Shown here: piece by piece, positions 1-64,000 of the stretch
How the letters are laid out: each line of letters begins with the position of its first letter
How positions within the stretch are numbered: the first letter of the stretch is position 1
Source of the DNA: Bradyrhizobium diazoefficiens
GTDB taxonomy: Bacteria; Pseudomonadota; Alphaproteobacteria; Rhizobiales; Xanthobacteraceae
Length of the DNA: 64,000 nucleotides
Assembly (NCBI RefSeq): GCF_016616235.1
Contig: NZ_CP067100.1
Location: forward strand, 1,485,001 to 1,549,000
Direction: 5' to 3'
The notes under the pieces: model-generated
Told to the model about the DNA's origin: nothing
The model's database searches: none
Seen by the model: the letters and a program-made list of their open reading frames with translations, nothing else
Program-made: the position numbers and the translations under genes

Positions 1-1
1 C

Positions 2-187
2 ATCGGCCATTTCGCCGGCCTTTTGGGCGACGCCAAGATCAACATCGCCACCTTCCATCTCGGCCGCGTCGAGCAGGGCGGCGACGCCATCGCGCTTGTC
101 GAGGTCGATGGCGCGGTGCCGGCGGACGTGCTCGCCAAGATCCAGGCCCTGCCGCAGGTCAAGCAGGTCAAGGCGCTGACGTTCTGA
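2..187 (+). CDS. serA: D-3-phosphoglycerate dehydrogenase, C-terminal ACT domain (partial)
   Basis: This is the last 61 codons of a gene that enters from the left edge. The peptide reads as the end of the ACT regulatory domain of 3-phosphoglycerate dehydrogenase, the first enzyme of serine synthesis from glycolytic 3-phosphoglycerate. Seen directly are the stretch IGHFAGLLGDAKINIATFHL, followed by GRVEQGGDAIALVEVDG and a terminal VKQVKALTF, the usual order of the serine-binding ACT fold in the long (type I) enzymes. The stop codon is followed within 30 bases by a strong hairpin terminator, so serA is the last gene of its transcript. The catalytic domains lie outside the window. Confidence 0.85.
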   Translation: MGHFAGLLGDAKINIATFHLGRVEQGGDAIALVEVDGAVPADVLAKIQALPQVKQVKALTF

Positions 188-215
188 TCCGCCGACATAT
201 TCCGACCCGCGGAAC

Positions 216-250
216 AACGCCGCCTTCTCGCGAGGGCGGCGTTTTTATTT
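216..250 (+). terminator. Rho-independent terminator after serA
   Basis: A 9-bp perfect stem (216-224 with 235-243) with a 10-nt loop runs directly into a T-rich tract. It lies just downstream of the serA stop and before the thiolase gene. Confidence 0.85.
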
Positions 251-339
251 TCCCCGCACCCGCCACTTTGTGTACCAATGGCGGCGAGAACGCCTCGCAC
301 CAGCGCTCCGTTCAAAATCGTTCGACAAGGGAGAAAACA

Positions 340-1512
<1,173 letters not shown>

Positions 1513-1532
1513 GATCAAGCGACCGGAATGCG

Positions 1533-1562
1533 AAGGGCACGGCGCAAGCCGTGCCCTTTTGT
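1533..1562 (+). terminator. Rho-independent terminator after the thiolase gene
   Basis: A perfect 9-bp stem (1535-1543 with 1548-1556) with the tetraloop GCAA is followed by TTTTGTTT. It starts about 20 bases after the thiolase stop codon. Confidence 0.9.
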
Positions 1563-1607
1563 TTGAGCTTTGACGGCAACACCGTAAGGGACGCGCCGCT
1601 GTGTAGC

Positions 1608-1813
1608 TCCCTCGCCCCGTTCTTACGGGGAGAGGGTGGGGTGAGGGGCTGTCTCCGCGGGCGAGGTTTGAATGGGAGTAGAGTGTCCGAGGAGTCGGAT
1701 GGACTTCATCTGGGCGAATACAGTGCCCAGCCCCTCACCCGGATCGCGCCGGACGATGCTGCGCATCGCCGGGGGCGATCCGACCTCTCCCCGCAGAAGA
1801 GCGGGGAGAGGTT
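1608..1813. repeat. Dispersed palindromic repeat, family A (CTCTCCCCG type)
   Basis: The segment contains hairpins such as CCCCGTTCTTACGGGG and CTCTCCCCGCAGAAGAGCGGGGAGAG, with opposite-facing GGGTGAGGGG and CCCCTCACCC blocks. Similar units recur at about 6831, 13851 and 38490, and a fragment near 47306. It fills the convergent space between the thiolase and the kinase gene and shows no coding signal. Confidence 0.8.
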
Positions 1814-1824
1814 AAAAGAAACTC

Positions 1825-4800
1825 TTACGCCCGCGCCACCACCGGCGCGAACACCACTTCGATCAGCGTGCCGGAGCTGCCGGCGCTCTTGATGTTGAAG
1901 CGGGCGCGGTTGGCTTCGACCAGCGCTTTGGTCAATGACAGGCTCAGCGCCGCATTGTCTGCGGCATCCCCGGGCGGCGGGGTGCGGAACGGCTCCATCG
2001 CGGCGGCGAGCTCGCGCTCGCTGAGGCCATGGCCAGTGTCGCGGATGCGCAGCGCGATCTCGCCGCCATCGGTCATCGCGGTGGAGACGATCACCTGCCC
2101 GCCGGCGCTCGCCAGCCGGATCGAGTTCGAGATCAGGTTCATGGTGATCTGCCGCATCGCGCGCGCGTCGGCCGTGACCTGCGGCAGCGCATGGCCCAGC
2201 GAGGTGCGGATGATGATGCGCTCGCGATTGGCTTGCGGCTGCATCACCGTGACGCAGGCCTCGACCAGCTCGTTGAGGTTGAGATCGGCGAAATTGAGAT
2301 CGAGCTTGCCGGTCTCGATCCGCGACAGCTCCAGGAGATCGTCGATGATGGCGATGACGCGCTCGCCGGAGGCGCGGATGTCCTTCATGTACTCGCCGTA
2401 GCGCTCGTTGCCGAGCGTGCCGAAGCGCTCCGAGATCATCACCTCGGCAAAGCCGATGATGGCGTTGAGCGGCGTGCGGATCTCGTGGCTGATCCGCGCC
2501 AGCATGTCGGCCTTGGCATTGGCCGCGCCGTCGACGAGGCGGCGCGCCTGGGTCAGCTCGCTCTCGTCCTTCTTGGCGTGCGAGAGGTCGCGGAACACGG
2601 CGAAGAAGTTCGGCCCGTCGGGCCGCGTGCGGCCCATGATCATGGCGAGCGGAATCACGCCGCCCTTCCTCTCGCGGCCCAGCACCTCGCGGCCGTGGTC
2701 GAGCAGGCTGGCAATGTCCTGGCTCTTGAGGCTTTCGAGATAGTCGACGACGATCTGCCGGCTCTCGGGCGCGAACAGCGTCAGCAGAGTCTGCTCGAGC
2801 AGCGCCTGACCGTCATAGCCGAACAGCGCCTCGGCGCTGCGGTTGCAGGCGTGGATGTTGCCTTCGGCATCGAACATGACGATGCCCTCGGCCGTGGTGT
2901 CGAGGATCGCGGCGAGATCTTCGGCATCGGCATCGCCCGCCTCGAGCTCCGGCTCGATCGGGACCATTGCGATCGGCTCGGCGATAACGGGCGGCGCGAC
3001 GGCCGCCTGCGGCAGCGCGCAGATCAGCGCATGCGCGCTGTCGCCGTCCCAGTCGATGGTGTGCAGATGCGCTTCGGTGGTCGCAAGCGGCGCTTCGCCG
3101 TTGGGAAGCGTGGCGCTGATCGTCACCGGCGTGCCTCCTTGCGAGGTGCTGCTGGCCGACGATACGCCCGGCTCGACATAGAGCGCATCGAGCCCGCCGG
3201 CATCCTCCAGCGCGTTGATGCTGGAATAGCCCATGCGCGCGAGGAAGGCGGGATTGGCGTAGAGCAGGCGGTCGAGGCGGTAGATCAGAATGCCTGTCGG
3301 CACGAGGTCGAGCAGCGCCCGGTCGCGCATGCTGCGGCCTTGCGCGGGCGGCGCCGGCGCGGTCAGCCATTGCGCCGGCGCGTGCGGCGCCTCGGGCTCG
3401 GCCGTCGGCGCTGTGATCTCTCCAGGCATCGGCTCGGCGACGGCCGCGATGCTCTCGCGCTCCCGTTCGAGCCGCTCGGACAATTGCCGGGCGAGCTCGT
3501 TGAATGCGCTGTTCTCGACCGGCGTCAGCGTCGGCGATCTCGAATCGCCGTGCGGGCGGAACGGCACGACGTTGGGAGGGGTTTCCGAGGGCGTTTCCAC
3601 TGACGTTTCCGGATCGGTTGGGTGTGAATTCGCGTCGTTGGTGGAGTCGGGCAGTTCGGCGACAGGCTCGGGTGTGGGTTCAGGCTCGGGTGCCGGCGGC
3701 TCGATCGGTGAAGGCGGCGCCTCGGCCTCGGGTTCTGGCTCCGCAGTTTCGGGCTCATGCCGCGCCGGCGGACCGACCAGCAGCTCATAGCGGCGCAGCG
3801 CCTCGAGTCGGTTGAGACCGTCGAGATCGCGGCAGACGCCAAAGCCCCGGAAGCCCGCAAACTTGCGCTCGCAATCGTAGACCGGCAGGCCGGCGAGCTC
3901 GACCGGAATGTGCTCGCCATCGGCCGGCCAGTTCACGGTGATGCCGGCCCAGGTGTCCTGGCTCGCCAGCGCCGCTGCGACGCGCCCCTCCGGATCGAGC
4001 GCAAATTCCTCGGCGATCTCGCGCCAGGGCCGGCCGAAGCCGGCGGCGGTGCGCGCGCCGATCAGGCGGATGAACTCGTCCGAGCCGAGCACAAAGCGGC
4101 CGTCCGCATCCATCTGCCACAGGAAGCGCAGCGGATGCTGGCGCGGTGGCGCTGCTGACGGCGGCTCGTCCATGCCTGGATTGATCGGCCCGGCTTGGGG
4201 CGGCACAATGGCTGCGGGGATGTTTTCAACCGGAGTTTTGGCCGCAGCGTCGATCGGCTCGACGGCCGTTTCCTGGGTGGGCGCCTCAGCCGCCGCCTTG
4301 ACGGCGTCCTGGATCGATAGGATCTCGGCTGCGCTCGCGGGCGGCTCGGGCGTGCTCTCGATCGTCTCGTCCGGCTCAAGCGGTTCGACCGGCGCGGCAA
4401 AGGCATCGAACAGGTCGATGCCGGCCGGCGCATCCTGCGACGGCGGGGCGCTGGGCGTCGCGGCAGCGTGCTGCGCAGCTTCAACCGGCGCTTCCCGTGC
4501 GGCGTCCGCGGATGCCGCGGGCGCGGCCTGCTGCGCGGCCGGTTCGATCAACGCGATCAGGGCGACATCGGCGCCCGTGCCGACCCGTTGCAGCACCATC
4601 CGGCCGTCAGCGGTCGGCGCCTCGGCGCGCCCGTATTTCAACGCATCGCTGCGCGCCTGGTCGAGGCCCCGATCAGTCAGATCGTGGCAGCCGAGCAGGG
4701 GACGGGCAGCTTCGCTGGCGCCGGCGAATAGGCCGTCAGGCGCGAACGCCGCCATCGGCACCTTCGCGCCCGCGACGAGCCGGTGCAGCCGTTCGACCAG

Positions 4801-5184
4801 CGGCATGCTGCGCGCTGCGGCGTCCATCGCGGTGACCAGCACGCCAGAACTCCCATCGGCAAAATCGAGCCGCGCGCAGGCGCAGGTCATCAGCGTGCCG
4901 AGCCGGGCGCCAAAACCTTGCAGCCGTTCGAGCCTGACCGCGCCGGTCGCCGGCAGCCGCCGCGCCAGCCGCGCGACCTGGCGGCGATGGCTGTCGGCCG
5001 GGCCAAAGGTCTTGCCCGCCAGCGCGGCGGCATGGGGCGCGCCGAAGAATTTTGCGCCGACCGGATTGGCCCACAGCACGCGGGCACCGTCGGTCGACCA
5101 GAGCCAGCTCGGCAGTGGCGAGGTCGCGTGCACGGCGAGCCGGGGATCGCCGACGCCTCGCAACTGGAAATCCGAACTCGTCAT
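1825..5184 (-). CDS. Multi-PAS sensor histidine kinase, PdhS/PleC/DivJ-like
   Basis: A 1119-residue cytoplasmic-looking kinase. The N-terminal half has PAS-like segments near residues 20-120 and 350-450 separated by long Ala/Pro/Glu-rich linkers; two further PAS domains lie near 640-720 and 775-890. The HisKA H-box ISHEIRTPLNAIIGFAE places the phospho-accepting His near residue 898, followed by a HATPase domain with an N-box (MNLISNS) and an altered G1 box DTGHGLSERE. No membrane segment is evident. The order PAS-HisKA-HATPase, the size and the HEIRTPLNAIIGF box resemble PdhS, the cell-cycle kinase family of Rhizobiales that acts on DivK; that identity is inferred. The gene stands alone, facing the phasin locus divergently. 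The repeat-rich region next to its 3' end shows no clear terminator. Confidence 0.8.
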   Translation of the reverse strand: MTSSDFQLRGVGDPRLAVHATSPLPSWLWSTDGARVLWANPVGAKFFGAPHAAALAGKTFGPADSHRRQVARLARRLPATGAVRLERLQGFGARLGTLMTCACARLDFADGSSGVLVTAMDAAARSMPLVERLHRLVAGAKVPMAAFAPDGLFAGASEAARPLLGCHDLTDRGLDQARSDALKYGRAEAPTADGRMVLQRVGTGADVALIALIEPAAQQAAPAASADAAREAPVEAAQHAAATPSAPPSQDAPAGIDLFDAFAAPVEPLEPDETIESTPEPPASAAEILSIQDAVKAAAEAPTQETAVEPIDAAAKTPVENIPAAIVPPQAGPINPGMDEPPSAAPPRQHPLRFLWQMDADGRFVLGSDEFIRLIGARTAAGFGRPWREIAEEFALDPEGRVAAALASQDTWAGITVNWPADGEHIPVELAGLPVYDCERKFAGFRGFGVCRDLDGLNRLEALRRYELLVGPPARHEPETAEPEPEAEAPPSPIEPPAPEPEPTPEPVAELPDSTNDANSHPTDPETSVETPSETPPNVVPFRPHGDSRSPTLTPVENSAFNELARQLSERLERERESIAAVAEPMPGEITAPTAEPEAPHAPAQWLTAPAPPAQGRSMRDRALLDLVPTGILIYRLDRLLYANPAFLARMGYSSINALEDAGGLDALYVEPGVSSASSTSQGGTPVTISATLPNGEAPLATTEAHLHTIDWDGDSAHALICALPQAAVAPPVIAEPIAMVPIEPELEAGDADAEDLAAILDTTAEGIVMFDAEGNIHACNRSAEALFGYDGQALLEQTLLTLFAPESRQIVVDYLESLKSQDIASLLDHGREVLGRERKGGVIPLAMIMGRTRPDGPNFFAVFRDLSHAKKDESELTQARRLVDGAANAKADMLARISHEIRTPLNAIIGFAEVMISERFGTLGNERYGEYMKDIRASGERVIAIIDDLLELSRIETGKLDLNFADLNLNELVEACVTVMQPQANRERIIIRTSLGHALPQVTADARAMRQITMNLISNSIRLASAGGQVIVSTAMTDGGEIALRIRDTGHGLSERELAAAMEPFRTPPPGDAADNAALSLSLTKALVEANRARFNIKSAGSSGTLIEVVFAPVVARA

Positions 5185-5492
5185 CCGACCGGCTTTACGT
5201 CCCGCGTATCCGCAACCAAGGCCAGGCTGCCGGGAATGGCAGCCTTAAGAAAGGGTTAGTATCGCCCGCGGGCGCGGGCAGGTCCACGGCCCCGCTTCCC
5301 GAAGGGCGGCCCAAGCCGCGATAACCTTAATGTGGCTGAACCCGCAAGCCGCAAGCGCGGTTGCATCCGCAGGAATCCGGGGGGGGCCGGGCCGCTTCAT
5401 ACCGGCAATACCGGGCTGCATTGATCTCGCCCGCGGGCGCGCCGGGGACGGCCGATAAGGCCGGCAACATGAACATGGAAGGAGTGCCAGGG
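5185..5492. other. Divergent intergenic region, kinase / phasin remnant
   Basis: About 300 bases between the divergent kinase gene and the phasin pseudogene. It presumably holds both promoters, but no convincing -35/-10 pair was identified. A GC-rich tract around 5381-5395 and a good Shine-Dalgarno sequence (AAGGAG, 5479-5484) are the only notable items. Confidence 0.4.
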
Positions 5493-5876
5493 ATGACCGA
5501 CCAGGGACATGACCGTTTCGAGCTTCCGCCGGAGATGCGGTCGATGGCGGAGACGAGCTTCAAGCAGGCGCGGGAGGCGTTCGACAAGCTCCTCGCCAAC
5601 GCCTAGGCTGCCGCGGGCTCGCTGGAGGAACATGGCGCGACCATACGCGCCGGCGCCAGGGACCTCAGCGCGAAAGTGCTCGCCTTTGCCGAAGCCAATG
5701 TGCAGGTTTCCCTCAACTACGCCCAGTCGCTGGTACACGCCAAGGACGTCTCCGAGGTGATGCGGCTGCACAGCGAATATGTGCAGGCCCAGATGAAGGC
5801 GCTGGCCGACCAGGCCAGCGAAATGGGCCAGATCGTCCACCGCGCCGCGATGGACGCGACCAAGCCAAAGCATTGA
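5493..5876 (+). pseudogene. Phasin-like gene interrupted by an in-frame TAG codon
   Basis: Reading from the ATG at 5493 (AAGGAG 8 nt upstream) gives MTDQGHDRFELPPEMRSMAE and, after 37 residues, a TAG at 5604-5606. The same frame then continues without a stop to 5876 with an alpha-helical, Ala/Gln-rich sequence (GSLEEHGATIRAGARDLSAK, later VQVSLNYAQSLVHAKDVSEV and a Lys-His end). The two parts together form a phasin of about 127 residues, the size of granule-coating proteins. A single CAG to TAG change would explain the break. The intact phasin gene lies 460 bases downstream. The restored product would coat polyhydroxyalkanoate granules; as it stands the gene is probably inactive unless the codon is read through or restarts internally at the GTG near 5676. 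Confidence 0.75.
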
Positions 5877-5912
5877 AGCCTGAGGAAACGAAACGCGCCT
5901 CGGCAAAGGTGC

Positions 5913-6062
5913 GTTCCCTCCCCCCTTGTGGGGGAGGGCTAGGGAAAGGGGCAGCCCAGCAAAAGCTGCTGACGTGGGGCATCGAGTGTGGGTGCACAAC
6001 GGATGGAATCCCCGTGTGGCACCCCCCTCCCTGTCCCTCCCCCACAAGGGGGGAGGGAACGG
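5913..6062. repeat. Large inverted repeat with CCCTCCCCC/GGGGGAGGG arms
   Basis: The left part (about 5913-5950) and right part (about 6025-6062) are inverted copies: TTCCCTCCCCCCTTGTGGGG faces CCCCACAAGGGGGGAGGGAA. Each arm is itself a hairpin. It lies between the two phasin genes and belongs to the repeat types scattered over this window. Confidence 0.75.
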
Positions 6063-6144
6063 AGAGAGCGCGCTACCAAGCGATCCGACTCCCTCAACCC
6101 AGAGTTCCTCAGCCTGGGAACCTCATCCTCCGAGATTAAATTAT

Positions 6145-6171
6145 CGCAATGCACCCTAGTACCGCATTGCG
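6145..6171. promoter_or_regulatory. Inverted repeat upstream of phasin, candidate operator
   Basis: CGCAATGC (6145-6152) and GCATTGCG (6164-6171) form a perfect 8-bp inverted repeat with an 11-nt spacer, followed by a TTGACA hexamer at 6182-6187 and the phasin start at 6337. Phasin genes are commonly repressed by PhaR, which prefers TGC-rich sites, so PhaR binding is a plausible inference. Confidence 0.45.
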
Positions 6172-6336
6172 CTGCACAATGTTGACATGATAGGCAGCAA
6201 TAGTACTGGCGCTGGGCGAGCCATCTCGTTTGTATCGCGTTTCCAGTCTTCGTACCCGCTGAATGGCAGGCCTTCGGGGCCCGGCGGGCGCGCCAGAAGG
6301 CTCACTGCATTTTTTTCATTATCGTGAGGGACAACC

Positions 6337-6774
6337 ATGACAGGTGCGACTGATCCGTTTTCTGCCTCGATCATTCCGTTCGAGGTCCCCGAGCAGATGC
6401 GTGCGTTCGCCGAAAAGGGCGTGTCGCAGGCCCGCGAGAACTACGCCAAGTTCAAGGACGCCGCCGAGACCCACAACGGCACCGTCGAGGCCGTGTTCAC
6501 CACCGCCAGCAAGGGCGCGAGCGAATACACCGCCAAGCTGGTGGAGTTCATGAAGGCCAACAGCAGCGCCCAGCTGGACTTCGCCCAGCAGCTGCTCGGC
6601 GCCAAGTCGCCGTCGGATGCCTTCGCGCTGTGGACCGGCCACGCCCGCACCCAGCTCGAGACCTTCCAGGCCCAGGCCAAAGAGCTGGCCGAGCTCACCC
6701 AGCGCATCGCCAACGAGACCGCCGAGCCGATCAAGGCCAGCGCCTCGAAGCTCTACACCCCGCCCGCCGCCTGA
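6337..6774 (+). CDS. Phasin (polyhydroxyalkanoate granule-associated protein)
   Basis: A 145-residue protein that is almost wholly alpha-helical and rich in Ala, Glu, Gln and Lys. The segments VPEQMRAFAEKGVSQARENY, SASEYTAKLVEF-like helices, and SPSDAFALWTGHARTQLETF are characteristic of the rhizobial phasin family (Phasin_2). Phasins coat polyhydroxybutyrate granules, limiting coalescence and influencing granule number. The ATG at 6337 follows GAGGGACAACC. A strong terminator begins about 25 bases after the stop, so the gene is monocistronic. It is the intact partner of the broken phasin-like gene just upstream, suggesting an old tandem pair. Confidence 0.9.
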   Translation: MTGATDPFSASIIPFEVPEQMRAFAEKGVSQARENYAKFKDAAETHNGTVEAVFTTASKGASEYTAKLVEFMKANSSAQLDFAQQLLGAKSPSDAFALWTGHARTQLETFQAQAKELAELTQRIANETAEPIKASASKLYTPPAA

Positions 6775-6797
6775 GCGGTGAGGCCGGTTTGAACCTG

Positions 6798-6828
6798 AAA
6801 AACCCGGGTCGAAAGGCCCGGGTTTTTC
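6798..6828 (+). terminator. Rho-independent terminator after phasin
   Basis: The stem AACCCGGGTC/GGCCCGGGTT closes on a GAAA tetraloop (6811-6814) and is followed by TTTTT. Confidence 0.9.
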
Positions 6829-6830
6829 TT

Positions 6831-6982
6831 CACCTCTCCCGGAGGGAGAGGTCGGATCGCATCGAAGATGCGATCCGGGTGAGGGGCCCAGGGCTCACTT
6901 CCGGCTGCGCCCCCTCACCCGGATCGCTCCGCCGCGCATGCGCGCGCCAGCGCAATCCGACCTCTCCCCGCCGGGGAGAGGT
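6831..6982. repeat. Dispersed palindromic repeat, family A
   Basis: The unit starts with CACCTCTCCCGGAGGGAGAG, carries the small palindrome GATCGCATCGAAGATGCGATC, and ends with CTCTCCCCGCCGGGGAGAG. It matches the architecture of the units at about 1608, 13851 and 38490. No gene is seen between here and tRNA-His. Confidence 0.8.
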
Positions 6983-7145
6983 GGACAAGGCCCAGCCAAT
7001 CGACCCTGTTTTCGCGCGCTGGAGCGGACAAATATCGGGTTTTGCGGCCTTGCCAAACCGGGCCGTTGCACCTAGTTTCCGCCCCGTTCAGCCCCCTTTG
7101 GAAACGGCCCGTTCAGGGCGCCCACAAGGCGCGGCTCGCAAGGAT

Positions 7146-7222
7146 GCAGTTGTAGCTCAGTTGGTTAGAGCGCCTGTCTGTGGAACAGGAGGTCGGTGGT
7201 TCGAGCCCACCCAACTGTACCA
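7146..7222 (+). tRNA. tRNA-His(GUG)
   Basis: A complete cloverleaf of 77 nt including encoded CCA. The anticodon loop CTGTGGA (stem CCTGT/ACAGG) gives GTG, which reads His codons. The acceptor pairs GCAGTTG with CAACTGT, so the first pair is G1-U72 and the discriminator base is A73. There is no extra base able to act as G-1 paired to C73. This is the reduced form of tRNA-His known from many alphaproteobacteria, in which HisRS does not depend on G-1. The T arm GGTGG-TTCGAGC-CCACC is canonical. The DNA just downstream is AT-richer than the rest of the window. Confidence 0.97.
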
Positions 7223-7339
7223 GCGCCTCCCAAATCACCCAATAGCTGTTGAACTGATCCGAGATCACGCAGCGCTGTTGCAGCGAAGCTACTTTGATCA
7301 GAGATTGAACATGCAATGCGCCTCAACCGGCTTAGCCGA

Positions 7340-7369
7340 GATTGCGGTGACAGTGCACCAAACTCTCGA
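7340..7369. repeat. Left copy of an imperfect 30-bp direct repeat
   Basis: These 30 bases match 8547-8576 at 24 of 30 positions; the conserved core is CGGTGACA.TGCAC.AAAC. The two copies bracket the AT-richer segment that follows tRNA-His. They could be remnants of element ends or copies of a dispersed motif. Confidence 0.5.
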
Positions 7370-7422
7370 CGCGAGGAGTGCCCTATCCGCAACGCCAGTC
7401 AATGCCGGTTTTGTGCGCCTCT

Positions 7423-8069
7423 TTAGGACGTCGTCTTCTTCGCGGCCTCCCGCATTTTCGCAAGCGCAACCAAGTCCGGACCCACAGCGTCCTTGCCAAC
7501 TTCGCAGTCCCCGACCTTTCCAATCTCTAAGGCGTCGCGTCCGAGAAACGTCACATCTGCTTTGTCATCTCCAAGATCGAAGCGTGGCGATAACACGTGC
7601 GGCAGCTTAACGCCGCTCTTTGAGGCCATAGCTACTTGTATAAAGCCGCCAATGTCACTCCTGACGCCTTCTTTGATGATCGAGTTGAGCATGTTGAAGG
7701 GGTGAAAGTTGCGTGTCGCTGCCATGTCAGCTTTAAGCCTCTCTGTGTAGTACGGGCCGCAGCTACCAAATGCATGACACGTTCTTTCTTTCACTACCGG
7801 AAGTTCGTCGCAATGGGTCGTTATCGAATTGGCCACGACATTTGAACCCAGGTGAAAGCACTTCAATTCATTATCAGTGGGCAAGAACCCAAAGATTAGA
7901 AGGTCGCATCGAGCATCGTTGGCCCAAAGTTTACCGAACTCCCGGAAGTTCTTATCCAAGATGCGTTTAAACGTTCGTGCCTTACGCGCACGCTGTGGCT
8001 CAACTTGAGAAAAGAAGATTGCCGATCAGTGCGGTAGGACTCGATCAGTTCACTTAGTCTATTCATCAT
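7423..8069 (-). pseudogene. Orphan hypothetical gene with a probable frameshift
   Basis: On the minus strand an N-terminal piece starting at the ATG 8069 reads MMNRLSELIESYRTDRQSSF. From that point a -1 shift (near 8012, in a TTCTTTTCTC run) enters a second open frame that continues through SQVEPQRARKARTFKRILDK to a 178-residue tail ending ALAKMREAAKKTTS at 7423. The tail contains two Cys-rich turns (ERTCHAFGSCG) and an SDIGGFIQVAMASKSG segment, but I do not recognise the family with confidence. Base composition is clearly lower in GC than that of the neighbours, and the gene lies right after tRNA-His, so foreign origin is likely. Alternatively only the 178-residue frame is translated, from a TTG. 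Confidence 0.5.
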
Positions 8070-8710
8070 CCGGATGATCAAGTTCTAAAATAGACCGATA
8101 TAACAACTGCGATGATAACGATCGTCCCAAGAATTCCAAGAACGCCTTCAGCGCGGACTTGAGTGCCAAGAAACCTTATGTCGAGTCGTTGTGGATGCCG
8201 CATGATGTTTCCTCAGTTGGGTGTGGGAGTCGAGCGATGGTCCAGATTGACCGCATTGTTCGGCTCACACGCAACGAAGATTTGCGACAAAAACGAATGA
8301 TAGCAACTTCAATAGCTTATTGCGATTCGTTTGCTTGCACGATCTATGCAGAAGAGCGTTGAAGTACTTTTTGTTCGGTCGCTATACCGGCACCGTTTTG
8401 ACAAGCCTGCGAAATCAGCGCGCAGATTCGTTCGTGAACCGATCTGGTAGCGAAAGTCAGCTACACGCGGCATTCGACCATGTGATAAGTCAAAGACTTA
8501 GGGTCATACGCGCTCTCCACCGTAGAGCGCGGATGACTGACTGAGCGATTACGGTGACATTGCACAAAACCTCCGATCCCGCAGAGCGCGTGCTATCACG
8601 CCGACAAACGGTAATCGTGCGCGGTCACCGTAACTTCATTAGCCGGGTCCGCGCGGACCGCGCGCCATCCTCGCTGCGATCCAGCTAGCACCTGCGGCCG
8701 CGCACCATCG
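8070..8710. other. AT-richer intergenic stretch with no supported gene
   Basis: Only short open frames without ribosome sites or recognisable products are present. The right copy of the 30-bp repeat lies at 8547-8576. Composition returns to the GC-rich norm around 8640. Confidence 0.5.
8547..8576. repeat. Right copy of the imperfect 30-bp direct repeat
   Basis: Partner of 7340-7369 in the same orientation, 24 of 30 identical. Confidence 0.5.
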
Positions 8711-9046
8711 TCACTGACCGCCAACAATCCGCACAAGCTCCACTTCGAGCTTCAGCCCGGGCGATTGTTTTGCGAAGCCCGTGCAGAACGTGGATGTGGC
8801 ATCGACCGAGCGGCCTGACACGACGATGTCGATCTCATCCAGTCCAAAGACACCGGGCGGCCCCGGCTCGACGCGTCGGGCCGTAACAGTGGCTTTGAAG
8901 TGCTCGCCCTCCTGGGTCCAAACTCCGGTGTAGGCAAAGGTGGAATCGCCGCCGTCCAGTTTGCCGTCAGGCCCGAACTCGACCACGCCGGAGGCTTCGC
9001 GGACCGGTGTTTTGAACCAAACGGAGTATTTGCCCGGGGTGATCAC
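8711..9046 (-). CDS. GrlR-family-like small protein
   Basis: A 111-residue protein from a GTG start. It begins MITPGKYSVWFKTPVREASG, continues VVEFGPDGKLDGGDSTFAYT, and has a later VFGLDEIDIVVSGR strand. This order (short beta strands, GGDS motif, a tyrosine-containing turn, FG.D) resembles the GrlR fold, a small beta-barrel first known as the negative regulator of type III secretion in enteropathogens but widespread as stand-alone proteins in soil bacteria. There is no secretion cluster nearby, so a role in type III control is not implied. The gene stands alone between the AT-rich patch and the transporter fragment. Confidence 0.55.
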   Translation of the reverse strand: MITPGKYSVWFKTPVREASGVVEFGPDGKLDGGDSTFAYTGVWTQEGEHFKATVTARRVEPGPPGVFGLDEIDIVVSGRSVDATSTFCTGFAKQSPGLKLEVELVRIVGGQ

Positions 9047-9232
9047 TCAAGCCCACCGTATCGACGGGTTTCCAAGCCGATTTGAGCCAGATCAAAATGG
9101 CGATGGCGTGACGGGCACGTGTTCCGCGGCCGATGCAACCTCGAGGCAAACGGAGATCCGGTGTGCAATAGCCGCCAGCGAAGCGCCGGCGCCACGGCCC
9201 CGGATTGGCCGAGTTCGCCGCATCGCCGACAA

Positions 9233-9572
9233 ACTATCTCACCCCGCCACCACCCATACCACCACCGGCAACGTCACCGCCGCCAGTAGCGTGCCCAGCG
9301 CCACCGCGCCCGACACCGGGTTCACCAGCCGCTGATACTGCGCGGCGAAGATGTAGGCGTTGGCGCCGGTCGGCATCGCCGCGACCAGCACGATCACGCC
9401 GGCGGCGATCGGCGGCAGGCCGAGCAGCTTTGCCAGCACGAACGCTGCCGCGGGCATCGCCAGCAGCTTGAGCGCGCACATCACCAAAATGCTCAGCTTC
9501 TCGCCCTTCACCTCGAAGCGGAACAGGTTGATGCCGAGCGCGATCAGCGCGGCCGGCGATCCCGCCTGCGCG
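9233..9572 (-). pseudogene. Duplicated 3' fragment of the AEC transporter gene
   Basis: These 340 bases are a diverged copy (roughly 93-95% identical by eye) of 10279-10621, the last third of the intact transporter gene on the same strand. The reading frame is preserved from GSPAALIALGINLFRFEVKG to the stop, with conservative changes such as LLAMP for LMAMP. Homology ends abruptly at 9572, where unrelated sequence begins, so the fragment has no transporter start codon. The nearest upstream GTG (9631) would give only an artificial 130-residue chain. It is best read as a non-functional 3' end. Confidence 0.85.
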
Positions 9573-9658
9573 CCCTGTAGCCAGAAGGTTCTGTCTGGCT
9601 CTTTAGACGTCGCGTTTGAAGCCGGAGACACTCCGAGCCCATTTTCGCCTGTCGGTCG

Positions 9659-9898
9659 TTAGCGGACGAGAGTTCGTTCCAGGTCTTGGGCGAGGTTGTG
9701 GGCGCGGCGCTCGAGGTCTTTGGCGGCGACCAGGAAACCTGTTCCGACGACATGCGTGGTCGCAATGCTACCTGTGGCCTCAACGTTGCGAACCGCCTTC
9801 GGGCGCCAGGGCTTCCTGACCGCGACCGCCGTGAGGCCTGCGACCACAAGCGCAAGCAGCGGAAAGAGCATTGAGATGATCTGGTTGGTCTGGCTCAT
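9659..9898 (-). CDS. Small membrane protein, second gene of a coupled pair
   Basis: A 79-residue protein starting MSQTNQIISMLFPLLALVVA. The first 27 residues form one hydrophobic span; the rest is basic and hydrophilic (KPWRPKAVRNVEATGS, then an amphipathic AKDLERRAHNLAQDLERTLV helix). The start codon overlaps the stop of the upstream gene as ATGA (9895-9898), which implies translational coupling. I do not recognise the family. The pair lies between the two copies of the transporter 3' end and may have arrived with that rearrangement. Confidence 0.6.
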   Translation of the reverse strand: MSQTNQIISMLFPLLALVVAGLTAVAVRKPWRPKAVRNVEATGSIATTHVVGTGFLVAAKDLERRAHNLAQDLERTLVR

Positions 9899-10128
9899 TC
9901 CAGGCCTCCGAGCGTCCATTGACCAGCAAAATGTAGGCCCACGCCCGCCAGTATGCAAATCCCGCCAATGCCATAGACCAAGCCGACATCCGTATTCGCA
10001 GGCAGCACACCGAACAGAAATTGGGCGGCCGGGACGAACAGACCGGCGGTCAGAACGGCGGTGGCGAGAGTGTTGAACCAGTTGGCCGTGAGCTTCAGGC
10101 GCTCGTTCTGGATTTCTTCCGGTGTCAC
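9895..10128 (-). CDS. Small two-span membrane protein, first gene of a coupled pair
   Basis: A 77-residue protein from a GTG start (MTPEEIQNERLKLTANWFNT). It has a polar N-terminal helix and two hydrophobic spans (about residues 20-40 and 48-68, with GIGGICILAGVGLHFAG in the second). The sequence pattern, a short charged helix then paired spans, is common among uncharacterised small inner-membrane proteins. Its stop overlaps the next gene by four bases. No specific function can be assigned. The start is supported by the lack of any longer frame and by consistent hydropathy. Confidence 0.6.
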   Translation of the reverse strand: MTPEEIQNERLKLTANWFNTLATAVLTAGLFVPAAQFLFGVLPANTDVGLVYGIGGICILAGVGLHFAGQWTLGGLE

Positions 10129-10281
10129 GTTTCAGCCCCAAGTTCCGTATCGCGCATCGCCCTTATAGGGCTGTTTGGCTTGCGCTGGCGAGTCGCCGAA
10201 GGCGTCTTCGACGGCATCATCAATCCGGGACACAAGGACGCCGGCGCGCATCCGCGTGTTCGCGCGCGATCGCCATGGGCA

Positions 10282-11226
10282 CTATCTCACCCCCGCCACC
10301 ACCATCACCGCCACCGGCAACGTCACCGCCGCCAGCAGCGTCCCCAGCGCCACCGCGCCCGACACCGGGTTCACTAGCCGCTGATACTGCGCCGCGAAGA
10401 TGTAGGCGTTGGCGCCGGTCGGCATTGCCGCGAACAACACGATGACGCCGGCAGCTAACGGCGGCAGGCCGAGCAGCTTGGCCAGCACGAACGCTGCCGC
10501 GGGCATCGCCATCAGCTTGAGCGCGCACATCACCAAAATGCTCAGCTTTTCGCCCCTCACTTCGAAGCGGAACAGGTTGATGCCGAGCGCGATCAGCGCG
10601 GCCGGCGATCCCGCCTGCGCGAGCAGCTCGACGGTCCTGTCGACCACCGGATTGAGGCCGAGGCCGGTGAAGCGCCAGATCACGCCGAAGCCGATCGCCA
10701 GCATCAGGGGGTTGCGCGCGAGATCGGCGAGCACGGGGCGGATCACCGCCAGCGGCGAGCCGGTGCGCTTGCGGCTGACCAGCTCGATCTGCAGGATGCC
10801 GCAGAGCCAGAGCAGCGGCGTGTTCACCGACAGGATCAGCGCCATCGGGCGGGCGGCCTCGTTGCCGAGCGCTGCGAGCACAAGCGGAATGCCGAGCATC
10901 ACGATGTTGCCGTAGACCGAGCCGATCGCGAACACGACGCCGTCCTCGCCGTCCTCGCGCCGCGCGCGCAGCAGAGCCGAGAGCACCAGCGCCGCGATCC
11001 AGGTGAGCGCGAGCGCGCCGTAATAGGCGGCCCACATCCTGTAAGGGCTGACATCGGGGAATTCCGACACGACGATGGTGCGGAACAGCAGCGCGGGGAT
11101 CGCGATGCTGAAGGCGAATTCGGAGATGCCCTTGTGCGCGCTCTCGCTGACGAAGCGAAACAGCACCGACGCATAGCCGGCCGCGATCAGGGCGAACACC
11201 GGCGCGACGATCAATACGGTGGCCAT
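10282..11226 (-). CDS. AEC-family (auxin efflux carrier type) permease
   Basis: A 314-residue inner-membrane transporter with about ten hydrophobic spans arranged as two five-span halves. It begins MATVLIVAPVFALIAAGYAS, and contains a polar-residue membrane segment VYGNIVMLGIPLVLAALGN and the C-terminal PTGANAYIFAAQYQ, both typical of the AEC family (bacterial MdcF/YfdV type), which exports or imports small carboxylates. The last 340 bases are duplicated downstream at 9233-9572. Substrate is unknown. The gene is not obviously in an operon with metabolic genes. Confidence 0.9.
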   Translation of the reverse strand: MATVLIVAPVFALIAAGYASVLFRFVSESAHKGISEFAFSIAIPALLFRTIVVSEFPDVSPYRMWAAYYGALALTWIAALVLSALLRARREDGEDGVVFAIGSVYGNIVMLGIPLVLAALGNEAARPMALILSVNTPLLWLCGILQIELVSRKRTGSPLAVIRPVLADLARNPLMLAIGFGVIWRFTGLGLNPVVDRTVELLAQAGSPAALIALGINLFRFEVRGEKLSILVMCALKLMAMPAAAFVLAKLLGLPPLAAGVIVLFAAMPTGANAYIFAAQYQRLVNPVSGAVALGTLLAAVTLPVAVMVVAGVR

Positions 11227-11293
11227 GCGCCCCTCAACCTCTCGGGGGATATGGCCTCACCACCCCACGCGCCCTCGATGTTGCCATCATGCT

Positions 11294-11406
11294 CCTGTTT
11301 TGCCCGACGTGTCAAATTGATTTCGTAAAATCCGCAAGGCGCGAAAATTCGCGAAGGGGTGCAATGCCATGGCTACTGTGCATGGGGTTGTTTTCGCGGT
11401 TTTTCT
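11294..11406. repeat. Dispersed repeat, family F (GTTTTGCCCGACG / GTGCATGGGGTTG)
   Basis: Two conserved blocks, CCTGTTTTGCCCGACG.GTCAA and CTACTGTGCATGGGGTTGTT, are separated by variable sequence. The same two blocks in the same order and orientation occur at 44854-44948. The whole space 11227-11707 between the transporter and the Cys-rich protein holds only this unit and the family B palindrome. Confidence 0.75.
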
Positions 11407-11458
11407 CTTGGGGTATCGAAGCCGCAGCTCGGCCGTGATCTCACCGGTGCTCACAGCT

Positions 11459-11557
11459 GTCATCCCCGCGAAAGCGGGGATCCAGTACGCCGCGGCCCCT
11501 CGGGGAACGTCAGGCGCCTCTGGAATACTGGGTCGCCCGCTTTCGCGGGTGATGACA
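11459..11557. repeat. Palindromic repeat, family B (GTCATCCCCGCGAAAGCGGG)
   Basis: The left arm has the hairpin CCCCGCGAAAGCGGGG followed by ATCCAGTA; the right arm has ATACTGGGTCGCCCGCTTTC and ends GGGTGATGACA. The two arms mirror each other around about 40 bases. Relatives occur at 45883-45981 and 51043-51155. Confidence 0.8.
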
Positions 11558-11707
11558 GCGGAGAGTGCCGCTGCTGCCGGGCTGACCGCCGGTTGCCCTC
11601 TGCCCTGTTGCCGAGACCGCACAACTCCCGGCTTTCGCATCCCCCCTCGGTTGCCAACGCACCGCCGTTCACCCACTATTCCCATCTGTTCGACATTTGG
11701 GGGATCG

Positions 11708-12082
11708 ATGCCGGTGTTTCGCTTCAGACAATCCTTGGGCGCCGCAGGCCTCGCGCTTGCCTTGGCCGTTCTGGTCCAGCCCGGTAGCGGCTTTGCCTAC
11801 ACGCAGGAAGAGCAGCAGGCCTGCACGCCCGATGCGATGCGGCTGTGCGGCGAGTTCGTTCCGAACGTCGACGCCATCACCGCCTGCATGATCCAGAAGA
11901 AGGCGCAGCTTTCGCCGCAATGCGCGGCGTTCTTCCGCCGCGGGCCGGAGCCGGGCGAGGCAGCCGCCCCGCGCGCCGGCAGGCCCACCCACATCGCGCC
12001 CAGAAGCGCGTCCAAGAGCGTGTCGAAGACCGTGAAAAAGAAGCCGGCGAAGGCGAGCAGGAAGAAAACCGACGAGGGCTGA
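11708..12082 (+). CDS. Exported cysteine-rich-repeat protein with a basic tail
   Basis: A 124-residue protein with a clear Sec signal peptide (MPVFRFRQSLGAAGLALALA, cleavage probably after the Gly-Phe-Ala region near residue 30). The mature part has one Cys-rich repeat with the spacing of the PF00839-type module: ACTPDAMRLCGEFVPNVDAI followed by CMIQ and LSPQCAAFF, four cysteines in all. The C-terminal 45 residues are Pro/Ala then strongly Lys-rich (KTVKKKPAKASRKK). Similar small periplasmic proteins are common in Bradyrhizobiaceae and lack an assigned role. The ATG follows a GGGG tract. Confidence 0.75.
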   Translation: MPVFRFRQSLGAAGLALALAVLVQPGSGFAYTQEEQQACTPDAMRLCGEFVPNVDAITACMIQKKAQLSPQCAAFFRRGPEPGEAAAPRAGRPTHIAPRSASKSVSKTVKKKPAKASRKKTDEG

Positions 12083-12114
12083 GCGCGGCACGCGTTCCGG
12101 GTTTGAAACTTGCG

Positions 12115-12141
12115 ATGCCCGGACGCTCGCCCGGGCATTTG
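12115..12141 (+). terminator. Hairpin downstream of the Cys-rich protein gene
   Basis: An 8-bp stem (ATGCCCGG/CCGGGCAT, loop of 8) followed by only a short TTT. It is a weak candidate for termination. The remaining sequence to 12537 holds no supported gene; it becomes AT-richer toward the ParA start and probably contains that gene's promoter. Confidence 0.5.
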
Positions 12142-12537
12142 CGTTCCGTCCTCCGATTGCGGCCAATGTGACGCAGATTGCCGCGAGGGAAGCGACAGCG
12201 GTCCGGCATCAGCCTCGCGCCAGCCACCGGACTCGTTTTGTTCGCGCCGACTTGCGTCAATCGTGAAGGCGCGCGATGGAAAAGAGCCGTCGCAAGGTTT
12301 GCGCGGGCAGGTTGCAATTCCGCTTGGTCCCGCCGCGCTGCTCAAATAGCGCACAGACGCGCCCGCGACAGGCATTTCATTGCAGTTCGTTTCCGTCGTC
12401 GCGCGGAGCAGTGTGACTCAAAAGCCAACACGCCTTGTTATTTCGTGGCTTCGACACAACTCCCCATAAATTTTTCTTTCACGAATCAGCGCGGTGATTC
12501 ATTTTCGCGGCCTGGGGTCAATCTGGAGGCCGAAGGA

Positions 12538-13215
12538 ATGAACGTTATTGTTTTTGCATCGCGTAAGGGCGGCTCGGGCAAGAGTACCCTGGCTGCACAT
12601 CTCGCCGCGCAGATCAAGGCGACCAAGCCCATTCTGCTTGTCGATGCGGATCCGCAAGGCTCGCTCACGCTGTGGCACAAACTGCGTGGCACCAACGAAC
12701 CGCCGATCAAGTCGGCCGTGAACTCCGTCAGCGGCATCGTCTCCGCCGCCAAGCGCGACGGTTATGAATGGGTGTTGATCGACACGCCGCCGAACCTGTC
12801 GGCCGTCGTCGACGATGCGATCAAGAATGCCACCATGGTGGTCATTCCGGCCCGTCCCGGCGTGTTCGACGTCAACGCGGTGCAGGAAACCATCCAGATG
12901 TGCCGCGCGGCGCGCAAGCCCTACGCGGTCGTGCTCAACGGCGCTCCGGCCAAGCGTGACGAATCCGAAAGCCCGATCGTCACCATCGCCCGCGAGGCGC
13001 TGGCGAAATTCCGTGCTCCGGTGTGGGGCGGCCAGATCACCAACCGTTCGGATTTGCTGATGGCGCTGAGCCACGGCGAAGGCGCGCGCGAGTATCAGGC
13101 CGAGAGCCGCGCGGCCCAGGAAATTGCAAGGCTGTGGGCGGCGATCGAGCGTTCAGTCAAGGCTATTCGCGGCACGGCGTCGGCATCCGGCGCAATGCAC
13201 AAGCAGGCGGCATAA
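12538..13215 (+). CDS. Orphan ParA-family ATPase
   Basis: A 225-residue P-loop ATPase. The deviant Walker A motif RKGGSGKST (residues 9-17) has the signature lysine at position 10; LLVDADPQGSLTLW is the Walker A' switch I region and WVLIDTPPNL the Walker B strand. It is the size of the small ParA/MinD-like positioning ATPases. The ATG at 12538 follows GGAGGCCGAAGGA; an upstream in-frame extension to 12178 has no ribosome site. No parB homologue or centromere-like repeats are nearby, so it probably positions a protein cargo rather than DNA, as inferred from orphan ParAs in general. The next two genes, on the other strand, encode tiny membrane proteins. Confidence 0.88.
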   Translation: MNVIVFASRKGGSGKSTLAAHLAAQIKATKPILLVDADPQGSLTLWHKLRGTNEPPIKSAVNSVSGIVSAAKRDGYEWVLIDTPPNLSAVVDDAIKNATMVVIPARPGVFDVNAVQETIQMCRAARKPYAVVLNGAPAKRDESESPIVTIAREALAKFRAPVWGGQITNRSDLLMALSHGEGAREYQAESRAAQEIARLWAAIERSVKAIRGTASASGAMHKQAA

Positions 13216-13297
13216 TTTTCATCAAATCATTCCCCGGACGACAAACGCGCGGAGCTCCGCGCGTTTTGCGTTTCTGGAGATGAAGATGAAGGTGCGG

Positions 13298-13444
13298 CTA
13301 TGCCACCATCAGCATGTAGAACACGATGACCGGCGACAGCGTCAGGATCACCGACCAGATGCCGACGGCCCAGAGAATGTCCTCGGTGGTAAAGCTCTGC
13401 TGTCCGGCGTCGTAATGCGACGCCGCCTCGTTATGACTGTTCAC
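13298..13444 (-). CDS. 48-residue single-span membrane microprotein
   Basis: The frame starts at GTG 13444 and reads MNSHNEAASHYDAGQQSFTT, then a single hydrophobic span (DILWAVGIWSVILTLSPVIV) and ends FYMLMVA. The polar N-terminus and terminal span suggest an inner-membrane protein with a cytoplasmic or periplasmic head of about 22 residues. A GC-rich GGGGGC lies upstream as a weak ribosome site. It has exactly the same length as the next microprotein (13577-13723) and a similar layout. No family is recognised. Confidence 0.6.
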   Translation of the reverse strand: MNSHNEAASHYDAGQQSFTTEDILWAVGIWSVILTLSPVIVFYMLMVA

Positions 13445-13576
13445 AAAACGCCCCCGCGATTTCTTCGCTTATGGACGTCAACGATACGCAGGATGTTTTA
13501 AGATTCCGCCCCGCAGACGCTTGCGCATTTTGAGCGCATTTGCCACCACGGATTAACTATCCCGGCGCGTCGCGCC

Positions 13577-13723
13577 TCAGGCGAGCCAGATCCGAAACAG
13601 CAGCACCGGCATCAGGCCGAGCATCACTGCCCAGAACCCGAACGACGACACGACCAAAATTCCCTGCAAGAGATCGGCGGGCGCGAACTGGCTCGCGGCC
13701 GTAGGCCGGGTGCGATGCCGCAT
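13577..13723 (-). CDS. Second 48-residue single-span membrane microprotein
   Basis: Reading from ATG 13723 gives MRHRTRPTAASQFAPADLLQ followed by a hydrophobic span GILVVSSFGFWAVMLGLMPV and the end LLFRIWLA. The start was chosen over the in-frame ATG at 13729 because GGGGA lies 6-7 bases before 13723. Like its neighbour it has 48 residues, a basic or polar head and a C-terminal span containing an acidic-Leu-Leu entry and a proline near the end. The two could be diverged paralogues. Function unknown. Confidence 0.6.
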   Translation of the reverse strand: MRHRTRPTAASQFAPADLLQGILVVSSFGFWAVMLGLMPVLLFRIWLA

Positions 13724-13850
13724 GGTCATTCCCCGTTTGAAAGACTTTGAATGAGAACGATAGCGTCGATCGAGTAAACGAGCCGTGGATGCGCCATGCC
13801 GCCGGCGCGACGGCTGTTCGCACCCGGTTAACCACGCAGTCACTCTGTCA

Positions 13851-13990
13851 CTCCCTCTCCCCGTTCTTACGGGGAGAGGGCGGGGTGAGGGGCTGTCTCC
13901 GCAAATGCGTTGGCAGCTGGACTCGCGGAGACTCCCCTCTGAATTTGCGCACGCGCAAATTCAGCCCTCTCCGCGCAAGCGGGGAGAGGC
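13851..13990. repeat. Dispersed palindromic repeat, family A
   Basis: Contains CCCCGTTCTTACGGGGAGAG, GGGGTGAGGGGCTGTCTCCG (both nearly identical to the unit at 1608) and ends CTCTCCGCGCAAGCGGGGAG. The end of the aldolase gene lies about 30 bases further on, where CAAAAGACTACGCCGCGACCTT is partly duplicated in tandem (about 13999-14036). Confidence 0.8.
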
Positions 13991-14021
13991 GAAGAAAGAC
14001 TACGCCGCGACCTTCAAAAGA

Positions 14022-14930
14022 CTACGCCGCGACCTTCATCCGTCGCGCGATCTCGCGATCGATCGTGGCCGCGAGCTCGCTGCTCACTTCCACCATCGGC
14101 AGGCGCACTTCGGGGCTGTCGATCAGGCCGGATCGCCACAGCCAGTACTTCGCCGGCGCGGGGCTCGGCTCGGCGAACAACAGACGCGTCAGCTCCGCGA
14201 CCTCATTCCAGCGCGCCTGTGCCGCATCGTCGTTGCCGCGCTTGTGCTCGGCATAGATGGCCGCGAATGTCGCCGTCTCGACGTGCGCCGACAGCACGAT
14301 GCCACCATCGGCACCGTCCGTGAGCGCTTCAAAGTAGTTCGCGTCCTCCCCGGTCAGCACGCGAAATCCCTTCGGTCTGTCGCGCAGCAGCGCGATCGAT
14401 TGCTCGCGGCTCGCGCCGCAATCCTTGAGGCCGACGATGTTGGGATGTTCGGTGAGCCGCAGCATGGTCTGGTTGGTGATGTTGACCGAGGTGCGATACG
14501 GGATGTTGTAGAGCGCGAGCGGCCAGGCAGCGTGGTCGGCGAGCGCCTCGAAATGCGCGAGCAGTCCGCGCTGCGAGGGCCGCACGTAGTAGGGGCTCGC
14601 GATCAGATAGCCCTCGATCGGCCAGTCGGCGGTCTCATCGAGCCGGTTCTTCAGCCGCGCCGTATCCGCGCCTGACAGGCCGAGGCAGATCGGGATATTG
14701 CGGCGGCCCGCCGCCATCTCATCGCGCACCACCGCGACGAGGCGCTCGAGCTCGGCCTCGCGCAAGGTCATGCCTTCACCCGAGGTCGCCCCGAGGATGA
14801 AGCCTTCGATGCTCTCGCCGCTATAGTGCCGCGTCAGCCGCCGCAGCGAGGTCTCGTCCAGCCTGCCGCCCTGAAACGGCGTCACCAGCGGCAGCCACAG
14901 CCCGTGCAAATGCTCTCTTAGTCCGGTCAT
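14022..14930 (-). CDS. DapA/N-acetylneuraminate lyase family aldolase
   Basis: A 302-residue TIM-barrel class I aldolase of the dihydrodipicolinate synthase family. Seen are GLWLPLVTPFQGGRLDETSL at the N-terminus, the substrate-carboxylate loop GATSGEGMTL, the catalytic tyrosine in LYNIPYRTSVN, and the Schiff-base lysine in IVGLKDCGAS (about residue 165). Lysine-pathway DapA is possible, but the divergence from canonical DapA and the isolated position make a catabolic or sugar-acid aldolase equally likely. Transcription runs from a 180-base leader that contains a terminator-like hairpin (14974-15004). Confidence 0.8.
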   Translation of the reverse strand: MTGLREHLHGLWLPLVTPFQGGRLDETSLRRLTRHYSGESIEGFILGATSGEGMTLREAELERLVAVVRDEMAAGRRNIPICLGLSGADTARLKNRLDETADWPIEGYLIASPYYVRPSQRGLLAHFEALADHAAWPLALYNIPYRTSVNITNQTMLRLTEHPNIVGLKDCGASREQSIALLRDRPKGFRVLTGEDANYFEALTDGADGGIVLSAHVETATFAAIYAEHKRGNDDAAQARWNEVAELTRLLFAEPSPAPAKYWLWRSGLIDSPEVRLPMVEVSSELAATIDREIARRMKVAA

Positions 14931-14973
14931 GTTCCATCTCCTTCTCGTCGAGAACCTGAGACGGAGGGCACAT

Positions 14974-15004
14974 GAAAAAACCCCGTCCAGGCGGCGGGGT
15001 TTTC
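14974..15004 (-). terminator. Terminator-like hairpin in the leader of the aldolase gene
   Basis: On the minus strand AAACCCCG/CGGGGTTT with a 9-nt loop is followed by a run of six T. It lies 45 bases upstream of the aldolase ATG, and no minus-strand gene ends before it. It may be an attenuator or the end of a short leader RNA. A 61-codon open frame starting MPHDHEVV at 15112 crosses it and stops at the aldolase ATG. Confidence 0.6.
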
Positions 15005-15171
15005 AGGATCAGTTCGCGATGACGAAGTCAGCCTAGCGCGCGCACGATTCCGAGGTCCCCGGGCGGGGGCCTTTTCGAAACGAGGGCGCACGACTTCGTG
15101 ATCATGGGGCAAATGATGCGAGGGATACGTGGAACTGTCAATACACGCGGAGGGCGAATGCCGGATTCGGT

Positions 15172-15205
15172 AGAAAAAAAGCCGGGCTCAAAGAGCCCGG
15201 CTTAG
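15172..15205 (-). terminator. Rho-independent terminator of the trxB-lysR transcript
   Basis: A perfect stem GCCGGGCTC/GAGCCCGGC with an AAA loop (15181-15201), extended by two A-T pairs, followed on the minus strand by seven T. It lies 170 bases beyond the LysR stop. The stretch 15205-15375 holds no supported gene. Confidence 0.9.
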
Positions 15206-15375
15206 GTATTGGCCACGTGAGGCCGACACAATCACCTTCCAAGAGGGATTACTGAACTCCCGCGCCACTGGAGGAGGGGGACAAATGCGCAACGCGAAGG
15301 CTCAGCGTGCAAGCAGTATGGGCTTGGCCAGCGCCATGCAGCAACAGCCGGGGCCGCATGTCAGACATGCGGAAA

Positions 15376-16299
15376 TCAGGACGGCCAGCGTTGCGCCTTG
15401 CTCACCACGAAGTCGCGGAACACCTGCACGCGCGCGACCGTCTTCAGCTCCTCGGGATAGACGAAATATGTGTCGAGCTGGATCGAATCCGATTCGCCGA
15501 ACAGCTGCACGAGGCGGCTCTGGTCCTCGACGAGGTAGTCGGGCAGCGCGGCGATGCCGAGGCCCTGCTGGCAGGCGCGCACGAGGCCGAGGATGTTGTT
15601 GACCTTGAAGTACGCCTCGCGCGGACCCGAGCCGTTGCGCGCAGCTTCGACCAGCCAGTTGCGGTTCTGAAGATGCGGCGCGAAGTTGCCGTCGGACAGC
15701 GTGATGATGCGGTGGGAGTCGAGCTCCTCCAGCGTGCGCGGCGTGCCGAAGCGCTTGATGTACTCCGGCGAGCAATAGGCGTGGAAGCCCATCGCGAACA
15801 GCTTGCGCTGAATGAGATCGGGCTGGGTCGGCTTGCGGGTGCGGATCGCAACGTCCGCCTCGCGCATGGAGAGATCCAGCTCCTCGTCGGTGACGATCAG
15901 TGAGATCCGTATCTCCGGATAGAGCGCAGTGAACTCGCCGAGGCGCGGGATCAGCCAGTTGATGCCGACGCCGGGCGTGGTGGTGATCTTGAGATCGCCG
16001 CTCGGCCGCTCGCGGCTGTCGGTCAGCTTCGCGCGCGCCGCCTGCAACTGCATGAACACGTCATGCGCGGTGCGGAACAAGAGATCGCCCTGCTCGGTGA
16101 GGATCAGGCCGCGAGCGTGGCGATGGAACAGCGAGACCGAGAGCTCCTGCTCCAGCGCCGAGACCTGGCGCGACACCGCCGATTGCGACAGGCCGAGCTG
16201 CTCGCCCGCATGCGTGAAGCTGCCCGCTTCCGCCGCCGCGTGAAACACCTTCAGCTTGTCCCAGTCCATATCCGTAAATCCGTCGCGTGTTCGAGGCAT
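15376..16299 (-). CDS. LysR-family transcriptional regulator
   Basis: A 307-residue LysR-type regulator. The winged helix is at residues about 12-70 (WDKLKVFHAAAEAGSFTHAG, then LGLSQSAVSRQVSALEQELS), and the C-terminal two-lobed sensor domain follows. The family binds DNA as a tetramer and responds to a small inducer. The gene begins six bases after the trxB stop, so the two form an operon that ends at the terminator at 15172. The ATG at 16299 is used; the ATG at 16269 (MDWDKLKVF) is a good alternative and gives the more typical N-terminus. The physiological target is not visible here. Confidence 0.9.
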   Translation of the reverse strand: MPRTRDGFTDMDWDKLKVFHAAAEAGSFTHAGEQLGLSQSAVSRQVSALEQELSVSLFHRHARGLILTEQGDLLFRTAHDVFMQLQAARAKLTDSRERPSGDLKITTTPGVGINWLIPRLGEFTALYPEIRISLIVTDEELDLSMREADVAIRTRKPTQPDLIQRKLFAMGFHAYCSPEYIKRFGTPRTLEELDSHRIITLSDGNFAPHLQNRNWLVEAARNGSGPREAYFKVNNILGLVRACQQGLGIAALPDYLVEDQSRLVQLFGESDSIQLDTYFVYPEELKTVARVQVFRDFVVSKAQRWPS

Positions 16300-16304
16300 G
16301 ATCG

Positions 16305-17270
16305 TTATTCCGCTGCGGCGCGCTCGCTGGCGCGCAGGGCCAGGAAGCGTTCGGCCTCGAGCGCGGCCATGCAGCCGAGGCCGGCGGCCGTGACGGCCTG
16401 ACGATAGGTCTCGTCGGCAACGTCGCCGGCGGCGAACAGGCCGGGCACCGAGGTCGCGGTCGAATTCGGAGCGACCTCGATATAGCCCGAGGGTTTGAGT
16501 TTGACCTGGTCTTTCACCAGCTCGGTCGCGGGCGCATGGCCGATGGCGATGAAGACGCCGTCGGTCTTCACGTCCGTGAGCGCACCGGTCTTGACGTTCT
16601 TCAGCCGCACATGGGTGACCTTGTTCGGGCTCTCGGTGCCGCAGATCTCGTCGACAGCGGAGTCCCAAACCACCTTGATCTTGGGGTGCCTGAACAGACG
16701 CTCCTGCAGGATGCGCTCGGCGCGGAAATGGTCGCGGCGATGCACGATGGTGACCTGCGAGGCGTGGTTGGTGAGGTACAGGGCTTCCTCGACGGCGGTA
16801 TTGCCGCCGCCGACCACCACGACGTCCTTGTTGCGGTAGAAGAAGCCGTCGCAGGTGGCGCAGGCCGAGACGCCGCCGCCCTGGAACTTGGCCTCGGACG
16901 GCAGCCCGAGCCAGCGCGCCTGCGCGCCTGTGGCGAGGATCACGGTGTCGGCGAGATAGACGTCGCCGCTGTCGCAAGTGAGGCGGAACGGCCGGTGCGA
17001 GGTGTCGAGCTTGATGACCAGGTCGGAGACGATCCTGGTGCCGACATGGACCGCCTGCTTCTCCATCTGCTCCATCAGCCAGGGGCCCTGGATCACGTCG
17101 GCGAAGCCCGGATAGTTCTCGACGTCGGTGGTGATGGTGAGCTGGCCGCCCGGCTGGATGCCCTGGATCAGGATTGGCTCGAGCATCGCGCGCGCGGCGT
17201 AGATCGCGGCGGTGTAGCCGGCGGGGCCGGAGCCAATGATGACGACCTTTGCATGAACAGGAACGGACAT
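16305..17270 (-). CDS. trxB: Thioredoxin reductase (NADPH)
   Basis: A 321-residue flavoprotein that passes electrons from NADPH to thioredoxin. The FAD-binding GSGPAGYTAAIYAARA is at residues about 13-28, the redox-active CATC in GVSACATCDGFF near 145, and the NADPH-binding VVVGGGNTAVEEAL next to it; the C-terminal FAD contact is GLFAAGDVADETYRQAVTAAG. The length matches low-molecular-weight bacterial TrxB. It is the first gene of an operon with the LysR regulator, and it is divergent from the Lrp-family gene, with a palindromic operator candidate between them. Confidence 0.97.
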   Translation of the reverse strand: MSVPVHAKVVIIGSGPAGYTAAIYAARAMLEPILIQGIQPGGQLTITTDVENYPGFADVIQGPWLMEQMEKQAVHVGTRIVSDLVIKLDTSHRPFRLTCDSGDVYLADTVILATGAQARWLGLPSEAKFQGGGVSACATCDGFFYRNKDVVVVGGGNTAVEEALYLTNHASQVTIVHRRDHFRAERILQERLFRHPKIKVVWDSAVDEICGTESPNKVTHVRLKNVKTGALTDVKTDGVFIAIGHAPATELVKDQVKLKPSGYIEVAPNSTATSVPGLFAAGDVADETYRQAVTAAGLGCMAALEAERFLALRASERAAAE

Positions 17271-17444
17271 TTCGATGGACGCCTTTCACGGGGGATTTGC
17301 AGCGCGGGCGCGGAACATGCCGGGAGGCGTCGCGGAGGCGCTGAAATGTCAGAGCTAATCTAAGCCTTCTGATGAGCTATGCAAGAATTGCATTCCCTGT
17401 CGGCGGATTTTTCCAACAAGGAACAAAAGTCGATTGCGATGCAC

Positions 17445-17461
17445 GCGCAATAAAATTGCGC
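17445..17461. promoter_or_regulatory. Perfect palindrome, candidate Lrp-family operator
   Basis: GCGCAAT-AAA-ATTGCGC is a perfect 7-bp inverted repeat with a 3-nt AT centre, 76 bases before the Lrp-family start and within the trxB divergent region. Length and AT centre fit AsnC/Lrp dimer sites, so autoregulation is inferred. A second GATTGCGAT half lies at about 17432-17440. Confidence 0.6.
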
Positions 17462-17536
17462 TAACGCCGCGGACTGCGCTATGAGGATTGCGAAAACCAG
17501 CGAATACCGCCGCAAAAGGGCAGGAGTTCCAATCAC

Positions 17537-18016
17537 GTGTCGCGGAACCTAGACGAGATTGACCTGAAAATTCTCACTGAGATCCAGGCCGACGGTCGAA
17601 TCACGAATGTTGAGCTGGCCAAGCGGGTCGGCATCTCGCCCCCGCCGTGTCTCCGCCGCGTCAGGACGCTGGAGGAGGAAGGCTATATCCACGGCTATCG
17701 CGGCCTGCTCGACGCCCGCAAGCTCGGCTTCGACGTCACCGTGTTCGCCGCCGTGCATCTCTCCAGCCAGGCCGAGGCCGACTTGCGCGCCTTCGAGGAG
17801 TTCGTCCGCGCCGAGCCCTTGGTGCGTGAATGCTGGATGCTATCGGGCGAGGTCGATTTCATCCTGAAATGCGTCGCGCCGGACATGGCGACGTTCCAGG
17901 ATTTCGTCACGCATCTCACCGCCGCGCCGCACGTGCGCAACGTGCGGACGTCGCTGGTGCTGCATAACTCCAAATACGAGGCGGCCGTGCCGCTCGACGT
18001 GAAGGGGCGCAGGTAG
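17537..18016 (+). CDS. Lrp/AsnC-family transcriptional regulator
   Basis: A 159-residue regulator with an N-terminal winged helix-turn-helix (LDEIDLKILTEIQADGRITN, recognition helix in AKRVGISPPPCLRRVRTLEE) and a C-terminal RAM ligand-binding domain (WMLSGEVDFILKCVAPDMAT). Such proteins sense amino acids and assemble as dimers to octamers. The GTG start at 17537 follows AGGAG. The protein is transcribed away from trxB; the perfect palindrome at 17445 is the probable binding site. The PPPC pattern at the recognition helix is common in Rhizobiales members of the family. Confidence 0.92.
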   Translation: MSRNLDEIDLKILTEIQADGRITNVELAKRVGISPPPCLRRVRTLEEEGYIHGYRGLLDARKLGFDVTVFAAVHLSSQAEADLRAFEEFVRAEPLVRECWMLSGEVDFILKCVAPDMATFQDFVTHLTAAPHVRNVRTSLVLHNSKYEAAVPLDVKGRR

Positions 18017-18024
18017 CTTTGATC

Positions 18025-18166
18025 TCGTGCCCCGGACGCAGCGCAGCGCTTCTTCCGCGGTGCGCTGCAGAGCCGAGGCCCATCTCACGGCGCCTTCCCA
18101 TGTTGCCTTCTGGGTCCCGGCTCAGCGCGGCAGCGTAAGAACGCTGCAGCGCGTCCGGGACACGAG
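18025..18166. repeat. Palindromic repeat, family C (CGTGCCCCGGACGC)
   Basis: The left end CTCGTGCCCCGGACGCAGCG and the right end CGCGTCCGGGACACGAG mirror each other across about 100 bases. A second member lies at 26527-26663. Confidence 0.75.
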
Positions 18167-18206
18167 AATGAGGGCGCGAGTCCATCACATTCCCAACAAC
18201 ACGCAA

Positions 18207-18240
18207 AAACAAAGGCCGCGCAGATCGCGCGGCCTTTTCA
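18207..18240. terminator. Bidirectional terminator between the Lrp-family gene and greA
   Basis: The stem AAAGGCCGCG/CGCGGCCTTT (10 bp, loop 7) is flanked by CAAAAACAAA on one side and TTTTC on the other, so it can end both convergent transcripts. Confidence 0.85.
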
Positions 18241-18268
18241 AACCTCACAGCGCGCAGCAGCAACTCCG

Positions 18269-18742
18269 TTACCGCCACTCCACCTTGGTGATCTCATAGG
18301 CCTTGGCGCCGCCGGGCGTGTTGACCTCGACGGAGGCGCCCTTCTTCTTGCCGATCAGCGCGCGCGCGAGCGGCGAGGTGATGGAGATGCGGCCCTTCTT
18401 GGCGTCGGCCTCGACCTCGCCGACGATCTGCCACACCGTCTTCTTCTCGGTGTCCTCGTCGACCAGCGTCACTGTGGCGCCGAACTTGATGGTGTCGCCG
18501 GAGAGCTTGGAAATGTCGATGATGTCGGCGCGCGCGAGCTTGTCCTCGAGCTCGGCGATGCGGCCCTCGTTGTGGGACTGCTCTTCTTTCGCGGCGTGAT
18601 ATTCCGCGTTTTCCGACAGGTCGCCGTGCGAACGCGCCTCCGCAATGTGCTCGATGATGCGCGGACGGTCTTCCGACTGGCGCTTCTTCAATTCTTCCCC
18701 GAGCGCGACAAAGCCGGCCTGGGTCATCGGAACCTTTTCCAT
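18269..18742 (-). CDS. greA: Transcription elongation factor GreA
   Basis: A 157-residue protein that enters the secondary channel of RNA polymerase and stimulates cleavage of backtracked transcripts. The N-terminal coiled coil carries the tip acidic motif in [20 protein letters not shown] (the DLSEN signature with its D and E catalytic residues), and the C-terminal FKBP-like domain ends [18 protein letters not shown]. The length is that of canonical GreA. It lies 225 bases downstream of carB on the same strand, past a hairpin, so it probably has its own promoter. Confidence 0.97.
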
Positions 18743-18869
18743 CTCTTCTCTCGTCCTTCAGCCACGCGCCCGCAACGACAGGGGGCGCGACAGCCTTGAT
18801 TCGTCGGTATGTCCGGGGCTGAACACACGGCCACCGGAGCGCTACGTGGGTTTGGCGCCGGAACAGAAC

Positions 18870-18907
18870 AACCACATGGCCGGACAGTTCCTCCGGCCAT
18901 TGTGGCT
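18870..18907 (-). terminator. Hairpin after carB
   Basis: CCACATGGCCGGA and TCCGGCCATTGTGG pair around the loop CAGTTCC. The following minus-strand sequence GTTGTTCTGTT is only moderately T-rich, so termination may be partial. Confidence 0.55.
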
Positions 18908-18966
18908 TCATTGCCAATCACTTAGCGGAAGGCTCAACCCGTCAAGGCCTGGCCTCCCGCGCGCGA

Positions 18967-22431
<3,465 letters not shown>

Positions 22432-22459
22432 CAACTCTCGCCGGGCTGGAATCTGGGCA

Positions 22460-22490
22460 CAAAAAAAGGGCGCGCTCGCCGCGCGTCCCC
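22460..22490 (-). terminator. Terminator between the MFS gene and carB
   Basis: On the minus strand GGGACGCGC pairs with GCGCGCCC (one bulged A) over a GGCGA loop and is followed by seven T. It separates the MFS transcript from carB. Confidence 0.8.
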
Positions 22491-22574
22491 TTCTGCGAGA
22501 GCGCGGGGTCTTCCCTCGCGCGCGGGTGGGTCATAGACCAGTTTTTGGGGCGGCGAAACCCCGAAAAATGCCCA

Positions 22575-23744
22575 TCAACCGGCAATTTTGACGGGTTTTG
22601 GCCGTGCCTGCCAGCCGCGGGCGAGATGCACCAGAAGCGAGGCTGCAACGCTCGATCCGCCGATCCAGCCGAGATCGTTCGGCGACAGGGTGGCCAGCAC
22701 CGCGCCGCCCAATGCGCCCCCGATGGCGAAGCCGAGATACATTGCGGAGGCATTGAGCGAGAGCGCGATCATCGAGGCCTGCGGCTCGATCCGGATGATG
22801 CTGGCGATCTGGGCCGGGTAGAACGCCCAGCCCGAGAGGCCCCAGAGGAAGATAGCGCCCAGCACGGCGTAATGCGCCTGCCCCGGCATCAGCTTCAGGA
22901 CCAGCGAATACAGCATCAGCGCGCTCGCCATGCCGGCAAGGCCAAGGGCTGCGGTCGCCAGCGCGCCGAGCCGGTCGGCCAGGACGCCGCCGAGCATGTT
23001 GCCGATCGCGGCGGCACCGCCGAACACCAGCAACGCGAGGCTGATCTGCGAGGCATCGAAACCGAGGCCGCGCAGCGGGACGGCGAAGTAAGTGAAAAGG
23101 GTGAAGCCGCCGAGAGCCCAGAGAATGGTGATCAGGAGCGCGATCACGACATTGCTGTGACGCGCCACCGCCAGCCTTTCGCCGAACGAGGCCGTATTGC
23201 GCGGCAGACCGCGGGGCAGGCCGAGTAGAAGGCCTGCGAGCGCGACAGTCCCAATCAGGGCAACCATCGCAAAGGTCGCGCGCCAGCCGAGCAGGCTGCC
23301 GACCAGATTGCCGAGGGGAACGCCGATGACGGTCGCAACCGTAAGGCCGGAGGTGACAAGCGCGACGGCGCGGCCGCGCCGTTCAGGGGAGGCGACGGCC
23401 ACCGACACGGCGAGCGCCGTCGGCATGCACAGCCCGGAGCCCAGCGCCATCAGCATCCGCGAGGCCAGCAGCAGGGCGTAGCTGGAGGCCACCATAGCCG
23501 CGAGGTTGCCGGCGATGAAGGTCGTCAGCGCCAGTGCCAGCACGGTACGGCGGTCGATATTGTTCAGCGCCACGGCCAGGATCGGCGAGCCCACGGCATA
23601 GGTGAGGGCATAGGCGGTGACCAATTGCCCGGCGGCCGGGACCGAAATCGTAAGATCATTGGCGATCGCCGGCAAAAGCCCTGCAATGACAAAGCCTTCC
23701 GTGCCGATTGCGAAGGCCCCGAGGGCCAGCCAGAATATGCTCAT
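22575..23744 (-). CDS. MFS drug/sugar efflux transporter (DHA1 type)
   Basis: A 389-residue inner-membrane transporter with twelve predicted spans. The start MSIFWLALGAFAIGTEGFVI and the motif AYALTYAVGSPILAVAL, with the loop motif NNIDRRTVL and ASRMLMALGSGLCMPTALA, match the DHA1 subfamily that includes AraJ-like and chloramphenicol or arabinose exporters. The ATG at 23744 was chosen because the longer frame upstream crosses the promoter region. The gene is divergent from an ArsR-type regulator, and two copies of a GTTCAAT-N4-ATTGAAC-like palindrome lie between them, so repression by that regulator and induction by an unknown compound is inferred. Confidence 0.9.
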   Translation of the reverse strand: MSIFWLALGAFAIGTEGFVIAGLLPAIANDLTISVPAAGQLVTAYALTYAVGSPILAVALNNIDRRTVLALALTTFIAGNLAAMVASSYALLLASRMLMALGSGLCMPTALAVSVAVASPERRGRAVALVTSGLTVATVIGVPLGNLVGSLLGWRATFAMVALIGTVALAGLLLGLPRGLPRNTASFGERLAVARHSNVVIALLITILWALGGFTLFTYFAVPLRGLGFDASQISLALLVFGGAAAIGNMLGGVLADRLGALATAALGLAGMASALMLYSLVLKLMPGQAHYAVLGAIFLWGLSGWAFYPAQIASIIRIEPQASMIALSLNASAMYLGFAIGGALGGAVLATLSPNDLGWIGGSSVAASLLVHLARGWQARPKPVKIAG

Positions 23745-23761
23745 TTGAGGATGATCCCTAT

Positions 23762-23779
23762 GTTCAATGTCTATTGAAC
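23762..23779. promoter_or_regulatory. Operator copy 1, GTTCAAT-N4-ATTGAAC
   Basis: A perfect 7-bp inverted repeat with a 4-nt spacer, 18 bases upstream of the MFS start codon. It probably overlaps the MFS promoter. Confidence 0.7.
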
Positions 23780-23809
23780 TATCGAACGCGAAGATTTCCC
23801 TGTCAATTG

Positions 23810-23827
23810 GTTCAAGAACTATTGAAC
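23810..23827. promoter_or_regulatory. Operator copy 2, GTTCAAG-N4-ATTGAAC
   Basis: The same palindrome with one mismatch, 48 bases from copy 1 and 31 bases before the regulator's start codon. The pair suggests joint control of both divergent genes. Confidence 0.65.
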
Positions 23828-23857
23828 ATAGAGGCCGCTTTGCTATGATTCCGGACC

Positions 23858-24229
23858 ATGAGCCGCACACCCCTCCATCCCACCCGCGAGCAGATCGAGC
23901 TGCCGATGGTTCTGGATTGCTTGAGCGATCCAATCCGTCTTGCGATCGTCTACCAGCTCGCCCAGCAGGAACGTGTCAGCAGCGAACTCTGCTGTGGCGA
24001 TTTCAACGGGCTCGCCGGCAAGTCGAACCTCGCCTATCACTTCGCAAAATTGCGCGAATGCGGCCTGATGCTGACGCGCGTCGCAGGGACCAACCGCTTC
24101 ATGCGGCTGCGCCGCGAGGATCTCGACGCGCGGTTTCCGGGCCTGCTCGATGCCGTCCTCAAGTCAGCGGCGAAGGATGCGGATAGGCTTCAGCTGATTG
24201 CGGAGTGCGATGTGGTTGAGGCGGATTGA
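23858..24229 (+). CDS. ArsR-type winged-helix repressor
   Basis: A 123-residue helix-turn-helix protein. The core is LPMVLDCLSDPIRLAIVYQL, a short wing-bearing DNA-binding domain (SNLAYHFAKLRECGLMLTRV) and a turn with TNRFMRLRREDL, as in ArsR-family proteins that regulate an adjacent transporter. A cysteine pair (SSELCCGDFNG) lies in the middle and could be a metal or redox sensor, although the usual CxC metal motif is absent. The ATG at 23858 is the first in frame. Divergent arrangement with the MFS gene and the two shared palindromes indicate that it controls the pump and itself. Confidence 0.85.
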   Translation: MSRTPLHPTREQIELPMVLDCLSDPIRLAIVYQLAQQERVSSELCCGDFNGLAGKSNLAYHFAKLRECGLMLTRVAGTNRFMRLRREDLDARFPGLLDAVLKSAAKDADRLQLIAECDVVEAD

Positions 24230-24362
24230 CGATTTCGCGCTTCTTCGAGGTTTGCTTTGAGCGGCCTGTCGAAGCGTGCCCGTCTTCGCCCTTCGGGCTT
24301 CGCCGAGGCAGCCTTCGCTACGACAGGGCTTGCCTAGCCGAAGCGGCGTCAGCCGCGAAGGC

Positions 24363-24438
24363 TGGAGACCCGGCCTGGATTTGAACCAGGATAAAGAGCG
24401 ATGCACCGCCCTCGCGTAGACGCTTCCGCCACCGGGCC
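24363..24438 (-). tRNA. Unusual tRNA-like gene, tRNA-Cys(GCA)-like with an 8-nt anticodon loop
   Basis: On the minus strand 76 nt fold as a cloverleaf. The acceptor GGCCCGG pairs with CCGGGTC (one G-U), the D stem is GCG/CGC, the T arm is perfect (CCTGG-TTCAAAT-CCAGG), and CCA is encoded. The discriminator is U73. The anticodon stem AGGGC/GCTCT leaves an 8-nt loop GGTGCATC instead of 7; if the T is taken as U33 the anticodon is GCA (Cys). U73 and GCA are both cysteine identity elements. The D loop GAAGCGTCTA lacks the usual GG, and the variable loop is one base short. It may be a degenerate tRNA, or a genuine non-canonical species. Confidence 0.5.
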
Positions 24439-24492
24439 GGGACAATCATGTCCGATCCGGCGGTGTCAGGCCACCTCAGCCGATGATTATGC

Positions 24493-25194
24493 TTAACGCA
24501 CCAGGGGCGGTCGCGCGACGAAGGTCATGCGCCAGCGATTGTGGCCGATATTGGCGTGCGCACGCTGGGCCGCGAAGCCGGCCGCGGTGAGCTTGGCGGT
24601 GATCTCGTCCTCGCTGTAGCGCTGGAGCCCGATGCGCGAGCGCAGATGACGGTAATCTGACAGTGCGGTGCTGATGAGCCCGATCAGCGCGTCCTTCAGG
24701 AAGCCATGCCGGAGGCCAAAGCTCAGCAGCGCCATCACGTCGCGGCCCATGCCCACATTGGGCTGCAGGATATCGCCGAGCACAAGCTTGCCGGAGGGCT
24801 TCAGGATGCGGCGGATGGTGAGGAGCGCGGCATCGAGCTCCTCGGGCGCCATGTATTGCGCGACCGAGTTCATCACCACCAGGTCGATGGACTGATCCTG
24901 CATCTTGCGGACGTCGTCGAGCGAGCGGACGCGGATCTTTGTGTTCGGGGCAAAGCGCGCAATCAGCCGGCCGCGCACCCCGGGTGCCGGCTCGGCGAGG
25001 ATCAGCTGGCCGCAGGCAGATGCGACCTGGCTCGCCGACAGCGCCTCGCCGCAGGCATAGTCCAGCACGGTCGCGTCGGGCGAGGAGATGTAGCCGATGA
25101 TGTCCCGCGCGATGATCTGGAAGTGCAAATCGCGATGCAGCTTGCTGACATAGATCGTATGCGTGGAGTCGTAGTAATCGATCCAATCGTCCAT
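24493..25194 (-). CDS. SAM-dependent class I methyltransferase
   Basis: A 233-residue protein with the Rossmann-like methyltransferase fold. Motif I is VLDYACGEALSASQVASACG near residue 48, an acidic residue after strand 2 is in LILAEPAPG, and motif IV is IDLVVMNSVAQYM; RILKPSGKLVLGDIL follows as the post-motif strand. The N-terminus MDDWIDYYDSTHTIYVSKLH contains a tyrosine-rich helix. The ATG at 25194 was preferred over an upstream alternative because a GGTCGGGAT tract precedes it. The substrate is unknown; similarity to O- or N-methyltransferases acting on small natural products is only general. It is divergent from dps. Confidence 0.85.
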   Translation of the reverse strand: MDDWIDYYDSTHTIYVSKLHRDLHFQIIARDIIGYISSPDATVLDYACGEALSASQVASACGQLILAEPAPGVRGRLIARFAPNTKIRVRSLDDVRKMQDQSIDLVVMNSVAQYMAPEELDAALLTIRRILKPSGKLVLGDILQPNVGMGRDVMALLSFGLRHGFLKDALIGLISTALSDYRHLRSRIGLQRYSEDEITAKLTAAGFAAQRAHANIGHNRWRMTFVARPPLVR

Positions 25195-25222
25195 GGTATC
25201 CCGACCCAACGGTTCCTGTTCA

Positions 25223-25248
25223 GGAACCGGCGCTGCCCCCTATGCGTT
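25223..25248 (+). promoter_or_regulatory. EcfG-type general stress promoter upstream of dps
   Basis: GGAACC (25223-25228) and CGTT (25245-25248) are separated by 16 bases, the consensus for the alphaproteobacterial general stress sigma factor EcfG. The -35 element is half of a perfect palindrome GGTTCCTG-TT-CAGGAACC (25211-25228). The dps start lies 53 bases downstream. Confidence 0.75.
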
Positions 25249-25300
25249 AGGGCGGCGGCAACGCGCCGTCAATGTCCGCGTCCTAACAGGAAGGTTTCCC

Positions 25301-25825
25301 GTGAGCAAAGCCCCCAGCAAGGTCTCGCCCGACCTCGACACTCCCACCGATCTGTCGCCCCAGGCGGTCAACAAGGTTTCCGAGGCGCTCAACGTGCTTC
25401 TGGCCGACGCATTCGCGCTGTACCTGAAGACCAAGAATTTCCACTGGCACATCAGCGGCCGGCATTTCCGCGACTATCACCTTCTGCTCGACGAGCAGTC
25501 CGACCAGATCTTCGCCACCACCGACCAGCTCGCCGAGCGCGTCCGCAAGATCGGCGGCACCACGCTGAAGTCGATCGGCCAGGTCGCCAAGCTCCAGACC
25601 ATCAAGGACAACAACGAGGACTACGTTCCGCCGCGTGAGATGCTGCGTGAATTGATGCAGGACAACAAGCACGTCGCCGCTGCGATGCGCAAGGCGCACG
25701 AGGTCTGCGATGAGGCCGGCGACGTCGCCAGCGCGAGCATCCTCGAAGTCTTCATCGACGAGACCGAGCGCCGGACGTGGTTCCTGTTCGAAGCCACCCG
25801 CCAGGAAGGCGGCAACGAGGCGTAG
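25301..25825 (+). CDS. dps: Dps-family ferritin-like DNA-protection protein
   Basis: A 174-residue four-helix protein. The ferroxidase-site signature is in KTKNFHWHISGRHFRDYHLL and DEQSDQIFATTDQLAERVRK, with the His and Asp/Glu ligands that Dps dodecamers share between subunits. Dps oxidises ferrous iron with hydrogen peroxide and protects DNA during starvation and stress. The GTG start follows AGGAAGG. An EcfG-type promoter 53 bases upstream places it in the general stress response. The N-terminal 20 residues (SKAPSKVSPDLDTPTDLSPQ) are polar and may form a flexible tail. Confidence 0.93.
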   Translation: MSKAPSKVSPDLDTPTDLSPQAVNKVSEALNVLLADAFALYLKTKNFHWHISGRHFRDYHLLLDEQSDQIFATTDQLAERVRKIGGTTLKSIGQVAKLQTIKDNNEDYVPPREMLRELMQDNKHVAAAMRKAHEVCDEAGDVASASILEVFIDETERRTWFLFEATRQEGGNEA

Positions 25826-25835
25826 GGGATTGCGT

Positions 25836-25929
25836 CGGGTGGGCAAAGCGAAGTGTGCCCACCAACCGTATCGTGCCGATAGATTTGGTGGGCACGGCGC
25901 GCAAGAGCGCGCCTTTGCCCTCCCTACGG
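25836..25929. repeat. Palindromic repeat, family D (GGTGGGCAAAGCG / GGTGGGCACG)
   Basis: GGTGGGCAAAGCGAAGTGTG CCCACC is a local hairpin, followed by a mirrored GGTGGGCACGGCGCGCAAGAG and CGCGCCTTTGCCC. It fills the convergent gap between dps and the cupin gene. Confidence 0.7.
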
Positions 25930-25945
25930 CACACCGCGCTCTCGA

Positions 25946-26467
25946 CTACTGCCACAACCGCATCAGCGCACCATTGCTCCCTGTCACGGGATCTGCCGGT
26001 GGCAGCGCCACTTGCGGAATCGTCTTCAGCGCCTTGGCATGGTTCTCTGGCGTCGCCCGTGTAACCTCCATCTTCGCGCCCGGCGGATAGGCGCCGATCA
26101 CGCAGAAATCGTCGCTGGCCCTGATGCATTGATGGCCGGTGCCGGCGGGCAGGATCGCAATATCGCCCGCCTTGATTTCGAGCTCCTGGCCGTGATCGCC
26201 GCCGAAGCGGACCCGCGCGTGGCCGCGCGCGACGCCGAGCACCTCGTGAACGGTCGCATGATAGTGCAGATAATCGTAGACGCCGTTGCGCCAGCTGCCG
26301 CCCCAGCCGTTCGCGCCGAACAGGTTTTCGATCGTCTCCTCCGGCCGCTTCCGATCGAGCTTCACCGCGCCCTGATAGACCAGGAAGGGGAGGATGTTGT
26401 TCGGCACGAGCCCGTCGTCCTCGAACACGATGGCGAGCGGCTCGGCATGGTCGCGGACGGCGGACAT
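25946..26467 (-). CDS. YjlB-like cupin protein
   Basis: A 173-residue single-domain cupin. Cupin motif 1 is seen in YDYLHYHATVHEVLGVARGH (two histidines and a glutamate as metal ligands) and motif 2 in ILPAGTGHQCIRASDDF (third histidine). The start MSAVRDHAEPLAIVFEDDGL and the NNILPFLVYQGAV segment match the YjlB-type family of uncharacterised cupins. It probably binds a metal and a small carboxylate; no reaction can be named. It lies between the dps and carA genes on the minus strand, flanked on both sides by palindromic repeats. Confidence 0.8.
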   Translation of the reverse strand: MSAVRDHAEPLAIVFEDDGLVPNNILPFLVYQGAVKLDRKRPEETIENLFGANGWGGSWRNGVYDYLHYHATVHEVLGVARGHARVRFGGDHGQELEIKAGDIAILPAGTGHQCIRASDDFCVIGAYPPGAKMEVTRATPENHAKALKTIPQVALPPADPVTGSNGALMRLWQ

Positions 26468-26526
26468 GGCTGGGCCCCTGCGCGGACGTAGCAGGATTCA
26501 ACGGGCATTGCCCGCAGTGCGTTCCT

Positions 26527-26663
26527 CTCGTGTCCCGGACGCGATGCAGCGCGCAACGCTGCGTCGCAGAGCCGGGACCCAGTGTGCCGCGGCCATGGGC
26601 CCCGGTTCAACAGCGCATCACGCCGCAAAGAGCGGCGTGCTGCACTGCGCCCGGGACACGAGA
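26527..26663. repeat. Palindromic repeat, family C
   Basis: CTCGTGTCCCGGACGCGATG on the left and GCGCCCGGGACACGAGAG on the right mirror each other. It is the second member of the family seen at 18025-18166. Confidence 0.75.
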
Positions 26664-26676
26664 GCCGTAGCTCGCC

Positions 26677-27867
26677 TTACGCGCTCTTCTTCTGCCGCAT
26701 CAGGTCGGCGAAGCGCTGGAATAGATAGTGCGAGTCGCGCGGACCCGGCGAGGCCTCGGGGTGATACTGCACCGAGAACACCGGCTTGCCGTCGAGCTGG
26801 ATGCCGCAATTGGAGCCGTCGAACAGCGAGACGTGGGTCTGCCTCGCGCCCTTCGGCAGCGTCGTCTCGTCCACCGCAAAACCGTGGTTCATCGAGGTGA
26901 TCTCGACCTTGCCGGTGGTCTCGTCCTTGACGGGATGATTGGCGCCGTGATGGCCTTGATGCATTTTCTTCGTCTTCGCGCCGACGGCAAGGCCGAGCAT
27001 CTGGTGGCCGAGACAAATCCCGAAGGTCGGCGTGCCCGACTTGATGACGTCCTGGATCACGGGCACGGCGTATTTGCCGGTCGCGGCCGGATCGCCCGGA
27101 CCGTTCGACAGGAACACGCCGTCCGGCTTCATCGCCAGGATGTCTTCGGACGAGGTCGTCGCCGGCACCACCGTCACCTTGCAGCCGACGCCGGCAAGCA
27201 GGCGCAAAATGTTGCGCTTGATGCCGTAGTCGATGGCGACGACGTTGAACTCGGGCTTGTCTTGCCGGCCAAAACCCTTATCCCACAACCAGGGCGTCTC
27301 GTCCCAGGTGAAGCGCTGGCCGCTGGTGACCATCGGCACGAGGTCCATGCCCTCGAGGCCAGGCCATTCCCGCGCTTCCTCCTTGAGGCCATGCAGGTCG
27401 AACTCGCCGGTCCTGGAATGCGCGATCACGGCATTGGGCATGCCCTTGCTGCGGATCAGCGCGGTCAGCGCACGGGTATCGATGCCGGACAGGCCGATGA
27501 TGCCGCGCGCCCTGAGCCAGGCGTCGAGATGCTTGGTGGCCCGGTAGTTCGATGGATCGGTGATCGCGGTGCGCAGGATCACGCCGCGCGCGCCTGGCGT
27601 CGCGGCCATGTTCACCGTCTCGATGTCTTCCTCGTTGGTACCGACATTGCCGATATGCGGGAAGGTGAAGGTAATGAGCTGGCCGGCGTAGGAGGGATCG
27701 GTGAGGATCTCCTCATAGCCGGTCATCGCGGTGTTGAAGCAGACTTCACCGACGGCATGGCCTTCGGCACCGAGACCAAAGCCTTCGAGCACCGTGCCGT
27801 CGGCAAGCACGAGGAGCGCGGTCGGTTTATGGTCCGGCCAGGCGGTATCGTTGTCATGTTGTGTCAT
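26677..27867 (-). CDS. carA: Carbamoyl-phosphate synthase small subunit (glutaminase)
   Basis: A 396-residue protein that hydrolyses glutamine and channels ammonia to CarB. The N-terminal domain contains the CPSase_sm hallmark TGYEEILTDPSYAGQLITFT, and the C-terminal class I glutamine amidotransferase domain has the nucleophile Cys in PTFGICLGHQMLGLA (near residue 290) and the His-Glu pair in SVQYHPEASPGPRDSHYLF. The length is normal. Transcription is toward carB, but 4.2 kb with a cupin, dps, methyltransferase, tRNA-like gene, ArsR and MFS genes intervene, several of them on the other strand, so the two subunits are not cotranscribed here. Confidence 0.98.
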   Translation of the reverse strand: MTQHDNDTAWPDHKPTALLVLADGTVLEGFGLGAEGHAVGEVCFNTAMTGYEEILTDPSYAGQLITFTFPHIGNVGTNEEDIETVNMAATPGARGVILRTAITDPSNYRATKHLDAWLRARGIIGLSGIDTRALTALIRSKGMPNAVIAHSRTGEFDLHGLKEEAREWPGLEGMDLVPMVTSGQRFTWDETPWLWDKGFGRQDKPEFNVVAIDYGIKRNILRLLAGVGCKVTVVPATTSSEDILAMKPDGVFLSNGPGDPAATGKYAVPVIQDVIKSGTPTFGICLGHQMLGLAVGAKTKKMHQGHHGANHPVKDETTGKVEITSMNHGFAVDETTLPKGARQTHVSLFDGSNCGIQLDGKPVFSVQYHPEASPGPRDSHYLFQRFADLMRQKKSA

Positions 27868-28099
27868 GAGCCCGCTTCATAAGCCTCCCTCGCGCGCGCG
27901 TCAAAGCGCGAGAGGGCAGATTCACATGCGTTTTTGCATATTTGAGGCCGGCTTCAGGTACATGCAGGCGTCGTGGCCGGGAATCGGCAACTTTGCGCCA
28001 TTTCAGCCCCTGATGGGGAAACAATACATCGGTCCGGTATGGCCTCTTGCCCGCGAACGGCTTAGATCAGGCGGAACAGATTGAGAGGATCCCCCGGCC

Positions 28100-28555
28100 A
28101 TGCTGCGCGACGACATCAACAATGCGGTCAAGGAGGCCATGAAGGCCAAGGACGAGCGCAAGCTATCCACGCTGCGCATGGTCAACTCGACCATCAAGAA
28201 TGCCGACATCGACGCACGCGGGCAGGGCAAGCCGCCGCTGACCGACGCCGATCTGCTTGCTGTGCTGCAGAAGATGATCAAGCAGCGTCAGGAATCGGTC
28301 GAGCTCTATGAGAAGGGCGGCCGCGCCGAGCTCGCCGCGCAGGAGCGCGAGGAGATCGCGGTGATCTCGGCGTACTTGCCGAAGCAGATGTCGGACGATG
28401 AGGTGAAGAAGGCGATCGCGGACGCCATCACTGAAACCGGCGCCGCCGGCATGAAGGACATGGGCAAGGTGATCGCGGTGCTGCGCGCGAAATACGCGGG
28501 ACAGATGGACTTCGGCAAGGCGTCCGGCCTCGTGAAGACCGCGCTATCCAGCTAG
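28100..28555 (+). CDS. GatB/YqeY domain protein
   Basis: A 151-residue protein of the YqeY family, homologous to the C-terminal tail domain of the GatB subunit of tRNA amidotransferase. It begins MLRDDINNAVKEAMKAKDER and ends AKYAGQMDFGKASGLVKTAL, with AVISAYLPKQMSDDEVKKAI between, which is characteristic. The isolated domain probably binds RNA or tRNA, but its role is unproven. In many alphaproteobacteria the gene lies next to dnaG and rpoD; here about 10 kb of other genes separate them. The ATG at 28100 follows GAGAGGAT. Confidence 0.93.
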   Translation: MLRDDINNAVKEAMKAKDERKLSTLRMVNSTIKNADIDARGQGKPPLTDADLLAVLQKMIKQRQESVELYEKGGRAELAAQEREEIAVISAYLPKQMSDDEVKKAIADAITETGAAGMKDMGKVIAVLRAKYAGQMDFGKASGLVKTALSS

Positions 28556-28561
28556 CACTTT

Positions 28562-28732
28562 CTTAGCCTCCCCTGGAGGGGAGGCTCGATCGCGCGCAGC
28601 GCGGGCGGGATGGGGTGATCTCTCCGCTCGGGCACTGCGTCCGTGGGGAGACTGTCACCCACCTCGGTTCGCATGCCGCTTCGCTCTATGCGAACCGAGC
28701 CTCCCCCTCCAGGGGAGGATGGACACCTTTGA
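28562..28732. repeat. Palindromic repeat (CCTCCCCTGGAGGGGAGG type)
   Basis: The left end CCTCCCCTGGAGGGGAGGCT is mirrored by GCCTCCCCCTCCAGGGGAGG on the right, and the inside has GGTTCGCATG/CATGCCG-type inverted blocks around TCGCTCTATGCGAACC. It fills most of the space between yqeY and the acyl-CoA synthetase gene. Confidence 0.75.
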
Positions 28733-28934
28733 TGCGGTTAAGGTCAGTCTACTCTCCGGACAGAAACAATCGCGAGCCAACCGGCGACCGGCGCCATCAA
28801 ACCGTTCGCATCGCCGTTGGCGCGGGGCTTGTCCCGGGCATCCACGCCTTTAAACTGGCCGCCAAGCAAGAAGAATGTGGATGGCCGGAGCAACTGCGGC
28901 CATGACGCCGAGAACACGGAAACGATCAACGGCC

Positions 28935-30545
28935 ATGCTCACCGAAGCCGCGACCTACGAAGAGCTCACCCGCAGCTTCCGCTGGGACATCCCGGCGCCC
29001 TTCAACATCGCGGAGGCGTGCTGCGACCGGCATGCCGACGGCACCGGCCGCCTCGCGCTGATCTATGTTGACGAGAACGGCGCGACGACGCGCACCTCGT
29101 TCGACGAGGTCGCGGAGATGTCGCGCCGCTTCGCCAATGTGCTGAAGGCCGACGGCCTCGTCCGTGGCGACCGCGTCGCGGTGTTCCTGTCGCAGTCGCT
29201 GGAATTGCCGATCGCGCATATGGCGGCGTTCCGTTCGGCGATGATCTCGGTCCCGCTGTTTGCGCTGTTCGGCGAGGATGCGTTGGAATTCCGTCTGTCG
29301 AATTCGCAGGCCAAGGCCATCGTAACCGACGAGGGCGGCTGGGAGAAGCTGGCAAAAATCCGCGATCGCCTGCCGGACCTGAAGAACGTCTATGTCGTCG
29401 GCGAGCGCGCACCATCAGGCACGAAATCGTTCTGGGATGCGGTGAAGGGCGCATCGCCCGACTTCGCGCGGGTCGACACGTCGTGCGACGATCCCGCGCT
29501 GATCATCTACACCTCGGGCACGACAGGCAATCCCAAGGGCGCGCTGCATGCGCATCGCGTCGTGCTCGGACATTTGCCCAATGTCGAGATGTGCCACAAC
29601 TTCTTGCCCAGGCCCGGCGATCTGATGTGGACGCCGGCGGACTGGGCCTGGATCGGCGGCCTCATCAACGGCCTGCTCGCGTTCTGGTATCACGGCATTC
29701 CGCTGGTCGGCCATCGCGCGCGAAAATTCGAGCCGCAGGCGGCGATGCAGATGATGGCCGACCTCGGCGTCCGCAACGTCTTCCTGCCGCCGACGGCGCT
29801 GAAGCTGATGCGGCAGGCCGGCGTGAAGCATCCCGGCGTGAAGCTACGCAGCATCTTCACCGGGGGTGAATCGCTCGGCGGCGAGCTGCTCGGCTGGGTG
29901 CGCGAGACCTTCGGCATCGACGCGCACGAAGTATTCGGCCAGACCGAGTGCAATCTCGTGATCGGCAGCAATTCGAACCTGTTCCCGATCCGCGCCGGTT
30001 CGATGGGCAAGGCGACGCCGGGCTTCGACGTCCGCATCGTCAACGACAAGGGCGAGGAGCTGCCCCGCGGCCAGCGCGGCATCATCGGCGTGCGTCAGCC
30101 GTGCCCGGTCACCATGCTCGAATATTGGCGCAATCCGGAGGCGACGGCGAAGAAATATGCCGGCGAGTTCCTGCTGACCGGCGATCTCGGCGTGCAGGAT
30201 GAGGACGGCTATTTCTGGTATGTCAGCCGCGAGGACGACGTCATCACCACCGCCGGCTATCGCGTCGGCCCGTCCGAGATCGAGCACACCTTGATGAAGC
30301 ATCCCTCCGTGGCGATGGCGGCGGTGGTCGGTATCCCCGACCCGATCCGCACCGAACAGATCAAGGCCTGGATCGTGCTGCGTCCGGGTTTTACCGGCAG
30401 CGATGCGCTGGCGCGCGAGATCCAGGACTTCGTCAAGGTGCAGCTCGCCGCCCACGAATATCCGCGCGTCGTCGCGTTCGCCGAGACCTTGCCGATGACC
30501 GCAACGGGCAAGGTGCTGCGGCGCGAGCTGCGGGCGAGGGGCTAG
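28935..30545 (+). CDS. AMP-forming acyl-CoA/acetyl-CoA synthetase family
   Basis: A 536-residue adenylate-forming enzyme that activates a carboxylic acid with ATP and CoA. The P-loop-like AMP-binding signature is IIYTSGTTGNPKGALHAHRV near residue 195; the second core motif is FGQTECN near 335, and the C-terminal catalytic region ends TATGKVLRRELR with the acyl-adenylate lysine. The mid-chain or aromatic preference cannot be told. The ATG at 28935 gives MLTEAATYEELTRSFRWDIP; a longer in-frame start lies 60 bases upstream. A MarR regulator follows nine bases after the stop, so the two are cotranscribed. Confidence 0.9.
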   Translation: MLTEAATYEELTRSFRWDIPAPFNIAEACCDRHADGTGRLALIYVDENGATTRTSFDEVAEMSRRFANVLKADGLVRGDRVAVFLSQSLELPIAHMAAFRSAMISVPLFALFGEDALEFRLSNSQAKAIVTDEGGWEKLAKIRDRLPDLKNVYVVGERAPSGTKSFWDAVKGASPDFARVDTSCDDPALIIYTSGTTGNPKGALHAHRVVLGHLPNVEMCHNFLPRPGDLMWTPADWAWIGGLINGLLAFWYHGIPLVGHRARKFEPQAAMQMMADLGVRNVFLPPTALKLMRQAGVKHPGVKLRSIFTGGESLGGELLGWVRETFGIDAHEVFGQTECNLVIGSNSNLFPIRAGSMGKATPGFDVRIVNDKGEELPRGQRGIIGVRQPCPVTMLEYWRNPEATAKKYAGEFLLTGDLGVQDEDGYFWYVSREDDVITTAGYRVGPSEIEHTLMKHPSVAMAAVVGIPDPIRTEQIKAWIVLRPGFTGSDALAREIQDFVKVQLAAHEYPRVVAFAETLPMTATGKVLRRELRARG

Positions 30546-30554
30546 CTTCCGGCG

Positions 30555-31022
30555 ATGGCAAAGACCGCTCAAGCCGCGGGGCTTCACCGCGCCTCACTCG
30601 ACAAGCTGCACGATCTCGATGCGGCATTGGAGCTGATGTATTACGGCTGGCGTGGCATGACGCTGGAGGCCGACGCATATCTGGCGAAGCAGGGCCTGTC
30701 GCGTTCGCACCATCGCATCCTCTACGTGGTGGCGCGCCGGCCCGATATCGCGATCGGCGCACTGATCGAGATCCTCGGCATTTCCAAGCAGGCCCTGAAC
30801 CGACCGCTCAATCTGCTGCTGGAGCGCAAGCTCCTGACGTCGAAACGGTCGCCCGAGCAGCACCGTTCCAAGCTGCTGCGCCTGACTGCCGCGGGGCAGC
30901 GCATCGAGCAGAAGGCATCGGACCACGAGCGCAAGGTCTTGCGCGAGGCGTTTGACCGCGCCGGAGCGCAGGGGGCGGCCGCGTGGATGGCCGTCATGGG
31001 ATCGATCGCCGACAACAACTGA
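30555..31022 (+). CDS. MarR-family transcriptional regulator
   Basis: A 155-residue winged-helix protein. Helices 1-2 are LDKLHDLDAALELMYYGWRG, the recognition region is IGALIEILGISKQALNRPLN, and the wing contains SKRSPEQHRSKLLRLTAAGQ. MarR proteins bind palindromic DNA as dimers and usually respond to phenolic or thioester ligands; cotranscription with an acyl-CoA synthetase suggests an acid or CoA thioester signal, which is inference. The gene starts nine bases after the synthetase stop. A GTCAA-N5-TTGAC palindrome lies 11 bases after its own stop. Confidence 0.88.
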   Translation: MAKTAQAAGLHRASLDKLHDLDAALELMYYGWRGMTLEADAYLAKQGLSRSHHRILYVVARRPDIAIGALIEILGISKQALNRPLNLLLERKLLTSKRSPEQHRSKLLRLTAAGQRIEQKASDHERKVLREAFDRAGAQGAAAWMAVMGSIADNN

Positions 31023-31033
31023 CAAATTCTGAA

Positions 31034-31048
31034 GTCAATATAGTTGAC
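31034..31048. promoter_or_regulatory. Small palindrome between marR and the SnoaL-like gene
   Basis: GTCAA-TATAG-TTGAC is a perfect 5-bp inverted repeat with an AT-rich 5-nt centre, in the size range of MarR boxes. It could control the downstream gene pair. Confidence 0.4.
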
Positions 31049-31102
31049 ATGAGGAGCGAGCTTCGCCACCTTCCGGCCAACGAACCGGGGAGGGGCCGCG
31101 TC

Positions 31103-31471
31103 ATGGGCGCAAAGAAAATGGACCGCGCGGCCGCCGAACGCTTCGTCGCGACATGGCGCGCGAACTGGTGCAAGGTCGACATCGACGCGGTCGTCGCGCA
31201 TTTCGCGGATGATGCGCAGATGCGCAGCCCTCTGGCGCTGTCGCTGACCGGTTCTGCCGTCGTCACGGGCGCCGGAAAGATCCGCGCCTATTGGCGCGAG
31301 GCCTATGGCCACATCGAAAGCGCCGACCTGAAGATCCTGAGTTGGAGCTGGGACGAGACAATCGCGCGCCTGACGGTGTGGTGGCAGCTCGGCGACACCC
31401 GCGCCAGCGAGTTCATGGATTTCGATGCTGCGGGCCGCGTGGTGCGCAGCGAAGCCTTTTACGGAAAATGA
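31103..31471 (+). CDS. SnoaL/NTF2-like fold protein
   Basis: A 122-residue protein of the cone-shaped NTF2-like superfamily. The start ATG 31103 follows GGAGGGG. The pattern is MDRAAAERFVATWRANWCKV, HFADDAQMRSPLALSL and the later GKIRAYWREAYGHI and LTVWWQLGD segments, as in SnoaL-like domains that bind small hydrophobic ligands. Its stop codon overlaps the next gene's start as ATGA (31468-31471), so the two are translated together. A precise role is not evident. It may belong to the MarR regulon given the palindrome just upstream. Confidence 0.75.
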   Translation: MGAKKMDRAAAERFVATWRANWCKVDIDAVVAHFADDAQMRSPLALSLTGSAVVTGAGKIRAYWREAYGHIESADLKILSWSWDETIARLTVWWQLGDTRASEFMDFDAAGRVVRSEAFYGK

Positions 31472-31914
31472 TCATGCACCTTTCGGATTTCGTCCTGCTT
31501 CTCAACGCGCTCTGGTTCGGCGGCGCCTTTATCCAGTTCAGCATCGCGCAAGCCAACACGCTGAAGATCTTGCTGCCGCGGGAAGAGCGCAGCAATCCGA
31601 TCGCGCCGACGCTTGCGGCCAGCGTGGCGTTCCTGGGCGGAATGAACCTGCCGATCGGGCTGTTGTCGCTCTATCTTCTGGCGGCGCGCCCGTCATTCTT
31701 CCAGCCGCTGGAGGCGCAGCTTGCGCTGTTCCTGTTCTTTGCCGCCTGCCATTTCAGCCAGTTCGCCTACAATCTTCCGGTCCTGATGCGCGGGGGGCGC
31801 GTCGGGGTGGCGTACTGGCCGGTGCTGAAAGGTCCGATGCTCCGGATCTTCGTCATCGACGCGGCGCTGTTCGCGGCCAATCTCGGCGTGGCGTTGCTGC
31901 TCGCGTCCCGCTGA
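31468..31914 (+). CDS. Four-span membrane protein of unknown function
   Basis: A 148-residue integral membrane protein with four hydrophobic spans: FVLLLNALWFGGAFIQFSI, the ASVAFLGGMNLPIGLLSLYL region, LALFLFFAACHFSQFAYNLP, and the C-terminal IFVIDAALFAANLGVALLLA. It begins at an ATG overlapping the stop of the SnoaL-like gene, so translation is coupled. The 4-TM layout with conserved Asn and Pro in spans 2 and 3 is common in small uncharacterised membrane proteins of Rhizobiales. An alternative start is ATG 31474. Confidence 0.7.
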   Translation: MIMHLSDFVLLLNALWFGGAFIQFSIAQANTLKILLPREERSNPIAPTLAASVAFLGGMNLPIGLLSLYLLAARPSFFQPLEAQLALFLFFAACHFSQFAYNLPVLMRGGRVGVAYWPVLKGPMLRIFVIDAALFAANLGVALLLASR

Positions 31915-31943
31915 CCAGCGCGACGGCGCCGACAAAGCGGGAC

Positions 31944-32456
31944 CTACGGCGTCTTGATCCCCATCGCCTTCAGGGCGTCCAGCATCCGTTGCGGCGGGCC
32001 CATTTTCACGACCAGCGGCTTGCCGGTCTCGAGCACGCTCTTCAGGCTGGAGAGGATCGCCGGCCAGCCCTGCCGTCCGCCGGCAAGGATGTCGTCGCTG
32101 AGCGGCCGGTCATGGCCTTCGCTCATGGTCAGCCGGACCGCATCGCCGACCTGTTCGATGTCGTAGGTCACGAGCGTCGGGCCGAGCTTTTCGATCAGTT
32201 CCGGCCAGTTGACGTTGAAGGTGACAGAGAGTTTTTTCGGCGGGTCGTAAGCGAGGACCTCGCCGCTGATGTGCAGCGCGCCGTCGGGCGTGCGCACGAC
32301 GAACGCGCCGCCAAGACGGGGCTCGACCTCCACGGTATTGCCGAAGAAATACAGCTTGCTGAACTCGGCCGAGGTCAGGGCCTCCCACATCTTCTCCGGC
32401 GTGGAGGCGATGTAGATGGTGTAGACCGTCAGCGGCTTGAACTGGTCGAGGTTCAT
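31944..32456 (-). CDS. SRPBCC (AHSA1-like) domain protein, distal
   Basis: A 170-residue START-like protein. It begins MNLDQFKPLTVYTIYIASTP and has the AHSA1 pattern EKMWEALTSAEFSKLYFFGN followed by strands ending in LVTYDIEQVGDAVRLTMSEG and a C-terminal helix (GWPAILSSLKSVLETGKPLV). These proteins bind hydrophobic ligands in a helix-grip pocket. Its start overlaps the stop of the upstream SRPBCC gene by four bases (32453-32456). The two paralogues and the ArsR-type regulator form a three-gene operon, a common arrangement in which the regulator controls SRPBCC genes. Confidence 0.85.
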   Translation of the reverse strand: MNLDQFKPLTVYTIYIASTPEKMWEALTSAEFSKLYFFGNTVEVEPRLGGAFVVRTPDGALHISGEVLAYDPPKKLSVTFNVNWPELIEKLGPTLVTYDIEQVGDAVRLTMSEGHDRPLSDDILAGGRQGWPAILSSLKSVLETGKPLVVKMGPPQRMLDALKAMGIKTP

Positions 32457-32923
32457 TTTGCATCAAATCCCTTGTTGAGGGCCGCGCGTGGAATGTTGAG
32501 CAGCTTGCCGGTCTCCAGCAGGCTCTTGAGCTGCGACAGAATCGCCGGCCAGCCGTTGGAGACGGCGCCGAGGTACTTGCCGCCCTCGATGAAGCCGTCA
32601 TGCAGCACGGTCAAACGCACGACCGGACCGAACGGTTCGATGGTGAAGACGACGCGCGAGATCGGCTCATCGCGCAGCTCTTCGTATTTGTGGTGCTTGA
32701 AGCTGTACGACAGGCGCCGCGGCGGATCGGCTTCGAGGATTTCACCTGAATCGGTGACCTCGCCGTCCAGCGACAGCGCAAAGGGCGAGCCGACTTTCCA
32801 GTCTGACCGCACTTCGGCGCCGAACCAGTATTGCCGTGTGAATTCGCTCGACGTCAGCGCCTCCCACAGCTTTTCCGGTGTGGTCTCGATATAGCTCACA
32901 TAGACGAATTGCGGCTTACTCAT
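32453..32923 (-). CDS. SRPBCC (AHSA1-like) domain protein, proximal
   Basis: A 156-residue START-like protein paralogous to the next gene. It begins MSKPQFVYVSYIETTPEKLW and shows EALTSSEFTRQYWFGAEVRS, the strand GEVTDSGEILEADPPRRLSY, and the C-terminal helix GWPAILSQLKSLLETGKLLN, nearly the same as the partner's. It overlaps the regulator gene by 8 bases on one side and the second SRPBCC gene by 4 on the other, indicating tight translational coupling. Ligand unknown. Confidence 0.87.
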   Translation of the reverse strand: MSKPQFVYVSYIETTPEKLWEALTSSEFTRQYWFGAEVRSDWKVGSPFALSLDGEVTDSGEILEADPPRRLSYSFKHHKYEELRDEPISRVVFTIEPFGPVVRLTVLHDGFIEGGKYLGAVSNGWPAILSQLKSLLETGKLLNIPRAALNKGFDAK

Positions 32924-33230
32924 CGCGTTTCTCCAACTGGCGTTTCAACTCGCTGAGCGCGGCGAGCTTGCCGCGCTCGAACTTCCTGATCCAGCGTTCG
33001 CCGATCTGATGGATCGGCACCGGGTTGAGATAGTGCAGCTTCTCGCGGCCATGCCTGATGGTCGTGACCAAATTGGCCTCCTCGAGAATGACAAGGTGTT
33101 TCGTGACCGCCTGGCGCGTCATCGAAAGGCCCTCGCAAAGTTCGTTCAGCGTCTGGCCGTTCCTGGCGTGAAGCCTGTCCAGCAGCGAGCGTCGTGACGC
33201 ATCGGCGAGCGCTTTGAAGACCTCATCCAT
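32916..33230 (-). CDS. ArsR-family regulator of the SRPBCC operon
   Basis: A 104-residue winged-helix protein. It begins MDEVFKALADASRRSLLDRL, has the recognition helix MTRQAVTKHLVILEEANLVT and the wing TIRHGREKLHYLNP. It lacks the cysteine metal box of classical ArsR proteins and belongs to the SRPBCC-linked class. The ATG at 33230 was chosen over a TTG 18 bases upstream because that TTG lies inside the palindrome used as the putative operator. It is the first gene of the three-gene operon and should repress it through the site at 33245-33260. Confidence 0.9.
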   Translation of the reverse strand: MDEVFKALADASRRSLLDRLHARNGQTLNELCEGLSMTRQAVTKHLVILEEANLVTTIRHGREKLHYLNPVPIHQIGERWIRKFERGKLAALSELKRQLEKRDE

Positions 33231-33244
33231 GGCGGCGATAATAT

Positions 33245-33260
33245 GCAACCAAATGGTTGC
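33245..33260. promoter_or_regulatory. Perfect palindromic operator candidate, GCAACCA-AA-TGGTTGC
   Basis: A 7-bp perfect inverted repeat 15 bases upstream of the regulator ATG. Position and form fit an autoregulatory ArsR-type operator; GGTT/AACC half-sites are common for regulators of SRPBCC operons. Confidence 0.7.
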
Positions 33261-33348
33261 CTGTCAAGATGGTGTCTTGGGCGCGTGCATTTGGCCGTGC
33301 TAACCTTTGAAGCTCAGCCAACGCAGATTGGTTCCGGGGAGGACTTTG

Positions 33349-34794
33349 ATGTTCCGTTGTGTCCTGACTGCTGCCTGCCTCGTTCTTTTCGCCGGCAGCG
33401 CCGCCGTTCACGCCCAGAAGCAGACCATCGGCGCGCCGCCGGAAGCGTCCAACATGAAGCTGGTCGGCACCAACGACCTCCAGGCGCGCAGCGCCTATCA
33501 GCCGACCATCCATTACCAGGGCGACCGCTGGATCGCCTATATCGGCCATCACGGCGGCACCGACGATGTGCCCGCGCCGGTCAACCCGATGACGGGACAG
33601 GCGGAGCCGAACGGAACCTCGATCGTCGACGTCACCGATCCCGCGCATCCAAAATATCTGCGGCATCTGCCGGGACAGGAAGGCAAGTACGAATCCGGCG
33701 GCGCGCAGATGGTGCGGGTGTGCGACGGCAAGTCGCTGCCGAAGGGCGATCCCGATGCGGTCTACATGCTGCGCACCTTCGGCAGCGAGGCGCATGAGAT
33801 CTGGAACGTCGCTGACCCCGCCAATCCCGTGCTCGTCACGCGCATTGGCGGGCTGAAGGACACGCACAAGAGCTGGTGGGAATGCGACACCGGCATCGCT
33901 TTCCTTGTTTCCGGCGCGCCGGACTGGCGCACGCGGCGCATGACGCAGGTCTATGATCTCAGCGATCCCGCGCATCCGCAAAAGATCCGCGACTTCGGCC
34001 TGCCCGGGCAGGAGCCCGGATCGACCGGTCCAGTGCCGACCGAATTGCACGGGCCGATCTCGACCGGGCCGAACGGCAACCGCGTCTTTTTCGGCTACGG
34101 CACCAACAAGGGCGGCATCCTGCAGATCGTCGATCGCGACAAGCTGTTGAACGGGCCGAAGGAGCCGACGGCCGACAATCTGCGCTATCCCGAGATTGCG
34201 CGGCTGCCGATGTCCGCGTTCAACGGCGCGCACACCACGTTCCCGATGCTCGACATGCCGATCGCCGAATTTGCCGAGGACAAGGACGGCAAGACGCGCG
34301 ACATCGTCATGATCGTTGACGAGGCGATCCTCAACGAATGCGGCGAGGCGCGGCAGATGGTGTGGTTCGCCGACGTCACCACCGAGACGCGACCGATGAT
34401 GATCTCGAGCTACACCGTGCCGGAGGCCAGCGGGCAGTTCTGCCAGCGCGGCGGCCGCTTCGGCTCGCATTCGTCCAACGAGAGCATGGCGCCGGTCTAT
34501 TACAAGAAGATGGCCTTTATCGCCTTCTTCAATGCCGGCGTGCGCGCGCTCGACATCCGCGATCCCTATCATCCAAAGGAGGTCGGCTATTTCATTCCGT
34601 CGATCACCAATGCGACCGACAAGCGCTGCATTCCGGTCGAGGGCGGCGAGCGCTGCAAGGTCGCGATCCAGACCAACAATGTCGAGACCGACGAGCGCGG
34701 CTACATCTACATCGTCGACCGTGCCAACACCGGCCTGCATATCCTCGAACTGACCGGACCCGCGCGCGCCGTCGCCGGCCTGCCGAAGAATTGA
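33349..34794 (+). CDS. Exported LVIVD-repeat beta-propeller-like protein
   Basis: A 481-residue exported protein. The N-terminus MFRCVLTAACLVLFAGSAAV is a signal peptide, cleaved after HAQ or nearby. LVIVD-type blocks recur (SIVDVTDPAHPKYLRHLPGQ, IWNVADPANPVLVTRIGG, QVYDLSDPAHPQKIRDFG, ALDIRDPYHPKEVGYF, and IYIVDRANTGLHILEL), each a propeller blade with the pattern [IV].D..DP..P. No catalytic motif is visible. The ATG follows GGGGAGGACTTTG, a near-ideal site. A smaller gene starts three bases after the stop, so they are cotranscribed. It may be a secreted or periplasmic scaffold or lactonase-like protein. Confidence 0.85.
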   Translation: MFRCVLTAACLVLFAGSAAVHAQKQTIGAPPEASNMKLVGTNDLQARSAYQPTIHYQGDRWIAYIGHHGGTDDVPAPVNPMTGQAEPNGTSIVDVTDPAHPKYLRHLPGQEGKYESGGAQMVRVCDGKSLPKGDPDAVYMLRTFGSEAHEIWNVADPANPVLVTRIGGLKDTHKSWWECDTGIAFLVSGAPDWRTRRMTQVYDLSDPAHPQKIRDFGLPGQEPGSTGPVPTELHGPISTGPNGNRVFFGYGTNKGGILQIVDRDKLLNGPKEPTADNLRYPEIARLPMSAFNGAHTTFPMLDMPIAEFAEDKDGKTRDIVMIVDEAILNECGEARQMVWFADVTTETRPMMISSYTVPEASGQFCQRGGRFGSHSSNESMAPVYYKKMAFIAFFNAGVRALDIRDPYHPKEVGYFIPSITNATDKRCIPVEGGERCKVAIQTNNVETDERGYIYIVDRANTGLHILELTGPARAVAGLPKN

Positions 34795-34796
34795 CG

Positions 34797-35336
34797 ATGC
34801 GGCGCGGGGCGATCGCGGCTCTGGTGATCGGCCTCGGCGCGTTTGGCGTTGGCGCCCATCAACTTGCGCCGCGATCCGCGGAAGAGACGGCACATTGGCG
34901 CGAAATCGCCTGGCCGTTCCCGCGCGATGGCTGGCCCGCCGGACGGGCGTTCCGTTGCGACGGTGTTTGTGCCGGCGCCGAGCTCTACATGCGCGCCAAG
35001 CGCGGCTTCTGCAATTGCGATCGCGGGGTTGCCGATGACGACGAGGTCGATCGTGTTGCCGACATCGATCTGATCAGTCCGCGCTTTGCGGCCGCCGCGC
35101 CGGGTGAGGAAGTGGGAATCGGCGAGATGCGCGGCCGCGCGAGGCGCTACGATCTCGAGATGCCCGGCGAGGCCCGTCACACCGCGATCGGCATTGCCCT
35201 CTCGCGCCGGTGCGATCTCTTCGTTGCGACGGCGCAGGGAGGTGGGGAGGCAAGCGCGGTGCAGCGCGCGGCGCTGGCGTTCCTCGAAACCCAGGAGATC
35301 AAGACATGGGTGACGGCGGCGCTGGACGGACAGTGA
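34797..35336 (+). CDS. Exported or membrane-anchored protein linked to the LVIVD gene
   Basis: A 179-residue protein starting MRRGAIAALVIGLGAFGVGA, a signal anchor or signal peptide. The mature part has a Cys cluster (RAFRCDGVCAGAELYMRAKR followed by GFCNCDRGVADDDEV) and a later ALSRRCDLFVATA. The spacing of the cysteines suggests disulfide bonds in the periplasm. The ATG lies three bases after the stop of the LVIVD gene, so the two are coupled and probably act together. I do not recognise a family. Confidence 0.75.
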   Translation: MRRGAIAALVIGLGAFGVGAHQLAPRSAEETAHWREIAWPFPRDGWPAGRAFRCDGVCAGAELYMRAKRGFCNCDRGVADDDEVDRVADIDLISPRFAAAAPGEEVGIGEMRGRARRYDLEMPGEARHTAIGIALSRRCDLFVATAQGGGEASAVQRAALAFLETQEIKTWVTAALDGQ

Positions 35337-35383
35337 GTGTCATGCATTAATACCGCAAGACCGCCCCGAGCCGAGTCCTCCCC

Positions 35384-36004
35384 ATGATGTCCACGCAAGC
35401 CTATCTCGCCTTTGTCGCCGCCTGCATCGCCCTGGCGCTGCTGCCTGGGCCGATCGTCACCCTCGTCATCGCCAACGGCCTGCGCCACGGCACGCGTGCG
35501 GCGCTGACCAATGTCGCGGGCGCGCAAGCCGGCCTTGCGATCGTCATCGGCGTCGTCGCGGTCGGCCTGACCTCGCTGATGGCGACGATGGGCTACTGGT
35601 TCGACTGGGTGCGCTTTGCCGGCGCCGCCTATCTGGTCTGGCTCGGCATCAAGCTGATCTGGGCGCCGGTCGAAGGCGTCAGTGTCGACGAGCCTCCGGC
35701 GCCGCCGCGGGGCGGTTTCTTCCTGCAAGGCTTTCTGGTGCTGCTGTCGAATCCGAAGGTGCTGGTGTTCTTCGGCGCCTTCATCCCGCAATTCATGGAC
35801 ATGAACCAGCCGCACTTTCCGCAAGTCGCGTTGCTCGGCGCCACCTTCATGGTGACCGCGGTGATGACCGACGCGCTCTATGCCATCGCGGCTGGGCGCG
35901 CGCGAAAATTCTTCTCGGCCCGGCGCACCCGGCTGATGTCGCGGATCTCCGGCGGCTTCATGATCGGCGGCGGCATCTGGCTGGCGCTGACCAGGGCGAA
36001 ATAA
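35384..36004 (+). CDS. LysE/RhtB-family amino acid exporter
   Basis: A 206-residue inner-membrane transporter with about six spans. The family signature is in LALLPGPIVTLVIANGLRHG, followed by the GAQAGLAIVIGVVAVGLTSL span and NPKVLVFFGAFIPQFMDMNQ, the conserved Pro-rich membrane exit of LysE proteins. It would export basic or neutral amino acids or homoserine-type compounds. The ATG pair at 35384 and 35387 leaves the exact start open. The gene has its own 45-base upstream spacer and is not clearly in an operon. Confidence 0.9.
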   Translation: MMSTQAYLAFVAACIALALLPGPIVTLVIANGLRHGTRAALTNVAGAQAGLAIVIGVVAVGLTSLMATMGYWFDWVRFAGAAYLVWLGIKLIWAPVEGVSVDEPPAPPRGGFFLQGFLVLLSNPKVLVFFGAFIPQFMDMNQPHFPQVALLGATFMVTAVMTDALYAIAAGRARKFFSARRTRLMSRISGGFMIGGGIWLALTRAK

Positions 36005-36083
36005 ACCTCTTCACCGATTTGGGTTGAACCCTTTGCGGCGGCGATGCGTCCAATCGGCATTGCCGCCGACGAGGGATTTTGCC

Positions 36084-37067
36084 GTGCCCGATCTGCCCTG
36101 GACCGTCTATGCGATGTTGCTCTCACCGCTTGGGCTCCTCCTCGTTGCCGCAATCATCAAGACCTGGCAGGCCCGCGAGGCGCGAGGCTGGTTGCAGGCA
36201 CCCGGCAAGGTCGTCATCTCGGCGGCGGAGGTGCGTGAAATCCGGGTGTTCGACGACGATCGCGAAGAGCGCTTTCGGCTCGAGAGCCGCAATTTCGCGA
36301 ACGTGACATACGAATATTCCGTCGGCGGCCGAAAGCTGCGCAATAACCGCATTCTGATCGGCGAGGATCGCGGTAACTTCGAGGTCGCCGAGCATCTCGA
36401 GAAATATCCCGCCGGCAGCACCGTCACCGTCTATTACAATCCGCGCCATCCCGATCAGGCGGTGCTGGAGCGCGATCCGCCGAAGGGCCTGTGGGGATGT
36501 CTCGGCATCGGTACGGCGATCGTGCTCGTCATCGTGTTCGGCTCGGCGTTCGGTCTCAAGCAAAGCTACGACGTCCTCGCACACCACATCGCCCGTCCTG
36601 ACCTCGCAGGACTCGTCGTCGGCTTCGGCGCGTTCGGCGTCGCCATTGCGCTGATGGGACTTGCCGTGCGGCGGAAGGCCTCGCTGGCAACGCGCTGGCC
36701 GGTGGTGTCGGGCAGGATCAAAGTGTCGGCGATGGAGCAATTTCGCGAGGCGAGCGAACCCGGAGAAACTCTCGGTCGCGAGATGTCCGGCAAGCGGGTG
36801 ACCTACAGCTACAGGTACCAGAACGTCAGCTACACCAACGAGTGCGCACGCGTTGCGACCGGATCGTCGTCGGATCCCGGCAAGATGCTCGACAAGCTGC
36901 TGTCGCGCTACCGTGACGGTGCCACCGTCCGGGTCAGCGTCAATCCCGACAACCCGGCCGAAGCAACGCTGGACCCGCGCGGCGACGGTCGCGTCGCCTT
37001 CGTACTGTGGGGCATCGCCGCGATCTTCGCCGCGCTCGCGCTGTTCGTTGCGACCCGCGGAAGCTAA
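36084..37067 (+). CDS. Membrane protein with two DUF3592 domains
   Basis: A 327-residue protein from a GTG start (DLPWTVYAMLLSPLGLLLVA). It has an N-terminal membrane span, a DUF3592-type region (GWLQAPGKVVISAAEVREIR up to VTVYYNPRHPDQAVLERDPP), two further spans around residues 150-195, and a second DUF3592 copy (WPVVSGRIKVSAMEQFREAS up to VRVSVNPDNPAEATLDP), then a C-terminal span. The internal duplication, with the repeated V.YNP..P..A.L motif, is clear. Function is unknown. Its stop overlaps the stop of the convergent gene (CTAA, 37064-37067). Confidence 0.85.
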   Translation: MPDLPWTVYAMLLSPLGLLLVAAIIKTWQAREARGWLQAPGKVVISAAEVREIRVFDDDREERFRLESRNFANVTYEYSVGGRKLRNNRILIGEDRGNFEVAEHLEKYPAGSTVTVYYNPRHPDQAVLERDPPKGLWGCLGIGTAIVLVIVFGSAFGLKQSYDVLAHHIARPDLAGLVVGFGAFGVAIALMGLAVRRKASLATRWPVVSGRIKVSAMEQFREASEPGETLGREMSGKRVTYSYRYQNVSYTNECARVATGSSSDPGKMLDKLLSRYRDGATVRVSVNPDNPAEATLDPRGDGRVAFVLWGIAAIFAALALFVATRGS

Positions 37068-37870
37068 TCGACCAGCCTCTCCGCCCTTAACTCCGCCTCG
37101 ATCTCCGCAAAAATCCGCGCCAGCCGCTCGGCCCATTGCCGCTGGCCGGACTGGTCGGCAATGAGATCCTGGCGGATCTCGATGCCGGTGTTGACGAGGC
37201 CGCGGGCTTCGCCGTGGACGGGAATGGTGTAGTCGCTGAGATCGCTGACCGCATAAGGCTCGTTGTCGCCGACGACGAGATCGCCCTCGGCGCGCAGATG
37301 TTTCAGCAAGAGCTGCGGCAGCACGGTGTCGCGGTTGTACAGCGCGCCGATATGCCAGGGCCGCGCGACGCCGGCATAGACGGGCGTGAAGCTGTGCAGC
37401 GACACCAGCACCGTCGGCCGCTTGTCATGCAGGCGGCGATCGATCGCGGCATCGATGCGGTGATGATAGGGATCGAAGATCTCGCGCCGCCGTGCCGCGC
37501 GCTCGCCCTCGGTGATGCCCGCGTTGCGCGGGATCGCCGTCGCCTCTGAGATCACGGAGATCGAGCTTGCAACACCGGGCGAGCGGTTGCAGTCGATCAC
37601 GAGCCGCGAATAGCGCTGCGCGATCAGATGCGCATCCAGCATCCTGGCTAGCCGCTCGGCGACGCCGGCAATGCCGATGTCCCAGGCGATGTGCCTGACG
37701 AGCTCGCTTTCGGCAAGGCCGAGATTGCCGAGGGCCCGCGGCAGCGCCCGACCGTAGTGATCCGAGGTGAGCAGGAACGGCGATTTGCCGTCCGCGTTCA
37801 CCTCATGCACCGGTAGAATGTCCCCCTCGCCGAGGAGTTGATCGGCCGTGTCGACTGCGTCCAACGTCAT
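37064..37870 (-). CDS. N-formylglutamate amidohydrolase family
   Basis: A 268-residue metalloprotein of the FGase/HutG2 family that hydrolyses N-formylglutamate or related formyl-amino acids. The metal-binding and catalytic regions are FLLTSDHYGRALPRALGNLG, a strand ending RLVIDCNRSPG (near residue 95), and YHHRIDAAIDRR followed by LVSLHSFTPV. It begins at ATG 37870 (MTLDAVDTADQL); an in-frame upstream extension of six codons is possible. It is convergent with the DUF3592 gene, the two stop codons overlapping by four bases. No hut operon is nearby. Confidence 0.9.
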   Translation of the reverse strand: MTLDAVDTADQLLGEGDILPVHEVNADGKSPFLLTSDHYGRALPRALGNLGLAESELVRHIAWDIGIAGVAERLARMLDAHLIAQRYSRLVIDCNRSPGVASSISVISEATAIPRNAGITEGERAARRREIFDPYHHRIDAAIDRRLHDKRPTVLVSLHSFTPVYAGVARPWHIGALYNRDTVLPQLLLKHLRAEGDLVVGDNEPYAVSDLSDYTIPVHGEARGLVNTGIEIRQDLIADQSGQRQWAERLARIFAEIEAELRAERLVD

Positions 37871-38067
37871 TCCTGATTGCCTAAGCAAGATGCCATTGCC
37901 CCCCGAAATCAGGCAGGAACCGCCTATCCGAAATTGATCCAGCTTGCCGGACGATGCCGCCGCTCGCGATTCATCTCAAGACCGAATATCGCGCGCTCCC
38001 GCCCTTTCCTTGGCCGAGATTTGCGGCGCCGCTGTCGCTTCGTTCGATTGGCGGTTATAGACACGTC

Positions 38068-38466
38068 ATGACCTCCGATCGTCTCTTCGTCTACGGCACC
38101 CTGATGCGGGGCTTCGACCATCCGATGGCGCGGCTGCTCGCGGGCCACGCGGATTTCCTGGGCGAAGCGACCTGCCACGGCCGGCTCGTTCTTGTGAAGC
38201 ATTATCCGGGCCTGCTGTTGTCGGATGCCGCCTCGGACATCGTTCACGGCGAGCTGTTTCACCTGCGCGTGCCCGAGGAGCTGCTGGCCGAGCTCGACAT
38301 GTATGAGGCCTGCGGCGAAGGCTTTCCGGAGCCGACCGAATATCTGCGCCGGCTGATCGACGTGACATTGCTTGATGGCACCGCGGAGAAGGCCTGGACC
38401 TACGTCTACAACTGGCCTGTCACCGATCTGCCGCACATCGTCTCCGGTCGCTTTCTGGAGCATTGA
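38068..38466 (+). CDS. Gamma-glutamylcyclotransferase-fold (GGCT/AIG2-like) protein
   Basis: A 132-residue protein with the cyclotransferase fold. The YGTLM motif is in RLFVYGTLMRGFDHPMARLL, and the catalytic-type acid is in LAELDMYEACGEGFP; the gate residues and the strand TYVYNWPVTDLPHI follow. Members cleave gamma-glutamyl groups or act on side-chain amides. The ATG at 38068 was chosen over upstream frames because the product then starts as in the family. It lies upstream of a family A repeat and a chlorite-dismutase remnant, not in an operon. Confidence 0.85.
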   Translation: MTSDRLFVYGTLMRGFDHPMARLLAGHADFLGEATCHGRLVLVKHYPGLLLSDAASDIVHGELFHLRVPEELLAELDMYEACGEGFPEPTEYLRRLIDVTLLDGTAEKAWTYVYNWPVTDLPHIVSGRFLEH

Positions 38467-38489
38467 CGGCGGATGCTTGCTTCACCTTG

Positions 38490-38645
38490 CCCCGCTTGCG
38501 GGGAGAGATTTGCATCGAAGATGCAATCCGGGTGAGAGGGACAGGTTCTGTCGACGACCTCACGTGCGGAGAGAAAGCCCCTTACCCAACCCTCTCAGCG
38601 CGAGCGAAGCTCGTCGCGGGCCCCGTAAGAACGGGGCGAGGGGGC
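38490..38645. repeat. Dispersed palindromic repeat, family A
   Basis: CCCCGCTTGCGGGGAGAG and GATTTGCATCGAAGATGCAATC occur at the left and CCCCGTAAGAACGGGGCGAG at the right. It is the fourth full member of the family seen at 1608, 6831 and 13851. Confidence 0.75.
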
Positions 38646-38674
38646 GCACCGCCATAGGGCAAGCAATTCGATCA

Positions 38675-38850
38675 TTACGTCAACAGCATTTCCTTCACGA
38701 CCCGCGCATCAACCTCGTGCTCGACGTAAGTCCATTCCTCAGTCCGCCGCAGCATCCCCACCAGCTTCTCGAACAGCGAGCATGTGCGGGGGCGTATTCG
38801 AACCAGGTCAGGAAATCGAACGGGCCGCCGAAGCGGGAACCGGCGGCGTT
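38675..38850 (-). pseudogene. C-terminal remnant of a chlorite-dismutase-family gene
   Basis: Minus-strand translation gives FGGPFDFLTWFEYAPAHA, a hallmark C-terminal segment of the dimeric chlorite dismutase/HemQ-like family; after a one-base frame change near 38777 the reading continues LFEKLVGMLRRTEEWTYVEH and ends at a stop at 38675. Both parts align in order with the family's C-terminus, so a single-base deletion explains the break. The N-terminal two thirds of the gene is absent, replaced toward the dnaG side by unrelated sequence. No start codon or ribosome site supports a functional product. Confidence 0.65.
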
Positions 38851-38989
38851 CAAGTGGCTCTGACGGGACGAGGGCCTGTGCATAGGTCGAATAACCCGGA
38901 TAACCCGCCTAAACCTGACTTCTGGCGCCGCCGCACCTATATCCCTGATCCTTCGCCCGACTCACCCCGGTTTGCGCTACACCCACATC

Positions 38990-40996
38990 ATGCGCTTCAC
39001 GCCCCAATTCCTCGACGAGCTGCGTGCCCGGCTTTCGGTCTCCGAGGTCGTGGGCAAGCGCGTCAAGCTGAAGAAGGCGGGGCGGGAGTGGAAAGGGCTG
39101 TCGCCGTTCCAGCAGGAGAAGACGCCGTCGTTCTATGTCAACGACCAGAAGGGTTTTTACCACGACTTCTCCTCCGGCAAGCACGGCGACATCATCACCT
39201 TCGTGATGGAGACCGACGGCCTGCCGTTCGCCGAAGCCGTCGAGCGGCTCGCGGGCATGGCGGGCCTGCCGCTGCCGGCGGTGACGCCGGATGCGGCGCG
39301 GCAGGAGCAGCGGCGCAAGTCGCTGCATGAGGTCATGGACCTCGCCGCAAAATTTTTTGCGGAGACGCTGGCCTCGCGTGTCGGTGCCAAGGCGCGCGGC
39401 TATCTTGCCGACCGCGCGATCTCGCAGGCCGCGCAATTGCAGTTCCGGCTCGGCTATGCGCCGCCCGACCGCTTCGCGCTGAAGGAGCATCTCGGCGAGC
39501 TCGGAATCTCCGTCGAGGACATGGTCGAGACCGGCCTGCTGGTGGCCGGCGACGACATTCCCGTTCCTTACGACCGCTTCCGCGACCGCGTGATGTTTCC
39601 GATCACGGATTTGCGCGGCCGCGTCATCGCCTTTGGCGGACGCGCGCTGGAGAAGGACGTTCCGGCCAAATATTTGAACTCGCCGGAGACGCCGCTCTTC
39701 CACAAGGGCGACAACCTCTACAACCACCAGACCGCGCGCAAAGCCACCCATGATGGCGGCGCGCTGATCGTGGTCGAAGGCTATGTCGACGTCATCGCCA
39801 TGGTGACGGCTGGTTTTGCAGGCGCCGTCGCGCCGCTCGGCACCGCGCTGACCGAAAGCCAGCTCGCGCTGCTCTGGAAGATGGCGGACGAGCCGATCCT
39901 CTGCTTCGACGGCGACCGCGCCGGGCAGAAGGCGGCCTATCGTGCTGCGGACCTTGCCCTGCCGTTCCTCGCGCCCGGCAAGAGCCTGCGCTTTGCGCTG
40001 CTGCCGGAGGGGCAGGACCCCGACGATCTCGTCCGCTCCGGCGGCCGTGGCGCAATCGAAGAGGTGATCGCAGCAGCGCGCCCGCTCGCCGACGTGATCT
40101 GGTCGCGCGAGCTCGAAGGCGGCAATTTTGCCACGCCTGAGCGCCGCGCCGCGCTGGAGGCGCGCATCAAGGAGCTCGCGAGCGGCATCCGCGACGAGGT
40201 GGTGCGTCGCTATTATCGCGACGATTTTGCCGACCGGCTTCAGCGCACTTTCGCCCCCGAGGGTGGGCGCGGCGGCTTTGGCGGCCGAGGCAATTTCCGC
40301 CCCGGCGGCGGCCGCCCGTTCCAGCCGAGGGGCGGGGGGGCTGCGAATCGATTCGGTGGCCAGGGGTTCGGAGGCCGCCGCGGCCCGCCCGGTCCGACCC
40401 TTTTGCCCTCCGGCCCCTACCAGGCGGCAAGCCCTCAGCTGGCGGCGAGCCCGATCATGCGCGGCCAGCGCAGCGCCATCTCCCGCCGGGAGGCCCTGAT
40501 CCTGCAATGCCTGATCAATCATCCCTGGCTGCTGCACGAGCACCTCGAGGAGGTCGCCGCCCTGGAGCTGGCCCATCCCGAGGCCCACAAGCTCAGGGCC
40601 GGCATCATCGCCGCTTTCGCCAACGACCATCACCATTCGCCGGACCCCGAGGAGCAGGCCGAGAAGATGCGCGGCGATCTCCAAAAGGGCGGATTTTCGC
40701 AGGTCCTTCAAAGGGTTGAGAATTCCATCACCACCGCGGCGGTGTTTGGCGCCCGCGAGGGCGCGGCGCAGGACGACGTTCTCGCCACCTGGCACCAGCT
40801 CGTTGCCTTGCATCGGCAATACCATTCACTACTTAGAGAGCTGAAAGACGCCGAGCTGGCCTTGGGGGAGGATCCCAGCGAGGCCAGTTTGGCGTGGCTG
40901 CGTGACGTCAAGGCCCGGCTGGCCGAGGTCGACGGTACCGAGGCCCTGATCGAGGGTTTTGGCGAGCTGTCGGGCCGGTTCCAGAAGAGCGTGTGA
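38990..40996 (+). CDS. dnaG: DNA primase, lacking zinc ligands
   Basis: A 668-residue primase that makes RNA primers at the replication fork. The N-terminal domain (MRFTPQFLDELRARLSVSEV) is followed by the region that in most primases is the CHC2 zinc ribbon; here the ligand positions are Ser38, Gln41, Asp59 and Ser62 (KGLSPFQQEKTPSF and YHDFSSGKHGD), so no zinc can be bound. The Toprim core is intact (IVVEGYVDVIAMV, CFDGDRAGQKAAYRAA). Residues about 424-470 are a Gly/Arg/Pro-rich linker before the helicase-interacting C-terminus. The ATG at 38990 is preferred to a TTG 18 bases upstream. rpoD follows. Confidence 0.96.
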   Translation: MRFTPQFLDELRARLSVSEVVGKRVKLKKAGREWKGLSPFQQEKTPSFYVNDQKGFYHDFSSGKHGDIITFVMETDGLPFAEAVERLAGMAGLPLPAVTPDAARQEQRRKSLHEVMDLAAKFFAETLASRVGAKARGYLADRAISQAAQLQFRLGYAPPDRFALKEHLGELGISVEDMVETGLLVAGDDIPVPYDRFRDRVMFPITDLRGRVIAFGGRALEKDVPAKYLNSPETPLFHKGDNLYNHQTARKATHDGGALIVVEGYVDVIAMVTAGFAGAVAPLGTALTESQLALLWKMADEPILCFDGDRAGQKAAYRAADLALPFLAPGKSLRFALLPEGQDPDDLVRSGGRGAIEEVIAAARPLADVIWSRELEGGNFATPERRAALEARIKELASGIRDEVVRRYYRDDFADRLQRTFAPEGGRGGFGGRGNFRPGGGRPFQPRGGGAANRFGGQGFGGRRGPPGPTLLPSGPYQAASPQLAASPIMRGQRSAISRREALILQCLINHPWLLHEHLEEVAALELAHPEAHKLRAGIIAAFANDHHHSPDPEEQAEKMRGDLQKGGFSQVLQRVENSITTAAVFGAREGAAQDDVLATWHQLVALHRQYHSLLRELKDAELALGEDPSEASLAWLRDVKARLAEVDGTEALIEGFGELSGRFQKSV

Positions 40997-41372
40997 TGAA
41001 AGAATCATGCGGACGGCCGGGCTCGGCGCCGCTAAAAGACTCGCCAAATCCAAGGTTTGGCGGCAAAAACAGGGTTAATCGAGGCTTAACGGTCTTGTAG
41101 CACTTTGGCCCAGAGGCGGCCGCAGGCAGAACAGACGCGTCAGGAATGAATCCGCGCAATCGCTGTTGGCATTACACCTGCATCCGCTGCGACAAAGAGG
41201 CTCACGAAGCGTTAGGCAAATCCGGCGAGAGAGAGTTGGGGGTGGCGAGAGATGTGCGCGCCGCCCTTTCCGTGTCGAGAGCTGCCGAAGCGAGAGCATC
41301 GAGCAACAGGTTCAAGTGAATTCACGTGGGGCGCGGCGATCGTCTCGCATGAAGCGCGTTTAGGAGCAATGG
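40997..41372. other. Intergenic region between dnaG and rpoD
   Basis: 376 bases without a supported gene. It presumably contains the rpoD promoter(s). AGGAG at 41362-41366 lies 6 bases before the rpoD ATG. A TTGGCGGCAAAAACAGGGTTA region around 41057 is the AT-richest part. No clear terminator follows dnaG. Confidence 0.4.
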
Positions 41373-43502
<2,130 letters not shown>

Positions 43503-43548
43503 TTCGGATTGTCGTGCCGGGGCCTGATCCCGGGCATCGATCCAACGA

Positions 43549-43578
43549 AAGCGGCGGGCCTAAAGCCCGCCGCTTCTG
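43549..43578 (+). terminator. Hairpin after rpoD
   Basis: A 9-bp stem GCGGCGGGC/GCCCGCCGC with loop CTAAA (43551-43573), flanked by AA and TT. The following TTCTGT is only partly T-rich. Confidence 0.7.
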
Positions 43579-43693
43579 TAAGCGGATGCGCAAAGGGCCT
43601 TCGTCGCTGCGCTTCGCGCCGAACCTTGAGAAGCGACGCCTGAAAAGCTTGCTTGCGATTCGATTCCTTTCGGCAATCAGCTTGGTGACGCAA

Positions 43694-44074
43694 ATGTCCG
43701 CCGCCCACCTCACCGTCTGGTACAATACCCGCTGCCCCGTCTGCGAGGCCGGCATCGACTGGCAGCGCAACAAGCTGCTGGCGCTGGTGCGCGCGGGCTC
43801 GGTCGAGTTCAGGGATATCAACGAGCAGCCCGACGCGCTGGCGCACTTTGGTGCGTCGCTCGACGACATCAGGCGCCGCCTGCATGCGACCGATCAGGCC
43901 GGCCGGCTCATCGTCGGTGCGGATGTCGCGATTGCGCTGTGGCGGATGACGCCCGGGGAGGGGTGGCTTGCGGCGCTGTTCGGCAATCGCGTGGCGCTGC
44001 CGTTCACGCGGTTCTTCTACGATCGGTTCGCCGATCTGCTGTTTGCCTGGAACAAGTGGAGCGGGCGCTGGTGA
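43694..44074 (+). CDS. DCC-family thiol-disulfide oxidoreductase-like protein (DUF393)
   Basis: A 126-residue protein with a thioredoxin-like fold. The CxxC motif is in VWYNTRCPVCEAGIDWQRNK near residue 15, and the family's D.N hallmark is in RDINEQPDALAHFG. Later segments GRLIVGADVAIALWRMTPGE and FTRFFYDRFADLLFAWNKWS are typical of the DCC family. Its redox partner and substrate are unknown. The ATG at 43694 was chosen because MSAAHLTVWYN places the CxxC at the usual distance. It is convergent with a small basic-tailed protein gene. Confidence 0.87.
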   Translation: MSAAHLTVWYNTRCPVCEAGIDWQRNKLLALVRAGSVEFRDINEQPDALAHFGASLDDIRRRLHATDQAGRLIVGADVAIALWRMTPGEGWLAALFGNRVALPFTRFFYDRFADLLFAWNKWSGRW

Positions 44075-44091
44075 GCGCCGCGGACGTCGAC

Positions 44092-44328
44092 TTATTTCTT
44101 CTTGGCTCCGACCCGGTCGAGGTTCTTGATCGCCAGCGGCGGACGGCCGGATTTTTCCGCGATCTCGCGGTCCTGCTCCATGATGAAGCCGCGGGCGGGC
44201 TCGTCGCCTTCCAGGCCGCCGAGCAATTCCGCGGGCACGCGCCGGTTCGATCGTTGGGAGCCGTCCTCATAGACGACGTTGAAAAAGGCGAATTCGCCTT
44301 TGGGATTGGTTCCGGGTTTCTTGGCCAT
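44092..44328 (-). CDS. Conserved small protein with a basic end
   Basis: A 78-residue protein: MAKKPGTNPKGEFAFFNVVY, then EDGSQRSNRRVPAELLGGLE and the end AIKNLDRVGAKKK. It is soluble and has no cysteines. The composition and good codon use support translation, and related short proteins are common in Bradyrhizobiaceae, but I do not know a function. The gene is convergent with the DCC gene (18-base gap). Confidence 0.7.
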   Translation of the reverse strand: MAKKPGTNPKGEFAFFNVVYEDGSQRSNRRVPAELLGGLEGDEPARGFIMEQDREIAEKSGRPPLAIKNLDRVGAKKK

Positions 44329-44853
44329 GGCGGCTTGTCGTCGATCAGGGCGCCGCAGTCAAATGACTTCGACTGATATCGACATCCTTTGCGGCAGGAA
44401 GACCGGCGGAGCTGCCGGAGTTGTCTTCGGCCGGTCGCGTCCTGGCGCCTGCGCGCGGCTCTGCGCCTCGATAAACGGCGGGCCGATAGGCCCGCCGTTT
44501 ATTTTGCTCTTCAGCGTTGCCCGGGGCTGGCGGGGCAACAACCTGAGATAGAAGGCTATCGCTTGCGCTCTGCCATGGCAAGGCAAATCGTCGGCGTGGC
44601 GATGTCGCAGCAAGCGCATCAGATATGCGGCTGATGTCGTCGCGGGTTCTCGCTGATATCGCGAAGCACATGCTTGGATCCTCGAAACAGTTTGTTCACC
44701 TTGCAGGTTCTTGCAACGCAGCGAGAACGCGCGCGGTGGCCCGCGACCACGCGTGCCGGGATCGTTGAACGCGATGGTGGATGGCGCAGCGCTCTCAGAT
44801 ACGGCATGAGCAGGCGCCGACGCCCCCGGAGTCTGAGATGCTGGCACAATACG
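44329..44853. other. Intergenic stretch with hairpin, no supported gene
   Basis: Short open frames here have no ribosome sites or recognisable products. A bidirectional hairpin lies at 44471-44502. Confidence 0.5.
44471..44502. terminator. Perfect bidirectional hairpin
   Basis: A 14-bp perfect stem (ATAAACGGCGGGCC with GGCCCGCCGTTTAT) closes on GATA and is followed by TTTGCTC. No gene clearly ends here, so it may end an unrecognised transcript. Confidence 0.6.
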
Positions 44854-44948
44854 CCTGTTTTGCCCGACGGGTCAACACGGATTCGGAAAAGTCGCATGAG
44901 GTCGGGACGCGGCTTCTACTGTGCATGGGGTTGTTTTGCGGTTTTTTG
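44854..44948. repeat. Dispersed repeat, family F
   Basis: Second copy of the two-block unit seen at 11294-11406: CCTGTTTTGCCCGACG.GTCAA and CTACTGTGCATGGGGTTGTT in the same order. Confidence 0.75.
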
Positions 44949-45062
44949 TTTCGGCGCAGTGATCGCGCCCACCGGCATGATCGGCGCTGCCGCTTTGACG
45001 CGAATCCAGTTCCCGGGCATGATCGCGCCGCTTCCACGCATCGTCCCGAAGGATTTTCCCGC

Positions 45063-45869
45063 ATGCTGAGACCGCTTCTCGCCGCCGCCTCCATTCTCTT
45101 GCTGGCCGGCGGATCGGCGCAGGCTGCGCGCTGCGGCGGCGACTTCAACAGCTTTGTCGCCAGCATGGCCTCGGAGGCGCAAGCCGCCGGTGTCTCGGCA
45201 AGCGTGACCAGCGCGGCGTTCAGCGGCATCACCCAGGATGGCGCGGTGCTCGCCTTCGACCGGCGCCAGCGCTACACCTTCAACAAGAGTTTTGAGCAGT
45301 ATGTCTCGACCCGCGTCGGCGCCGGCCGCATCAATGGCGGCCGCGCGCTGCTCCAGCGCCATGCCGCGTTGCTCTCGCGGATCGAGCAGCAGTTCGGCGT
45401 GCCCAGGCAGATCCTGGTCGCGATCTGGGGGCTGGAGAGCGATTTCGGCAAGGGCGACATGGGCAAGCTGCCGGTGATCCGCACGCTCGCAACACTCGCG
45501 CATGACTGCCGCCGCACCGATCTGTTCCAGGGCGAGCTGCTCGCCGCACTCAAGATCTTGCAGCGCGGCGACCTGCCGCTGCGCGACCTCATCGGTGCCT
45601 ATGCCGGCGAGATCGGCCAGACCCAGTTCCTGCCGTCGTCCTACATCAAATACGGCGTCGATTTCGACGGCGACGGCCATGTCGACCTCCGCCACAGCGT
45701 CCCCGACGTGCTCGCCTCGACCGCGAACCTGCTCCACACCAGCGGCTTCAAGATGGGCCAGCCCTACGGCGAAGGCACCGCAAATTTCGAGGCGATGCGC
45801 GAGTGGAACAGGGCGGTGGTGTACCGCAAGACGATCGGCTATTTCGCGGACCGGCTGATGGGGCAGTAA
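45063..45869 (+). CDS. Lytic murein transglycosylase (MltB-type)
   Basis: A 268-residue exported enzyme that cleaves the glycan strands of peptidoglycan, leaving anhydromuramic ends. MLRPLLAAASILLLAGGSAQ is a signal peptide (cleavage near AQAA). The catalytic Glu is in LVAIWGLESDFGKGDMGKLP, and the family hallmark GQTQFLPSSYIKYGVDFDGD, followed by SVPDVLASTANLL, is present. The domain is shorter than E. coli MltB and lacks the peptidoglycan-binding tail. The ATG at 45063 gives the proper signal peptide; a longer frame upstream runs through the family F repeat and is ignored. Confidence 0.93.
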   Translation: MLRPLLAAASILLLAGGSAQAARCGGDFNSFVASMASEAQAAGVSASVTSAAFSGITQDGAVLAFDRRQRYTFNKSFEQYVSTRVGAGRINGGRALLQRHAALLSRIEQQFGVPRQILVAIWGLESDFGKGDMGKLPVIRTLATLAHDCRRTDLFQGELLAALKILQRGDLPLRDLIGAYAGEIGQTQFLPSSYIKYGVDFDGDGHVDLRHSVPDVLASTANLLHTSGFKMGQPYGEGTANFEAMREWNRAVVYRKTIGYFADRLMGQ

Positions 45870-45882
45870 TCACATACTCAGC

Positions 45883-45981
45883 GTCATCACCCGCGAAAGC
45901 GGGTGATCCAGTATTCCAGAGGCAGCAGTAACTGAGCCGAGAAGCCCCGCCGTACTGGTCACCCGTCAAGCCGGGCATGAC
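45883..45981. repeat. Palindromic repeat, family B
   Basis: GTCATCACCCGCGAAAGCGG, ATCCAGTATTCCAGAGG on the left and CGTACTGGTCACCCGTCAAG, GGGCATGACAGC on the right. It is related to the units at 11459 and 51043. Confidence 0.75.
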
Positions 45982-46261
45982 AGCGGAGAGCGTGGCGACG
46001 GCGGAGCGCGCATCGGCAATGCTGTCGCGCCACACGACTACGTTCCCTTTGCCATCTCCAGCCCACAGCAAATGGCGCGAGCGCGAGGCCGATGCCGCTG
46101 GCAGCTGCCGTAATGGCAGCAAGCGCCGCGAATCGCAGGCATGATGTGGTGTTCCCCGATCAAGGATGGAACCATGAATTACATTTTTTTGAAATGAAAC
46201 CGAACCGTAGTGCGCCCGGGTCTTTAACATTCGTTATTGAGGCCAAGCATTGGAGCCGTCG

Positions 46262-46636
46262 ATGGGACAAGCAAGACCATTTCGCGCGACAGCGCTGATC
46301 GTTGAAGACGACGCCATGCAGCGGGAAATGCTGTGCGTCCTGTTGGAAGAGAGCGGCTATCAGGTCATCCAATGCGAAAGCGCCGAGGCCGCCGAGCGCG
46401 TGCTTGACAAGAACGCCGGCGCGCTCTGTTTGATGATGACCGACGTCCAGCTTGCCGGCCGCATGAACGGGGTCGAGCTCGCGCACGTCGCCAAGGATCG
46501 CAATCCCCGGCTCGACGTCGTCGTCACCTCCGGTCGTCCCTTGAAACAAGCCTTGCCGGACGGCGCGAAATTCTGGGCCAAACCCTGGGCGCCGCTCGAC
46601 GTGCTGCGCGAGGCCGAGATCGCGCAATTGTCCTGA
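46262..46636 (+). CDS. Single-domain response regulator
   Basis: A 124-residue CheY-like receiver with no output domain. The acidic pocket is in ALIVEDDAMQREM, the phospho-acceptor is the Asp in CLMMTDVQLAGRMNGVELAH, and the switch residues are in VVVTSGRP and FWAKPWAPLDVL (Lys). Such proteins transfer phosphate or act on a partner kinase. The ATG at 46262 was chosen because GGAG lies 8 bases upstream; an upstream TTG is the weaker alternative. The partner kinase is not adjacent; a role in a phosphorelay is an inference. Confidence 0.88.
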   Translation: MGQARPFRATALIVEDDAMQREMLCVLLEESGYQVIQCESAEAAERVLDKNAGALCLMMTDVQLAGRMNGVELAHVAKDRNPRLDVVVTSGRPLKQALPDGAKFWAKPWAPLDVLREAEIAQLS

Positions 46637-46686
46637 AGGCCGAGGTCCGGCTTTCTTGCCGTGAGGCGGACTGATAAGGTCCGTCC

Positions 46687-47298
46687 ATGACCTGGTCCTT
46701 CCTGCTCACCTCGCTGATCGTCGTCGCCTCGCCCGGCACCGGCGTGCTCTACACGCTGGCGGCGGCGCTGACGCGCGGCTCGCGCGCCAGCGTGGCAGCC
46801 GCCTTCGGCTGCACGCTCGGGATCGTGCCGCATATGATGGCGGCGATGCTCGGGCTCGCCGCTGTGCTGCACACCAGCGCGCTCGCTTTCGCGGCGTTGA
46901 AATGGTGCGGCGTGCTCTATCTGCTCTACATGTCCTGGCAGGCGCTGCGTGAGACCGGAGCGCTTTCGGTCGAGGGAAAGATCAAGGAGCGGTCGAGCGG
47001 CCGCGTCATCGTCACCGGCTTCCTGATCAATATCCTCAATCCGAAGCTGTCGATCTTCTTTCTCGCCTTCCTGCCGCAGTTCATCGCCGCGGACGAGACT
47101 CATGTCGCGGCGCGGATGCTGGAATTGAGCGGCGCCTTCATGGCGATGACCTTTGCGGTGTTCGTCCTCTACGGCCTCTGCGCGGCCTCGGTGCGCGAGC
47201 GCGTGATTTCCCGCCCCGCCGTGATGACCTGGCTGCGCCGGAGCTTTGCTGCGGGATTTGCGATGCTCGGCGCCAAGCTGGCGTTCGCGGAGCGGTAG
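46687..47298 (+). CDS. LysE-family amino acid exporter, second in the window
   Basis: A 203-residue six-span inner-membrane protein of the LysE/RhtB family. The start MTWSFLLTSLIVVASPGTGV has the conserved SPG turn of the first span, followed by LYTLAAALTRGSRASVAAAF and the span-5 signature FLINILNPKLSIFFLAFLPQ. Compared with the exporter at 35384 the spans are ordered alike but the sequences are distant, so they are separate subfamilies. The gene is 50 bases downstream of the response regulator and could be cotranscribed with it. Substrate unknown. Confidence 0.9.
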   Translation: MTWSFLLTSLIVVASPGTGVLYTLAAALTRGSRASVAAAFGCTLGIVPHMMAAMLGLAAVLHTSALAFAALKWCGVLYLLYMSWQALRETGALSVEGKIKERSSGRVIVTGFLINILNPKLSIFFLAFLPQFIAADETHVAARMLELSGAFMAMTFAVFVLYGLCAASVRERVISRPAVMTWLRRSFAAGFAMLGAKLAFAER

Positions 47299-47305
47299 CT
47301 TCTTC

Positions 47306-47340
47306 CTCACCTCTCCCCGCCTGCGGAGAGAGGGAGAAGC
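47306..47340. repeat. Partial family A repeat
   Basis: CACCTCTCCCCGCCTGCGGAGAGAGGG matches one arm of the family A units. The rest of the unit is absent. Confidence 0.55.
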
Positions 47341-47455
47341 GGCAGCGGAGCGCAATCAACAAAAAAGCGGGCCTTGCGCCCGCCACCTTCGAACCAACCT
47401 TACCCGACGCCCGGGCGGAGCGAGGCTCCACCCGGGCAAAGAAAAAGAAGCCTCG

Positions 47456-47524
47456 TTACTTCTTCTTCGCCTTCTTGGCCTTTTTCGCCTTCTTCTTCGT
47501 CGCCTTCTTCGCTTTCTTAGCCAT
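47456..47524 (-). CDS. 22-residue Lys/Ala-only microprotein
   Basis: The frame MAKKAKKATKKKAKKAKKAK plus KK and a stop uses only Met, Ala, Lys and one Thr. The Shine-Dalgarno sequence GAGAGGA lies five bases before the ATG. The composition resembles the C-terminal tails of histone H1-like bacterial proteins and of alphaproteobacterial Lys-rich DNA-binding proteins. A long hairpin (47410-47438; 13-bp stem with one G-T pair) follows the stop. It is too short for most gene finders. A nucleic-acid-binding role is inferred from charge alone. Confidence 0.65.
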   Translation of the reverse strand: MAKKAKKATKKKAKKAKKAKKK

Positions 47525-47913
47525 AGTATCCTCTCAAAGGGTTCATGGTTAAACGCGACACGAGGGATGCTCGGCAGAGGGCCAGCCTCGCAACATCCTC
47601 GATGACAAACTCAGCAGATTCGCGAGCGCCTGCCCCGCGCTGTCACATCCGTGTCATCGCGTTATCCACAGCTCAGATGCATTTTCGGGTGATTTTCGTC
47701 CGCGAATCCGCATCGGCGCCGGTGAGATCGCTAACGATCCGGCAATCGGCGTGCGCCGTTCATGAATCCAAAACCAAACCGCATCTTTGCACGATCGCAG
47801 TGAGATTCCATTAAGTGCAACCCGCGCATTCTCCCCGCAAGAAAACGGGGACGGGTCATGGACGAACGGTTGCCAGAGATGGGAGGCGGAACGCTGCGCG
47901 TGCTGCCATCGTC
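47525..47913. other. Intergenic region before the diguanylate cyclase
   Basis: 388 bases without a supported gene; a GTG-initiated upstream extension of the cyclase frame from 47815 lies here but has no ribosome site. TTATCCACAG at about 47664 resembles a DnaA-box-like 9-mer but stands alone. Confidence 0.4.
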
Positions 47914-49125
47914 ATGCTGAACGTGCCGACCCTCTGGACGGTGTTCGTCATCAACTTCCTGGCGCTGGGCCTGATCTGGGCCTATGTCGCGCATGCCTAT
48001 CCCAAGCTCGAGGCGGCGCGGTTCTGGACGGCATCGGCCTTCGTCGGTGCAGCAGGCGCGATAACGGCGTTGGTCCGCCTGCTCGTCGATTCCATGCTCC
48101 CCCTGATCCTCGGCAGTGGCTGCGTGATTCTTGCGGCCTGCCTCGCCGCCATGGGGATCCGACGCTTCTACGACCGGCCGGTCTCCTGGCGGGCGAGCGC
48201 GCTGATCGTCGGGCTGACGATAGCGATCCTGCTTTTCTTCACCTTTGCCTATGACAGCATGATCTTGCGGATCGCGTCCCACGTGATCGGGCAGTCGCTA
48301 CCGCTCGCATTGACGCTGACACTGCTGTGGTCGGAGCGCGACGGCCGCGCCGCACCGGGAGCGCGACTTGCCGGCCTTGTGATCGTCCTGATGATCGGGA
48401 TTCAGTCTGCGCGGGCGATCGGCAACATGCTCGGGGGCGACTTCTCGGCATTGGCCGGCGGCCAGGCCTACGCCGTCATCGTGCTGACGATGCTGTTCCT
48501 GTCGATGACGCTCAATTTCGGCTTCCTGTTGATGGCGATGGATCGCCTGCGCGGCGAGGTCGCCGACCTGGCGCTGCTCGACGATCTCACCGGCGTCGCC
48601 AACCGGCGGCACCTGTTGCAGCGCCTGGCCGAGGAATGCGCGCGCTCGGAGCGCAGCGGCGAGCCGTTCTCGCTGCTGGTGATCGACCTCGACGGCTTCA
48701 AGACCATCAACGACACCCATGGCCATGCCGCTGGCGATGCGTGCCTGCGGCACTTCACCTTGATGGCGCAGACGCGGCTGCGGCCCGGCGACATGCTCGC
48801 CCGCACCGGCGGCGACGAGTTCTGCGTCGTGCTGCCGTCCTCCTCCTTGCAAGAGGGAGCGGCGATCGCCCGCCGCGTGCTCGAGGTCTGCCGGCAGGAC
48901 GCCGCGGCCTGCACCGACGGCGACATCCCGATCGCGATCTCCATCGGCGTCGCCGAATGGGACCGCAGCATCGGCCAATTTCCGGACAGGCTGATCGCAC
49001 ATGCCGACCACGCGCTCTATGCCGCCAAGAAGAACGGCAAGAACGATTTTGCGGTCTACGATCCCGCGCCGCCGCTCGCGCCCGAGCCGACCGGCTTGGC
49101 CGAGACCGCGCGCAAATTCGCGTAA
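47914..49125 (+). CDS. Membrane-bound diguanylate cyclase (GGDEF)
   Basis: A 403-residue protein with six to seven hydrophobic spans in the first 200 residues (MLNVPTLWTVFVINFLALGL onward) and a C-terminal GGDEF domain. The domain begins LALLDDLTGVANRRHLLQRL, has the metal-binding LLVIDLDGFKTINDTHGHAA, and the active-site loop MLARTGGDEFCVVLPS. It would make cyclic di-GMP from two GTP in response to a signal sensed by the membrane part. An inhibitory RxxD site is not evident before the motif. The ATG at 47914 gives the family-like start. It lies upstream of an amidase gene with a 34-base gap. Confidence 0.92.
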   Translation: MLNVPTLWTVFVINFLALGLIWAYVAHAYPKLEAARFWTASAFVGAAGAITALVRLLVDSMLPLILGSGCVILAACLAAMGIRRFYDRPVSWRASALIVGLTIAILLFFTFAYDSMILRIASHVIGQSLPLALTLTLLWSERDGRAAPGARLAGLVIVLMIGIQSARAIGNMLGGDFSALAGGQAYAVIVLTMLFLSMTLNFGFLLMAMDRLRGEVADLALLDDLTGVANRRHLLQRLAEECARSERSGEPFSLLVIDLDGFKTINDTHGHAAGDACLRHFTLMAQTRLRPGDMLARTGGDEFCVVLPSSSLQEGAAIARRVLEVCRQDAAACTDGDIPIAISIGVAEWDRSIGQFPDRLIAHADHALYAAKKNGKNDFAVYDPAPPLAPEPTGLAETARKFA

Positions 49126-49159
49126 AGCCTGCTAGGTTCGGGTCAATTGCTGGACCCGG

Positions 49160-49786
49160 ATGATGATATCTCGCCTCATCGCGGCCGCCTTCGCCGCACT
49201 CCTCTTGATTTCCCCCGCCACTGCTGAGGACGCCGAGTTCACAAGGCTCGCACGCGCCTCCGGCACACCGGACATTCCCGGTCTGAAGATCGTCTGGCTC
49301 GCCCCCTGGGGTGACGTGCGCAATGCCCATTCCTGGCGCAACATCATCGTGCACCAGACCGAGGGGCCATCAGGCTCGGCGCGCGGCGGCGCTTTGGAGC
49401 AGGCGAAGAATCCGACGCGCCGCGGCGTCACGGTGTGGGTGGAGACCGACGGCACGGTGTATTGGGCGGTCGCGGAAAACCTGGTGCCGACCCATGGCGA
49501 CGGCGCCAATCGCAACGACAACAAGTACATCGACAACCGATCGACCTATCGCCAGGTGGTGCGCGACAACTCGATCGGCGTGGAATTCGCCGGCAACTAT
49601 CCCGATGTCACCGCAGGCCCGACGGAGGCGCAGGTCGCGGCCTGGAAGATCCTCGTGAAGGTGCTGCGCGCCCGCTACGACATCCCGCTCGACCGCGTCT
49701 ATGCGCACAACTGGATCGACTACAAGGACGCGCGCTATTGCGAGGGATGCTGGCTCGCGACGCTGGCGAGAACGTGGGGGGAATAG
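49160..49786 (+). CDS. Exported N-acetylmuramoyl-L-alanine amidase (Amidase_2 type)
   Basis: A 208-residue protein with the signal peptide MMISRLIAAAFAALLLISPA (cleavage near TAEDA). The zinc-binding amidase fold is seen in WRNIIVHQTEGPSGSARGGA (first His), the central strand WVETDGTVYWAVAENLVPTH, and RVYAHNWIDYKDARYCEGCW (second His and likely acid). It would cut the bond between the glycan and the stem peptide of peptidoglycan. The gene starts 34 bases after the cyclase stop and may be cotranscribed. Two starts, 49160 and 49163, are equivalent. Confidence 0.85.
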   Translation: MMISRLIAAAFAALLLISPATAEDAEFTRLARASGTPDIPGLKIVWLAPWGDVRNAHSWRNIIVHQTEGPSGSARGGALEQAKNPTRRGVTVWVETDGTVYWAVAENLVPTHGDGANRNDNKYIDNRSTYRQVVRDNSIGVEFAGNYPDVTAGPTEAQVAAWKILVKVLRARYDIPLDRVYAHNWIDYKDARYCEGCWLATLARTWGE

Positions 49787-49874
49787 AAGATCCTCCGCCG
49801 TGCGGCTCAGGGCACCGGCGGCCGAAACCGCCGGTGCCGTTTTGGCCTTCGCCAAGCCGCCTGCCTTTCTCGGT

Positions 49875-50266
49875 TCAGGCAAATGCCGTGGGCAGGTCGG
49901 CCGACGGCTTCGTCACGATCTGGTGCGCGTCGCGCCAGATCACCTCGCGCTGGCGCGATGTTGTGATCTCGCGCACCGGCAGGCCGCCCTCCTCGAGCAG
50001 CCAGGCGCAGAGCGCGCGCGGCTGACGGCCTCGCGGGCCTGAGGATCGAACCAGCAGATGCCCCAGATTGAATCGCGCCGCTTGAAATGCCGCGCGATGC
50101 GCCCGGGAATCGGCAGATGTTGCCCAAACCAGGTGAACTGGTCCGAGAGCTCCTGCCGAATCCAATCCAGACAGTTGTTGCGCTGGATGTACCAGGACGC
50201 ACGAAAGAAGCCGCTCTCCGTCCGGCTGCGCGGATGGATGAGCGGTGTAACGAACCGCAAATACAT
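49875..50266 (-). pseudogene. Frameshifted gene, unknown family
   Basis: From ATG 50266 the minus strand reads MYLRFVTPLIHPRSRTESGF, then a Trp-rich stretch (RASWYIQRNNCLDWIRQELS, TWFGQHLPIPGRIARHFK) and ICWFDPQAREAVSRAR near 50020. In the same frame the sense ends in low-quality sequence, but in the next frame the coding continues RALCAWLLEEGGLPVREITT and ends TKPSADLPTAFA at 49875. The switch lies in a CGCGCGCG run (about 50017-50026), a typical place for slippage. Joined, the product is about 130 residues. Either the gene has decayed or the assembly lost or gained two bases here. I do not recognise the family. Confidence 0.6.
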
Positions 50267-50514
50267 GACGATACGGCGCGACGCCGTGTTGCGTCACGCC
50301 CCTCGAAACCAGATTGGATGAATGGAAGAACAGCCGCGAAAGCGGCGTTCAGCTCATGACCGGTCGCCGGCGACCTGTGGGTGGCGGCGGTCGGAACGTG
50401 TCGATCTCAACTTCATGCCGCCTCCCTTGAGAGCGTGAGCAAAGCGGCGCGGTATTGCGCCGGGCGGCAGCACATACACCAGCCGACGTCCTGCGACAAG
50501 CGGGGAGTAGCCTG
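50267..50514. other. Intergenic, no supported gene
   Basis: Short open frames only; none has a ribosome site or recognisable product. Confidence 0.4.
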
Positions 50515-50616
50515 GTCATTCCGGGGCGCGACGAAAATCGCGAGCCCGCAATCCATTTCGCCGCGGAGTTTGGGGGTGGAGGATTCCGGGCTCGCGCTGC
50601 GCGCGCGGAATGACGA
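50515..50616. repeat. Palindromic repeat, family E (GTCATTCCGGGGCGC)
   Basis: GTCATTCCGGGGCGCGACGA on the left faces GCGCGCGCGGAATGACGAG on the right, with GCGAGCCCG/CGGGCTCGC inside. Confidence 0.7.
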
Positions 50617-50622
50617 GAGAGG

Positions 50623-50964
50623 CTATACCGGCTGCGTCATCCAGCCGAACAAGCGCCGGATCAATCCGGGCCGCCGCGGCAGCTGCGGCGGTTCGTCGGC
50701 CGCCAGCACGCGTTTGAAGAAGTAATCCAGGAACACCATGTCGTTCGGCTCGGTGACGGTGAATGTCTCTTCGCCGAAGAACACGCTGTAACTATAGAAG
50801 AACGGTCCCATGAGCGGGATCGTCGCTGTGCCTGCATAATCCTTCGAGATCACGAACTCCGACGGCTCCAGCCCGTGCTCGCGCATCGCCTGCTCGACCA
50901 GCGGCAGCTTGCGCATGAACTGGGCCTCGAAGCCGCCGACGGTGGATTGCAGGATGATCGACAC
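50623..50964 (-). CDS. Conserved hypothetical protein, 113 residues
   Basis: Starts at GTG 50964 (MSIILQSTVGGFEAQFMRKL). It has a helix (EQAMREHGLEPSEFVIS), a central Phe/Tyr-rich segment MGPFFYSYSVFFGEETFTVT and the strand NDMVFLDYFFKRVLAADE; the C-terminus is basic (RPGLIRRLFGWMTQPV). It is soluble. Homologues seem frequent among Bradyrhizobiaceae. No catalytic motif is seen and I do not recognise the family. Confidence 0.65.
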   Translation of the reverse strand: MSIILQSTVGGFEAQFMRKLPLVEQAMREHGLEPSEFVISKDYAGTATIPLMGPFFYSYSVFFGEETFTVTEPNDMVFLDYFFKRVLAADEPPQLPRRPGLIRRLFGWMTQPV

Positions 50965-51042
50965 GGCGCGTGTCCGTTCGCTTGATGTTCGATGTTTTGT
51001 CGGTTGACCGGCAGCGACGGTTCAGTGAGCCACACCCCCGCT

Positions 51043-51155
51043 GTCATCGCCCGGTTTAACCGGGCGATCCAGTATCCCAGAGGCGCGCGTTGGAGAGCCC
51101 CGCTCCCGACTGGCGCCGCCGCGTACTGGATGCCCCGGTCGAGCCGGGGCATGCA
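51043..51155. repeat. Palindromic repeat, family B (CCCGG variant)
   Basis: GTCATCGCCCGGTTTAACCG GGCGATCCAGTATCC on the left faces GTACTGGATGCCCCGGTCGA GCCGGGGCATGCATCC on the right. It shares the outer arm order with the units at 11459 and 45883. Confidence 0.7.
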
Positions 51156-51192
51156 TCCAGCGTGGAGCTGCGCTTTCTTCCACCCCCCAACA

Positions 51193-51223
51193 AAACGAAA
51201 AAGCCGGCGTTGCCGCCGGCTTT
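51193..51223 (-). terminator. Rho-independent terminator of rpoH
   Basis: On the minus strand AAAGCCGGCG/CGCCGGCTTT with a GCAA tetraloop is followed by TTCGTTTT. It lies 50 bases after the rpoH stop. Confidence 0.9.
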
Positions 51224-51267
51224 CTCTCTTTCGATCCGCCAATCTCTCTACGCGGCGAAGCGCCGCT

Positions 51268-52167
51268 TTACAGCGCGGCTTCCAGCGCCGCCTGTTCCTG
51301 CCTTGCGATCGTGCCCTTGACCGCGGACTGCACCTTCTCGAAGGCGCGGACCTCGATCTGGCGGACGCGCTCGCGCGACACGCCGAACTCGGCGGCAAGG
51401 TCTTCCAGCGTCATCGGCTCATCGGCGAGGCGGCGGGCCTCGAAGATGCGGCGTTCGCGCGGGTTGAGCACGCCCATCGCGCCGTTGAGCGCGTCACGGC
51501 GGTGATCATACTCCTCGTGCTCCGCCATCATGGCTTCCTGGTTGGGCGTGTTGTCGACCAGCCAGTCCTGCCATTCGCCGGCTTCGCCGTCGTCGCGGAT
51601 CGGAGCGTTCAGCGACGCATCACCGCCGAGGCGGCGGTTCATGTCGATGACGTCCTGATCGGTGACGCCGAGGCGCTTGGCGATGACCTTCACCTGGTCG
51701 GGGCGGAGATCGCCTTCGTCCAGCGCGTTGATCTTGCTCTTCGCCTTACGCAGGTTGAAGAACAGCTTCTTCTGGTTCGCGGTGGTGCCCATCTTCACGA
51801 GCGACCAGGAACGCAGGATGTACTCTTGAATCGACGCCTTGATCCACCACATGGCGTAGGTGGCGAGACGGAACCCCTTCTCGGGTTCGAAACGCTTCAC
51901 CGCCTGCATCAGGCCGACATTGCCTTCCGAGACGACCTCGGAGATCGGCAAGCCGTAGCCGCGATAGCCCATGGCGATCTTGGCGACGAGCCGGAGATGG
52001 CTGGTGACGAGTTGGTGCGCCGCGTCGCGATCGTCATGCTCACGCCAACGCTTGGCGAGCATGTATTCCTGCTGGGGTTCCAGCATCGGGAATTTGCGGA
52101 TCTCGGCGAGGTAGCGAGAAAGGCCGGATTCTCCATTGAGGACCGGCAAAGCAGCGGTACGGGCCAT
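51268..52167 (-). CDS. rpoH: Heat-shock sigma factor (sigma-32)
   Basis: A 299-residue alternative sigma factor. Region 2 is in HLRLVAKIAMGYRGYGLPIS, GNVGLMQAVKRFEPEKGFRL and TYAMWWIKASIQEYILRSWS; the RpoH box QKKLFFNLRKAKSKI, which mediates core binding and turnover control, follows region 2; region 4.2 is in LEDLAAEFGVSRERVRQIEV. It lacks region 1.1, and the length fits RpoH. It directs transcription of chaperone and protease genes. Rhizobia often have several RpoH paralogues, so this may be one of them. It has its own terminator, and the RluD gene lies 216 bases upstream on the same strand. Confidence 0.97.
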   Translation of the reverse strand: MARTAALPVLNGESGLSRYLAEIRKFPMLEPQQEYMLAKRWREHDDRDAAHQLVTSHLRLVAKIAMGYRGYGLPISEVVSEGNVGLMQAVKRFEPEKGFRLATYAMWWIKASIQEYILRSWSLVKMGTTANQKKLFFNLRKAKSKINALDEGDLRPDQVKVIAKRLGVTDQDVIDMNRRLGGDASLNAPIRDDGEAGEWQDWLVDNTPNQEAMMAEHEEYDHRRDALNGAMGVLNPRERRIFEARRLADEPMTLEDLAAEFGVSRERVRQIEVRAFEKVQSAVKGTIARQEQAALEAAL

Positions 52168-52383
52168 AGTGCGCCCTCCAAAGGTTCAGGCCCCCGATAG
52201 CGGCGGGCCAGGCAGACGACCGCTGTGTCAAAGCCGGTCGGGCTGCGATGTTCCGCGTTGGTCATTTCAACGCAGCCGCAATATATCCCATCGGGGGCCA
52301 AAAAGGGAAGGATTGCTGACGTCACGTCCCCGTGTGGCAGCTATAACTTTTTGTAAGGTAACGCTTTTCTCAATCGGCCTGCG

Positions 52384-53391
52384 TCATAGCGCCGCTTTCA
52401 ATGCGCTTTCAAGGAGAAGCAAATCCTCCGGCAGAGGTGCCTCCCAGTGAAGTAATTCTCCAGTCCTCGGGTGTTCCAATACCAGCAAATAGGCATGCAG
52501 GGCCTGCCGGCCGAGCGCGGCCAAAGCGGCCTGCGACTCGGCTCCGAGCTGGTTCGCCTTGGTCTTGAAATGCGGTCCGTAAACCGCATCGCCCATCAGG
52601 GGATGGCCGATATGGGCGAGGTGGACGCGGATCTGGTGGGTGCGCCCGGTCTCGAGCTCGCAGGCGAGCAGGGCGGCGACGCCCTTGCCGTCGCGTCCGG
52701 AAAAACTCTCCAAAACCTCCCAATGCGTCACGGCTTCGCGGCCGCCCTGGCGCACCGCCATCTTCTCGCGTGCATGCGGATGGCGGTCGATCGGCGCGTC
52801 CACTGTGCCGCGATGCCGGTTCGGCACGCCCCAAGCAAAGGCCATGTAGCCGCGCCGCATCTCGCCGGTGCGGCCGTGATCGGCGAACTGCGCCGACAGA
52901 GAGGCATGCGCCATGTCGTTCTTGGCACCCACCATCAGCCCGGTGGTGTCCTTGTCCAGCCGATGCACGATGCCGGGCCGGCGGACCCCGCCGATGCCCG
53001 ACAGCGAGGTGCCGCAATGGGCGATCAGCGCATTCACCAGCGTGCCGGTCTCGTGCCCCGCCGCGGGATGCACGACGAGTCCCTTCGGCTTGTTGATGAC
53101 GATGATGTCGTCGTCCTCGAACACGATATCGAGGGCGATCTCCTCGCCCTTGGGCTCCGCCGGAGCCGCCTCCGGCACGTCGATTATGATCGTATCGCCG
53201 GATGCGACGTGATAAGCGGGGTCGCGGACCGGGGCGGCCTTGAGGCTCACCGCGCCCGCCAGAATCAGGGTTTTCAGCCTTGATCGCGACAGGTCGGTGA
53301 GGCGCGCCGCCAGCACGCGGTCGAGCCGGGCCGAGCCCTCGTCGCCCTCGACCACGACCTCCAACCTTTGCGCTGACCCAGAGCTTTCCAT
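52384..53391 (-). CDS. RluA/RluD-family 23S rRNA pseudouridine synthase
   Basis: A 335-residue enzyme that isomerises uridines in 23S rRNA. The N-terminal S4 RNA-binding domain is in SARLDRVLAARLTDLSRSRL, and the catalytic Asp is in GIVHRLDKDTTGLMVGAKND (near residue 135); the later motif ALLACELETGRTHQIRVHLA is the uridine-binding strand. The order and length match RluD. Its ATG (53389-53391) overlaps the start codon of the divergent gene on the plus strand, so both promoters must lie within coding sequence. It is transcribed toward rpoH. Confidence 0.9.
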   Translation of the reverse strand: MESSGSAQRLEVVVEGDEGSARLDRVLAARLTDLSRSRLKTLILAGAVSLKAAPVRDPAYHVASGDTIIIDVPEAAPAEPKGEEIALDIVFEDDDIIVINKPKGLVVHPAAGHETGTLVNALIAHCGTSLSGIGGVRRPGIVHRLDKDTTGLMVGAKNDMAHASLSAQFADHGRTGEMRRGYMAFAWGVPNRHRGTVDAPIDRHPHAREKMAVRQGGREAVTHWEVLESFSGRDGKGVAALLACELETGRTHQIRVHLAHIGHPLMGDAVYGPHFKTKANQLGAESQAALAALGRQALHAYLLVLEHPRTGELLHWEAPLPEDLLLLESALKAAL

Positions 53392-53734
53392 GACGACGTC
53401 TGATACCGCTGTTCCCGAACCGACCCCCGAGCAGGCCGCGCTGTTTGCGCGGGTGCGGCGGATGATGCTGATCGCGGGGTTGACGACGGCGCTGGCGATC
53501 TGCGCCGTCCTGATCGCGGTGGGCTACCGCCTTTTCAAGTCGGAGGGAAGGGCGGTGGAAGCGGCCGGCGATGTCACCGCCACCCTGCCCAGGGGCGCCA
53601 AAATCGTCTCCACCGGGGTTGCCGGGGACCGTCTCGTGGTCACGCTCGACCTCGGCGGGGCCACCGAGATACGCACCTTCGACGCCCATACGCTGAAGCC
53701 GGCCGGAAAGCTGAAATTTGCCAATGAGCCGTAA
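53390..53734 (+). CDS. Single-span membrane protein divergent from rluD
   Basis: A 114-residue protein (MTTSDTAVPEPTPEQAALFA), with one hydrophobic span (MMLIAGLTTALAICAVLIAV) at about residues 25-47, a basic exit, and a periplasmic domain of beta character (DVTATLPRGAKIVSTGVAGD and VVTLDLGGATEIRTFDAHTL). Similar short proteins with this layout accompany rluD in related genomes, as far as I recall. The start codon overlaps the rluD start codon on the other strand as CATG. A tRNA-Glu gene follows 57 bases after the stop. Confidence 0.75.
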   Translation: MTTSDTAVPEPTPEQAALFARVRRMMLIAGLTTALAICAVLIAVGYRLFKSEGRAVEAAGDVTATLPRGAKIVSTGVAGDRLVVTLDLGGATEIRTFDAHTLKPAGKLKFANEP

Positions 53735-53791
53735 AACGGCTCCTTGGGTCCTTGCGGCGGACAAATTTCGAGGCTATTCGGTACCCCTCAC

Positions 53792-53866
53792 GCTCCCTTC
53801 GTCTAGCGGTTAGGACGCGGCCCTCTCAAGGCTGAAACAGGGGTTCGATTCCCCTAGGGAGCGCCA
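53792..53866 (+). tRNA. tRNA-Glu(CUC)
   Basis: A 75-nt cloverleaf with encoded CCA. The acceptor is GCTCCCT/AGGGAGC; the anticodon loop CTCTCAA gives CTC, which reads the GAG glutamate codon; the T arm is AGGGG-TTCGATT-CCCCT. The discriminator is G73. It lies between the rluD divergent pair and the tannase region. Confidence 0.96.
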
Positions 53867-54550
53867 ATGTCACACATGCAGCTCTTGTAGATTGTGTTGA
53901 GGACCTCCTCGATATCGCCACGGGTTCATGTGAGGCCGCCGCTTCGCGGCGACCTAAGTGAATTCGTCGTGTTCGGTTCCGATCCGACCAGTGAGATTAT
54001 CGCCGTCCTTCGCATCCGCCGCGGACAAGGTCGGTGGAATTGTCCGGCTCATGTCCACCATCGCCGTTGAGCGCCACGACCAAGGCTGCCAAGAGCCGAT
54101 AAGACAGGGCGCGGCCTCTCGGCCGTGGCGTCTTAGGTAAGCGCGCCGCAAGCCTGACCGTCGGCATCTTCCTTCGATAGAACCTCGAAAATCGCTGCTG
54201 CGCTTTACAAAATCGCGCCAATCTTCGCGCTGGTCTGCCTCAAGAGTTGATTTCCGTGACACGGGTCAGATGATCTCCCTCGAGCAACGGCGGCACAAGG
54301 TCGTTGCTGATCTGCCAGGGGACATCAAAGGGGGATCTGTATCCAAGCGCGCAGTTGCAGCGGTTTTGTCGTTCGTATCGATGTGCCGCGTGCCGGCACG
54401 CTTCAGCCCTGCGCTCAGCATCAAGCCGACATCCGGAGCGGAATCTAGTCGTTTCGCTCTTCAACGAACGGGCTGCCCGCCAACGCATGTGCTGCGCGGG
54501 CGGTGGGCGCTCGACCACATTCTACCAATCACGAGAGGGAGGAAGGGACC
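53867..54550. other. 684-base region between tRNA-Glu and the tannase gene
   Basis: No supported gene. Short open frames on both strands lack ribosome sites and recognisable products. There is no integrase and no visible duplicate of the tRNA-Glu 3' end. GAGGGAGGAAGGG just before 54551 is the tannase ribosome site. Confidence 0.5.
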
Positions 54551-56737
54551 ATGCAAACACGAGCACTACTAGGCTTGGCCGTGGCCATCGGCGGGGCAAT
54601 GATCATGCCGGCCGACGCGCATGTCGCGCCGCCGCCATTGCCGACGTGTCTTGGCAATCTCGGTACCAAAGTCGCGGGGATCGCGCCGAGCACACTTCCG
54701 GGCACAATCGTTCAGGGCGTCGTCACGCCCGGCACCAGTACAGTCACGGTTCCTTATGCCAGCATTGTGCCCGCGGCACCGGAGCAGCCGGCGGGCGGCT
54801 CCGGCTTCAACTTTCGGCCGACGCCGGTAGGACCGACGCCGGCCTTTTGTCAGATCGCGTTCGTCTATTATCCCGGCGGCGAGGGACCGAACAATCCTGG
54901 GCCCGGCCTGGACGCACCCGGCATCCCAAAGGGGCAGCCGGCATACGATGCCGGCCAGAAGCAGGCCATCGAGATCGTGATCTCGCTGCCACTCAATTCC
55001 GCCGACCAGGGCCCCACCAATGCGGGCGCAGTCAACGGCGCCTGGACGGGAGGCGTCATGACCATGGGTGCCCCGGGGCAGTCCGGAACGCTCAATCCCG
55101 CTGGTTTCGGTGAGGGGCTCGACGGCGCCAACGCCACCTACGCGATCCGCCAGGGTTTCGTCGCATCGATCACCGACGCGGGCGAGCAATACGCCGGCTA
55201 CTTCACGCAAGGGACCGCCGGTCACGCCAACTTCGCGATCATCTCAACGTCTGGCAGTCCGCACCGGAACAAGATTGCCTACGGGGCGGTCGCCGACTGG
55301 ATCTATCGCGGCACCTGGTACGGCCGGCAATGGGCCGACGCGATTGCGAAGGTCTATTACGGCAAGGAGCCGAAGCTGCACTACTATAACGGCGCCTCCG
55401 GTGGCGGCAACATGGGCATGGGTCAACTGCAGCACTACGGCGACGAATACGACGGCTTCCTGATCGGCGCGCCGGCCTATCGCTGGCAGCAGTTCCGGTT
55501 GGCGGACAGTTGGCCCGCCCTGGTCCTGCGCAAGCTGGTCCAGCTCGACGGGTCCGCGGCATTGCCGACAAATGATCAGCAGACCGCGCTGTACAATGCG
55601 ATCGTCAAGGCCTGCGATGTCGACGGCACCGACACCGTCGCGGATGGCATCATTGCCGATCCGCGGGTCTGCACGATGCACTTCACTGCCGCAGCCAACG
55701 TCTGTGGCGTAGCGGGAGCGCCGGCTCGGCCAAATTGCCTGACAGCCAGGCAGGCCGCAGCCTTCGATCGGATTTTCGACGGACCGCGCAACGGTCACGG
55801 TGCGCGGATCTGGTATCCCTACGATATCAGTATCACCTTCCCGGCCAACGCGCTCGGTACGTTCCAGAGCACCTCGTACAATTCCGCAGCCTTGACGGCG
55901 AGCACAGTGGAGGTCGTGCAGTACGATCATGCCAATGCCGCATGGCCGGCGAACAACTGCCTGTTCGTCGATCAGGAGTCGCTGGAGTTGGGGACGACCA
56001 ACGCCACCGGGTGGGCCGCCTGCACAGCTCCCGGCGTTCCCACCACCTATGAACGGGAAGCGGTGATCGGCTCGCGGACCGGATCCGACCTGGGTGGCCC
56101 GCCAATCGATCTCTATACGGACAACCAGGATCCGGACCTCAGGCCGGCGATGCAACACAAGACCAAGGTGATTCAGCTCCACGGCAGTGCTGATCCGGCG
56201 ATCCGCTGGCGCCACGACGTGGACTACTACAACCGCGTGGCGACAAAATTGTACGGTGGCACCACAGGCAAGGATTACGAGAAGCTACAGTCCTGGTATC
56301 GTCTGTTTGTCGCTCCAATGAGCGGGCACGTCGGTGGCGGGCTCGGCCCGTACTGGTACGATCCGTTCGTTGCACTCAGGAACCGGGTCGAGCACGACGT
56401 CGTGCCGAAATCCATTCTCGGCATGTCTGATTCACACGGTCTCGTGCCGGGCCGTACCCGGCCGATGTGTCCGTTCCCACAGACCGCGATCTATAGCGGC
56501 TTCGGCAGCATCAACGACGCCAGCAGCTTCACATGCGACGGCAATCTCCAGGCCGGCGTGATCAGAAACACGTCGGGACAATCCATCCAGGGGCTTCCGG
56601 TTGCCTGCGATGATGTGAAAACGGTGTTCGGCCAGGAAGACAGCGACAACCTCGATTTCAAGAGCGTTGGCCTGACCGCCAGTGAATGCGCCGCGCATCG
56701 GCCGCCTCCACGTGCCGATGTGCTGACTAGACGCTAG
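54551..56737 (+). CDS. Exported tannase/feruloyl-esterase-family hydrolase
   Basis: A 728-residue secreted alpha/beta hydrolase. MQTRALLGLAVAIGGAMIMP is the signal peptide (cleavage near ADAHV). The nucleophile is Ser283 in YYNGASGGGNMGMG, the acid Asp548 in LHGSADPAIRW, and the base His593 in APMSGHVGGGLG. In fungal tannases and feruloyl esterases these residues sit in a CS-D-HC motif with a disulfide between the cysteines next to Ser and His; here both are replaced (Ala282 and Val594). It is longer than typical members by about 200 residues. The ATG follows a strong ribosome site. An AraC regulator follows, which probably controls it. Substrate not known. Confidence 0.85.
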   Translation: MQTRALLGLAVAIGGAMIMPADAHVAPPPLPTCLGNLGTKVAGIAPSTLPGTIVQGVVTPGTSTVTVPYASIVPAAPEQPAGGSGFNFRPTPVGPTPAFCQIAFVYYPGGEGPNNPGPGLDAPGIPKGQPAYDAGQKQAIEIVISLPLNSADQGPTNAGAVNGAWTGGVMTMGAPGQSGTLNPAGFGEGLDGANATYAIRQGFVASITDAGEQYAGYFTQGTAGHANFAIISTSGSPHRNKIAYGAVADWIYRGTWYGRQWADAIAKVYYGKEPKLHYYNGASGGGNMGMGQLQHYGDEYDGFLIGAPAYRWQQFRLADSWPALVLRKLVQLDGSAALPTNDQQTALYNAIVKACDVDGTDTVADGIIADPRVCTMHFTAAANVCGVAGAPARPNCLTARQAAAFDRIFDGPRNGHGARIWYPYDISITFPANALGTFQSTSYNSAALTASTVEVVQYDHANAAWPANNCLFVDQESLELGTTNATGWAACTAPGVPTTYEREAVIGSRTGSDLGGPPIDLYTDNQDPDLRPAMQHKTKVIQLHGSADPAIRWRHDVDYYNRVATKLYGGTTGKDYEKLQSWYRLFVAPMSGHVGGGLGPYWYDPFVALRNRVEHDVVPKSILGMSDSHGLVPGRTRPMCPFPQTAIYSGFGSINDASSFTCDGNLQAGVIRNTSGQSIQGLPVACDDVKTVFGQEDSDNLDFKSVGLTASECAAHRPPPRADVLTRR

Positions 56738-56768
56738 AGCTCCGTCTGCAGTAGGCTGAGCCTGAAAA

Positions 56769-56806
56769 GGAGCGCGCGAACCAATATCGCGCGCTCCAAC
56801 CTTTTG
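56769..56806 (+). terminator. Rho-independent terminator after the tannase gene
   Basis: An 11-bp perfect stem GGAGCGCGCGA/TCGCGCGCTCC (loop ACCAATA) followed by AACCTTTTG. It lies 32 bases after the tannase stop. Confidence 0.85.
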
Positions 56807-56882
56807 CGCGATGGTGGATCGTCGCGAGGCGGCTGCAGCGCAAACGAGGTGAGATCGTTCGAGCATCGTGGAGAACGAGCAG

Positions 56883-57815
56883 ATGGGCGATCAAGGATCT
56901 GAATCGAAGTCGGCTTTCGACGCCTATCTCGGCAGCAACGCCGGTACGGGGCCGGACTATGCTGTTTCCGATGCGGACGGCCGCATGATCGCCGCCAAGT
57001 GGCGTCGGCCCGCCACCCGTACGGGACTGAGCAAGCTCAACCAGAACGTCCTCATGTATCACATCGGTGGCTCGACCTCGGTCTCGATGTTCGTCAAGGG
57101 GATATGCAAGGGGACCGGCTCGCAGCACGGCTCCGTCACGTTCCGTCCGCACGATTACGAAGTCGAGAGCGTGCGAAACGGCGTGTTCGAGATGCTTCAC
57201 CTTTACCTGGATCAGGATCTGGTCAACCTCTATGCCCAACAGAACCTGGTCGGCAGGAGCAGCGTCGATATCGATCCCATGTTCGCTGCGCAGGACCCGT
57301 GGCTGCAGGGCTATTTTGCGATGCTCGTCGCCGAATTCGAGCTTTATGGCGGCATTGATCATCAATCGCACTCGCTGCTGCTGGCTCAATCGCAACAGCT
57401 GATCATTCGCCACCTCGTCCATTGGTATTCGAACGCGATGCTTCGCAGCCGCCAGGCAACGGAGAAGCGCGGGCCGCCGCATCCGCTCAGTCCGCGCCGG
57501 CTGCGCATCGTGCTCGACTATATCGAGGCAAATCTCACTTCGGAAATCAGTCTGGCCGAGCTTGCGGCATTGACGGGATTGTCGGCCAATCACTTCATTC
57601 GCGCCTTTCGGGCGGCGACGCAGCGGACGCCCTATGGCTATCTGGTCGAGCGCCGGCTGTCGCGGGCCACTGAGGCGTTGCGGCACGGTGATCTCTCGAT
57701 TGCGGAAATCGCGCTCAGCACCGGCTTCCGCAATCTTTCGACTTTGACCAATACGTTCAAGCGCCATCACGGCGTGACGCCCAGCGCGTATCGCGCTCGG
57801 CTGCGAGAGCGATAG
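56883..57815 (+). CDS. AraC-family transcriptional regulator
   Basis: A 310-residue regulator. The C-terminal double helix-turn-helix is seen in EISLAELAALTGLSANHFIR, RTPYGYLVERRLSRATEALR and LSIAEIALSTGFRNLSTLTN, ending FKRHHGVTPSAYR; the N-terminal 190 residues form the sensor part. AraC proteins of this type bind an effector and activate nearby catabolic genes. The ATG at 56883 was chosen because GGAG lies nine bases upstream; a GTG at 56868 is the alternative. Its position after the tannase gene suggests it controls the esterase. Its 3' end overlaps the convergent gene by 49 bases. Confidence 0.9.
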   Translation: MGDQGSESKSAFDAYLGSNAGTGPDYAVSDADGRMIAAKWRRPATRTGLSKLNQNVLMYHIGGSTSVSMFVKGICKGTGSQHGSVTFRPHDYEVESVRNGVFEMLHLYLDQDLVNLYAQQNLVGRSSVDIDPMFAAQDPWLQGYFAMLVAEFELYGGIDHQSHSLLLAQSQQLIIRHLVHWYSNAMLRSRQATEKRGPPHPLSPRRLRIVLDYIEANLTSEISLAELAALTGLSANHFIRAFRAATQRTPYGYLVERRLSRATEALRHGDLSIAEIALSTGFRNLSTLTNTFKRHHGVTPSAYRARLRER

Positions 57816-58153
57816 CTCTCGCTCGGATGGGCAAACCGGGAAGCCGCAATCTCGTGTCGTGGACATTGCGATTGTACGCCAGGTTCGGTTGGCGCCGCCG
57901 CGTCGCGCGCGAGATGATGGACCTTGGTTGGGTCGCGCTTGGTGAAAGCCGTCATGACATCGATGTCCGTCCAGTAGGAGATGGTCGTGAACCACGTCTC
58001 CTCGTCTCGGTCCTCGCGCAAGTGCTGCACGCCGCGAGCGGTCTTCAATAGGGGCGGAATGCCCTCGGCTTGCAGATAGGCCTGGTAGGCGTCAGCGACA
58101 TCGCGGCGGGTACGGCCGCGCCAGATGCGGGCGATGGTCGGCTTGGTCGGCAT
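57767..58153 (-). CDS. Antibiotic-biosynthesis-monooxygenase-like (dimeric alpha/beta barrel) protein
   Basis: A 128-residue protein from ATG 58153 with AAGGGAG upstream. The first 90 residues have the ferredoxin-like pattern of small ABM proteins: MPTKPTIARIWRGRTRRDVA, YQAYLQAEGIPPLLKTARGV, HLREDRDEETWFTTISYWTD, and FTKRDPTKVHHLARDA. Such proteins usually end soon after that point; here the frame instead runs on into a basic, Ser/Arg-rich tail and overlaps the end of the AraC gene. A frameshift in the C-terminus is possible. It may be an oxygenase or a ligand-binding relative; no cofactor site is visible. Confidence 0.7.
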   Translation of the reverse strand: MPTKPTIARIWRGRTRRDVADAYQAYLQAEGIPPLLKTARGVQHLREDRDEETWFTTISYWTDIDVMTAFTKRDPTKVHHLARDAAAPTEPGVQSQCPRHEIAASRFAHPSESYRSRSRARYALGVTP

Positions 58154-58242
58154 GATGGACTCCCTTGCGGTCGAACGCCGTGCTTCGCAGTCCCGTTCCA
58201 TGCGTCTACATGTCACGGCTGCCGGCCGCCGCGGGCGCTCTC

Positions 58243-59295
58243 TCACGCCGTGGTGCCGTCGATCGAGCGGCGGATCACCTGCTGCACTTCCGCATTCGAC
58301 AGGAACAGATCGTGGTTGATGAGGCCCCAGCCTTCCTGCGAGGCATCGACCACGCGCACACCGAGCTGCGCGATGACGGCCTTCTCGGCGGCACCGACCC
58401 TGGTCATTCCACCTGCGATCTGTCCCGACAGCGCGAGGGCGCGATCGTTCGTCGCTGCGATCACGGTGATCTTGCCGGCAAGCGGACCGATGCGGTGGAT
58501 CGCCGACGAGAACACGTCCATGTCGATATCGGGCGCGGCAAATACGACCGCCCCGATCTTGCCCGTCACGGTGTCGCCGTATCGCGCATAGAGCTGACGC
58601 AGGCTTTCGAGCGACAGCATGGTTCCCATACTGTGCGCAACAATGTGCACGCGGCCGGTGCCTGGAGCCGACACGAGCGCCGAGAGCACGCGCTCGAAAT
58701 CGTCGCGGGACCACATCGCGCTGTCGCGGTCGTAGGCATAATCGAACAGCCCTGCCTTGGAGGGCCAGGAGAAGACCATGGTCCGTCCGCGGAACCTGAT
58801 CCCGTCGGAGAGATGGGCGGCATCGAGCACCGCCGTCTCGAATGTCTGCTTGAAGCCGTGCACATAGATCAGCACGTCGCCTCCGCCGGCCTGCGCAACG
58901 AGATCTCCAACGTCGCCCGACATCGGTTCGATGCGGTCGAGGCGCCAATCGCCAATTCCAACCGAGGCGAGAGAAAGGCGGCTCTCGTCCGGCACCCCCA
59001 GCTTCGCCCGTGCGACCGTCATGGCGGTCGCGCGCTCCGGGCCGAACCAGCGTTTCGTGCGACCGCCGTTCACGGGCTTGCGCGTGGTGGCGACGAGCAA
59101 GGTGGGGTCAATGGAGAGCGACGATGCATCGAAGCGCGCGCCGGTCGCACCCAGGCCGGCGCATCCGCCGAGCGCGAGGGCGCTCCCGGCCGACACAAAT
59201 CCGCCGAGCAGGGCGCGGCGCGAAACAGAATGACGGGAGTCGCGTGGCAGAAGAGGTCGGACGATCACACGGAACCTTTTGGGAACTTTGCCCAC
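58243..59295 (-). CDS. Tat- or lipobox-targeted alpha/beta hydrolase (DUF900-like)
   Basis: A 350-residue protein. The N-terminus has the twin-arginine motif SRRALLGGFVSAGSALALGG and a lipobox-like LGGC (Cys near residue 45), so it is probably a Tat-exported lipoprotein. The catalytic core is VLIYVHGFKQTFE, the nucleophile elbow VHIVAHSMGTML, the acid region FAAPDIDMDVF and the late His in WGLINHDLFLS. The order fits the DUF900 hydrolases. The substrate is unknown. It stands alone on the minus strand; the start ATG 59295 (MGKVPKRFRVIVR) is inferred, and a later start near the RR motif is possible. Confidence 0.85.
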   Translation of the reverse strand: MGKVPKRFRVIVRPLLPRDSRHSVSRRALLGGFVSAGSALALGGCAGLGATGARFDASSLSIDPTLLVATTRKPVNGGRTKRWFGPERATAMTVARAKLGVPDESRLSLASVGIGDWRLDRIEPMSGDVGDLVAQAGGGDVLIYVHGFKQTFETAVLDAAHLSDGIRFRGRTMVFSWPSKAGLFDYAYDRDSAMWSRDDFERVLSALVSAPGTGRVHIVAHSMGTMLSLESLRQLYARYGDTVTGKIGAVVFAAPDIDMDVFSSAIHRIGPLAGKITVIAATNDRALALSGQIAGGMTRVGAAEKAVIAQLGVRVVDASQEGWGLINHDLFLSNAEVQQVIRRSIDGTTA

Positions 59296-59537
59296 CGTAA
59301 GCCGCCCCGCCTGTCTCCGTGAATGACAATGCGGGCGAGAAGACGGCAGAGCCGCTTGGCGGGCGGTTGCGTGGACACGACGTCCGAACGAGCGTCAGAT
59401 CAGTCGTTGATTTCAATCGATTGTAGAGCGCACCAATCGCGCAATGCCTTCGCAGCGGCTTTTCCGCGAAGGCAAGGCGGTTGCCTGGAGGCGAGTTCAG
59501 GCCTCGAGAAGATCGACATCGAGCGTTAGTACGCCGG

Positions 59538-60098
<561 letters not shown>

Positions 60099-60309
60099 TG
60101 CGAGCACCTTCGACAGAATCTGATTAGGGCACAATACACCAAAATTAGCCTGGTCTGACGATGCGATGCCGCAACGTTGGCGATTGACACGAAGAAAACA
60201 ACGAGAGGTCATGCTCATTGAAGCAGGAGCACCCCCAACCTCCTGTCAACCCCTCTCCACAAAAATATTCCACTTTACCGAAATTCGGATTTGTCGTATG
60301 TGTCGCTCC

Positions 60310-60850
60310 ATCCCAGCCCACCAAAGGGGCGGTCGTACGTCGTCACGAGCGCGGGCCGGGAGTTGCGGTGGACGCGGGCGGCGTTAAAGGCGGGCTTGCG
60401 CGTGCAGGGCGAGATGAACCTCGTGAGCACGGCGCGGACCGCGAAGACGGACGGGCGCTCAATGTCTTGCGAAGCTTCTTGGCATCGCAGGAAAGCCTGC
60501 GTACGGCGAAACCGTGTGGTCCTGGCCGTCGTTGCTACGGTCAAGTCCCGACGAAGACGTCATCGCGTCAACCGGCGCGAGAAGCGTGAATTTCGCGGGG
60601 GCGAGGGAGGCCAGAAGGAACTCGGCTCCCGGGAGAGCGCGGCATAGGCCGTCAAACCATCGCGCAGGGAAGGCCGGACGTTTGGCTGCCCTGTGTCTCC
60701 CCTGTGCATTGCGTGTGCATTCGTTCAGCATGGGGGTTTTGTGGGTGCCAGCCGGCGCCCGGTCTTCCCTGCGCCCTTTCCTTCGAGAGGGTGTGAAGAC
60801 GCGCAGAACTCGGGCAAACCATGCCGCGAGACTGCAAGCGCGTGTCCGCC
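60310..60850. repeat. Long dispersed non-coding repeat
   Basis: About 540 bases without a supported gene. The sequence (for example GGCGTTAAAGGCGGGCTTGC, CCTGGCCGTCGTTGCTACGG, CGCGCAGGGAAGGCCGGACG, CCCGGTCTTCCCTGCGCCCT) is of a type I recall as recurring between genes in Bradyrhizobium genomes. There is only one copy in this window, so the claim rests on memory. An inverted pair CGCGCAGGGAAGGCC.../...GGTCTTCCCTGCGCC brackets 60663-60782. Confidence 0.5.
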
Positions 60851-60961
60851 GCCTGTCTGCCCGATGACCTCTTATGCGAGCATGATGCGTCGGCATCGAC
60901 GAGGGTGGTCGTTGCTGCCGGAATCTGCCTTGATGTGATTTCAGCGCGGAGGAGTTTCGAT

Positions 60962-62452
60962 ATGAGCGGCTTGGTGATCTCTGGCGGCCGGGTGGTGGAT
61001 CCCGCGAGCGGGATGGATGCCATCGGCGATGTGGCTGTGGTGGACGGCAAGATCGCCGCGGTCGGCACGGGCCTCGGCGGCGCCGAGCGGGTGATCGACG
61101 CCACCGGACTCGTGGTCGCGCCCGGCTTCATCGACCTGCACGCCCATGGCCACTCGATCCCGGCGGACCGCATGCAGGCGTTCGACGGGGTGACGACGAC
61201 GCTCGATCTCGAGGCCGGCGTGCTGCCGGTCGCCTCCTGGTACGAGCGCCAGGCGAGGCGGGGCCGCGTGCTGAACTACGGCGCCGCGACCAATTGGGCC
61301 TTTGCGCGCATCGGCGCCATGACAGGCTCCAATGCCGAGAGCTCGCTGGAGGCGTTCGGGAATGCCATGCGCGACCGCCGCTGGATGGACAACGTCGCGA
61401 CCGACGCGGAGGTCGCCGGCATCCTCGAGCGTCTTTCGCGCGGGCTGAACGAGGGTGGCATCGGCATCGGCATTTTGAACGCCTATGCGCCGGGCGCTGG
61501 CGTGCAGGAGTTGACCGCGGTGTGTCAGCTTGCCGCCAGGCAGTACGTGCCGACCTTCACCCATGTCGCCTACATGTCGCGCGTCGATCCTGAAAGCGCG
61601 GCGGAGGCCTATATCCGCCTGATCGGCTATGCCGGCGCCACCGGCGCGCACATGCACATCTGCCATTTCAATTCGTCGAGCAAGACCGACATCGCGCGCT
61701 GCCGCGTGCTGGTCGAGAAGGCGCAAGGACAGGGCCTGCCGATCACGGTCGAGGCGTACCCCTACGGCACCGGCTCGACCGTGCTGGCCGCGGCGTTCTT
61801 CAGCGATCCGGAGTTCGTCGAGCGCAACGGCACCGGCTACGATTCGGTGCAGCGCGTGACCGACGGCCATCGCTTCAGCGATCGCGAGGAGCTGTTGAAG
61901 GCGCAGGCCGAAGAGCCGTCCTCGCTGGTGCTCTGGCACATCCTCGACACCGAGCACAATGCGCATCACCGCGACCTGCTCGACATGTCGGTGCTCTATC
62001 CCGGCGGCGCGATCGCCTCCGACGCGATGCCGTGGACGACGTCGGACGGCAAGACCTACACCGGGGATGCCTGGCCGCTGCCTGAGGATGCCACCTCGCA
62101 TCCACGCTCGGCCGGCTGCTTCACGAAATTCATCCGCGAATGGGTGCGCGAGCGCAAGACCCTGTCGCTGCTCGAAGGCGTGCGCAAATGCGCACTGATC
62201 CCGGCGGAGATCCTGTCGCAAAGCACGCCCTCAATGCGCGCCAAGGGCCGGCTCGATAGCGGCGCCGATGCGGACATCGTCGTGTTCGACTACGAGAAGC
62301 TCTCGGACCGCGCGACCTTCGCGGCGATGAACCGTCCGTCGGAAGGCGTGCGGCATCTGATCGTCAGCGGCCAGGTGCTGATCAGCGGCGGCATTCTTGA
62401 TGTGACTGCACGGCCGGGAAAGCCAGTGCGCCGCCCCGTCGTCGAGGGCTGA
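60962..62452 (+). CDS. D-aminoacylase/dihydroorotase-like amidohydrolase
   Basis: A 496-residue metal-dependent amidohydrolase. The N-terminal small beta domain (MSGLVISGGRVVDPASGMDA) precedes the metal-binding HxH in PGFIDLHAHGHSIPADRMQ (near residue 60), then FTHVAYMSRVDPESAAEAYI and the region AGATGAHMHICHFNSSSKTD with further histidines; the late Asp is in ASDAMPWTTSDG. This order fits N-acyl-D-amino-acid deacylases and their relatives. Acting on an acylated amino acid or cyclic amide is inferred. The ATG follows GGAGGAG. A CobW-type GTPase gene starts three bases after the stop, so they are an operon. Confidence 0.88.
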   Translation: MSGLVISGGRVVDPASGMDAIGDVAVVDGKIAAVGTGLGGAERVIDATGLVVAPGFIDLHAHGHSIPADRMQAFDGVTTTLDLEAGVLPVASWYERQARRGRVLNYGAATNWAFARIGAMTGSNAESSLEAFGNAMRDRRWMDNVATDAEVAGILERLSRGLNEGGIGIGILNAYAPGAGVQELTAVCQLAARQYVPTFTHVAYMSRVDPESAAEAYIRLIGYAGATGAHMHICHFNSSSKTDIARCRVLVEKAQGQGLPITVEAYPYGTGSTVLAAAFFSDPEFVERNGTGYDSVQRVTDGHRFSDREELLKAQAEEPSSLVLWHILDTEHNAHHRDLLDMSVLYPGGAIASDAMPWTTSDGKTYTGDAWPLPEDATSHPRSAGCFTKFIREWVRERKTLSLLEGVRKCALIPAEILSQSTPSMRAKGRLDSGADADIVVFDYEKLSDRATFAAMNRPSEGVRHLIVSGQVLISGGILDVTARPGKPVRRPVVEG

Positions 62453-62455
62453 TCC

Positions 62456-63388
62456 ATGCCCATTCTGCTGGTGACGGGCTTTCTGGGGGCGGGCAAGACG
62501 ACGGTCGTGAACCATCTGCTGGCGAATGCAGATGGGCGGCGGATTGCAGCTGTCGTTAACGATTTCGGCGCGATCAACATCGATGCGGAGCTGATTGCGG
62601 GCGCGAGCGAGGGCGTGGTCAGCCTCGCCAATGGCTGCATCTGCTGCTCGCTCGAAGGCGATCTGCTGCGAACGCTTTCGATGCTGCTGCGGCGCGCTCC
62701 GAAGCCCGAGTACATCGTGATCGAGACCAGCGGCGTCGCCGATCCCGCCGACATCGTCCGCAACCTGATGGACCCCGTGATCCTGCGCGAGTCGCCGCTG
62801 GAGACCGTGCTCTGCGTGATGGACGCATTGACGCCTCCGGCCACGCTGGACGAGGCGCTCCAGCGCTCGCAGCTGCGCGTCGCCGACATCGTGGCGCTGA
62901 CCAAGCTGGATCTGGCGGACGAGGGTGCAGGTGCGCGAATGCGCGAAGCCATTCGCGCGCAGCGTGTCCCAGCGGTGGTGGTCGATGCCAGGCACGGCGA
63001 GATTCCGTCCGCGCTGCTGTTTCCGGCGACCGTCGATCGCGCGCCCGCGCCGCGCGATCCGGGGCCGAAACGCCCGGCGGAGGAGCGCTTCGAGACGCTG
63101 AGCTGGACCTCGGACCAGCCGCTCTCGCTGCCGCGCCTGCAGCAGGCCATCGGCCGGCTCGCGCCAAGGCTGGCTCGTGCAAAAGGGCTGTTCGAGACGA
63201 TCGAGCAGCCCGGCCGCATGATGGTATTCCAGTTCGCCGGCGGTCGCGCCACGCTGGCGCCGGGCGATGCACCGGCGGAAGGCGTGCCGCGATCGCGGAT
63301 CGTCTTCATCGCCGAGCTCGGCGTGCTCTCGAAGGCCGAACTCGACGGGATCATGGCGGCGTGCCTTGCGGGCGGGGAAGGCGCGTAG
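62456..63388 (+). CDS. CobW/COG0523-family G3E GTPase (metallochaperone)
   Basis: A 310-residue GTPase. The P-loop is GFLGAGKTTVVNHLL near the N-terminus, the switch region SLANGCICCSLEGDLLRTLS holds the CxCC metal-binding motif (GCICC), the Walker B strand is VIETSGVADPAD, and the guanine-specificity motif is in IVALTKLDLAD. The CobW C-terminal domain follows (MMVFQFAGGRATLAPGD). COG0523 proteins insert or deliver metal ions. It lies directly behind an amidohydrolase that needs a metal, so supplying that enzyme is a reasonable inference. The start is three bases after the amidohydrolase stop. Confidence 0.9.
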   Translation: MPILLVTGFLGAGKTTVVNHLLANADGRRIAAVVNDFGAINIDAELIAGASEGVVSLANGCICCSLEGDLLRTLSMLLRRAPKPEYIVIETSGVADPADIVRNLMDPVILRESPLETVLCVMDALTPPATLDEALQRSQLRVADIVALTKLDLADEGAGARMREAIRAQRVPAVVVDARHGEIPSALLFPATVDRAPAPRDPGPKRPAEERFETLSWTSDQPLSLPRLQQAIGRLAPRLARAKGLFETIEQPGRMMVFQFAGGRATLAPGDAPAEGVPRSRIVFIAELGVLSKAELDGIMAACLAGGEGA

Positions 63389-63420
63389 CTCCGATGCAGC
63401 ATCCGCGGAATGCCGTCATC

Positions 63421-63792
63421 TCATTCTCCGTCCGGCTCGGCCGTTTTCTCGGCCGCCTCTTCGCCGTGAATCGGCGGCCCGCCGTGCGCGCCGCGCAGGC
63501 GGATCATGGTGTCGATCACGTCGACGTCGATCTTGAGCATGTCGAGATCGCGCGTCATCTCGCGCACCTCCTGGCCCTTGCGCGCCAGCTCCTCGGAGAC
63601 GTCGACCGCCATCTTGCGCTCGGTCACGTTGCCCTGGGTGTTGACGAACAGTTTTGCCCGCATCCATTCGAGCCGCGCCCGCTGGGTGTCGCGTTCGAAC
63701 TTCTTCTCGGCATGACGCCGCCGCGCCTCCGCATAGGCGGCGATCAATGCGGTTTCCGGCAGGCTCCACAATTGCTCGACCGACATGGTCAT
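63421..63792 (-). CDS. Coiled-coil protein of unknown function
   Basis: A 123-residue protein starting MTMSVEQLWSLPETALIAAY. Most of it is predicted long helix with heptad-like charged pattern (AEARRRHAEKKFERDTQRAR, RKGQEVREMTRDLDMLKIDV), then a flexible acidic tail. No catalytic residues are visible. It may be a structural or adaptor protein. Family not recognised. The start ATG is 63792; the second ATG three codons on is an alternative. Confidence 0.65.
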   Translation of the reverse strand: MTMSVEQLWSLPETALIAAYAEARRRHAEKKFERDTQRARLEWMRAKLFVNTQGNVTERKMAVDVSEELARKGQEVREMTRDLDMLKIDVDVIDTMIRLRGAHGGPPIHGEEAAEKTAEPDGE

Positions 63793-63900
63793 GCGGTTCA
63801 GGTCCTGGGTTCGGCTCGGCGGAGGCTCACTCCGCGCCCTATCAGACCTTTTCAGCCGGCAATTCTCAAGGGGGCATCAGCGGGCTTGCGCCGGGCAGAC

Positions 63901-64000
63901 TCACGCAAATTGCGCGAGACCGTGACCGACGGACCAGTTCTCCTTGGGCGCATCGAGCACGTTCACGAACACGTCCTCGGGGCGGATCCCCGGATTTTCG
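63901..64000 (-). CDS. Tautomerase-family protein, C-terminal end (partial)
   Basis: The last 32 codons of a gene running off the right edge. The peptide ENPGIRPEDVFVNVLDAPKE followed by NWSVGHGLAQFA is the typical C-terminal beta strand and tail of the small tautomerase/4-oxalocrotonate tautomerase-like family, which use an N-terminal proline (outside the window). The stop is TGA at 63901-63903. Identity rests on this short segment only. Confidence 0.6.
   Translation of the reverse strand, partial: ENPGIRPEDVFVNVLDAPKENWSVGHGLAQFA

Follow-up and report, generated by a model that had tools for sequence, protein, structure and literature searches.

Results

A tRNA-Cys-like gene upstream of carB

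The window, by which we mean the whole 64,000-nt stretch of Bradyrhizobium diazoefficiens DNA that was analysed, contains a 76-nt tRNA-like gene with a methyltransferase gene just upstream and carB downstream. The gene, its parts, the predicted upstream elements and the neighbours are as follows.

24363..24438, minus strand: tRNA-Cys-like RNA gene of 76 nt with an encoded CCA (score against model R1, 105.2 bits)
24432..24438, minus strand: acceptor stem, 5' strand GGCCCGG
24367..24373, minus strand: acceptor stem, 3' strand CCGGGTC, pairing in the parsed sequences
24363..24366, minus strand: U73 and CCA
24414..24429, minus strand: D arm, stem GCG/CGC, loop GAAGCGTCTA without GG
24395..24412, minus strand: anticodon arm, six pairs AGGGCG/CGCTCT
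24401..24406, minus strand: anticodon loop GTGCAT, with GCA at 24402..24404
24391..24394, minus strand: variable loop TTAT, 4 nt, the last base of which pairs with A15 (Levitt pair)
24374..24390, minus strand: T arm CCTGG-TTCAAAT-CCAGG
24445..24450, minus strand: predicted -10 box CATGAT (-12 to -7 from G1)
24469..24474, minus strand: predicted weak -35 region GTGGCC
24486..24497, minus strand: predicted activator site GTTAAGCATAAT, overlapping the stop codon of the upstream gene
24493..25209, minus strand: class I SAM methyltransferase gene, just upstream (Methyltransf_11, E 3.2e-10)
18967..22434, minus strand: carB, downstream (Pfam CPSase domains)

As described in the initial annotation, the minus strand from 24438 to 24363 contains all the parts of a full-length cloverleaf, with a 7-bp acceptor stem including one G-U pair, a perfect T arm, an encoded CCA and U73. 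The D loop of the window copy lacks GG as claimed, and GG is likewise missing in 88 of the 112 sequences of the family that could be parsed. The variable loop does have only 4 nt, but this is not the deviation it was taken for, the ordinary tRNA-Cys of the same genome also having 4 nt. A covariance-model check of the 76 nt had been proposed, and in it the window copy fell below the cut-off of the Rfam tRNA model. ARAGORN independently called a tRNA at exactly 24363-24438 without assigning an identity (tRNA-???). A permissive covariance-model scan gave five matches, the tRNA model not being among them; the best was mascRNA-menRNA at 22.0 bits, below the cut-off, with tRNA-Sec at 15.4. The folding energy is only mildly unusual (z -1.79, with 12 of 200 shuffles folding equally well) and alone would not convince us of a real tRNA-like gene. 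That the cloverleaf is real and more than chance is confirmed, at the level of sequence comparison, by its conservation.

Relationship to tRNA-Cys

When 30 of the genome's 46 ordinary tRNAs were compared with the gene, tRNA-Cys was the nearest at 61.6 bits and the next reached 32.9, in agreement with the name it had been given. The canonical tRNA-Cys for which a search had been recommended is present in the genome as tRNA-Cys(GCA) (G000:C1:4194914-4194987, L059). Common to both genes are the GGCC start, the GTGGCGGA core of the D arm, the 4-nt variable loop, GCA, U73 and CCA. The ordinary gene differs from the window copy in that its anticodon stem of 5 bp closes a 7-nt loop, its D loop contains GG, its upstream region lacks the site near -60 and its acceptor and T stems are of other sequence. 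The D arm had been likened to that of class II (Leu/Ser) tRNAs, but it matches the genome's own tRNA-Cys; a class II origin is excluded by this tRNA-Cys type of D arm and by a variable loop of 4 nt rather than a long arm. Judged by this relationship, the gene would be a duplicated tRNA-Cys.

Conservation and covariation

A direct parse of 117 distinct sequences succeeded for 112, the unparsed ones being L133, L166, L167, L171 and L241. The acceptor stem is fully paired (7/7) and U73 is present in 112/112, and the T stem has all five pairs in 111/112. The figures for these two arms lean high, since part of the sequences were collected with a pattern that itself prescribed nearly all of their letters. 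The pattern left the anticodon arm unconstrained; its stem occurs in 50 distinct five-pair versions, with all five pairs formed in 108/112. In 26 distinct aligned rows, 99.3% of cells pair and seven pairs change on both sides, which was reached by none of 500 shuffles, the further pair types were reached by 2 of 500, and sliding of the partners destroyed the signal; as the rows share ancestry and also supplied the structure, these shuffle fractions are not to be taken as probabilities. Changes on both sides were found at all six pairs of the anticodon arm, and pair 11-24 of the D arm shows a double change from CG to GC. The tertiary pair 15-48 is A-T in 105, G-G in 5, G-C in 4 and other combinations in 7 of 121 distinct sequences, a few ordinary tRNA-Cys included.

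Comparison of 56 copies that came from outside the genus, from other genera or families, gave a mean identity of 96% over the first 13 nt and 90% over the last 29 nt, with 26-34% in the flanks, while the flanks of the 18 copies of the genus itself were still 28-73% identical. These figures bear on the suggestion that the gene is a decaying tRNA-Cys pseudogene, for which its atypical loops, its being missed by the Rfam tRNA model and its loss in two genomes (G051 and G124) might speak. The initial annotation had named rapid decay of the acceptor or T arm as the sign of a pseudogene, and that test gave the opposite result. Since the acceptor and T arms, with U73, are kept in 111-112 of 112 sequences, and in other genera where the flanks have almost no similarity left, the pseudogene reading fails; the compensatory changes and the common promoter layout described below also stand against it, and we consider it extremely improbable. 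A real, selected RNA gene derived from tRNA-Cys is well supported by these comparisons.

The anticodon arm

The anticodon loop had been read as eight bases, and eight it has if the stem is given five pairs. However, a sixth pair, 32-38, closes a loop of 6 nt and forms in 94 of the 112 parsed sequences, occurring in the aligned rows as GC, AT and CG with changes on both sides. For the resulting 18-nt arm, a stem of 6 bp closing a hexaloop is a better description than a stem with an 8-nt loop, and because the extra loop bases thereby become a covarying stem pair, the comparison with frameshift-suppressor tRNAs is not favoured. The hexaloop is GTGCAT in the window copy and GTGCAW in most relatives, and in the Methylopilaceae it is GGGAAC in all 11 copies read. 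Among the 94 sequences with an 18-nt arm, 83 carry GCA, 82 have U33 and 46 have a pyrimidine (T or C) at position 37. In the extra copies of L155, L156, L157 and L159, as in the second L160 copy, six pairs close a 7-nt loop that contains GCA and lacks U33. These five extra copies are named plain tRNA-Cys by ARAGORN, and some second copies look near-canonical (L170).

U73 and GCA are the main identity elements for CysRS. Their coexistence, pointed out in the initial annotation, holds across the family at the frequencies given above, with the Methylopilaceae loops as the exception. Both elements are named for tRNA-Cys in part of the text of PMC7609411. In an elongator, a 5-bp stem would be expected to close a 7-nt loop with GCA and U33; the window copy has either 6 bp with 6 nt or 5 bp with 8 nt. 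The parts required for decoding drift, and the parts of the L-shape and, mostly, those read by CysRS are kept.

It is likely that the gene does not encode an ordinary elongator. It could still be a special one, a regulated minor tRNA-Cys that in some circumstances reads UGU/UGC or a quadruplet codon; the frequent GCA and U33 in the 18-nt arms and the second copies with 7-nt loops (L155-L157, L159, L170) are in keeping with this, and an 8-nt anticodon loop works in yeast mitochondrial tRNA-Thr (PMC7609411, in part). We nevertheless regard a special elongator as rather unlikely, given that the sixth stem pair is both widespread and covarying, that position 37 is so often a pyrimidine, that whole groups lack U33 or GCA and that an ordinary tRNA-Cys is present in the same genome.

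A common promoter-like layout upstream

The upstream regions numbered 156, of which 101 were non-redundant. In an unsupervised motif search, run without a shuffled control, RTTARSSTTAAY started between -68 and -54 in 81 of the 101 and exactly at -60 in 48. A simple pattern for this site was found at -68 to -48 in 61 of 77 loci and in 0 of 30 ordinary tRNAs of the own genome, the 61/77 being 64/82 after removal of the duplicate window locus (L009/WIN), L134, L172, L174 and L173. L134, L172 and L174, together with the ordinary L173, were left out of the motif, -10/-1 and parse counts and were kept in the 15-48 and terminator counts. The combination of A-11 with T-7, as in the predicted -10 box, was present in 61/101 regions compared with 2/30 of the own ordinary tRNAs and 2/16 ordinary tRNA-Cys of other genomes. 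In the predicted -35 region, T-35, G-34, G-33 and C-32 are preferred at 53-63% each. The base at -1 is C or T in 101/101, compared with 18/30 own ordinary tRNAs and 4/16 ordinary tRNA-Cys; avoidance of pairing with U73 could also be a cause, although the ordinary tRNA-Cys controls have no such bias. The Methylopilaceae copies beside gyrA belong to the same promoter-layout set.

A generic scan for sigma-70 promoters and terminators returned nothing in 24250-24550, the predicted -10 and -35 elements included, a result that would fit a weak -35 box and dependence on an activator and is not counted as support for them. From the predicted geometry we infer a regulated promoter that would start transcription at G1 and produce a leaderless tRNA.

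CtrA sites are given as TTAA-N7-TTAA or TTAACCAT in parts of two papers (PMC11527210, PMC7200025). The upstream site RTTARSSTTAAY has a spacing of 2 instead of 7, and its window copy, TTAAGCAT, differs from the 8-mer at a single base. The resemblance of the site near -60 to CtrA half sites suggests, and only suggests, CtrA as a lead for the regulator. In the own genome the site pattern occurs at 11 places (12 strand matches) against 26 for a reversed-pattern control, and is thus not enriched. Genes for a porin, flagellin, Tlde1-domain and TPR proteins are close to the places L336, L337, L340, L341, L342 and L344, as might be the case in a CtrA-like regulon.

Distribution among relatives

Among 120 relatives searched by blastn, the gene was found in 69 of 72 same-genus genomes, the own genome included. 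The exceptions are G006, G041 and G051. G006 (93% complete) and G041 (95% complete) have no tRNA-Cys match at E 1e-6 either, and in G051 the methyltransferase gene is followed by the start of carB with no tRNA between them. In the family search, a covariance model built from 27 sequences gave E 3.3e-20 or better in each of the 27 genomes from the same genus, and at least 24 of the 47 genera of the bacterial family (by score) have a genome with a match at E 1e-13 or better. The overall tallies of model matches, 279/296 for the family and 304/397 for the order, include ordinary tRNA-Cys and are not presence counts.

From family f35, 13 genomes of a single genus matched at E 5e-14 or better when the order was searched, and two of the f35 sequences are identical to copies of Methylopila jiangsuensis and Hansschlegelia beijingensis, both Methylopilaceae. 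Second copies also occur in single lineages of families f6, f29 and f41, that of f41 having a near-canonical 7-nt loop. No copy was recognised outside Rhizobiales in 240 genomes drawn from the class, where the 8 matches at E 1e-12 or better besides the own genome, all outside the order, were read as ordinary tRNA-Cys; the large searches used stricter filters, by which weak relatives may be missed. A search with an exact pattern gave no viral copies. The carriers named among the matches listed (80 of at least 120 stretches) include Bradyrhizobium, Rhodopseudomonas, Nitrobacter, Afipia, Tardiphaga, Methylopila and Hansschlegelia. Taken by sequence, this is apparently an undescribed tRNA-Cys-like gene family in the order Rhizobiales.

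Some loci have further features. Genome G200 (L160) has two different tRNA-Cys-like copies, at 3001-3075 and 3936-4011, about 0.9 kb apart and both before carB. Close to two copies, at L160 3181-3253 and L161 2822-2892, ARAGORN gave additional tRNA-like calls with no identity assigned (tRNA-???, 'cc'). The family f23 genomes G461, G540 and G614 (L134, L172, L174) have a tRNA-Cys with a short D loop without GG; these matches appear to be the only tRNA-Cys of those genomes at E 1e-6.

Neighbouring genes and the 3' side

In the 63 loci of the bacterial family that were read, the methyltransferase gene ends within 400 nt upstream on the same strand in 51 and carB follows the RNA gene in the same orientation in 51, both neighbours being present in 45 and neither in six, which include extra copies and some short contigs. 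In many loci carA, a cupin gene and a Dps-like gene are found further upstream, and some loci have ArsR and MFS genes inserted ahead of carB. As an enzyme, the methyltransferase is a generic member of class I. Its protein was found in 10 of 28 genomes tested, six of which (G051, G120, G124, G125, G132 and G137) have no tRNA-like match above about 60 bits, and the RNA is present without the methyltransferase in G105, G138, G434, G483, G521, G527 and G547. Since each is kept without the other, a functional link is unsupported and we treat the methyltransferase as a mere neighbour.

The frequent position before carB on the same strand might indicate a cis-acting leader or processing element for carB with no independent RNA. 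We consider this very improbable, since 10 of 11 Methylopilaceae copies follow gyrA and other copies lie elsewhere, the promoter layout is common to these different settings, and terminators directly follow the gene in 11/11 Methylopilaceae. Terminator-like hairpins within 75 nt after CCA were counted in 19 of 82 rows overall, compared with 2.2 expected from shuffles, the window locus being present twice among these rows (L009 and WIN). At 24323-24362, and at the equivalent positions in many Bradyrhizobium, a palindromic repeat-like sequence (beginning CCAGCCTTCGC or CCACGCTTCGC) starts at the CCA end; it may be a REP-like element placed at a tRNA end, or a terminator.

Candidate partner enzymes

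PF01406 gave two matches in the genome, the second of which reads by eye as a methionyl-tRNA synthetase, and a second CysRS was rejected. No PEARL-type enzyme was matched in the genome, but no control genome was matched either, so this search was uninformative. Beside the copies outside the carAB region, no protein partner was recognised by eye. A FemAB-like GNAT protein (PF13480) is encoded at L159 1818-2915, adjoining one extra tRNA-Cys-like copy only; the FemAB-like GNAT fold includes tRNA-dependent aminoacyl transferases.

Discussion

The conserved but odd anticodon arm, together with the promoter layout, points to a job outside routine protein synthesis. The initial annotation had proposed a novel decoding or non-decoding tRNA, and this was the right class of answer. 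Our preferred reading, held tentatively and with something short of an even chance, is that a duplicate of tRNA-Cys with its own promoter has been set apart from routine decoding, and that it probably still receives cysteine from CysRS and acts away from the ribosome or as a sensor. The promoter would be switched on through the upstream activator site near -60, and transcription would start at the first base of the acceptor stem, leaving nothing for RNase P to remove. The RNA would then fold into an L-shape ending in CCA, and where GCA and U73 are kept it would most likely be charged with cysteine by the genome's CysRS; charging is plausible in those lineages in which GCA remains. Since the anticodon arm has 6 bp and 6 nt, or in extra copies 6 bp and 7 nt without U33, the charged RNA would be expected to be a poor elongator. 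It may instead serve as a cysteine donor to a transferase, or as a sensor that depends on the charging state.

This preferred reading draws on what the sequences themselves show, namely the relationship to tRNA-Cys, the constraint on the stems and U73 amid diverged flanks, the covariation, that of the 15-48 pair included, the frequent GCA and the common promoter layout; the leaderless start, the regulation, the charging and the use off the ribosome are predictions. It is also favoured by a loop geometry that in most copies is unlike that of decoding tRNAs, by the loss of U33 in the extra copies with 7-nt loops (L155-L157, L159, the second L160 copy) and by the retention of the gene in different genomic settings, with terminators directly behind CCA in all 11 Methylopilaceae copies. 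The strongest point against a story based purely on CysRS is the GGGAAC loop of the Methylopilaceae, which is at odds with charging by a CysRS that depends on the anticodon. The strongest argument for some decoding is that U33, a feature of decoding tRNAs, persists in 82/94 sequences with an 18-nt arm. The five extra copies that ARAGORN reads as plain tRNA-Cys, the near-canonical L170, the negative generic promoter scan and the fact that no partner enzyme was found in the searches above also count against the preferred reading.

The RNA might alternatively be an uncharged regulatory mimic of a tRNA, in which the T arm, acceptor and CCA would serve stability and protein binding and the hexaloop, or a fragment, would bind an RNA or protein. 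A loop that is fixed within lineages and different between them (GTGCAW compared with GGGAAC) would suit such a role, as would the dispensability of U33 and of the D-loop GG, the predicted regulated promoter and the weak fold similarity to the tRNA-like mascRNA (22.0 bits, below the cut-off). However, there would be no obvious need for an uncharged RNA to keep U73, GCA and the 15-48 pair, as most lineages do, and we consider a mimic somewhat improbable.

A more far-reaching form of the preferred reading, possible but doubtful in our judgement, is that a bacterial tRNA has permanently left translation. It would be a leaderless tRNA-Cys derivative, retained through much of an order and possibly under cell-cycle regulation of the CtrA type, that either delivers cysteine, or in the Methylopilaceae perhaps a different amino acid, to a reaction away from the ribosome or informs a regulator of its charging state.

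Our search of the open-access literature found no description of this RNA. The main texts of the transcription start site and small-RNA papers on B. japonicum USDA 110 (PMC4842269, PMC5082802), in the parts covered, contain no word beginning with tRNA. Genes of this kind are hidden by standard annotation: the window copy is left without an identity by ARAGORN (tRNA-???) and is missed by the Rfam tRNA model. If confirmed, the family would represent a special-purpose tRNA that is widely retained and transcribed from a regulated promoter of its own, and would be a predicted bacterial example of tRNA synthesis without a 5' leader. Its carriers include the well-studied genera Bradyrhizobium, Rhodopseudomonas, Nitrobacter and Afipia, which makes these proposals directly testable.

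Several known systems resemble the gene in part. The selC*-type tRNA-Cys and the allo-tRNAs, as described in part of PMC7609411, are likewise extra tRNAs with an unusual cloverleaf, and selC* tRNA-Cys also combines U73 with GCA. Those RNAs have 8/4 or 12-bp acceptor branches, and selC* has a longer variable arm; the window gene has a 7+5 branch and a 4-nt variable loop, and its 7-bp acceptor (112/112) and 5-bp T stem (111/112) exclude membership of either group. Yeast mitochondrial tRNA-Thr, which decodes CUN with a functional 8-nt anticodon loop (PMC7609411 and PMC4267643, each in part), also has an enlarged loop, whereas in the window gene the additional bases pair and lengthen the stem to six pairs. 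In Nanoarchaeum equitans leaderless tRNAs are general and RNase P is absent (PMC10100707 and PMC3491384, in part); the start at the first tRNA base would be common to both systems, being predicted here, and in the present case it would concern one tRNA-like gene in a bacterium. Natural-product enzymes that use Cys-tRNA, such as those of the TglA pathway (described in part of PMC9016710), provide a parallel for a possible use of Cys-tRNA as a donor off the ribosome; no such enzyme was found here, and the likeness lies in the donor role that the charged RNA may have.
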